Of a stretch of DNA of 32,895 nucleotides, positions 1 to 32,895 are shown piece by piece. Positions within the stretch are counted from its first letter, which is position 1. The number at the start of each line of letters is the position of its first letter. The notes under the pieces were generated by a model. The model searched no databases, was not told the origin of the DNA, and was given only the letters and a program-made list of their open reading frames with translations. Origin of the DNA: a bacterium (GTDB lineage: Bacteria; Patescibacteriota; Minisyncoccia; UBA6257; JACOXY01); the NCBI GenBank assembly GCA_030680955.1, contig JAUXUB010000031.1, forward strand, positions 1 through 32,895, written 5' to 3'. The translations under genes were made by a program, and so were the position numbers.

Positions 1-145
1 AATATAATAAAAACTAATTAATATCTCCGCTTGTCGAAGACTTACCTAGATTTTAAGTCAAAATTTTACCCTTCGACAGGCTCAGGGAATAAAATTTTGA
101 CTAATATTCTAATTTTGCAAAAGGTCTAATGTAAATTTCAGCCTT

Positions 146-535
146 TTAACTATTTTTAAGAATATCTATTAACTTACTACCAAGATTTTCAAGATCTTTA
201 TCTTTTCGTAAATACGCAACCGCCCCAAGTTCGTGAGCAAGATTTTCTTCATTTATGGTTCCTGGCCAAGGCGCTGATAAACTAGTTAGAAATGCAACTT
301 TAATTTTTTTAAGTTCCGGGTGGCTTTTTAGATCTATTATGGCCTCTGTGCCACTGATCCTCGGCATGTTTATATCCAATAAAATCAAATCTGGCTTAAG
401 AGCCATTGCCTTTTCTAGCATGTGCTCCGCTTCATTTGTTATCTCTACTCTAAAACCAGCTTTTTCAAGCTTGTCAGTAATAATTTCTAGTATATCAGCT
501 TCATCATCGACAACTAGAATGAGGGGCTTATACAT
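146..535 (-). CDS. Stand-alone response regulator receiver (REC) protein
   Basis: ORF with LILVVDDE, DLILLDINMP, AFLTS and YLRKDKD: REC acidic pocket, phospho-Asp, Thr and Lys; no output domain. Confidence 0.9.
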   Translation of the reverse strand: MYKPLILVVDDEADILEIITDKLEKAGFRVEITNEAEHMLEKAMALKPDLILLDINMPRISGTEAIIDLKSHPELKKIKVAFLTSLSAPWPGTINEENLAHELGAVAYLRKDKDLENLGSKLIDILKNS

Positions 536-538
536 TGT

Positions 539-934
539 TTACTGATTAATTCCACAAAGTTCTTTAAGGTGTGCAACTGCAAGATTAAGATCATCCGTCT
601 TTCTAATAAAATCCATAGCACCAATTTCTTGTGCATACTTCTTGTCTGAATCACCTAACTCAAGAAGTGGCTCACCATGATTTGTCATAAATACAACCTT
701 AAGTTTTTTAAGTTCTGCATCTTCTTTCATTTTCATAAAGGTTTCTAGCCCATTCATCTTCGGCATCATAAAATCTAGAATAACTAAATCTGGCTTTATT
801 GTTTTAAGTTTCTCTAATCCTTCTACACCGTCTCCCGCTGATTGCACATCAAATCCACCTGCGGTTAACTTTGCAGTCAATATTTCTCTAAAATCTGCCT
901 CATCCTCTACTAATAAGATTAATGGTTTATTCAT
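539..934 (-). CDS. Stand-alone response regulator receiver (REC) protein
   Basis: LILLVEDE, DLVILDFMMPKMNG, VVFMTN, FIRKTDD motifs. Confidence 0.9.
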   Translation of the reverse strand: MNKPLILLVEDEADFREILTAKLTAGGFDVQSAGDGVEGLEKLKTIKPDLVILDFMMPKMNGLETFMKMKEDAELKKLKVVFMTNHGEPLLELGDSDKKYAQEIGAMDFIRKTDDLNLAVAHLKELCGINQ

Positions 935-959
935 AATTAGTTGATTAATTAATATCTAA

Positions 960-990
960 ATTATACCACAATACAAAAATAAACGCGCAA
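960..990 (-). promoter_or_regulatory. Putative promoter upstream of receiver gene 539..934
   Basis: Minus-strand TTGCGC-N19-TATAAT with extended TGTGGTATAAT context. Confidence 0.4.
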
Positions 991-997
991 GTAAGCG

Positions 998-1870
998 TCA
1001 ATGAGCTATTTTATTAAAAAGTTTTAACCTATTGATTACTATTTTTTTAACTTCTTGTCTTGCAGAAGCTAATATTTTATATGGAGTTACCTCATTTGCG
1101 TCAGCTTTAAACGCTTCCTCAATACCCTTACGCCAAGCCACACGTATTTCAGTATTTATATGAATTATTCTTATTCCAGCCTCTATTGCTTCATTAAAAT
1201 CTGAATCAACAATCCCAGATCCACCATGCAAAACAAGGGGAACTCCACATGCTTCTGCGATTTCTCTAATACGATTTATCTTAAGCCTTGGATTTGGCAT
1301 ATTTTTCAACATTCCATGGATATTGCCAACGGCAGGCGCAATCAAGTCTATCCCAGTTTCGGTAACAAATTTTTTTGCCATCTCCGCGGAAGGAAGCGCA
1401 CTTTCATCAGTAAGGGCACCCTCGGGAAGAGAATCTAAAAGTTTTGACGAACTGCCAATATAACCAATTTCGGCTTCAACTAATATATTAGGATTTATAC
1501 TACGTGCAATTTCTGCCGCCGCTTTTGTTTGTTTTATATTTTCTTCAAATGAAAGTTTTGCGCCATCAAAGATCACCATATCAAATCCCGCTTCTGCCGC
1601 TTTTTTGATTCCATCTAATGTATATGTGTGATCAGCATTTATAAATATAGGATAGTCGTATTCTTCTCGTAAACTCTTGACAAGCGCCGCGGCTTGCCGA
1701 ACTCCAACAAACCCCCGCTCGCCTTCTGAAAGCCCAATTATTACTGGCAGATTAAGCTCTCGTGCCGCATCAAAAATTGCTAGTAGTGCAGCTATGTCTG
1801 AAATATTAAAATGACCAATAGCGATTTTTTGTTGTTGCGCATCTTTCAAACATTCACGTAAGTTTTTCAT
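998..1870 (-). CDS. fba: Class II fructose-bisphosphate aldolase / ketose-bisphosphate aldolase
   Basis: GHFNISD, INADHTYTLDGIKKAAEAGFDMVIFDGAKLSFEENI, VEAEIGYIG, LVLHGGSGI: class II aldolase motifs. Confidence 0.92.
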   Translation of the reverse strand: MKNLRECLKDAQQQKIAIGHFNISDIAALLAIFDAARELNLPVIIGLSEGERGFVGVRQAAALVKSLREEYDYPIFINADHTYTLDGIKKAAEAGFDMVIFDGAKLSFEENIKQTKAAAEIARSINPNILVEAEIGYIGSSSKLLDSLPEGALTDESALPSAEMAKKFVTETGIDLIAPAVGNIHGMLKNMPNPRLKINRIREIAEACGVPLVLHGGSGIVDSDFNEAIEAGIRIIHINTEIRVAWRKGIEEAFKADANEVTPYKILASARQEVKKIVINRLKLFNKIAH

Positions 1871-2041
1871 AATGTATCTATAAAAATAATAATATATCTT
1901 AAATGTAAAATCTTTTATCTCAAATATAAATCTAATAATCTGTTAATATTTTCAGAAAGATTTTAATTTTGATATGTACTTTTGAGATTTAATTTTTTAG
2001 ATTTGATTTTGTTTAGTAATTAGAAATTAGAAATTCTCTTG

Positions 2042-3310
2042 CTACGCAAGAGAGATATATCCTTTATCAAAATTATCTACAATTAATCTTTCTGTTTCTT
2101 CGTAACCAAAATATTCCATAAAAATCTGATTCCAAAGTGCTTCTTGATGATGATACAAATATTTAACCATATCTTTTTGTTTCACAAGAGACATGACTGC
2201 GTCTATTAAATTGAACGAAACTAAGTCTTCAATGCCAGAGTCATCTGTAAAATAATCACCAACAAAATCCAAATCTTTCCAAAAATCTAATCCCAATTCG
2301 TTGTGGTCGCCCCCAAGATGGGCAATATCCTGCGCTGCCTTTGTCCAATGAATTGCCTCCGGATTTACATGCGGTTCGAACAACCGCCAATCAAAAAGAT
2401 CGTCTTTTGCTAAATATCTTTGCACTATCATCCATTTTTTGCCTCTATCCTCTTCTTTAAAGCGCTCATCTAGGACATCGCCGCGTAAGGCCGAAGCAAG
2501 CTTAGCGGAATAATCTGCTGGATTTTCTTTGGCATATTTCCGGAATAGATTAGAATAGAAATTAACTTCATGTAAATAATGAAGCACTAAACTAAAAAGT
2601 CGCATAGTCTCGCCTGATGAATCAATTGGAATTGGAATTATAAAAATAACACCGAGCTCTTTAAGATGGCTCACATTGTGGTGCTTCTTTTTTAAAAATT
2701 TCGATGCAACGTTTAGCCACTCGCCATGCAAAACTTTTACTTCAATATCTCGCTCTTCAAAGTCAGCGGGGGTAACATTTTTAAGTTGTTTAAAGAATAT
2801 ATTGTTTAACCAATCTTTATCTTCTACAAAACGAAGTGCGCTATAAATTTCAAACAAGTCATATTTTTTAAGAAGCTCTTCTGGTTTTTGGACTTTAAAA
2901 TAGGCCATCATATTTGGCGGAGGCTCATTTATAAAAAACTCATGAGCAACTTCTCTCTTTAAGAAAAAACCTTTGGGAATCTTTGCGAGGCTAATAGCTG
3001 ATGCAATCAAAACACTTGCACCTGTTTCCCTTTCAAAATTGGTAAACCAAAAATGTTCAGAGAGCTTCTCATCATCTAACTTGGCTTTCTTTATAAGAGC
3101 GCTATAAATATCTTTGGAATTGAGTTCCTTCACGCGAAGCTGCTTCATGCGATCAGCCATTAGAGCTTCATTCTTTTCTATAATTTTCTCTAAACAATTA
3201 TTTTTGCCAATAACTGCAGAAAGGCGCTCGTCTACAATACGCACAACATCTTTATCTGTTCGCAGTATTTTTGCTATTTTTTCATATGGCGTATTAGTTT
3301 CAACTTTCAT
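2042..3310 (-). CDS. Hypothetical protein, 422 aa, no recognised family
   Basis: Long uninterrupted ORF between receiver genes. Confidence 0.75.
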   Translation of the reverse strand: MKVETNTPYEKIAKILRTDKDVVRIVDERLSAVIGKNNCLEKIIEKNEALMADRMKQLRVKELNSKDIYSALIKKAKLDDEKLSEHFWFTNFERETGASVLIASAISLAKIPKGFFLKREVAHEFFINEPPPNMMAYFKVQKPEELLKKYDLFEIYSALRFVEDKDWLNNIFFKQLKNVTPADFEERDIEVKVLHGEWLNVASKFLKKKHHNVSHLKELGVIFIIPIPIDSSGETMRLFSLVLHYLHEVNFYSNLFRKYAKENPADYSAKLASALRGDVLDERFKEEDRGKKWMIVQRYLAKDDLFDWRLFEPHVNPEAIHWTKAAQDIAHLGGDHNELGLDFWKDLDFVGDYFTDDSGIEDLVSFNLIDAVMSLVKQKDMVKYLYHHQEALWNQIFMEYFGYEETERLIVDNFDKGYISLA

Positions 3311-3430
3311 CCCGTTAGAGATAGGACATCAAAGATGACCGTAACTCGTTTAATTTGTTTGCAATCGACGTTTTATTTTTGGCAGACATTAAGTTTCTCA
3401 TAAATATTATTTGGTTATCTCTAATGGGAC

Positions 3431-3817
3431 TCATAATCCGTTTTGTGCTTTTATATCATTAATTATATCTCCAATACTAAACTCATGTTTTGGATAATGT
3501 TTATTTGCACCCAATCGCATATATTCATCTACGGTTTCCTGGTCCGCAGTAACTGAAACAATATATACCGGAATTTTCTTAAATTTTTCGTCTTTTTTAA
3601 TTATTTTTAAAAAATCGAGGCCCGTTTCATCCTCTAAAAGTAAGTGGTCAAGCCAAATTAAGTCTACCCAACCAATATCTTTAAGGGCATTCAATGCTTG
3701 CTTGGCACTTCTTGCAGTAACCACATCAAAACCACTTAAAACTAATTTTTTCTGAAGCGCCATCAAAAGAGGCGTTTCGTCTTCTACCACTAAAATTGAT
3801 TTTTTATTATCTGTCAT
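3431..3817 (-). CDS. Stand-alone response regulator receiver (REC) protein
   Basis: SILVVEDE, DLIWLDHLLLEDETG, VYIVSVT, HYPKHEF. Confidence 0.88.
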   Translation of the reverse strand: MTDNKKSILVVEDETPLLMALQKKLVLSGFDVVTARSAKQALNALKDIGWVDLIWLDHLLLEDETGLDFLKIIKKDEKFKKIPVYIVSVTADQETVDEYMRLGANKHYPKHEFSIGDIINDIKAQNGL

Positions 3818-3919
3818 AATAACATAATCTGAATTTACGAATTTTTAACGAATAATACAAATCTAGTAATTTTATTCGTTATATTCGTCGATTACATTCG
3901 TTGTATTCGCATTACTAAT

Positions 3920-4960
3920 TTATAATTTTTTCCTTTCTATAGATAATTTTCCCCAACGATTAGAATTAAACTGTTTCTTCGTGAGGATTCCTTCCTTTGC
4001 GCCAACATATTCTACCACAGAAGTAGCATTCGCAGAACCTAACCGAATTGCGTATTCTATATCCGCTGGTGCCCAGCTTGCAGCTTTTAGCTTGTAGCTT
4101 TTAGCATTCCTCATAAGTCCCGCCACAAACCCTGAACCAAAGGCATCTCCTGCGCCAGTTCTGTCTGCAACTTGCTTCTCCTTATAAGTACCAGCTTTAT
4201 ATAAATAAACTCCATCTGAAACCAGAACGCCTCGAGGACCATCGCTCATAACTGCAATTCCTCCAATGGATCGATTAAATTCATAAAAAAGTTTTTGCTC
4301 GTCTATTGAATCCATTCCCATTAAAAGTCCAATCTCTTCACGATTACCTTTTACTAGAGTTAATTTTTTCAAAATAGGTTCTAATTTTTTTCTTCCCATA
4401 CTTAAATAATGGCTAGAAAGATCAATGGCAATTCGTGCGCCATTTTTGTGTAGCGCACTAACCATGTTTTCCATTACTTTAAAATCAATATTTCCGGGCA
4501 CAATATATGCCCACCTACAATTTAGCTTTCCCTTAGGAATTTCTTTTAATTCCAAATTATTTGCAGCGCCCCGATAAACCAAAACTGTGCGCTCTCCTGT
4601 GTCAGCTAGTAGTAGTGTGGAATATCCGGTTCCAAATTTTTTATCTTTCATTGCGAGAGTCGTTACGCCTTCCTTTTTTAAATCTTGAACAATTCCTTCG
4701 CCCGGTCTATCATCTCCAATTTTAAAAATAGAGGCGGTCTTATATCCTTGACGCGCAAACGTTACAGCGGCATTTGTGGCGCCTCCACCTGAAGTCAAAA
4801 CTGGTTTCTCTACTTCAATTTTTCCTCCCCAGACAAAACATTCAGCCACTCCACCAAAAATACCAATATCTTTCAAGTTTTCATTTCGAAACTCCTTAAA
4901 GTAACGGCTCTTTAAAAAAACATCGCGCGTTGCTGTTCCAATTGTAATAACGTCATACAT
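3920..4960 (-). CDS. PfkB-family carbohydrate/nucleoside kinase
   Basis: GGGATNAAVTFARQG and C-terminal DRTGAGDAFGSGFVAGL signature. Confidence 0.9.
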   Translation of the reverse strand: MYDVITIGTATRDVFLKSRYFKEFRNENLKDIGIFGGVAECFVWGGKIEVEKPVLTSGGGATNAAVTFARQGYKTASIFKIGDDRPGEGIVQDLKKEGVTTLAMKDKKFGTGYSTLLLADTGERTVLVYRGAANNLELKEIPKGKLNCRWAYIVPGNIDFKVMENMVSALHKNGARIAIDLSSHYLSMGRKKLEPILKKLTLVKGNREEIGLLMGMDSIDEQKLFYEFNRSIGGIAVMSDGPRGVLVSDGVYLYKAGTYKEKQVADRTGAGDAFGSGFVAGLMRNAKSYKLKAASWAPADIEYAIRLGSANATSVVEYVGAKEGILTKKQFNSNRWGKLSIERKKL

Positions 4961-5022
4961 GGTTACATTATAACATTTATATATCTTAATTTGTAAATAT
5001 TATAAAAAAAGCCTGTCGAAGC

Positions 5023-5061
5023 AATAGGATAATGTCCTATTATAAAAAGCCTAAAATAGGC
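5023..5061 (-). terminator. Tandem hairpins, likely intrinsic terminator downstream of 5135..5539
   Basis: Minus strand GCCTA-TTT-TAGGC followed by TTTTTAT, then AATAGGA-N5-TCCTATT. Confidence 0.5.
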
Positions 5062-5093
5062 ACTTTTATGATTAGCTTAAGAATACCTCATTG

Positions 5094-5126
5094 CCAATAT
5101 ATCGTAACCCGGTTACGATATATTGG
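5094..5126. repeat. Perfect 33-nt palindrome (16-bp arms, 1-nt centre)
   Basis: CCAATATATCGTAACC-C-GGTTACGATATATTGG; the 27-nt core recurs inverted at 17174..17200. Confidence 0.95.
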
Positions 5127-5134
5127 ATGTTAGA

Positions 5135-5539
5135 TTATAAACCCATTGTCTTTTTTTCAAAATATTTTCCAAATAAGTTAACGGGTTTCATATCACCTTT
5201 GTAAGCATTAATGATACCACTTATCCCTAGACTTAAAACAACTATCAAAACTAGACCGAAAATCATATTAAGAAACATAAACGCATATTGAAGATCTGCC
5301 GGTACATATAAATTAGCGCTTACCCAAAGGATAAAACAAAATATGCTTATTATAAAAAGACCCATGCCTTGTCTTGCATGATAAATCGCAAAAATACTTT
5401 GACGTTTTATCATCATTACAAGCAAAAAAAGTGGACCAAAATATGAAAGTACAGCCCAAAGCCAGTTTTCTTCAATGTCTTCCGGAGTGGCTATAATTGA
5501 TAATTCTTTATTCTGAAAATTGTAAGAGTGCTCGGCCAT
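5135..5539 (-). CDS. Small membrane protein, DUF4870-like
   Basis: Likely start MAEHSYNF at 5539 (the ORF track's GTG start at 5632 adds a repeat-like NYELRITNNELE leader); SYFGPLFLLVMM...YHARQGMGLFI hydrophobic pattern. Confidence 0.65.
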   Translation of the reverse strand: MAEHSYNFQNKELSIIATPEDIEENWLWAVLSYFGPLFLLVMMIKRQSIFAIYHARQGMGLFIISIFCFILWVSANLYVPADLQYAFMFLNMIFGLVLIVVLSLGISGIINAYKGDMKPVNLFGKYFEKKTMGL

Positions 5540-5628
5540 ATTGGGGTAGAAGCATGAATTAAGATTAAAATCGTCATGTATCACAAGGGCTCTTTCCAAT
5601 TCATTATTCGTTATTCTTAATTCATAAT

Positions 5629-5880
5629 TCACTTACGCCTAATTATCTTTATTAACTGCTCCTATTATATCTTTAACTCCCATTCCATATTTTTTCCCGA
5701 TTTTGTTTTCGCAAAGCGAAATTACAAAATCGAGGACCCCGTTAAATTTTGCTGACAAAATTTTTTACGGAGCTATTTCTTCCTTCTTATAACCTTTTAA
5801 ACTGCGGATTTTATCGACTGAACATCCATGCCATATTTATTTATAAGCATATTCGGCGGTTCACCCTCCTAACATTTTAA
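5629..5880 (-). pseudogene. Two tandem degenerate copies of the transketolase C-terminal tail
   Basis: Minus strand GEPPNMLINKYGMDVQSIKSAV*KVIRRKK and KYGMGVKDIIGAV...KIIRRK*, versus intact GLPSQLLEKYGMGAKDIIRAVRKVIRRK* ending at 5888. Confidence 0.75.
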
Positions 5881-5887
5881 AATATAA

Positions 5888-6880
5888 TCACTTTCTGCGG
5901 ATAACTTTTCTAACAGCCCGTATTATGTCCTTCGCCCCCATCCCGTATTTTTCTAAAAGTTGAGAGGGCAATCCAGATTCTCCAAAAGTATTTTGCATAC
6001 CAATAAATTCTATCGGTGTGGGCGCATGTTTTGCTAAAGCTTCGGCAACTGCTCCTCCTAAACCACCAATTACTTGATGTTCCTCTACTGTAACAACCGC
6101 GCCGCATTTCTTTGCCCATTTTGAAATTTCTTTTTCATCAAGTGGTTTAATGGTGTGGCAGTTTAAAACAACTGTACCAATCTTTTCTTTCTCAAGTTCA
6201 CGAGCAGCAAGCATAGCGTTATATAAAAGTGAACCGCAACCTATGATTACACACACTGGTTTTTTTGACATCCAAAATACTTCCGCTTTTCCAGGCACAT
6301 AAGGAGTCTCATCAGTTGTAAAAACTGGAGTTTTTTCTCTTCCAAGTCGAATATATATCGGACCCCAAATTTTTGCCGCCATTATCGTAACTTTTTTTGC
6401 CTCTATCATATCAGCCGGTACAAAAACTTTCATATTGGCAATAACACGCATGGTAGCAATATCCTCAATTGCCTGATGAGTGGCGCCATCAGGTCCAACA
6501 GAAATCCCTGCATGAGATCCTATAATTTTTACATTAGAATTATTGTAAGCAATAGTAGTTCTAATTTGCTCCCAATTTCTTCCCGGAGAAAAAGTCGCAT
6601 ACGATGAAATAAATGTAACTTTGCCAGACACTCCAAAACCAGAACCAACAGTTGCCAAATTTTGTTCAGCCACGCCAATTTCAAAAAATCGTTCTGGGTA
6701 TTTTTTAGCAAAAGCTTCAATGCGAGTGGACTCGGTTAGATCAGCACAGAGTGCAACAACGTTGGGATTTTCATCTCCAGCTAAAACCAAACCATCACCA
6801 AAACCATTGCGAGTTGGCTTTTGTTCTAGGTCATTTTCGAATATTTTTGGTGAAAGATTTGCGCTAGGATAAATTGGCAT
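5888..6880 (-). CDS. Transketolase, C-terminal subunit
   Basis: ADLTESTRIEAFAKKYPERFFEIGVAEQNLATVGSGFG...PDGATHQAIEDIA. Confidence 0.92.
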   Translation of the reverse strand: MPIYPSANLSPKIFENDLEQKPTRNGFGDGLVLAGDENPNVVALCADLTESTRIEAFAKKYPERFFEIGVAEQNLATVGSGFGVSGKVTFISSYATFSPGRNWEQIRTTIAYNNSNVKIIGSHAGISVGPDGATHQAIEDIATMRVIANMKVFVPADMIEAKKVTIMAAKIWGPIYIRLGREKTPVFTTDETPYVPGKAEVFWMSKKPVCVIIGCGSLLYNAMLAARELEKEKIGTVVLNCHTIKPLDEKEISKWAKKCGAVVTVEEHQVIGGLGGAVAEALAKHAPTPIEFIGMQNTFGESGLPSQLLEKYGMGAKDIIRAVRKVIRRK

Positions 6881-6907
6881 AAAAATAAATTTAACTGCAA
6901 ATATAAA

Positions 6908-7792
6908 TTAATGCTCACTTTGAATTTTTCTCCCAAGTGCCTGAAGTTCTTCAAGTGCTCTCCCTGCCTGTTCTGATTTAGGTACAATATTTTCTGGTCC
7001 TTCGCCAGGCGGCGTTCCATGCCATCTATAATCTCCTTCCATAAAAGAAACCCCTTTGCCTGGAATGGTGTGCGCAATAATTACAGTAGGTTTTTCATAA
7101 ATTGCCTGTGCCTCGTATACAGCGTCCACAAATTGCTCTATGTTATGGCCATTAACTTCAATGGTATGCCAGCCAAACGCTTCCCATTTATCTCTAAAAG
7201 GTTCGAGTGGCATTATGTTTTCTGTATTCCCATCTATTTGAATATTATTTCTATCTATTATTGCGGTAATATTGCTTAATTTATATTTTCCAGCAAGCAT
7301 TGCTCCTTCCCATGTGTTTCCGGAGTCGCATTCACCATCAGACATCATGCAATAAAAATGATTCTTCTTTTTATCAAGACGAGAAGCTAGAGCCATTCCA
7401 CAAGTCTGCGAAAGCCCAGAACCGAGTGGACCAGAAGTAGATTCAATCCCCGGAAGAACCTGACGATGTGGATGCCCCTGAAGGCGTGTATTTATTTTTC
7501 GGAGAGTCTTAAGTTCTGCTTTCGGAAAGTATCCGGCGAAGGCCATTGTAACATATAGCACTGGACAAATGTGTCCATTAGAAAGTAACAATCTATCTCG
7601 TTCCGGCCAATCTGGATTATTTGGATCATGTTTCAAAACATGAAAATACATGGCAGTAAAAATATCCGCCATACCAAGTGGTCCAGCAGTGTGACCAGAT
7701 TTAGCCTCCGCGAGAGTCAAAATTATAGTCTGCCGAATTTCATTCGCCAGCACTTCTAACTTTTTTAATTTTTCTTCATGAAGTATTTCCAT
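6908..7792 (-). CDS. Transketolase, N-terminal (TPP-binding) subunit
   Basis: SGHTAGPLGMADIFTAMYFHVL, GPLGSGLSQTCGMA, MSDGECDSGNTWEGAMLAG, IIDRNNIQIDG. Confidence 0.93.
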   Translation of the reverse strand: MEILHEEKLKKLEVLANEIRQTIILTLAEAKSGHTAGPLGMADIFTAMYFHVLKHDPNNPDWPERDRLLLSNGHICPVLYVTMAFAGYFPKAELKTLRKINTRLQGHPHRQVLPGIESTSGPLGSGLSQTCGMALASRLDKKKNHFYCMMSDGECDSGNTWEGAMLAGKYKLSNITAIIDRNNIQIDGNTENIMPLEPFRDKWEAFGWHTIEVNGHNIEQFVDAVYEAQAIYEKPTVIIAHTIPGKGVSFMEGDYRWHGTPPGEGPENIVPKSEQAGRALEELQALGRKIQSEH

Positions 7793-7800
7793 TTATGTTT

Positions 7801-7812
7801 ATTATACCACAG
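7801..7812 (-). promoter_or_regulatory. Putative extended -10 element upstream of the split transketolase genes
   Basis: Minus strand GTGGTATAAT about 9 nt from the ATG; same TGTGGTATAAT motif as at 960 and 8962. Confidence 0.35.
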
Positions 7813-7889
7813 CCAGCTTTAATTCTTATACCCTTCGTTAGATCTTATTAGATTGTCGTTTAAATAGTAAATAAATGACCATGCTTGGA

Positions 7890-8183
7890 CTACGCTCTTC
7901 TCCTAAGACGCTTGTAGATCTTATCACGGTTATCTACAGCCAAAAGTTTAATCGTATGAGTAGAAAGAAATTTAAAACCAACTCGATAATCGCGCGTAAT
8001 GCGAAAAGAAAACATCCCCTGAAGTGGTGCGCTAAGAGGCTTTGTGTGAAGCCTAGAATCAAAGACATCTTCCTCAAGAATTTCTATAAGTTCTGCTAGT
8101 TTACTCTGTGATTCTTCGGGGAGCTTGCGTACGTCCTTAAGGAAGTCCTTGTCATATACAATCTCATTTCTTTGATCTGACAT
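7890..8183 (-). CDS. RelE/YafQ-like type II TA toxin
   Basis: VYDKDFLKDVRKLP...LHTKPLSAPLQGMFSFRITRDYRVGFKF...LAVDNRDKIYKRL: RelE-superfamily pattern; overlaps the upstream small ORF. Confidence 0.8.
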   Translation of the reverse strand: MSDQRNEIVYDKDFLKDVRKLPEESQSKLAELIEILEEDVFDSRLHTKPLSAPLQGMFSFRITRDYRVGFKFLSTHTIKLLAVDNRDKIYKRLRRRA

Positions 8184-8424
8184 GCTTTAGAAAAGATTCT
8201 TTACCTGCAAATTTATAAAGCGATTTTTTGCCTTGAGCTCGCAAAAGCATCTGTTTTACAAAAGATTCCTCATATTCACCTTCTGGATCATTAAGGGGCG
8301 TGAATAAAAATTCTCTCATTTCTCGAATGTCATTTTTTAGATCTCCAACTTCTCTATTGAGTTTTTTTATAATAACTTGCGTACTCATAACATAAAAACT
8401 ATACCAATTTATAATATGAACCAC
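8164..8424 (-). CDS. Putative cognate antitoxin, 86 aa
   Basis: Small ORF overlapping the RelE-like toxin start by about 20 nt; likely start MSTQVIIKKLNREVGDLKNDIREMREF. Confidence 0.6.
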   Translation of the reverse strand: MVHIINWYSFYVMSTQVIIKKLNREVGDLKNDIREMREFLFTPLNDPEGEYEESFVKQMLLRAQGKKSLYKFAGKESFLKHVRSKK

Positions 8425-8481
8425 AAGGATTATTTGAAATATGTTTTAGCACTTATTTTACATAGTTATCTTTAACGGAAT

Positions 8482-8856
8482 CTATCGAAAAAACCCGAAG
8501 TAAATCCATAAACAAAATAATATTACAAGAATTAAAACGATGTATTTACCCCACCAAGAAAGACTTTTATTACCCGAAAAATCTAAAATTAATCCCGCCA
8601 TTGTAAAAGCTAGAATATCCAAAAACAAAGTCAAATAAATTCCACCCCAAACGCCAGAAGACAAATAACCATTTGTTATCAACGATAGGACTGTAACCGG
8701 TGCAGATAAAATTATTCTCACTGAATCTCCAATTGCAAGGCAAGAACCTGAAACACCGGCAAAATACGAACCACTGCAATATCACGTTATAAAAAATAAG
8801 ACTACAATAACCACCAACCCCAAGAAAAAACCCCGATATACGTATTTAAATGTCAT
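8482..8856 (-). pseudogene. Small multi-pass membrane protein interrupted by an in-frame TGA at 8782..8784
   Basis: ATG at 8856: MTFKYVYRGFFLGLVVIVVLFFIT*YCSGSYFAGVSGSCLAIGDSVRIILSAP..., continuing in the same frame into the listed 79-aa ORF. Confidence 0.6.
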
Positions 8857-9009
8857 AAAAATTTATAAAATTAATAATAATTTCTTATCCTCAATCTTAT
8901 GAGTTTCGCTTTCTAAAAATATAATTTCTCACTTTCAAAATACCTATTTACATCTATATCTATTATACCACAGCACGCTACTATATTTCTTACATTTCTT
9001 ACATCTCCT

Positions 9010-9221
9010 CTAAAGCAAACTCTTAAATTCTTCGTCAGTAAGTCCAGCGTCACGAATAATACCTTTCAGCGTGTAAGGGTTTAGTCTTTTATGACGAGGA
9101 ATAATAATCTTCATTCTGCCATTCTTTAGTCCATAATGCTTTCCGCCGCTTTTTGAAATCAAAAACCGACCTTAGTAAAAGCCTTGATAGCGCGCTCAGA
9201 AGAAACGTCTGTAAAAAGCAT
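9010..9221 (-). pseudogene. Frameshifted HicA-like toxin gene
   Basis: MLFTDVSSERAIKAFTKVGF then frameshift at the A5 run 9161..9165, then LISKSGGKHYGLKNGRMKIIIPRHKRLNPYTLKGIIRDAGLTDEEFKSLL*. Confidence 0.75.
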
Positions 9222-9232
9222 GTGATAAGAAG

Positions 9233-9433
9233 TTAAGTAACCGAGACCTCTACTTCCCGCATTATTGATCCCTTAAGCTCTTCTTTTCCCATTTCAAGAT
9301 ATGTAAGAATAGCATCCTTGATATTTTCTAAAGCTCCTTTTTCTGTTGATCCTTCACTATGACAACCCGGAAGTGCTGGGACGTGAGCGTCATACCCATA
9401 TTTGCTCTTATGAACAATAACAGTGTATTTCAT
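9233..9433 (-). CDS. HicB-family antitoxin
   Basis: MKYTVIVHKSKYGYDAHVPALPGCHSEGSTEKGALENIKDAILTYLE, followed by hicA-like remains. Confidence 0.85.
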   Translation of the reverse strand: MKYTVIVHKSKYGYDAHVPALPGCHSEGSTEKGALENIKDAILTYLEMGKEELKGSIMREVEVSVT

Positions 9434-9467
9434 ATATTTAGAAATACTAGCATATTTTGATTAAATT

Positions 9468-10334
9468 TCAAGCTACAATTTTACTTAATTCTTCGTAAGC
9501 TCCTTTTGGATTTTTACTATTAAATATATATGCACCCGCTACAAAGAGATTAGCACCCGCTTCCTTAGCCAGTTTTGCAGTTTCTAAATTTATTCCACCA
9601 TCAACCTCAATAATCGAATCTTGAAACCGATTGCGTAATTTTTTTATTTTCTCAAAAATTCTCTGATCCATCTTTTGTCCAGATGGACCAGGTGTCACTC
9701 CTAAAATTAAAAAACCATCAAAATGAAGTGCCTCGCTGTCAGCAGACAGTAATTTTTCTTTTCGAGGCACGGAACCCCGCACCAAAGCCCCACCAGACGC
9801 CATGTTCATATCCATAAAATCTTTTTTTTCTAATACCACTCCATCACTAAATTGATTCAAGGGACTTTTAGTGCGCGGGTCAGTATATGCAAACAACCTA
9901 TCAACTTCTGTTTCAGGTTTGATAGCCAAAAAACATTCTGCATTATATTTTTTGCATTTTTCTAAAATTAAAACTGAATCCTGCATTACTTCTAAATGAA
10001 CAATTATCCTTTTTGCGCCAGCTCTTAGCCACGCGTCAATATATACTTCGGGATTTTCTATCATCAAATGAACCTCAATCTTGATTCTTGATTCATTATT
10101 CATGATACTTGTGAGTTCGTCTGGATTATTCCAAGAAATGTGGGGTGTGAATTTGCCGTCAGAGACATCAATATGAACCCATTTATCCGCCGTAGCTTTA
10201 GCGAAGGAGGACGCGCCCGTCCCGCCTTCATCGGGATTAGGGTTTTCCTGCTTAAAAGCTGATGCGAAAGCGATGCGTTTTTTAATACAAGAAAAATCTT
10301 CACAGTTAATTGAGGGAATAACAATATTTTGCAT
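9468..10334 (-). CDS. rpe: Ribulose-phosphate 3-epimerase with two in-frame repeat-like insertions
   Basis: NIVIPSINCEDF, HIDVSDGKFTPHISW, EVHLMIENPE, LILGVTPGPSGQ, EVDGGINLETA; likely start at 10334. Confidence 0.9.
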   Translation of the reverse strand: MQNIVIPSINCEDFSCIKKRIAFASAFKQENPNPDEGGTGASSFAKATADKWVHIDVSDGKFTPHISWNNPDELTSIMNNESRIKIEVHLMIENPEVYIDAWLRAGAKRIIVHLEVMQDSVLILEKCKKYNAECFLAIKPETEVDRLFAYTDPRTKSPLNQFSDGVVLEKKDFMDMNMASGGALVRGSVPRKEKLLSADSEALHFDGFLILGVTPGPSGQKMDQRIFEKIKKLRNRFQDSIIEVDGGINLETAKLAKEAGANLFVAGAYIFNSKNPKGAYEELSKIVA

Positions 10335-10351
10335 AATATTAATCTTATCAC

Positions 10352-10379
10352 AAAAACTCCCACATAAAAGCGGGAGTTT
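10352..10379 (-). terminator. Rho-independent terminator of 10401..11627
   Basis: Minus strand AAACTCCC-N10-GGGAGTTT followed by TT, directly after the stop codon. Confidence 0.75.
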
Positions 10380-10400
10380 CAAGATGCGATTTTTTGCGAA

Positions 10401-11627
10401 TTAATACCCAAAATCACTCACAAACGAATAAACGTTCCTTGCGGTGCTATCCATCACTTTTAAGACAAGCGCATAAGTGGTCGATGCATAATTAGGTATA
10501 AATGTTGGGCCAGGAACCGTTGTAGAGGAAGTGCCTCCAATCAAAGTACCAGAAGCATTACTTAATTGTGGACAAGGTACGGTGCTGGATGGATTTGAAA
10601 TATAACAACTATTCCACGACCAATTAAATGAGCTCAAATCACCATCCACGTCTTTCGCCCAAGCGCCACCATGAGTATGTACAACACCAATAGGAATATA
10701 ATGCTGCGAACCGGCGTTAGCAGTCGGGGAACTCTTAACTATTGGGGAAGGCGTAGGATATGGAGTTGGGGTTGGGGTAGCCACAGTATAAGTAAATTCT
10801 ACTTTTGTGGCGTAGCCTGCTGTAACAGAAAAAACCTTACTACAACTACCATTCACACAAGTTACGGCAGTCGAGCTTCCAACTGTGCAATCCGACTGCG
10901 CTCCGCTTAAAAACTGACAAGACCCTGCTTTTTTAGTATAACCGCTTAAATCAGTAACATAAGCAGTATGAGTGCCTGGAGTTTTACTCTGAAACCATGC
11001 TGGATTATATGAATTGCTACCAGCTTGGTTAGCTAGCGCATCAACGTTTGCTGAAGTTGTGACTGTTCCCGAAAGTCCAGACCTTAAAATTTCTACTTCA
11101 CCAAAAGTTGGTGTTGGAGTTGGAGATACAATTGGTGTTGAAGAAGGTGTCGGCGTTACACACGAAAGTATTCCGCAAGAAAGACAGGAACCACCAACAT
11201 AACTACAATTAACAGGTGGGGTGGCACAAGAAACACAAGATGCTGGTGTCGTCGCATTTGCAATATTAGAAAAGACTGAGAGTTTGTTTCCGCTAACAGT
11301 TTTTGCCTTATAATAATATGTTGTGGAAATACTTAGGCCTTGATCCGAATAACTTGTGCTATTTGCTGGGGTAGTCGCTATCAATTTAAATCCAATACTT
11401 TTATCTAGGCTCCGATAAATGTTATATCCAGTTTCGTTAGAATTAGTATCATACCAAGTAAGATTAATTTGCGTTGTAGAGATCGGAGTAGCACTTAAGA
11501 CTGTAGGCTCATAAAGTTTTGCTATTGTAGTAAGCACGCTATTTCCCCCTTGTCCCATTAATAATACACTTCCCAAACCAATCAATACTACCACACCTAC
11601 AAGTAAATATATTTTTGACATAGGCAT
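10401..11627 (-). CDS. Secreted/surface protein with fibronectin type III-like domain and Pro/Thr-rich linkers
   Basis: N-terminal hydrophobic segment; TTQINLTWYDTNSNETGYNIYRSLDKSIGFKLIATT...TYYYKAKTVSG; TPTPSSTPIVSPTPTPT linkers. Confidence 0.8.
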   Translation of the reverse strand: MPMSKIYLLVGVVVLIGLGSVLLMGQGGNSVLTTIAKLYEPTVLSATPISTTQINLTWYDTNSNETGYNIYRSLDKSIGFKLIATTPANSTSYSDQGLSISTTYYYKAKTVSGNKLSVFSNIANATTPASCVSCATPPVNCSYVGGSCLSCGILSCVTPTPSSTPIVSPTPTPTFGEVEILRSGLSGTVTTSANVDALANQAGSNSYNPAWFQSKTPGTHTAYVTDLSGYTKKAGSCQFLSGAQSDCTVGSSTAVTCVNGSCSKVFSVTAGYATKVEFTYTVATPTPTPYPTPSPIVKSSPTANAGSQHYIPIGVVHTHGGAWAKDVDGDLSSFNWSWNSCYISNPSSTVPCPQLSNASGTLIGGTSSTTVPGPTFIPNYASTTYALVLKVMDSTARNVYSFVSDFGY

Positions 11628-11852
11628 AAAATAAATTTTAGTTAATAATAGAAGCGACAAATATAGATTACACTATACAGACAGGGGGGCAATGTGGATA
11701 ACCCTGCACCAAGCATCAAATATAATTTAGTCTGGTTTGTATGTTTGCAACACGGAACTCGCCTCAATTCGTACAATAGAACTTATTGAATTTCGGCTTT
11801 AGTTTAAATATTGCTATTACCTGTACTTAATGCTGATGCGGGGCAGGCTATC

Positions 11853-12317
11853 CTATTTAAAATTCTCTCCCTCAATTACATCAATTTTGCCAAGACGTCT
11901 TTGGTTACGTTCGGCGTTATCAAAGTTAGTGCGAAGCCAAACATCAAGTATCTCGCTGGCTTCTTCTGGTTTTAGCCAATCGGCAGGAAGAGTTAAAACA
12001 TTGGCATTCTCATGTGCGCGAGATTGAATAGCAACTTCCTTCTTAAAAGCAAGCGCGGAGCGAACTCCTTTATATTTGTTTGCAACCATATCTACGCCAT
12101 GCCCCGAACCACATACCAAGATACCTTTATGCTCCTCTGGGGAACTTGCCACGCTTTTTGCCACCATTGCCGCAAAATCTGGATAATCGTCAACTTCTAC
12201 TTCCTCAATTGCACCCACATCAAAAAACTGGACTTTATTTTCAATAAGCCATTTTTTTAAAATCTCTTTTAGTTCAAAGCCGCGATGATCGGCGCCAATA
12301 TATATCATAAGTATCAC
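11853..12317 (-). CDS. rpiB: Ribose-5-phosphate isomerase B (RpiB/LacAB family)
   Basis: IYIGADHRGFELKEILKKWL, DDYPDFA, ILVCGSGHGVDMVANKYKGVRSA. Confidence 0.93.
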   Translation of the reverse strand: MILMIYIGADHRGFELKEILKKWLIENKVQFFDVGAIEEVEVDDYPDFAAMVAKSVASSPEEHKGILVCGSGHGVDMVANKYKGVRSALAFKKEVAIQSRAHENANVLTLPADWLKPEEASEILDVWLRTNFDNAERNQRRLGKIDVIEGENFK

Positions 12318-12778
12318 TTATTTATAACATAAGGAGCAGAGGTTAAACAACTTGGCCCCTCTGGTGATTTTGATTCGTACTTAGCACAAATTTTAAAATC
12401 AGTACCGGTAGAAATCAATTCGTAATAATATTGTTGATTAGTCGCTGGATCAGTCGGTAGATATTTTATACCTATACTAACTGGGCCGCCCACACAATTT
12501 AAATCGCTATTTGGCTTAATTAAACTTCCAAGTTTTTCTGGATATTTTTTACAAACATCAAAAAATAATTCTAATCCATTATGAATTTTCTTTAAATCGG
12601 AAATCCGCCGACCATCTTGACTCTGCAACCAACTTGCTTTGCTTGGTATGAAATTTAAGATAAAAAAGAAAATAAATAAAAAAGAAACTATACCCAAAAT
12701 AATTTTTGCATTTATAACTCTCCTATATTTTAAAATGCGTAACTTAATTGCCGATTTGTTTAGAACACGAGTAGTCAT
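12314..12778 (-). CDS. Membrane-anchored pseudopilin-like protein
   Basis: Single N-terminal TM then RRISDLKKIHNGLELFFDVCKKYPEKLGSL...YLPTDPATNQQYYYELISTGTDFKICAKYE, a GspG-like pattern. Confidence 0.6.
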   Translation of the reverse strand: MTTRVLNKSAIKLRILKYRRVINAKIILGIVSFLFIFFFILNFIPSKASWLQSQDGRRISDLKKIHNGLELFFDVCKKYPEKLGSLIKPNSDLNCVGGPVSIGIKYLPTDPATNQQYYYELISTGTDFKICAKYESKSPEGPSCLTSAPYVINK

Positions 12779-12786
12779 TTTTTAAA

Positions 12787-13659
12787 TTATGATTTTTTTA
12801 CTATTGCTAACAAAACTAATAAAATAACCACCGCAACCGCCACAATTATTCCAAAAATAAAAAATCCAATAATGTATCCTTTCTTTTCTGCGGGCTGAAG
12901 AGAAAGTAAAGACGATTTTTTAAGTGCAATATCGCGATACATAAGATACGTATAAATAAGTACATATGGCATAAACAAAGCGATGAAAATTTGAGACGTA
13001 ATTTGCGACATTAGGTTATAATTCACAATATTTGAGCCGAAAAATACTTTCCCCAATGCAACAATTAAACCCAATGCAAAAGAGATACTAAGAAAAGCCA
13101 AACCCAACACAAAAAATCTTCCGAAAACTGGCCAAAAATAACCCCTTAGGTATGCCTTGCTCTTCTTAAGCGCGTTTATTCCTCGCAATTCTTCATGAAC
13201 AAATACATAACTGGCCAATGAAAACCAGACCATAAAAACCAGACCAGGAATATATAATAAAGTGGCACCGCCAATAAATACAAATAATGTTAATATTCCA
13301 ACCCAAATAAATGGAAATATTTTAGAAAACGCGAAACGATAAGCATTATAAATAGAAATGGGTTGTGAAATCGCATAAATTAATGCAATTTGATAAGTAA
13401 TGCTCAACACAAAAGAAACAATGGTGATTATCAAGCTCAAAATTAATAACACTATTGTAGTAACAGTTCCATAATTTGGAATAAATCCAATAACCGTATG
13501 AACAAGGCCGACAATAACTGGTATTCCCGCAATGGCGAAAAATGTATCAAAACGCGCACGGTAAATTTCAAACGCTTGATCAAAAAGATCGCCGATTGAA
13601 ATTAACTTCGGCAAAACCAAAGGTGGTTTAGTGGATTCCAATGTTTGTGCTTCATCCAT
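12787..13659 (-). CDS. Multi-pass membrane protein of unknown function
   Basis: Several hydrophobic segments, likely start MDEAQTLESTKPP; resembles GPDP-membrane-domain/YciC-like proteins. Confidence 0.65.
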   Translation of the reverse strand: MDEAQTLESTKPPLVLPKLISIGDLFDQAFEIYRARFDTFFAIAGIPVIVGLVHTVIGFIPNYGTVTTIVLLILSLIITIVSFVLSITYQIALIYAISQPISIYNAYRFAFSKIFPFIWVGILTLFVFIGGATLLYIPGLVFMVWFSLASYVFVHEELRGINALKKSKAYLRGYFWPVFGRFFVLGLAFLSISFALGLIVALGKVFFGSNIVNYNLMSQITSQIFIALFMPYVLIYTYLMYRDIALKKSSLLSLQPAEKKGYIIGFFIFGIIVAVAVVILLVLLAIVKKS

Positions 13660-13768
13660 AGATATTAAGAAATTTACAATACTCAATTTATGCCGATAAA
13701 GTCGGGACAATTTACATTTAAATTTCAATGTTTCACTTCAAGATATTTAAAATTGAGAAATTGGATTA

Positions 13769-14005
13769 TCAAGCTTTTCTAAATTCTTCATCACTTACTT
13801 GGGCAAGTTCCAATACGCCCAAAAGTGTGCCACGCGTTAACTCTCTATGGAGTGGCACAATTGTAGTAATAATTTTTTCTCCGTCTTTTCTTCTTAATTT
13901 TACATGACTACCTTTTTGAGACACAACAAAAAAACCAAACTCACGTATTAAAATTTTTATAACTTCTTTCCCAGAATAGGTTTTAGCCACGAGTTGAAAC
14001 TTCAA
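13769..14005 (-). CDS. hicA: HicA toxin
   Basis: SGKEVIKILIREFGFFVVSQKGSHVKLRR...VPLHRELTRGTLLGVLELAQVSDEEF. Confidence 0.9.
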   Translation of the reverse strand: MKFQLVAKTYSGKEVIKILIREFGFFVVSQKGSHVKLRRKDGEKIITTIVPLHRELTRGTLLGVLELAQVSDEEFRKA

Positions 14006-14207
14006 TAGAAGTGATAAGTGGAATTTCTTTTGAAAGAGTATTTTTATTCGCTGGCATATCTTCTAGGTAGAGTTCTACAGCTTCCCGAAGATTCTCTTTG
14101 GCTTTCTCAATGGTTCTCCCTTGTGTAGTTACTCCAAGTTCAAGAGAGCGAGCAACAAACCATTTTCCTTCTTTTTGAATAATTGCCGTTGATTTATAAT
14201 GTATCAT
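13983..14207 (-). CDS. hicB: HicB antitoxin
   Basis: ALIQKEGKWFVARSLELGVTTQGRTIEKAKENLREAVELYLED-type pattern; overlaps hicA. Confidence 0.88.
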   Translation of the reverse strand: MIHYKSTAIIQKEGKWFVARSLELGVTTQGRTIEKAKENLREAVELYLEDMPANKNTLSKEIPLITSIEVSTRG

Positions 14208-14265
14208 ATAAAAATAATAGCAAATGAGAGTAAGAAAATCAAACTCATTTATAATATTTTACATC

Positions 14266-15270
14266 TTATAAATTTGCCGCGACTCTCCTCACATGCTCTA
14301 CTAAAGTTGCGGTGTAACCCGCTTCGTTATCGTACCAAGAAAGTACCTGAGCAAAATCTCCATCCATCAATTTAGTCATCCCAAGATCTATAACTGCACC
14401 GTATAGCTCTCCTATAATATCAGTTGAAACAAGCGGCTCATGCGATGCTTTTACGGTTTTGGAAAATCGAGGGGAGTTCGCTCCGATTTCTAATGCTTTA
14501 TTAAGTTCTTCAAGAGTTGTTTTCTTTTTTAAAAGCACGGTGATAACGCTAATTGAACCTGCGATAACTGGCACACGAAGAGAGACTGCATCAAACTTAT
14601 CTTTCAACTGTGGCATCGCTTGAACCACGGCTTCAGCCGCTCCTGTTGTTGAAGGCACGATATTTACCGCGGCAGCGCGCCCTCGTCGCAAATCTTTGGA
14701 ATCCGGCGCATCAACTAATTTTTGCGTAGCAGTATAGCCATGTGTTGTGCTCATTCCCGCTTTAACAATTCCAAACGCTTCGTCCAAGATTGCAAGTACT
14801 GGCGCAACAGAATTTGTCGTGCAAGATGCGTTACAAGTTATCGGACCAGTCTTTCCAAAAAGGTCGTCATTCACTCCAACTAGTAACGTTGCGACTTCCC
14901 CTTTGGCTGGAGCCGAAATTACAACACGCTTTGCTCCGGCCGTAAGATGAGCTTTAGCTTTTTCACCTTCTGTAAAAAAGCCAGTGGACTCTACAACGAC
15001 ATCCACGCTAAGCTTGCCCCAAGGAAGTGCGCTAGGATCTTTTTCGGAAAACACTTGAACCTTTGTTCCGTCTACGGAAAAAAATCCATCTCCTGATTCA
15101 ACTTTTTTGCCATAACGACCGTAAACTGAATCGTACTTTAATAAATAACTAAGAGTTGCTGTATCGGTTAAATCGTTTACAGCTACTATATCGAAATCAG
15201 GCGACCCAAACGCATCTCTAAAAAATAATCTGCCAATTCGGCCAAAGCCGTTAATCGCAATTTTTGCCAT
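14266..15270 (-). CDS. gap: Glyceraldehyde-3-phosphate dehydrogenase, type I
   Basis: AINGFGRIGRLFFRD, NASCTTNSVAPVLAIL, STTHGYTATQKLVD, SWYDNEAGYT. Confidence 0.97.
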   Translation of the reverse strand: MAKIAINGFGRIGRLFFRDAFGSPDFDIVAVNDLTDTATLSYLLKYDSVYGRYGKKVESGDGFFSVDGTKVQVFSEKDPSALPWGKLSVDVVVESTGFFTEGEKAKAHLTAGAKRVVISAPAKGEVATLLVGVNDDLFGKTGPITCNASCTTNSVAPVLAILDEAFGIVKAGMSTTHGYTATQKLVDAPDSKDLRRGRAAAVNIVPSTTGAAEAVVQAMPQLKDKFDAVSLRVPVIAGSISVITVLLKKKTTLEELNKALEIGANSPRFSKTVKASHEPLVSTDIIGELYGAVIDLGMTKLMDGDFAQVLSWYDNEAGYTATLVEHVRRVAANL

Positions 15271-15425
15271 AAAGAATAACCGCTAATATAACTAATACTA
15301 GACAAAATACACTAATTTTCTAATTATATATTGTCAGCATTCGTATATTTAGTTTTAAATTTATATATTCGTGATTACTCTCATTATAACCTGTGAGTAG
15401 CTAACCAAGCAAGCTAAGTTATTAT

Positions 15426-16562
15426 TTAGAAAGCCCACGAGCCACTTGTAAATATTACAGTAAAATACAATAACATTACGAGAAAAATTCCCATTACACC
15501 ACCTTGTAGAAGCTTATTTTTGAAAGAGCCTAAAATCATAAAAATCGGAAATATGGCGAATGCATACCTAGCATTACTTATCCCCCACGATAATGATGCG
15601 AAAAGAAATAATGAGGCTATAGAAAATAAGGCATATTCCCATCGCATTCTTTTTATACCAAGAATAATTATTAGAAGAGTAGAAAAGGTAAATATAGCAT
15701 TCCAGCCACGCGTCATCATAAATTCTTGATTTTTATAATTATTAAATTTAAACGTAGCAATTAAATCATCATAAGATTCTTTAAAGGGGACTATCAGATG
15801 TTTTGTAGTATTAAAAGATATTTTTTCATTCAGAAAAAATAGATAATCATCATAATAGAATTTATTAATTCCCATGTAAATCACTACTGCTAAAATTGGC
15901 AACAAACATAAATAAAATAACTGAAAATTAAACTTTCTGTTTTGATAATAATTATAAATAAAATATAAAAAATAAATTGGTACTAAGACCACCCCAACAA
16001 TTCTTGTCAAAATTGATCCGAAAGCAAAAAGTCCTGCTGTAAAATAATTTTCTTTTCTCAAATAATAAAAACTTGAAATTGTTAAAAAAAGAAACAGAGA
16101 TTCAGAATAAACACTTACGGCAAAGTAACTTGTAGGATATAGATTTAGAAAAAGAACAGAAGAAAAAGCGATCTGCTTATCTTTAAATTCATAAAACGCT
16201 AATTTATAAAGCATTAAAGAAGCCAGAATATTTGAAATAAAGGAAACTAAAACTCCAGAAAATGGAATAGTAAATCCAAATAGAGAGACTAAATAGATTA
16301 GTGCGGGGTAAAGAGGAGGAAAATGACTATGGAAAGCCCAATCCTCTAGCTTTGTATTAGTTAACAAATAAGCAGAGGTGGCTATGGCTTTATACGAACC
16401 AGAATCCCATCTATCCCAAATACTTATCCAATCTTCGTTTGGGTTACTTGCAAAATTAAAACTAAATACAGCCCAAGTAAATATTAGCAATTTTATTAAT
16501 AGAACTACCGCGATTATTCGTGCTTCAGTACTATATTTTAGTGGTAATGTTATGCGAAACAT
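15426..16562 (-). CDS. Integral membrane glycosyltransferase, PIG-V/GT-C-like
   Basis: WDRWDSGSYKAIA...FPPLYPALIYLVS, many TM segments. Confidence 0.65.
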   Translation of the reverse strand: MFRITLPLKYSTEARIIAVVLLIKLLIFTWAVFSFNFASNPNEDWISIWDRWDSGSYKAIATSAYLLTNTKLEDWAFHSHFPPLYPALIYLVSLFGFTIPFSGVLVSFISNILASLMLYKLAFYEFKDKQIAFSSVLFLNLYPTSYFAVSVYSESLFLFLTISSFYYLRKENYFTAGLFAFGSILTRIVGVVLVPIYFLYFIYNYYQNRKFNFQLFYLCLLPILAVVIYMGINKFYYDDYLFFLNEKISFNTTKHLIVPFKESYDDLIATFKFNNYKNQEFMMTRGWNAIFTFSTLLIIILGIKRMRWEYALFSIASLFLFASLSWGISNARYAFAIFPIFMILGSFKNKLLQGGVMGIFLVMLLYFTVIFTSGSWAF

Positions 16563-16566
16563 TAAA

Positions 16567-17166
16567 TTATAATTTGAATTCTACAATTGAACCAATATGA
16601 ATTCCGTTACGAAGTGCGGTTCCCGCGGGAATTTCCAATACATACTGGACCGGAGTTGGCGAAAAAACTGTCAGTGGTCCACCGCCAATTGAACGAAGCG
16701 AAGAGATACCCTTAACCTTATTATTTAAAATCCAAATAATATCCAATGATATTAAAGTATTTTCATTCCAAAAACTAACTTCAGAAATATCCTGAAAAAC
16801 AAAAATCATGCCTGTATTCGAATCAAGATGATCTCGATTCATAAGACCAATCTCTCTCTCCTCTGGTGTCGATGCTACCTCAACATTATATACTCGCTTA
16901 TCAATTATAACTTGAGAAAATTTAGATTTATTTGAATTTAGCGATAATTGTTCCAAAGAAGTTATGGGAACATTCTCTTTTTGCTCACTTATACCACTCA
17001 CGCTGCTTGTTGCTTCCGCATAATTATTATTTTCCTGAAATACATCCGGAGAAATACTGGGGTTAGAAACAGACGGTTGATTTGAAATAATTATTGAGTA
17101 AAAAAATAAAAAACTACCCAAAACAAGAGCAACAACGACTATTGATAAATATGCAAGTTTCCGCAT
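16567..17166 (-). CDS. DUF192 family protein
   Basis: VYNVEVASTPEEREIGLMNRDHLDSNTGMIFVF...SFWNENTLISLDIIWIL...YVLEIPAGTALRNGIHIGS. Confidence 0.85.
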   Translation of the reverse strand: MRKLAYLSIVVVALVLGSFLFFYSIIISNQPSVSNPSISPDVFQENNNYAEATSSVSGISEQKENVPITSLEQLSLNSNKSKFSQVIIDKRVYNVEVASTPEEREIGLMNRDHLDSNTGMIFVFQDISEVSFWNENTLISLDIIWILNNKVKGISSLRSIGGGPLTVFSPTPVQYVLEIPAGTALRNGIHIGSIVEFKL

Positions 17167-17173
17167 AAGTTAA

Positions 17174-17200
17174 ATATATCGTAACCGGGTTACGATATAT
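17174..17200. repeat. 27-nt perfect palindrome, inverted copy of the 5094..5126 core
   Basis: ATATATCGTAACC-G-GGTTACGATATAT, exact reverse complement of the other copy's core. Confidence 0.95.
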
Positions 17201-17205
17201 GATAT

Positions 17206-18666
17206 TTAAGCATCCTGTCGTGTCATCAGCTCACGATACAATTTTGCGTATTGAATAATCGGTTTCTCCCAGCTAAAATCTTTTTCTAGCGCCAATTCTC
17301 TCATTCGTCCTAGACTCTCCTCATCTACAAAAACTGCAAGTGCGCGCTGCATAGTTTTAAGTAATGCTTTCTCATTTTTTTCCTCAAAAAGAAACCCAGT
17401 TTTGCCGTCTTCTATAGAATCACGTAATCCCCCTGTCGCCCTTGCTATAGGCAATGAGCCATAGCTCATCGCAATCATCTGCTTCGATCCAAATGGCTCG
17501 TGACTAGATGGCATTAAAATAAAATCAGAAGCGGCATATATTGCGCCGTCAAGTTTCTCGTCAGATCCTATTTGAACGAAAATATTTTGAGGATATCTCT
17601 TCGTGAGACTTAGAAGCGCTTCTTCAAAATGCTTTTCGCCAGTTCCAGAAAAAACGAATTGCGCGTCATACATTTCCACCATATAAGAAACAACCGGAAG
17701 CACCCATTGAATTCCCTTGTGTTCGTGCAGTGCTGATACCATTGCAAATATGGGATGCGAATTCCCCTGTTTTAAATTATGCTCCTCTTGGAATTTAAGT
17801 TTGTGTTCGTCTTTATCTTCAAACGAATCTAGATTTTCATAATTAAAGCCATGCAAAATCCCACGAGGCTGTTTTCTTCGCAAAAGAGCGTGAAGCCCAA
17901 AACCATGCTCCTTGCTTTGAATTTCTTGCGCATATGTAGACGAAGAGGTAGTAATTAAATCTGTATTTTCAATGCCTTCCCTTAAATAATTTTTACCATT
18001 ACCCATCCCCTGATCTGCAAGATTATGGACGGTAAACATAACCTTTGGTGGCATAATTTCACTTTTTGCCTGCATCACATTTACACCTTTTAATCCATTA
18101 GTTTTTTTTCTTTTCCTGTCTTTCTTTATTTGTTTTGCAACTTGCAATTTATAATTTGCTAGTTGAGCAACCAATGAACCAGTTTGCCAATCGTGAGCGT
18201 GAACTATGTCTGGTTCAAATGGAAGTAATTTTTCTTTTAAAAGCGTAAAAACAACGTCGGAGAAAAAAGCATATCGTTCAATTTCTTTTTTATGATTTGT
18301 TTTTACTCCAGAATTTTTAATCGTAAGACCTGCAATAGCTTTTTTTGTTAAATAAGAATCACCCGAACCAAGATATTTTTTATTTTCCACTAAATATATT
18401 GGCGTGGAACTTTCTGGCAAAATTCCACTCCAAAGCCCAACGCTAAAGGTATTTTTTTTAACTTTTAATCTCTTTTCTCGCCAAATTGGCTTTAAATTAT
18501 GTTTTTTTACTTCAATCGCCTTGTACAATGGAAGAATAACGCGCGCATCAATACCAAGCTCTTGAAGTTCCTTGGAAATACCACTAACGGCATCTCCGAG
18601 TTCGCCAGACTTTATAACAGGCGCGCATTCGGAAGCAACTAATAATACTTTTAGGTTCTTATTCAT
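17206..18666 (-). CDS. glgA: Glycogen/starch synthase (GT5)
   Basis: VLLVASECAPVIKSGELGDAVSGISKEL, IVHAHDWQTG, PSSHEPFGSKQMIAMSYGSLPIARATGGLRDSIED. Confidence 0.93.
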   Translation of the reverse strand: MNKNLKVLLVASECAPVIKSGELGDAVSGISKELQELGIDARVILPLYKAIEVKKHNLKPIWREKRLKVKKNTFSVGLWSGILPESSTPIYLVENKKYLGSGDSYLTKKAIAGLTIKNSGVKTNHKKEIERYAFFSDVVFTLLKEKLLPFEPDIVHAHDWQTGSLVAQLANYKLQVAKQIKKDRKRKKTNGLKGVNVMQAKSEIMPPKVMFTVHNLADQGMGNGKNYLREGIENTDLITTSSSTYAQEIQSKEHGFGLHALLRRKQPRGILHGFNYENLDSFEDKDEHKLKFQEEHNLKQGNSHPIFAMVSALHEHKGIQWVLPVVSYMVEMYDAQFVFSGTGEKHFEEALLSLTKRYPQNIFVQIGSDEKLDGAIYAASDFILMPSSHEPFGSKQMIAMSYGSLPIARATGGLRDSIEDGKTGFLFEEKNEKALLKTMQRALAVFVDEESLGRMRELALEKDFSWEKPIIQYAKLYRELMTRQDA

Positions 18667-18751
18667 AGTGCAATTTCAATAAATCAATAGATTTTTAATA
18701 ATTCCTAGAGCTCAACCTTATATTTATCCACGGGCCATAATCTTAAGTTAC

Positions 18752-18757
18752 ATTATA
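18752..18757 (-). promoter_or_regulatory. Putative -10 element upstream of glgA
   Basis: Minus strand GGTTATAATG; only the -10 is recognisable. Confidence 0.3.
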
Positions 18758-18764
18758 ACCGACA

Positions 18765-19244
18765 TTATTTATTTCTCCAAATCAAACCAAAAGCTACAAT
18801 ACCAAAAGCTACAGCAACATTTAAAGATTCCTTTTTACCAGCCATCGGTATTTCTAAAATATTATCACATCTCTTCAAGATACTAGAAGACAATCCTTTT
18901 ATCTCATTTCCCAAAACCAAAGCTACTTTATCTAGCTTATAGCTTTTGGCTTTCAGATTATAGTAAAAAATTGATTGTTGATGTTGCTCAATTGCTAAAA
19001 TTTTATATTTTTCACATTTTAATTTTTTTAAAAGCGTACTCGACGATTTAACGTACTCCCATTCTACAGTTTTCTCCGCGCCTAATGAAACTTTTGTTAA
19101 TTGTGCACGTGGTCTACCTAACCTATCGTATGGTGTTGAAGTAATACCAGTTAAATATATTTTTTTAATTCCAGCGGCATCCGCCGTTCGGAAGATTGAG
19201 CCAACATTATGAAGACTTCTTATGTTATGTAATATTATAATCAT
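18765..19244 (-). CDS. SpoU/TrmH-family RNA 2'-O-methyltransferase
   Basis: LHNIRSLHNVGSIFRTADAAGIKKIYLTGIT, LVLGNEIKGLS, IPMAGKKESLNVAVAFGIVAF. Confidence 0.93.
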   Translation of the reverse strand: MIIILHNIRSLHNVGSIFRTADAAGIKKIYLTGITSTPYDRLGRPRAQLTKVSLGAEKTVEWEYVKSSSTLLKKLKCEKYKILAIEQHQQSIFYYNLKAKSYKLDKVALVLGNEIKGLSSSILKRCDNILEIPMAGKKESLNVAVAFGIVAFGLIWRNK

Positions 19245-19268
19245 AAATAAATTCTTAATTTTTAATTA

Positions 19269-19426
19269 GACCTTTTGCATAATTAAATTCGTTACGAGAT
19301 TTTCAAATTTGAGGCGAGACGAAGTGAAAATTTTGAAGCATATACAAAGTATACGTTGATAAATTTTCACAAAGTCGTAGTCCAAATTTGGAAATTGCAG
19401 TAGAATATAATTATGCAAAAGGTCTA
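19269..19426. mobile_element. MITE-like element, 158 bp, 19-bp perfect terminal inverted repeats, no ORF
   Basis: TAGACCTTTTGCATAATTA ... TAATTATGCAAAAGGTCTA. Confidence 0.7.
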
Positions 19427-20034
19427 TCATACCGAGGAAATTTTTCACTTTTACCACTGCGCTTAACTTCTGCGCGTGCCATGGCAAATAATAAACTAGA
19501 AAGTCGATTCATATAAGAGAGAATTTCTGGGGCTAGTTCATATTTTTTAGAAAATGTAACAACGCTTCTCTCAGCACGACGGCAAATCGCACGTGCAAAA
19601 TCTAGCCAACCAGCGGACGGCACTCCACCAGGGACAACAAAACTTCGAGCCGGGTTTACCTCCGCTTCTAACTTATCAATCAGATTCTCAATTGTCGTAA
19701 CTTTACCACTTCCTAAACTAGGAGCTTTATTTTTTTCATCTTCTAAAGATTTCGCTTCACCTGGTATGCAAAAAAGCGCATTCGCAACATTAGCTTGCAC
19801 AATAAATAATGCCTCTTGAACATCCTGAAGCGCCATAACAAAATCAGATGAAACGCCTTGGTGTCTAATAAGACCAATTAAACTATTTAATTCATCTAAA
19901 TTGCCAAGTGCTTCAGAAATTACCGAATCCTTAACAAGAATTTTTTTCTTGGCTGGCTCTAGAGGATCATTCGGATTTAGTGAATTTATTATGCTTTCTC
20001 CTTTGTCCCCTTTTCCTGTATAAAATAATCCCAT
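19411..20034 (-). CDS. PduO-type cob(I)alamin adenosyltransferase-like protein
   Basis: FYTGKGDKGES, LGNLDELNSLIGLIRH, FVVPGGVPSAGWLDFARAICRRAERSVVTF, YMNRLSSLLFAMAR. Confidence 0.88.
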   Translation of the reverse strand: MGLFYTGKGDKGESIINSLNPNDPLEPAKKKILVKDSVISEALGNLDELNSLIGLIRHQGVSSDFVMALQDVQEALFIVQANVANALFCIPGEAKSLEDEKNKAPSLGSGKVTTIENLIDKLEAEVNPARSFVVPGGVPSAGWLDFARAICRRAERSVVTFSKKYELAPEILSYMNRLSSLLFAMARAEVKRSGKSEKFPRYDRPFA

Positions 20035-20064
20035 AATAAAACCTTAATATAAAAGGTCTTTTAA

Positions 20065-20218
20065 TACCATCCTAAATTAACCACTTCCTATAAGACTTTT
20101 GTCATTGCGAGGGCGAAGCCCACGGCAATCCAAGAAATAACGGGATAAACATGGATTGCTTCGTCGTTCCTCCTCGCAAAGACGAGGTTAAAAGAGTAGT
20201 GGTTAATTGGGGATGGTA
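20065..20218. mobile_element. MITE-like element, 154 bp, 21-bp imperfect TIRs, enclosing GTCATTGCGAGG-type repeats
   Basis: TACCATCCTAAATTAACCACT ... AGTGGTTAATTGGGGATGGTA (2 mismatches); outer TA possibly a TA target duplication. Confidence 0.7.
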
Positions 20219-20268
20219 TAACTATATCAAAAAATTAGGATCACAACATTAGACCCCTCACTAATACG

Positions 20269-20312
20269 ATTTTACTTGTCAGTCAGACGATCGTCCAACT
20301 AACAAGTAAAAT
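20269..20312. repeat. Inverted repeat with nested palindrome
   Basis: ATTTTACTTGT ... GACGATCGTC ... ACAAGTAAAAT. Confidence 0.75.
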
Positions 20313-20376
20313 GAAATATTAAAACAAATTTTAAAGATTCTATTATATTAAAAAGGGTTGGTAATAAAAAACCGCG

Positions 20377-20745
20377 TTAGTCACGCGGATTAGGATGCAA
20401 TGCATTCATTAGTTTACAATGACTTTCTGTTGGCTTTTTATCAGCTCCACATCTTTCGCATGTGTAAAGACTACTGTCATAAAAAGCCCTTAAAATTGAA
20501 TCAATATTTTGATCACTCCAATTATCATCATGATATTCTACGTCAATTACTAGTCCACCAAACTTTTCCCTAATTCCTATCACTTTAAGTTCATTAACTT
20601 TTACAGTCAGAGTAAGCCGACGACCCAAACCTTCAACAATATTAAACCATCCATCTTCGCAATCGAAACCAGTACTAAATCGCTCGTGATTTCTATCAAA
20701 AATCGGGTATGTTTTAAAGAGGTATTCTTCCTTTTCTGGCGTCAT
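20377..20745 (-). CDS. Hypothetical protein, 122 aa
   Basis: ORF with FDCEDGWFNIVEGLG and a C-terminal CERCGADKKPTESHC possible zinc site. Confidence 0.65.
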   Translation of the reverse strand: MTPEKEEYLFKTYPIFDRNHERFSTGFDCEDGWFNIVEGLGRRLTLTVKVNELKVIGIREKFGGLVIDVEYHDDNWSDQNIDSILRAFYDSSLYTCERCGADKKPTESHCKLMNALHPNPRD

Positions 20746-20796
20746 TTTTTCTCCCTTGGTTCGCCATAGCTTTCTTAACCTTCGAAGCCTTGGCCT

Positions 20797-20836
20797 CCTT
20801 CGTCGAAGTGACTACGAAGGCCGAGCGCGAAGGAGG
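20797..20836. repeat. CPR-type GC-rich dyad (CCTCCTTCG...CGAAGGAGG with alternative nested stem)
   Basis: CCTCCTTCG at 20794..20802 pairs with CGAAGGAGG at 20828..20836; CCTTCGT at 20797..20803 pairs with ACGAAGG at 20814..20820. Confidence 0.6.
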
Positions 20837-20938
20837 TAGCGAGGGCAACCTATATAGTACAAAAACTATTGACATAATAGCATGAGATTTAACCAAAGTC
20901 AATAAATAAATTTGGTTAAATAAATGACTTTATTTTAT

Positions 20939-20966
20939 TTGACATTTGCTGGTTTTAGTATATAAT
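20939..20966 (+). promoter_or_regulatory. Sigma-70-type promoter for rlpA
   Basis: TTGACA-N16-TATAAT; an inverted repeat TAACCAAA...TTTGGTTA lies just upstream. Confidence 0.75.
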
Positions 20967-21013
20967 GTACCCAGTTTCAATTAGTAAAATAAGGAGAATA
21001 AAGGAGGCACGCC

Positions 21014-21631
21014 ATGTGGTGGATGGTAATTTGCCTAATTGCAGCATTCTTCATGATGAATGCTGGATCAGACCCATCTCAATCTTCAAGACTCGGCACT
21101 GCGCCAAAATCAATTGTCGCAGAAGACACCTTTCCCACGGATGGGAAAAGGTACAAGCCAGATCAAGGAAGATCGACCACACGGCCGCCGCTACGAAATA
21201 ACAACCCCCCCGACCGCAAAACCAGAGTTGCAGACTGGTATGATGTAAATCCAGAATATGCTCCGAGGAATTTTCGCAGGCAAAGACAAAAACTAATTCC
21301 TCAACGTGTAGTAATAGACAAAGCCAAGCCCTTTAAAGTGGAGGGTTGGGCACTTGCTAGCTGGTATGGTCCAGGTTTTGAAGGCAAGCCTACTGCTTGG
21401 GGCAAGCCATTCAAAAAATGGGACGAAACAATCGTAGCTCATAAGTCACTACCACGAGGAACAAAACTACGATTGACATATCCGAAAACTGGAAAAACTA
21501 TCGATGTGACGGTTGCAGACCGTGGGCCATACTGGGAAGATCGCGAAATAGATCTCTCACAAGGTGCCGCTTTTGCTCTCGGCATGCTTGATAGTGGTGT
21601 CGCTTGGCTTCGCGTTGAGCGACTATCATGA
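21014..21631 (+). CDS. RlpA-like septal ring lytic transglycosylase (double-psi beta-barrel)
   Basis: AAGGAGG ribosome-binding site; ASWYGPGFEGKPTAWGKPFKKWDETIVAHKSLPRGTKLRLTYPKTGKTIDVTVADRGPY...IDLSQGAAFALGM. Confidence 0.9.
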   Translation: MWWMVICLIAAFFMMNAGSDPSQSSRLGTAPKSIVAEDTFPTDGKRYKPDQGRSTTRPPLRNNNPPDRKTRVADWYDVNPEYAPRNFRRQRQKLIPQRVVIDKAKPFKVEGWALASWYGPGFEGKPTAWGKPFKKWDETIVAHKSLPRGTKLRLTYPKTGKTIDVTVADRGPYWEDREIDLSQGAAFALGMLDSGVAWLRVERLS

Positions 21632-21663
21632 CACACAAATTCTCCCGCCTATTTTTACGAATC

Positions 21664-21695
21664 CCCCAGCGTGCAATGCGCTGGGGTAATTTTTT
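21664..21695 (+). terminator. Rho-independent terminator of the rlpA-like gene
   Basis: CCCCAGCG-TGCAATG-CGCTGGGG then TAATTTTTT. Confidence 0.85.
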
Positions 21696-21748
21696 ATCTT
21701 ACCAAATTTAATTAAAATTATTATCGCTGCGGTCTTCGAATTCCTCAC

Positions 21749-21960
21749 GCAAGCATAGCAGTATGCTTGCTCTCGTACGTGGTGCGCTCGGAGGGATTGA
21801 ACGCGCTCTTTGCCGACTGGCAAATCGCTTCACGAAACCCACGGTTTCGTGAACTTCCTACTCGGGAGACCAAATGTTCTCCCGACCCCTCTCCAGTTCG
21901 AACCCCTTCTCGACGCCATACAAAACTAAAACGCCAATAAAGATTGTCTAGTTTTGTATG
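21749..21960. repeat. Cluster of five perfect hairpins bounded by a duplicated tRNA-Arg 3' end
   Basis: GCAAGCATA-4-TATGCTTGC; TTTGCC-4-GGCAAA; TTCACGAAACC-3-GGTTTCGTGAA; CGGGAGA-8-TCTCCCG; CATACAAAACT-22-AGTTTTGTATG. Confidence 0.85.
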
Positions 21961-22032
21961 TGCGCTCGGAGGGATTCGAACCCCCAAATTCAGCTTCGAA
22001 GGCTGACGTGATATCCATTTCACCACGAGCGC
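21961..22032 (-). tRNA. tRNA-Arg (anticodon TCG)
   Basis: GCGCTCG...CTTCGAA anticodon loop...GGTTCGAATCC...CGAGCGC-A cloverleaf; no encoded CCA. Confidence 0.92.
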
Positions 22033-22115
22033 TTATAACCCTACCAACATAATAAAACCAAAATAACTGGACTAGGTCAATGGTTTTTGATATAATAACC
22101 GCACAAAATAATATT

Positions 22116-22186
22116 GCCCTCATAGCTTAATGGTAAAGCACCCGCCTCTTAAGCGGAGTATCTAAGTCCGATTCTTAGTGGGGGCA
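22116..22186 (+). tRNA. tRNA-Lys (anticodon CTT)
   Basis: GCCCTCA acceptor, CTCTTAA anticodon loop, TGGGGGC-A 3' end. Confidence 0.85.
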
Positions 22187-22276
22187 CAATATTTCTAGTT
22201 CAATGAGTAAGCATTAAAAATCGTAAATCCTTTAATGATTTAATAGATCAGCCCTCAATAAGCCTTGGATAAATTT

Positions 22277-24448
22277 ATGCTTAAACTTACAACACCTCTT
22301 TCGGAAATAAGCGGTATTCCCGATAAGTTTTTGAAACGTCTAGCTAAACTCGGTATAAAAACAGCCAAGGATCTTTTGTGGCACTTCCCAACTAGATACG
22401 AAGATTTTTCAAAAATATATTCAATAGACGAACTTATTCCAGGCCAACAAGCAACTATTCAAGGTCAAATAGAAAAAGTTAGTATAAGACGAACGTGGAA
22501 GCGTCAAATGTTAATTGCAGAGGCACATATTGCAGACCAAACCGGAGTTATTCGTGCTGTCTGGTTTAATCAACCATATATTGCTAACACTTTGCGACGA
22601 GGAATGCTTGCAAACTTTGCCGGTAAAGTTCAAGAAGATGATGGCGAACTATATCTTTCAAGTCCAGCATACGAGCGCGTTCGCAATGCCGAACCAAATC
22701 ACACAGCTCGGTTAGTCCCGATTTATCCCGAGACAAAAGGATTAACATCAAAAGGTCTTAGATTTTTAATTAAACCTCTATTAAAACAAGCAGAGCAAAT
22801 AGCTGAATGGATTCCCGATTATATATTAGAATCGCAAAATATTCCCAAAATAAACGAAGCAATCGCCAATATTCATTTTCCTAACGAAATTGAAGATGCG
22901 CTTAGCGCCAAAAAAAGATTTGCATTTGAAGAACTTTTTTTAATGCAGCTTTTTAATTTAAAGGAAAGAGAAGCTCTTGCTAAAGAAAAAGCTCCAGTTT
23001 TTCAATTGACCATTGAAGAACTTAATTTAATAACAGAAAAATTACCTTTTGCATTAACGGGAGCTCAAAACAATGCGCTCACAGAAATATTAGCAGATCT
23101 TACAAAAGGCGCTCCGATGAATAGGCTCCTGCAAGGCGACGTGGGCTCTGGGAAAACAGTAATCGCGGCTATTGCCTCTCTTGCTGCGGCGAAGAACGGA
23201 TATCAAGCAGTATTTATGGCACCAACTGAAGTTTTAGCAGGACAACACTTCACTACACTGCAAAAACTTTTTGCTCCCCTTTCCCAAAAAGTTAGCCTAG
23301 CATTAATAACCGGAAGTGGCGCAAAAATGTTTTTTGAAAATAATTTATCTACTGACACAACAAAGAAAAATGCAAAACTGGCAGTTGAGCGAGGAGAAAT
23401 TAATATTGTAGTTGGCACACACACACTGATTCAAAAAGATATAAAATTTACAAATTTAGGCTTGGTGGTAATAGATGAACAACATAGATTTGGCGTAAGG
23501 CAACGAGCTGAACTTTTAACTCAAAGTAAAGAGGTGGGTTTTATCCCGCATCTGCTTTCAATGAGCGCGACACCAATACCAAGAACTTTAACCCTAACAA
23601 TCTTTGGAGATTTAGATCTCTCTATCATTAACGAAATGCCAACTGGCAGAAAACCAATTCTCACAAAAATCGTCTCCCCTTCAAATCGCGACAAAGCATA
23701 TGCATTTATAAGAGGTCAAGTAAAAAACGGAAAACAAGTATTTGTAATCTGCCCTCGTATTGAGACAACCGATGACTCACAACAAACAACTGACAACAAA
23801 AACGATGGAACACCAGAGTCGTCGGTTGTTGGTCGTAGGTTATTAGTTAACTCTTGGGCTGACGTTAAAAACGTAACCGAAGAATACGAAAAACTTTCTA
23901 AAAAAGTGTTTCCTGATCTTAGAGTAGAAATGCTCCATGGCAAGCTACCAGCAAAAGATAAAATTGAAGTTATGAGAAAATTTCAAAATCGCGAATTTGA
24001 TATTTTGGTTTCAACTTCCGTTATAGAAGTAGGCGTAGATGTACCCAACGCAACAATTATGATGATTGAGTCGGCCGACAGATTTGGACTTGCTCAACTT
24101 TATCAATTTAGAGGCCGGGTTGGTAGGGGCGAGCATCAATCTTTTTGTTTTCTTTTTACCGATTCATCATCTAAATCTACCGAAAATAGATTAAAAGCTT
24201 TAATTGAGGCAAAAAATGGATTTGAACTTGCAGAGATGGATCTAAAACTTCGTGGTCCAGGAGAATTTTTAGGTTCAAGCCAAACTGGAATGCCAGATAT
24301 AGCAATGCGTGCGCTTCAAAATATGGAATTAATAAAGGAAGGTAGAGCGGCAGCAGAAGCAGTACTTGCAAAAAGTTCAGACTTAAAAAAATATCCCTCA
24401 CTTGCCGCAAAAGTATCGGAATTCAAAGCACTAATCCATTTCGAGTAA
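22277..24448 (+). CDS. recG: ATP-dependent DNA helicase RecG
   Basis: LLQGDVGSGKTVIAA, VVIDEQHRFGVRQR, SMSATPIPRTL, QFRGRVGRGEHQS; ATG at 22277 preferred over TTG at 22265. Confidence 0.97.
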   Translation: MLKLTTPLSEISGIPDKFLKRLAKLGIKTAKDLLWHFPTRYEDFSKIYSIDELIPGQQATIQGQIEKVSIRRTWKRQMLIAEAHIADQTGVIRAVWFNQPYIANTLRRGMLANFAGKVQEDDGELYLSSPAYERVRNAEPNHTARLVPIYPETKGLTSKGLRFLIKPLLKQAEQIAEWIPDYILESQNIPKINEAIANIHFPNEIEDALSAKKRFAFEELFLMQLFNLKEREALAKEKAPVFQLTIEELNLITEKLPFALTGAQNNALTEILADLTKGAPMNRLLQGDVGSGKTVIAAIASLAAAKNGYQAVFMAPTEVLAGQHFTTLQKLFAPLSQKVSLALITGSGAKMFFENNLSTDTTKKNAKLAVERGEINIVVGTHTLIQKDIKFTNLGLVVIDEQHRFGVRQRAELLTQSKEVGFIPHLLSMSATPIPRTLTLTIFGDLDLSIINEMPTGRKPILTKIVSPSNRDKAYAFIRGQVKNGKQVFVICPRIETTDDSQQTTDNKNDGTPESSVVGRRLLVNSWADVKNVTEEYEKLSKKVFPDLRVEMLHGKLPAKDKIEVMRKFQNREFDILVSTSVIEVGVDVPNATIMMIESADRFGLAQLYQFRGRVGRGEHQSFCFLFTDSSSKSTENRLKALIEAKNGFELAEMDLKLRGPGEFLGSSQTGMPDIAMRALQNMELIKEGRAAAEAVLAKSSDLKKYPSLAAKVSEFKALIHFE

Positions 24449-24449
24449 T

Positions 24450-24480
24450 CAATATTCGGACTTGCGAAGTCCGAATATTG
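24450..24480. repeat. REP-like perfect palindrome, copy 1
   Basis: CAATATTCGGACTT-GCG-AAGTCCGAATATTG, starting 2 nt after the recG stop. Confidence 0.97.
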
Positions 24481-24498
24481 TGATAACTTATTTATATT

Positions 24499-25212
24499 AT
24501 GAGACCACAAATTGTACCAGGAAATATTTATCATATTTTAAATAGGGGTGTGGATAAACGTAAAATATTTCTAGATGATATGGATTATCTTAGATTTATT
24601 CACGATCTTTTTGAGTTTAATGATGAAAATCCCTCGCTAAGTAATAGCCACCTTTTCAAAGCAATAAAAACATTCGAACCCCAATATTCGGACTTGCGAA
24701 GTCCGAATATTAGTAGGGAACCAAGAAAACTATTAGTGGAAATTTTAGTTTTTTGTTTAATGCCTAATCATTATCATCTTATGGTCAGACCTTTAACTGA
24801 GAAGGGATTGGTAAAATTCATTAAAAAACTAAATATTGGTTACGCCAATTACTTTAATCAAAAATATGAAAGGAGTGGAGCATTATTCCAAGGACGATAT
24901 AAATCAATTGCAATTACAAACGATGCGCATTTTATACATCTTCCATACTATATCCATATGAATCCATTAGATCTATATATGCCAGAGTGGCGCAAGAGGG
25001 AACTTAAAGACTACAATAATGCATTTGCTTTTTTAGAAAAATATAGGTGGAGTAGTTTTCAGGATTATATTGGAAAAAAGAATTTCCCATCAATTACACA
25101 GAGAGATTTCTTATTAAAATTCTTTAATGGACCAGAAGAACATAAAAAATCAATACTTAAGTGGTTAAAAGATTTTGATCCTGAAGAAACAAGGGCCTTG
25201 ACACTCGAATAG
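24499..25212 (+). CDS. Y1 (HUH) transposase, RAYT/TnpA_REP-like
   Basis: YHILNRGVDKRKIFLDDMDYLRFI, FCLMPNHYHLMVRP, YANYFNQKYERSGALFQGRYKSI. Confidence 0.9.
   Translation: MRPQIVPGNIYHILNRGVDKRKIFLDDMDYLRFIHDLFEFNDENPSLSNSHLFKAIKTFEPQYSDLRSPNISREPRKLLVEILVFCLMPNHYHLMVRPLTEKGLVKFIKKLNIGYANYFNQKYERSGALFQGRYKSIAITNDAHFIHLPYYIHMNPLDLYMPEWRKRELKDYNNAFAFLEKYRWSSFQDYIGKKNFPSITQRDFLLKFFNGPEEHKKSILKWLKDFDPEETRALTLE
24683..24711. repeat. REP-like palindrome, copy 2, inside the transposase CDS
   Basis: AATATTCGGACTT-GCG-AAGTCCGAATATT, translated as QYSDLRSPNI. Confidence 0.97.
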
Positions 25213-25213
25213 G

Positions 25214-25244
25214 CAATATTCGGACTTGCGAAGTCCGAATATTG
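25214..25244. repeat. REP-like perfect palindrome, copy 3
   Basis: Identical 31 nt to copy 1, starting 1 nt after the transposase stop. Confidence 0.97.
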
Positions 25245-25302
25245 AAATAAGATAGAAAAGAGAATTGTGTAGATAAAAGCAAAAAGGAATTTTGCTTTAT
25301 GC

Positions 25303-25335
25303 TTTATATTCTGGTTTCGCAAACCCGAATATAAA
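25303..25335. repeat. Divergent REP-like palindrome, copy 4
   Basis: TTTATATTCTGGTTT-CGC-AAACCCGAATATAAA, 15-bp arms with 1 mismatch. Confidence 0.75.
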
Positions 25336-25359
25336 AAGGAAGGAGAGAGACTAGGAAAA

Positions 25360-28300
25360 TTAACGGGGGCGGGGTTGTTTGAGTTGCTCAAGGATATTCA
25401 AGCGGTCTTTTAGGAAATTATTTTTTATTTTAAGTTCGCGCAATGATTCAATTGCGTGCATCAAGAAAGCGGTGCCATAATCAACTCGCTTGAAACCTTT
25501 ATCGTCAGTTGAAACCAGTTCTGGGAATACTTTTTCTACGTCTTGCGCAATTAAACCAAGATTTTGAGATTCACCTTTTAAATGTAATTGAGGATATTCA
25601 TTAGCGCGCCAATTGAAATATGTCGGCTTTAATTGAATGAGTTTATCTAAAGAGCCAGTAAGCGGAATAAGATTTTTCTTGAGGCGTAAATCAGAATTGC
25701 AAGTTCCAACTGGAGAGCCAGGCGTCATAGGAGTTGAGGTGGCACGAACACCATCAAATCTTTTAACGCAACCGAACGACCCAGAAGTACCAATGCGCAT
25801 ATCACCACTTATCATAAGTGCTTGACTAGGTTCAACATTTCCAATTCCAACGAAACCAGAGGCACTTAATGTCATTAGATTTGTGAAAGACGAAGACATA
25901 ACCCTAAGGTAATTGTTATTTGCTGGCCCACTACCGTAAAAATCAGCCACGGCAACAAAAGTGTTATCGCCATAAGCAACACCGCGCCAATCGTTATCAG
26001 CTGGATTAAGCCGGGATGTCCACGTAATTCCATCAGGCGAGGTCATAATACGATTACCTGAACCACCAGTACTTACGGCTACAAATAAACCACTGCCATA
26101 AGCGATTGCTTGCCAATTATTATCAGCCGCAGCGATTCGCATAGTCCATGTTCCAGTTCTTCCTGTAGGCGAAGTCATAACTGCATTTAAATCACCTACA
26201 GCAGTGTTCGCCACAGCCACAAAAGTGGTGGTGGCGACACCATTTATAATTGGAGTGCCGTAAGTTACGGCTTTCCACAATTTATCTAATGTAGGCGAGG
26301 CAGTTGCTTGCAATGCCCAAGTTATGCCATTGGGCGAAGTCATAACTCGTTGACCCAATCCATCTTTTGAAACGGCCACAAAAGTGGTGGTGGCGACACC
26401 ATTTATAATTGGAGTGCCGTAAGTGACAGATTGCCATGAATTGTCTGGGGTGGCGGCACCAACAAAAGACCAATCTTGACCATTATTAGTTGAATACATA
26501 GCATGTTTTGTGCCTCCAGTACTTGCTACAGCAACAAAAGTTGGAGTTTTAATAGTATTTATAATTGGTTCGCCATAAGTAACAGATTGCCAATTTGCGT
26601 CTCCATCAATCTCTATATCTGGGGATAGTGCCCAAATAATACCATCAAGCGAAGTCATAACACGGTCACCACGACCAAGCGTGCCATCATTTGCCACAGC
26701 CACAAAGACTCCATTGCCATATGTAACAGATTGCCATGGATGACTAGGGGGGGTGTCATTTGACTTGCGGGTGGTCCAAGCTATGCCATCGGGAGAGGTC
26801 ATAACTCTACTATTTGTTCCATCACTTGCAACGGCTACAAAAAGACCCTCACCATAAGTGACAGATTGCCATTTGTCATTATCCGGAGTAACTTGTTCTG
26901 CCCAGCTTCCATTAAAAACCGTCGCAGTCATTGCTTGATAACCAGAAGTATCACCAACAGCCACAAAAGTATTATTGGCATAAGTAACGCTATTCCAAGT
27001 ATTAATTGGAGACGTAGCCCTTGTTGTCCAAGTGATACCATCAGATGAGTACATAACACGCGTGGTAGGCAAATTAGAAGCTACCGCTACAAAACCACCA
27101 TTGCCGTAAACAACAGACTTCCAACTATGTGCAGTAGTCGTATTCCCGGGAAACCAACTATTACCATCAGTCGAATACATCGCCTGCCCACCAGTTTCCA
27201 CGGCTACAAAACGATTAAGAACACTACTAAAAGCGATAGAAGACCAAGCTTTTGATTTGGTATCAGCGTCAGTGCTAAGAGTCCAATTAGTTTTGCCATT
27301 AAGAGACCACATAGCGCGTCCATTAGCACCGCTAGATGACACAGCGACAAAGCGATCAGTGCCATAAGTAACAGACTCCCAATTGTAGTTTTCGGGAGAA
27401 ACTCTATTTGTCCATGGATCAGTTATTCCCCCATCCGATGAAGTCATTATGTTATTATTAGAAGTCGCACCAACAGCCACGAAGAGATCATTGCCATACG
27501 TTACGCTTTGCCAAGTGCCAGCGGTAGTAGTCGCGCGAGTTGTCCAAATTATGCCATCAGGAGAAGTCATAACACGATTATCAACACCGTTTGAAGATAC
27601 CGCTACAAAAAGACCATTTGGTGTTGCACCGCTTGAACCACTTTTACCAAAAGCTACAGATTTCCAATTATTATTAGCTGGAGTAACGCGATTTGTCCAG
27701 TTAACACCATCAGGAGAAGTCATAACATGATTAAAATTACCTGCGGAACTGCCATTTGCCACTGCTACGAAAAGACCATTACCATATGTTACAGAATTCC
27801 AAGAGCCATTATTGGGTGTAGTACGAGAAGTCCAATCATTGCCTATCGCATTATTGCCACCAAGTTGAAGATGTAGAGTGTTATCATTTTTAGCACTCAA
27901 AATCCAAAAAGGATTAGACTGACTCAAGGGCACCCCACTATAAAAGAGAGTCATCGCTGGAGTAGAACCATAAATTTGCAAACTGGTCTGCGGAGTTGTT
28001 GTACCAATTCCTACATTGCCACTGGCACTAATACTTAACCCTCCACTGCCTTTGGTAGACATAGAAATATAGCCATTGCTCCCCGCACCACCAGCAAGCA
28101 ACCGAATGCCTTTTATAATTGAAGTTGTACTAGACCCAATTTCAATTTGGTCTAATGCATTGACATTTAAAATTGGCTGGTTGCTGCCAGTAAAAAATCT
28201 TCCAAAAATCGGCTGGTTATTACTGTCTATAAATAATGAACCAGATTGAGGATCCCCACGAGTTACGGTACCAGAACCCCCAAAAATAGTTGCCCCTTGC

Positions 28301-30312
28301 GTAACGTGGAGCGCGGCTCCAGGAGTCGTTGTTCCAATTCCCAAAATTCCAGTGCTACTGCCCATTATACTCATACCACCTTGGAAGATATTATTGTGCG
28401 GAGTTATTTGGTAGTCAGCTTTGCCGGAAATCATAACACATCTACTCGGCCCACCACTTTTACAAGACGTAGCATTATTATATGAAGTCACAGCTACAAA
28501 AATACCATTGCCGTAGGTGACGGAATCCCAAGCATTGTCAGCAGCAGAATTGCGAAGAGTCCAATTGATACCATCTGACGAAGTCATAACACGATTCCCA
28601 GTGCCAGTAGGCGCTACAGCAACAAAAAGACCATTGCCGTAGGTGACGGAATTCCAAGCATTGTTGACTGGGGTAATACTAGAAATCCATGGGATAGTTC
28701 TGCCACCATCAGGTGAAGTCATTGCTTGATTAGGGCTACCATTTCCAGCAACAGCCACAAATAAACCATTGCCGTAGGTGACGGAATTCCATAAGATTTG
28801 AGGAGGGTTAGTTATTGGGAATGACCAATTAATACCATCCAAGGAATACATAACTCTTTGGGCGCCAGAAGAAGCCACAGCTACAAAGAGACCATTGCCG
28901 TAGATGATAGAAAACCATTGATTATTTGCGGGTGTATCACGAAGAGTCCAATTAATACCATCTGGTGAAGTCATAACACATTTATCTTGGCCAGCCATGC
29001 AAGTACCATAATCACTTTCCATTACAACCACAAACAAGCCATTGCCATAGGTTATATACCGCAAATAATTTAGGGCGGAATTGCGACGAGTCCAATTGAT
29101 ACCATCTGGTGAAGTCATAACTCCATTACTAACACCAATCCCAGCCACTGCAACAAATAAACCATTGCCATAGGTAACAGATCGCCATCCAAGATCTGCG
29201 GCAGAATCACGAGCAGTCCAATTTATGCCATCTGGTGAAGTCATGACGCGTTGCCCAGCAACAGCACCATTATCTGCCACAGCAACAAATAAACCATTGC
29301 CATAGGTAATCCCAATCCAATTTTTATCAGTTGAGGTTGAAAGAGTCCACTCCGTTCCCTTCGAAATAATATTTCCAACTACTTCTAATTTTTCACCAGG
29401 AATCCATGTAGTATTTGTCCCGATTAAAACGTTACCGCTTGTGCTTGCTATAGTTAAAATATCTTTTTCCAATCCCGTAGTACTCGCGAGTATCCGAAAA
29501 TTATTCTGAAAATTATCTAGAACGAAATACTTATTGCTAGAAGTTCCCAAAAGCTTTAGCTGGCCGCCTTCATCGGCAGAATTTATATTACCCAGGACCA
29601 AACGATCAGAAGAATCATCTACATCTGGCTGTACATCTCTTGCAGTACTTACTCCAATTCCCACAACACCAGAAAATCTTGCATTCCTCCATCTTAGAAG
29701 TGTAGTGGTAGAGCCAATGTTTTGCGTGTCGGAAACCAAAGGAACTAAATTATCATCAAAAACTGCCGCGGTAATTCTGTCTAGTGTCGTAACAAATTGT
29801 TTTGTTGATGAGCTTACGCCCGTAGCAGTAGGATTATAATAAAGCGTAAAACTTACTTGAACTGCATCTTTGGAAGGCGGATTAAAAATTCTTATAAATG
29901 AAACGGTACTGGAGACAACAGAAACTTTATCTGTTGTAAGGAGAGAAGTGGAAGCTGTACCTATTCCATATAAAGTTGAGGATCCTGTATCCATATACAT
30001 ATTTGTTCCAGAGGCATAGTAAACAACATAATCACGACTACTTGACGCGAACCTTAAAACTAATTTTGGAGATGGGGTGGAAGTGGAAATATCTATAATA
30101 CTTGAATCTCTAACATCGCGACTTATTCTCTCTAAAATAAATCTAGCTTGTTCAGAAACTTCTCGCGCTGAAGTACTTTCATTTTGAATTCTAAGAGTAG
30201 TAAGAAGTGTGCCAACTGCAAGGCCTGCCACAATTACAACAATGCCAGTATATAAAATAGCCTCTAATAATGTGAAACCGTTATTTATTTTGTTTAATTT
30301 TATGTAATTCAT
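25360..30312 (-). CDS. Giant surface protein: prepilin N-terminus, about 21 Asp-box repeats, tail-spike-like linkers, C-terminal peptidase S74 chaperone
   Basis: MNYIKLNKINNG/FTLLEAILYTGIVVIV leader; SVTYGNGLFVAVA...VMTSPDGINWT repeats; VGIGTTTP modules; SDLRLKKNLIPLTGSLDKLIQLKPTYFNWR...NLGLIAQDVEKVFPELV. Confidence 0.92.
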   Translation of the reverse strand: MNYIKLNKINNGFTLLEAILYTGIVVIVAGLAVGTLLTTLRIQNESTSAREVSEQARFILERISRDVRDSSIIDISTSTPSPKLVLRFASSSRDYVVYYASGTNMYMDTGSSTLYGIGTASTSLLTTDKVSVVSSTVSFIRIFNPPSKDAVQVSFTLYYNPTATGVSSSTKQFVTTLDRITAAVFDDNLVPLVSDTQNIGSTTTLLRWRNARFSGVVGIGVSTARDVQPDVDDSSDRLVLGNINSADEGGQLKLLGTSSNKYFVLDNFQNNFRILASTTGLEKDILTIASTSGNVLIGTNTTWIPGEKLEVVGNIISKGTEWTLSTSTDKNWIGITYGNGLFVAVADNGAVAGQRVMTSPDGINWTARDSAADLGWRSVTYGNGLFVAVAGIGVSNGVMTSPDGINWTRRNSALNYLRYITYGNGLFVVVMESDYGTCMAGQDKCVMTSPDGINWTLRDTPANNQWFSIIYGNGLFVAVASSGAQRVMYSLDGINWSFPITNPPQILWNSVTYGNGLFVAVAGNGSPNQAMTSPDGGRTIPWISSITPVNNAWNSVTYGNGLFVAVAPTGTGNRVMTSSDGINWTLRNSAADNAWDSVTYGNGIFVAVTSYNNATSCKSGGPSRCVMISGKADYQITPHNNIFQGGMSIMGSSTGILGIGTTTPGAALHVTQGATIFGGSGTVTRGDPQSGSLFIDSNNQPIFGRFFTGSNQPILNVNALDQIEIGSSTTSIIKGIRLLAGGAGSNGYISMSTKGSGGLSISASGNVGIGTTTPQTSLQIYGSTPAMTLFYSGVPLSQSNPFWILSAKNDNTLHLQLGGNNAIGNDWTSRTTPNNGSWNSVTYGNGLFVAVANGSSAGNFNHVMTSPDGVNWTNRVTPANNNWKSVAFGKSGSSGATPNGLFVAVSSNGVDNRVMTSPDGIIWTTRATTTAGTWQSVTYGNDLFVAVGATSNNNIMTSSDGGITDPWTNRVSPENYNWESVTYGTDRFVAVSSSGANGRAMWSLNGKTNWTLSTDADTKSKAWSSIAFSSVLNRFVAVETGGQAMYSTDGNSWFPGNTTTAHSWKSVVYGNGGFVAVASNLPTTRVMYSSDGITWTTRATSPINTWNSVTYANNTFVAVGDTSGYQAMTATVFNGSWAEQVTPDNDKWQSVTYGEGLFVAVASDGTNSRVMTSPDGIAWTTRKSNDTPPSHPWQSVTYGNGVFVAVANDGTLGRGDRVMTSLDGIIWALSPDIEIDGDANWQSVTYGEPIINTIKTPTFVAVASTGGTKHAMYSTNNGQDWSFVGAATPDNSWQSVTYGTPIINGVATTTFVAVSKDGLGQRVMTSPNGITWALQATASPTLDKLWKAVTYGTPIINGVATTTFVAVANTAVGDLNAVMTSPTGRTGTWTMRIAAADNNWQAIAYGSGLFVAVSTGGSGNRIMTSPDGITWTSRLNPADNDWRGVAYGDNTFVAVADFYGSGPANNNYLRVMSSSFTNLMTLSASGFVGIGNVEPSQALMISGDMRIGTSGSFGCVKRFDGVRATSTPMTPGSPVGTCNSDLRLKKNLIPLTGSLDKLIQLKPTYFNWRANEYPQLHLKGESQNLGLIAQDVEKVFPELVSTDDKGFKRVDYGTAFLMHAIESLRELKIKNNFLKDRLNILEQLKQPRPR

Positions 30313-30335
30313 ACTTGTTGCCACTAATTAATTTA

Positions 30336-30382
30336 TCCCGTTAGAAGTAGGACTCGAAACGAGTCCGCAACTTCTAATGGGA
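30336..30382. repeat. Nested inverted repeat overlapping the stop codon of the upstream giant gene
   Basis: TCCCGTTAGAAGT-A-GGACTCG-AAA-CGAGTCC-GCA-ACTTCTAATGGGA region; related termini at 3310..3430. Confidence 0.8.
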
Positions 30383-32895
30383 TTCCAACGCCTTTATTCG
30401 CGCTTGGATAGAATCATTTTCTGCGTTTAGTTCTGTAACCGATTGGATTACACGCATTAAAAGATCCGAGCTGTAGTTAACTCTCTTAAATCCGTCTTCG
30501 CCAGTTGAAACCAGTTCTGGGAATACTTTTTCTACGTCTTGCGCTATTAAGCCAAGATTTGTTATATCACCGCTTAGATATAACTGTGGAAATTCATCAG
30601 CACGCCAATTAAAATATGTTGGTTTTAATTCCACAAGTTTATCTAGCGAGCCAACTAGTGGTACAAGATTTTTCTTAATGCGGAGGTCGGAAGGGCAAGC
30701 CCCCCACCAAGAAGTATAGTTAAAGTTTTTAACACAACCTGATGCCGCAGAAGTGCCAATGCGCACATCGCCAAAAACTTGAAGTTTATCAGCTGGGGTC
30801 GAAGTTCCAATCCCAACATTGCCATTTTTATCAATTACTAAATTAGCTTTATAAAAAGAATAGTCTTTAGTGGTTTCAATATAAAAATAACCGCTGCTGC
30901 TGGCGCGAAATACCCAAGCTGGATTGCCATCACCTAAAGGTGCATCGCTATCAAAAAAAGATAGGCGCGGATTAGAACTTACAATTTGTAAAATACTCTG
31001 TGGTGATGTTGTTCCAATTCCCACCCTACCACTTGAGTCAATTGTCATTCTTGGAGCGACGTTGCCATTAGTCCAAAAAGAAATAGTACTTGATGGTGTA
31101 GCGCCAGAACCATTGCCGGCAAGCAACCGAATTCCTTTTATAACCGAATCATTTGTGCTAGTTCCAATATCAATTTGATCGGCTGAATTAACATTCAAAA
31201 TAGGGCGATGGTAGCCTAATCCACCCCCACCAATAAACTTCCCCATAATTGGCTGATTATTAGTATTCAAAAATAGTGAACCTGTTTGAGAATCAGTTCG
31301 AGTTACAGTAGATGTCCCACCAATAATAACACCGCCAACAATATGGAGTGCTCCTTCAGGAGTTGTTGTGCCAATACCTAAAATTCCATTGCTCGGCCCC
31401 ATAATGCTCATCCCTCCTTGGTAGATGTTATTAGTTGGAGTTATTTGATAGTCTAGTTTGCCGGAGACAATTACCTTTTCATTCACATCCATATAAGACA
31501 CGGCTATGAAGAGTCCATTACCATAAGTAACGTCATTCCAATGTCCCGAAAAAGGCGTGGTGCGAAGCGTCCAATTGAAACCATCAGGTGAAGTCAAAAT
31601 ACATTTAGGTGCGCCTCCAGCGCAAGGTGCATAACCATACATCCCAGCCACAAAGAGACCGTTGCCGTACGTAGGTGGACCTAAGGTTGAAGCGGGTGTG
31701 TTTCTAGGTAACCAATCGATACCATTTGATGAAGTCATTACACAATTATATGGGCTTGCTCCACAATCCCACGCCGTCGACACAAATTTTCCATTGCCAA
31801 AAGTAACCCCATTCCATTCACCTGTTGGAGTAACATTACTTAAATTCCAAATAGCGCCATCCATAGAATACATAGCACGTTTAGTAGCATTAAAACCACC
31901 GCCATTTGCCACAGCTACAAAGCGCCCATTTCCATAAATAATATCACTCCAAATATTAGTTGGCGTAGTTATAGGCGTCCAATTGATACCATCAGGACTA
32001 GTCATGACACAATTACTCTGAGCTACCGATGGTAAACATGAGGTACTTGCTTCCTGACCAGCTACGGCTACAAATAAGCCATTACCATAAGTTACTGAAT
32101 ACCAAGCAGATGCGGCGGCAGCTGCACGAAGCGTCCAATTTTTACCGTCAGGCGAAGTCATGATACATCTATTATCAACGCCTTTCTTACAAGTACCAAA
32201 AGTAGAAGTTGCGACAGCCATAGCTACATAAAGTCCATTGCCGTAAGTGACAGTATTCCATAAATTACTAGCAGGAATAGTACTTGTTGCCCAATTCATA
32301 CCATCAGAGCTTGTCATAACACAATATTGTGTACCAGCAGCTTTCGTGCAAGGCGCTGTACCAGAGTTTGCACTAGCAACAGCAACAAAAATTCCATTAC
32401 CATAAATAACAGATTTCCAATCTTGTCTAACTGGTATGTTATTACTTGCTTTCCACTCCGTCCCTTTGGAAATAATATTTCCAACTACTTCTAGTTTTTC
32501 GCTTGGTGCCATAGTAGATGAAGTTCCAATTAAAACATTTCCGTAATCTGTTACGCTTAATCTTGTTGATAATTGCCCTGTGCTTGTGGTCATTATTCGC
32601 AAAGTATTACTTGAGTTATCAATTACTGTATATTGGCCAGCAAGTGGTCCCAAGAGTTTTAATTGTCCACCCTCGGACGAAGTTAAAGGATTTATTGGGC
32701 CTAAAACCATTCTATCAGAATAATTTATCCCTTCCTCAAACGAAAATAGTGTGGCACCATCAAAATCTTTCCCAACCCCAATATTTCCAGTAAAACGGCC
32801 ATTCTTCCACTGTTTTAAATTCGTGCCAACATTTTTTTGATTCCCACTTTGCTGTGGAATTAAATCAGAATCAAAAACAGATGCGAAAACATTAC
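30374..32895 (-). CDS. Second giant surface protein (5' end beyond window): 7 Asp-box repeats, tail-spike-like linkers, C-terminal S74 domain
   Basis: Frame open to window edge (NVFASVFDSDLIPQQSGNQKN...WKNGRFTGNIGVGKDFDG), parallel to 25360..30312; SDLRIKKNLVPLVGSLDKLVELKPTYFNWR. Confidence 0.9.
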   Translation of the reverse strand, partial: NVFASVFDSDLIPQQSGNQKNVGTNLKQWKNGRFTGNIGVGKDFDGATLFSFEEGINYSDRMVLGPINPLTSSEGGQLKLLGPLAGQYTVIDNSSNTLRIMTTSTGQLSTRLSVTDYGNVLIGTSSTMAPSEKLEVVGNIISKGTEWKASNNIPVRQDWKSVIYGNGIFVAVASANSGTAPCTKAAGTQYCVMTSSDGMNWATSTIPASNLWNTVTYGNGLYVAMAVATSTFGTCKKGVDNRCIMTSPDGKNWTLRAAAAASAWYSVTYGNGLFVAVAGQEASTSCLPSVAQSNCVMTSPDGINWTPITTPTNIWSDIIYGNGRFVAVANGGGFNATKRAMYSMDGAIWNLSNVTPTGEWNGVTFGNGKFVSTAWDCGASPYNCVMTSSNGIDWLPRNTPASTLGPPTYGNGLFVAGMYGYAPCAGGAPKCILTSPDGFNWTLRTTPFSGHWNDVTYGNGLFIAVSYMDVNEKVIVSGKLDYQITPTNNIYQGGMSIMGPSNGILGIGTTTPEGALHIVGGVIIGGTSTVTRTDSQTGSLFLNTNNQPIMGKFIGGGGLGYHRPILNVNSADQIDIGTSTNDSVIKGIRLLAGNGSGATPSSTISFWTNGNVAPRMTIDSSGRVGIGTTSPQSILQIVSSNPRLSFFDSDAPLGDGNPAWVFRASSSGYFYIETTKDYSFYKANLVIDKNGNVGIGTSTPADKLQVFGDVRIGTSAASGCVKNFNYTSWWGACPSDLRIKKNLVPLVGSLDKLVELKPTYFNWRADEFPQLYLSGDITNLGLIAQDVEKVFPELVSTGEDGFKRVNYSSDLLMRVIQSVTELNAENDSIQARIKALESH

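What the first reader, a model, noticed from the sequence alone, without database searches (positions are those of the whole stretch)
21749..22032. Hairpin array bounded by a duplicated tRNA-Arg 3' end
GTGCGCTCGGAGGGATT (3' end of tRNA-Arg on the minus strand) occurs at 21960..21976 and again at 21782..21798, followed by GAAC in both, but the second copy has lost the T-loop C and carries a CCA-like extension. The ~178 bp between them holds four perfect hairpins, with a fifth just beyond. The order (intact tRNA, insert, displaced 3' end) resembles an att-site duplication by a very small non-coding integrated element. A structured RNA transcribed behind the tRNA is another option.
Basis: partly seen in the sequence, partly recalled or inferred. 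Interest (0 to 1): 0.7.

Follow-up and report, generated by a model that had tools for sequence, protein, structure and literature searches.

The report
Tiny guide-bearing element behind tRNA genes
Behind a tRNA gene sits a ~180-bp non-coding element of an apparently undescribed family that is spread over a whole phylum: it enters the ends of nearly all kinds of tRNA genes and some other conserved genes, leaves the gene intact, carries a short complement of its target, and is built from hairpins that seem to be kept as DNA rather than RNA, with no known enzyme to explain it.

Summary
In detail: intact tRNA-Arg(TCG), a hairpin array, then a 17-nt exact copy of the tRNA 3' end with CCA. It is one copy of a widespread element family ("A", 84/199 genomes of the order), followed by a remnant of a second family ("B", 52/199). 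A-elements lie behind tRNAs of 18 isotypes and at ends of fusA, lepA/typA-like, rplK, rpsI, rpmG, rnhA and pgk genes. Fixed order: intact gene end, hairpin, ~9-15 nt complementary to that gene's own end, conserved core with hairpins, displaced gene end. Intact and displaced tRNA ends agree from position 60/61 onwards. At tRNA-Arg(TCG), 17 of 18 relatives are empty. At rplK and pgk the two ends can be diverged alleles (almost only synonymous differences), not in-place decay. Stems covary strictly, but G-T and A-C mismatches are equally rare (31:22) against 109:4 in tRNA stems of the same loci: selection acts on DNA hairpins, not an RNA. IS110 is absent; tyrosine recombinases, Y1 transposases and reverse transcriptases do not track the element. 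Best reading: a miniature integrative element with a folded-DNA attachment site and a target-matched complement; enzyme unknown.

The parts
21960..22032 (-). intact tRNA-Arg(TCG), target gene; its positions 61-73 (21961-21973) begin the gene-end repeat R
   Evidence: ARAGORN and Rfam tRNA, 69.3 bits
21918..21959 (-). trailer hairpin (ATACAAAACTA ... TAGTTTTGTAT); with the next part it makes a 33-nt, 76% complementary foldback of the tRNA 3' end
   Evidence: inverted repeat I1, arms 21896-21928 and 21949-21981
21896..21906 (-). target-matched complement ('guide'): inverted copy of the T-arm, GGGGTTCGAAC on the minus strand
   Evidence: in 51 tRNA loci the equivalent segment complements the intact tRNA at positions 53-61 at 0.92-1.00 per position
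21831..21896 (-). conserved core of family A (GGAGAGGGGTCGGGAGAAC...GTCTCCCG..GTAGGAA..AAACCGTGGGTTT hairpin)
   Evidence: model R1, 76.9 bits, E 5.4e-19 in own genome; the window was one of the eight sequences that built R1
21862..21885 (-). core hairpin P2
   Evidence: I6; covariation over 108 distinct homologues: 7 of 9 pairs with double changes, 68 cells vs 17 in shuffles
21829..21853 (-). core hairpin P3
   Evidence: I4, 11/11 pairs; stem re-paired in homologues
21808..21823 (-). variable hairpin P4 next to the displaced gene end
   Evidence: sequence; fold
21780..21798 (-). displaced tRNA-Arg 3' end with CCA, right border of the element
   Evidence: 17/17 repeat; CCA in the displaced but not the intact end in 11 loci against 2 the other way
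21725..21772 (-). left part of a family-B element (older insertion; its right part and displaced end lost); includes the 'fifth hairpin' 21749-21770
   Evidence: model R2, 69.9 bits, E 3.9e-19 (one of the six sequences that built R2); this hairpin covaries at 9/9 pairs in 56 distinct homologues

Best explanation
A non-autonomous miniature integrative element. It enters conserved gene ends (mostly at the T-loop/T-stem border of tRNA genes, position 60|61), pushes the original gene end outwards and leaves an intact gene in front of itself, so insertion is harmless and can recur. Its attachment site is a folded DNA strand: the core hairpins P2-P4 are closed by pairing between the target-matched complement on the left and the displaced target flank on the right, with an internal loop at the junction. 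The complement of about 9-15 nt selects the target by base pairing; a host or helper recombinase or nuclease that acts on folded DNA joins the strands. Spread to the same gene in other genomes may also run through homologous recombination, since the two gene-end copies are ready-made homology arms. Shown: family, targets, fixed order, junction, empty and occupied sites, DNA-type covariation, target matching. Inferred: mobility as a process, folded strand as substrate, complement as guide. Unknown: the enzyme, and how a new target sequence is acquired.
For: (1) Same core at many targets: 84/199 genomes of the order, 22/287 sampled over the phylum; 18 tRNA isotypes plus fusA, lepA/typA-like, rplK 5' and 3', rpsI, rpmG, rnhA, pgk ends. 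(2) Cores are more alike within than between genomes (0.745 vs 0.688, permutation p about 0.001) although their targets differ; L102 has two elements 1.9 kb apart, at tRNA-Gly and tRNA-Arg, with near-identical cores. (3) Junction: intact and displaced ends agree 0.95-1.00 from position 61 to 73, 0.84 at 60, 0.15-0.61 at 53-59. (4) The complement matches the intact target's positions 53-61 at 0.92-1.00 but the displaced copy's 53-59 only at 0.16-0.71; at 59-65 it fits its own tRNA better than other tRNAs, 4.88 vs 3.27 of 7. (5) tRNA-Arg(TCG): 17 of 18 relatives without element, one with family B; G183 has an empty rplK 5' site, its congener G085 an occupied one. (6) rplK (L048) 15 synonymous/1 nonsynonymous and pgk (L056) 13/0 codon differences between intact and displaced ends. 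(7) Serial insertion: L025 has A then B with three tRNA-Pro ends, only the last with CCA. (8) P2 99.0% paired, family-B hairpin 99.2%, many double changes, yet G-T:A-C = 31:22 in element stems vs 109:4 in tRNA stems, p = 2e-9.
Against: No enzyme found: PF00589 is in 18/19 carrier and 17/19 non-carrier genomes, and G194 with 14 hits has none detected; Y1_Tnp 6/19 vs 4/19; RVT 9/19 vs 8/19; IS110 none. Displaced ends remain ~98% identical to intact ends, which needs recent insertion or conversion. For rplK of G085 it is not settled which copy is native. In some loci the displaced end is missing or the complement imperfect. No excised form was observed. None seen in phages, plasmids or viral contigs.
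Confidence: 0.6

Rival explanations
1. Tyrosine-recombinase island remnant: a classical tRNA-integrated island that lost its genes, the repeat being attL/attR and the hairpins arm sites.
For: Restored gene plus displaced fragment is the textbook signature (PMC4383910); crossover inside the T-arm fits; tyrosine recombinases are present in most of the genomes; one locus (L118) has 3.4 kb of genes between the repeats.
Against: Hundreds of copies of one ~110-nt core at 18 tRNA isotypes and seven protein genes, nearly all without any gene inside; a tyrosine integrase normally has one attB; a target-matched inverted copy is not part of att sites; no correlation with PF00589.
Confidence: 0.15
2. Structured RNA transcribed behind the tRNA (regulatory RNA, ribozyme or guide RNA).
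For: Strong compensatory changes and a multi-helix fold closed by the complement.
Against: G-T pairs are about as rare as A-C mismatches (31:22) whereas tRNA stems in the same loci give 109:4; a terminator-like hairpin often separates tRNA and element; at 5'-end targets (fusA, lepA, rplK, rnhA) the element runs opposite to the gene; no Rfam family.
Confidence: 0.12
3. Non-mobile by-product of replication: template switching at quasi-palindromes created direct-inverted-direct copies of gene ends.
For: The left side is often a long foldback of the gene end and its trailer (window I1; L029, L068, L070); template switching also makes perfect Watson-Crick hairpins.
Against: It cannot place the same unrelated core at dozens of unrelated genes; intact and displaced ends can be diverged alleles.
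Confidence: 0.07
4. Spread only by homologous recombination of donor DNA: the gene-end repeats act as homology arms, for example in natural transformation, with no dedicated enzyme.
For: Synonymously diverged gene ends on the two sides; no recombinase tracks the element.
Against: Does not explain new targets within one genome with near-identical cores (L102, G068, G098).
Confidence: 0.06

Closest known systems
Genomic islands in tRNA/tmRNA genes (Islander signature; PMC4383910)
   Same: target gene restored by the element, displaced 3' fragment at the far end, tandem insertions possible
   Different: ~0.1-0.2 kb instead of multigene; no integrase; many targets for one core; inverted target copy; folded core
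Integron gene cassettes with attC sites (PMC2727003)
   Same: folded imperfect inverted repeat at one end of a mobile unit; one arm of the stem supplied by neighbouring DNA; unpaired positions inside the stem; structure kept while stem sequence varies
   Different: no constant R boxes, no integron platform, target is the host gene itself, closing stem is target-specific, enzyme not identified
IS200/IS605 elements and REP/RAYT repeats (mechanism from memory; REP families PMC3733652)
   Same: DNA hairpins; short internal guide that pairs with the target or cleavage site; a Y1_Tnp gene lies in this window
   Different: IS200/IS605 make no target duplication and use guides of ~4 nt; Y1_Tnp does not track the element
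IS110/IS1111 bridge-RNA elements (from memory)
   Same: retargetable guide in non-coding DNA of the element
   Different: no IS110 transposase in 41 genomes tested; stems not RNA-like
dusA 5'-end islands (PMC4482086)
   Same: insertion within the 5' end of a conserved gene
   Different: integrase-encoding multigene islands with a single target

Membership tests
tRNA-gene genomic island | restored gene and displaced fragment | tested here: met
tRNA-gene genomic island | integrase gene within the element | tested here: not met
   almost all elements are <250 bp and non-coding; cargo of L118 has GIY-YIG, a PsbP-like protein and NYN but no recombinase
Integron cassette / attC | folded imperfect inverted repeat with unpaired positions | tested here: met
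Integron cassette / attC | constant R-box sequences at the ends of the stem | tested here: not met
   closing stem follows the target (GTTCGA, GCATCA, GGTCAA ...)
Integron cassette / attC | integron integrase | tested here: inconclusive
   PF00589 present in most genomes irrespective of copy number; IntI not told apart from Xer
IS110/IS1111 (bridge RNA) | DEDD transposase in the genome | tested here: not met
   0 of 41 genomes
IS200/IS605 or RAYT/REP | Y1_Tnp in genomes with the element | tested here: not met
   absent from 13 of 19 genomes chosen for carrying family A
Group I/II intron or other Rfam RNA | match to a covariance model | tested here: not met
   nothing overlapping the core up to E = 5;
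Structured RNA in general | G-U pairs in stems of the transcribed strand | tested here: not met
   31 G-T vs 22 A-C; tRNA control 109:4
Decayed tandem tRNA gene | remnant of the 5' half in the insert | tested here: not met
   only the 3' end from position 60/61 onwards is repeated, 62 loci

The most novel reading that the evidence does not exclude
A retargetable DNA-insertion system in which a short complement held in a folded DNA attachment site programs insertion at position 60/61 of almost any tRNA gene and at a few other highly conserved gene ends, with automatic restoration of the gene, run by an unidentified enzyme and shared by two element families without recognisable sequence similarity.
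Probability: 0.35. Interest if true: 0.93.

Novelty: new variant of a known kind. Interest (0 to 1): 0.76.

Why it matters
It is an abundant repeat class (up to 14-15 hits per ~0.5-1 Mb genome) in small genomes, absent from Rfam and not found in the papers searched. If the complement is a guide, it is a DNA-hairpin-based way of choosing insertion sites, with hundreds of natural guide/target pairs that make the rule directly testable. It also means that the ends of many tRNA genes in this phylum, and of some ribosomal protein genes, may have been exchanged between lineages.

Tried and rejected
Rfam at gathering and relaxed thresholds: nothing but tRNA and tRNA-like noise. Recombinase correlation: PF00589, PF01797, PF00078, PF01548; none tracks the element. 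Integron-like arrays: family-B hits spaced 1-3 kb turned out to be clusters of tRNA genes each with its own element, so not cassette arrays. Self-splicing intron reading rejected: the displaced end often has an extra or altered T-loop base and 5'-end targets run in the opposite direction. Guide-RNA homing (IscB/TnpB-like) considered and set aside because the intact gene keeps a full match to the complement and the stems are not RNA-like. Alignment A1 was misregistered in P3 and not used for the model.

Full report
1. What is in the window. On the minus strand, tRNA-Arg(TCG) (21960-22032) is followed by a hairpin (21918-21959), an inverted copy of its T-arm (21896-21906), two strong hairpins (21862-21885, 21829-21853), a small one (21808-21823), and a displaced 3' end of the same tRNA with CCA (21780-21798; 17/17 identity). 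Behind it lies a further hairpin (21749-21770). The segment folds better than all shuffles on both strands.

2. It is a family. A DNA search of 60 relatives brought hits not only to tRNA-Arg but to the insert itself, behind tRNA-Glu, Phe, Leu, Pro, Ala, Val, His and Thr. A model of the 66-position core (R1) found it in 84 of 199 genomes of the order, up to 14 reported hits per genome (only a limited number of candidates per genome was scored, so this may be a lower bound), and in 22 of 287 genomes sampled over the phylum. The own genome has three: the window, tRNA-Glu (L021) and tRNA-Phe (L022). The fifth hairpin of the window belongs to a second family (R2) found in 52 of 199 genomes, with no recognisable core similarity to the first but the same order of parts.

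3. Targets. In 78 analysed family-A loci the neighbour is a tRNA of one of 18 isotypes. Others sit at the 5' end of fusA, of a lepA/typA-like GTPase gene, of rplK and of rnhA, always pointing away from the gene, or at the 3' end of rplK, rpsI, rpmG and pgk (gene names from reading the translations, inference). Two genomes have an element at both ends of rplK (L048, L054).

4. Anatomy. Intact gene end R; usually a hairpin (in several loci terminator-like); a complement of R; core GGGAAAGGGGTCGGG...CCCGTGGCGGAA with hairpin P2; hairpin P3 (AACC-GNNG-GGTT); variable hairpin P4; displaced R. R can reach beyond the gene: about 57-70 nt including the start codon and upstream DNA in L040, L062 and L120. 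In many loci, the window included, the complement is the end of a longer foldback of R. Per position, intact and displaced tRNA ends agree at 0.95-1.00 for 61-73 and 0.84 at 60, but 0.15-0.61 at 53-59: the element's right border is at 60/61. The complement matches the intact gene at 53-61 (0.92-1.00) and not the displaced copy at 53-59 (0.16-0.71). So the complement tracks the target, including its variable bases, while the right end of the element carries its own variants (GTGAGATT, GTTCGACT).

5. Insertion, not decay. Only the 3' end is repeated, never a 5' half. Orthologous tRNA-Arg(TCG) genes are empty in 17 of 18 relatives and carry a family-B element in one. CCA is encoded in the displaced but not the intact end in 11 loci, the reverse in 2 (p = 0.02), as expected if the displaced end is the older one. 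L025 shows A inserted in front of B with three tRNA-Pro ends; L177, L179 and L180 are tandem multiples of B. At protein genes the two ends can be diverged alleles with almost only synonymous differences (rplK L048 15:1, pgk L056 13:0; L054 9:5 and fusA L047 8:3 less so), which decay of a fragment in place would not give; which one is native is open.

6. DNA, not RNA. P2 pairs in 99.0% of cells with 68 double-changed cells against 17 in shuffles; the family-B hairpin 99.2%, 101 against 24. One P2 pair (columns 18:45) is A-T in 66 and G-C in 40 sequences with no G-T between them. Over P2, P3, P4 and the B hairpin there are 31 G-T and 22 A-C mismatches; tRNA acceptor and T stems of the same loci give 109 and 4 (Fisher p = 2e-9). 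P3 and P4 were located by Watson-Crick pairing only, which treats G-T and A-C alike. The structure is therefore kept on DNA, as a folded strand or cruciform.

7. Mechanism. I read it as a folded-DNA attachment site whose closing stem is formed by the complement and the displaced target flank, comparable in logic to attC (PMC2727003), combined with the gene-restoring principle of tRNA islands (PMC4383910). The complement is the likely target selector. A 3.4-kb example with genes between the gene end and the core (L118; GIY-YIG, a PsbP-like protein, NYN) suggests that the unit can carry cargo. No tested enzyme family tracks the element: PF00589 in 18/19 carrier and 17/19 non-carrier genomes, Y1_Tnp 6/19 and 4/19, RVT_1 9/19 and 8/19, IS110 in none of 41. 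No copy was seen in phage, plasmid or viral collections. These steps beyond the anatomy are inference.

8. Limits. The literature search covered open-access papers only and found no description of such elements; that is not proof of novelty.

Noticed in passing
window 24499-25212 (+): ORF of 237 aa with a Y1_Tnp domain (IS200-like/RAYT-like transposase), about 2.5 kb from the element; the own genome has three such genes.
   Followed up: partly
L023:130-437, L118:3987-4559: Group I intron in or next to a tRNA gene that also carries a family-A element (Rfam Intron_gpI in L023; long intron with an ORF in the tRNA of L118); L053 and L082 look similar.
   Followed up: no
L048, L054: rplK flanked at both ends by outward-pointing family-A elements, in two genomes of different families.
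   Followed up: partly
L177:1946-2340, L180:2610-2935, L179:1743-1956: Tandem multiples of a family-B element behind one tRNA gene, units identical or nearly so.
   Followed up: no
L118:4542-8018: 3.4 kb with several ORFs (GIY-YIG, PsbP-like, NYN) between a tRNA 3' end and its displaced copy, core at the far end: possible cargo-bearing version.
   Followed up: partly
L091, L096, L097: In more distant genomes the complement reads as if the T-loop bases CGAG were inverted to CTCG, so the closing stem has a built-in internal loop.
   Followed up: no
window 22116-22187 (+): tRNA-Lys(CTT) divergent from tRNA-Arg, without any element.
   Followed up: no

Follow-up and report, generated by a model that had tools for sequence, protein, structure and literature searches.

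In-frame copies of REP palindromes have been reported inside the genes of REP-associated tyrosine transposases (RAYTs) of subclass 2.4, where they lie between the HUH and Y motifs, and inside some genes of subclass 2.8; subclass 2.1 was described as having no REPs (Quentin et al. 2018, PMC6006769). In the Escherichia coli enzyme, TnpA-REP, it is the DNA-binding helix alpha3 that makes contact with the REP hairpin (PMC8266576). Open questions concern the way RAYTs select their REPs and the way REPs spread. The RAYTs considered here, from bacteria with tiny genomes, possess inner as well as outer copies of the hairpin that they are predicted to recognize, and across relatives the inner copy changes in concert with the outer copies. 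Each locus pairs a transposase with a matched site, within and across genomes, and an internal copy that is under palindrome and coding constraint at once would provide naturally recorded evidence of whether a transposase acts on the gene that encodes it.

The RAYT locus and its genome

The window, that is, the whole analyzed stretch of 32,895 nt, encompasses a RAYT gene downstream of recG (Table 1). The 29-mer AATATTCGGACTTGCGAAGTCCGAATATT occurs in three mismatch-free copies, as originally predicted, with 0 expected from 100 shuffles. In agreement with the same prediction, the first copy begins 2 nt past the recG stop codon and the second encodes QYSDLRSPNI within the RAYT ORF. The third copy adjoins the RAYT stop codon but begins 2 nt past it, the predicted distance of 1 nt being obtained when the outer C-G pair is counted, and the diverged copy is present 59 nt, rather than 58 nt, beyond the third. 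On the opposite strand, positions 25360-30324 encode a 1654-aa repeat protein with many MTSPDGINWT repeats and EPTP matches, and with a C-terminal Peptidase_S74 intramolecular chaperone domain.

Table 1. Positions of genes, protein motifs and palindrome copies at the RAYT locus (window coordinates).
Feature	Coordinates	Strand	Basis or remark
recG, upstream neighbor	22265..24448	+	NCBIfam RecG equivalogs above cut-off
REP-like palindrome copy 1, upstream	24451..24479	+	exact 29-mer
RAYT gene, 237 aa	24499..25212	+	ORF, Pfam/NCBIfam profiles, predicted fold
REP-like palindrome copy 2, internal (site 1), codons of QYSDLRSPNI, aa 62-71	24683..24711	+	exact 29-mer
HUH motif H91-Y92-H93	24769..24777	+	
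Helix 103-122 with I113 and N117, residues covarying with palindrome bases in the family	24805..24864	+	
Y motif YIHMNP (Y151)	24949..24966	+	
REP-like palindrome copy 3, downstream	25215..25243	+	exact 29-mer
Diverged palindrome copy	25303..25335	+	stem 12, loop 3; 3 mismatches to family pattern

The transposase is a RAYT, as predicted, on the strength of profile matches and a modeled fold. It matches Pfam Y1_Tnp (PF01797) above the cut-off and, more weakly, NCBIfam REP_Tyr_transpos (NF047646), at 38.5 bits against a cut-off of 80 bits that is an annotation threshold and not a biological feature. The best fold match of the predicted model (pLDDT 86) is 4er8, the structure of the E. coli RAYT bound to a REP hairpin (Z 15.8, rmsd 2.5, 156 of 165 residues aligned), and the protein combines this Y1 fold with the HUH motif (NHYH) and the single tyrosine in a Y---NP context (YIHMNP) that characterize RAYT/TnpA-REP. 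Sequence searches of solved structures yielded no meaningful match for the single protein and only weak IS200-type matches for the family profile. The pLDDT of the model falls below 50 in a single stretch, residues 49-71, which contains the palindrome-coded segment; the cognate palindrome is located, as predicted, in a linker ahead of the HUH motif, and it is probably tolerated there because the linker is disordered.

Two further RAYTs, with 55-59% identity to that of the window, are encoded in the same genome. Each of the three paralogues has a palindrome upstream, another inside the gene at the corresponding linker and another downstream, and the palindrome differs from one paralogue to the next. 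Across the whole 1.07 Mb genome, the exact 29-mer is found only at its RAYT locus; family members in which GGGC..GCCC replaces GGAC..GTCC occupy six other places, so that the local trio is unlike the dispersed copies in both arms and in all three of its members. Confinement to this locus, which had been named as evidence against the original prediction, consequently holds for the exact 29-mer and not for its family. The palindromes of the second (contig C15) and third (contig C34) RAYTs occur at 7 and 17 places genome-wide, 3 and 4 of these at their own loci, and the copies away from the own locus number 6 for the window RAYT and 4 and 13 for the other two. Two intergenic copies of the third RAYT's palindrome lie in the window itself, at 5097-5123 and 17174-17200, and the REPs of that RAYT are thus dispersed. 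The second RAYT's palindrome is also present in frame within asnB, miaA and an iscS-like gene. In asnB, it forms a clean 10-aa (30-nt) insertion that is missing from a same-family relative; in miaA and iscS, the palindrome coincides with aligned segments of unchanged length, as though it had replaced sequence already present. Two features of REPtrons, a gene flanked by cognate palindromes and cognate palindromes dispersed in the genome, are found here, the second with few or no instances found in other genomes. In three of these (loci L013, L018 and L019), no cognate palindrome was found away from the RAYT locus, which has 2-3 copies, so some members of the family have no visible dispersed REPs.

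Internal copies across the family

The survey of relatives comprised two sets. The first consists of 84 loci, namely 80 relatives picked by protein similarity alone, the three paralogues and one further relative; an internal stretch was taken to match its flanks at a score of at least 15, and the flanks of other loci served as the null. By this measure, the internal stretch matches the flanks of its own locus in 68 of the 84 loci, compared to 3% with the flanks of other loci. The second, disjoint set was drawn from other Patescibacteria genomes and comprises 69 loci, none of whose proteins exceeds 76% identity to the first set; it gave an own-flank match in 30 loci against 0 of 414 in the null. 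In the second set, four loops harbor internal copies: one ahead of the HUH motif, one immediately behind it, one past the Y motif and one at the C-terminus. The usual place is the homologous linker site (site 1), and sites 2, 3 and 4 require at least 7, 2 and 4 changes, respectively, on a tree built without those columns. The internal copy is not essential, being absent from 51 of the 151 loci on the tree. When flanks were defined without looking at the ORF, 104 loci had flank palindromes, and 76 of these also hold a cognate copy in the ORF. The density of cognate palindromes is 1.19/kb in the RAYT ORF, 0.19/kb at 130-400 nt and 0.03-0.07/kb beyond; measured against 0.07/kb for surrounding DNA, the ORF density is 17-fold higher. 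A one-off insertion, as the internal copy had been regarded, does not describe these data: in most relatives the copy occupies the homologous site, and the 2018 study (PMC6006769) describes related arrangements.

Two further proposals were dropped. Regional insertion was rejected on the distance profile of the copies, and the notion that a second internal site arises only upon loss of site 1 is not cleanly followed, 10 loci having site 1 plus another. At one locus, the downstream flank contains a match of about 98 nt to the 3' portion of the RAYT ORF, which suggests partial duplication. The same trio is seen at four loci in records labeled Elusimicrobia, Omnitrophota and Nanoarchaeota, reflecting either horizontal transfer or binning errors.

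The 29-nt borders are identical in upstream, internal and downstream copies, and so is the consensus, AATNTWWSGAVRTYNRAYBTCSWWANATT, across loci. The GT[AG]G foot of classical REPs was sought at the copies and found in 2 of 62 upstream, 3 of 54 downstream and 0 of 64 internal ones, against 9% at random. In a comparison of 67 loci, the median distance of the internal copy is 2/25 mismatches to the best flank of its own locus and 7/25 to the internal copy of the nearest relative (Wilcoxon p 2e-11); the copy is nearer to its own flank in 57 loci and to the relative's copy in 5, with 5 ties. Internal copies are paired as well as flank copies (10.4/12, compared to 6.6 in random ORF spans), and where both sides have changed, 26 are still paired and 3 unpaired. 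A single reading frame is common to all 62 site-1 copies, and the 5 site-2 copies use another. At 16 of the 64 loci compared, placing a flank copy in the internal frame would yield a stop codon, and the internal copy differs there; some of these stop-avoiding copies are altered in both arms with pairing kept, as in L019, where the flank reads TCTATGG..CCATAGA and the internal copy TATATGG..CCATATA.

Residue-base covariation and alternative explanations

Of the protein columns, residues 113 and 117, in the helix after HUH, show the highest mutual information with half-site bases. Residue 117 varies with pair 4 from the hairpin center (K:C, N:A, M:G) and residue 113 with pair 3 (T or G:G, M:A, I:T). 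Tree-independent pairs, counted over all branches of a quick tree of which the well-supported branches alone leave 1-2 pairs, were concordant versus discordant at 9.7 vs 1.0, 9.4 vs 1.0, 9.0 vs 0, 10.3 vs 0 and 7.8 vs 1.1; a mismatched control pairing showed no agreement (3.8 vs 2.8). The residue-117 rule is correct for 23 of the 35 held-out loci, compared to 10.2 after shuffling, and residue 113 is nearly invariant in that set (p 0.07). Internal copies fit the rule as well as the flanks do (101/108, compared to 93/102 and 85/90). The window RAYT follows the rule at I113, with T at pair 3, and departs from it at N117, where pair 4 has C in place of the A of the N:A rule. By the order of elements and the fold match, helix 103-122 is the likely counterpart of E. 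coli alpha3, and the covariation suggests that residues 113 and 117 read bases directly.

The cognate internal copy, its family-wide occurrence, the concerted divergence, the coding filter and the residue-base covariation, all established by sequence comparison, are probably best explained, on balance, by a REPtron-like module. The RAYT would recognize the 29-bp hairpin, cognate copies of which lie within its own gene and directly on either side of it, with residues 113 and 117 reading stem pairs 3 and 4 from the hairpin center. Local copies, the internal one included, would be kept alike by palindrome-to-palindrome copying, which we infer to be driven most likely by single-strand cleavage and joining by the RAYT itself; copies maintained in this manner would drift as a set, and the specificity of the RAYT would drift along. 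Coding constraint would filter the internal copy against in-frame stops, and this copy would make the RAYT gene a substrate of its own product. A self-limiting role, through self-targeting in cis, is suggested more tentatively; the original prediction named self-targeting and autoregulation as possible consequences. That the clade keeps its own site in coding sequence by selection as a cis brake, rewritten via the two-residue code each time the specificity shifts and regained in another loop when lost, seems doubtful.

The internal copy could instead be idle, REP copies landing by chance in tolerant loops of many genes and being homogenized afterwards. The in-frame palindromes in miaA, the iscS-like gene and asnB (with its clean 10-aa insertion), the four different loops occupied in RAYTs and the roughly one third of loci devoid of an internal copy are all compatible with such passengers, which we nevertheless rate as somewhat unlikely given the 17-fold excess in the RAYT ORF; furthermore, general scattering is no explanation in the several genomes where no copy was found outside the RAYT locus. 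Template switching during replication between nearby hairpins (quasipalindrome correction) could keep the copies alike with no involvement of the RAYT, the copies being short near-perfect hairpins a few hundred nucleotides apart and the local ones differing as a group from the dispersed ones (GGAC vs GGGC). By itself, however, this process gives no account of the concordant change of residues 113 and 117 with the bases, and we consider it unlikely as the explanation.

The palindrome might also act in RNA, the internal copy, along with that in the 5' UTR, controlling the translation or stability of the transposase mRNA as a hairpin. Internal 29-mers do form strong hairpins (median -13 kcal/mol), and a median of 20 nt separates the end of the upstream copy from the start codon, but the wobble asymmetry expected of selection on a coding-strand hairpin, an excess of G.T over A.C mismatches, was not observed (16 G.T vs 18 A.C), leaving no mRNA-strand-specific signal, the internal positions vary from ahead of the HUH motif to the C-terminus, and the palindrome sequence tracks the protein recognition residues, all of which renders this role improbable. 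Least credible, to the point of being nearly negligible, is that QYSDLRSPNI is merely a conserved protein segment. Its position and frame are homologous in most relatives, but the sequence differs between loci in step with the non-coding flank copies, and internal copies are found at other sites and frames as well; an ancestral conserved segment, the objection raised with the original prediction, is contradicted by internal copies that follow the non-coding flanks and not the peptides of relatives. The REPtron-like module remains our preferred reading, and it is open to experiment: the simple residue-base rule through a two-residue swap, and hairpin recognition and self-targeting likewise.

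Comparison with known systems

TnpA-REP subclass 2.4 (RAYT group 4) resembles the Patescibacteria family in its flanking REPs, in-frame copies within a variable peripheral region and a cognate REP family for each gene. The motifs differ, NH[IFV]H, WQ and YIxNNP in subclass 2.4 (PMC6006769, Table 1) versus NH[YF]H, FQ (or FE) and YIHxNP here, so that the family shares the gene-internal REPs of that subclass and not its motifs. The insertion, which lies between HUH and Y in subclass 2.4, mostly precedes HUH in the Patescibacteria, and the GT[AG]G-footed REPs of subclass 2.4, found mainly in Cyanobacteria and Bacteroidetes, contrast with palindromes without GT[AG]G. This foot marks canonical REPs, and subclasses 2.6 and 3 also lack it.

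By motif, and by motif only, the family resembles TnpA-Y1 subclass 2.1 (RAYT group 1; TIRYT), which has NH[YF]H, FQ, Y[IV]HLNP, SS after the Y motif and a length of about 238 aa; the family consensus reads NHYH, LFQGR, YIHLNP and RWSS. However, subclass 2.1 was reported without REP-like sequences, in contrast to the flanking and internal ones of the Patescibacteria family, where palindromes, with a consensus of their own, are present at 104 of the loci tested. E. coli TnpA-REP (subclass 2.2; REP/BIME) has the same fold, as indicated by the match to 4er8, but requires a GTAG foot and a stem bulge, whereas the palindromes here are near-perfect, devoid of GTAG and low in copy number. The TnpA of IS200/IS605 elements (IS608, ISDra2) is alike in its Y1 HUH fold and hairpin ends and differs in having Y---Q in place of Y---NP; unlike those elements, the paralogues in this genome are only 55-59% identical, with no sign of recent IS-like copies. 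A limited literature search found no published account of Patescibacteria RAYTs with REPs. On the sequence evidence, the apparent novelty comprises the presence in Patescibacteria of a family resembling subclass 2.1, a type of REP that lacks the GT[AG]G foot, the widespread retention of the internal copy, its concerted change with the flanks and a putative recognition code.
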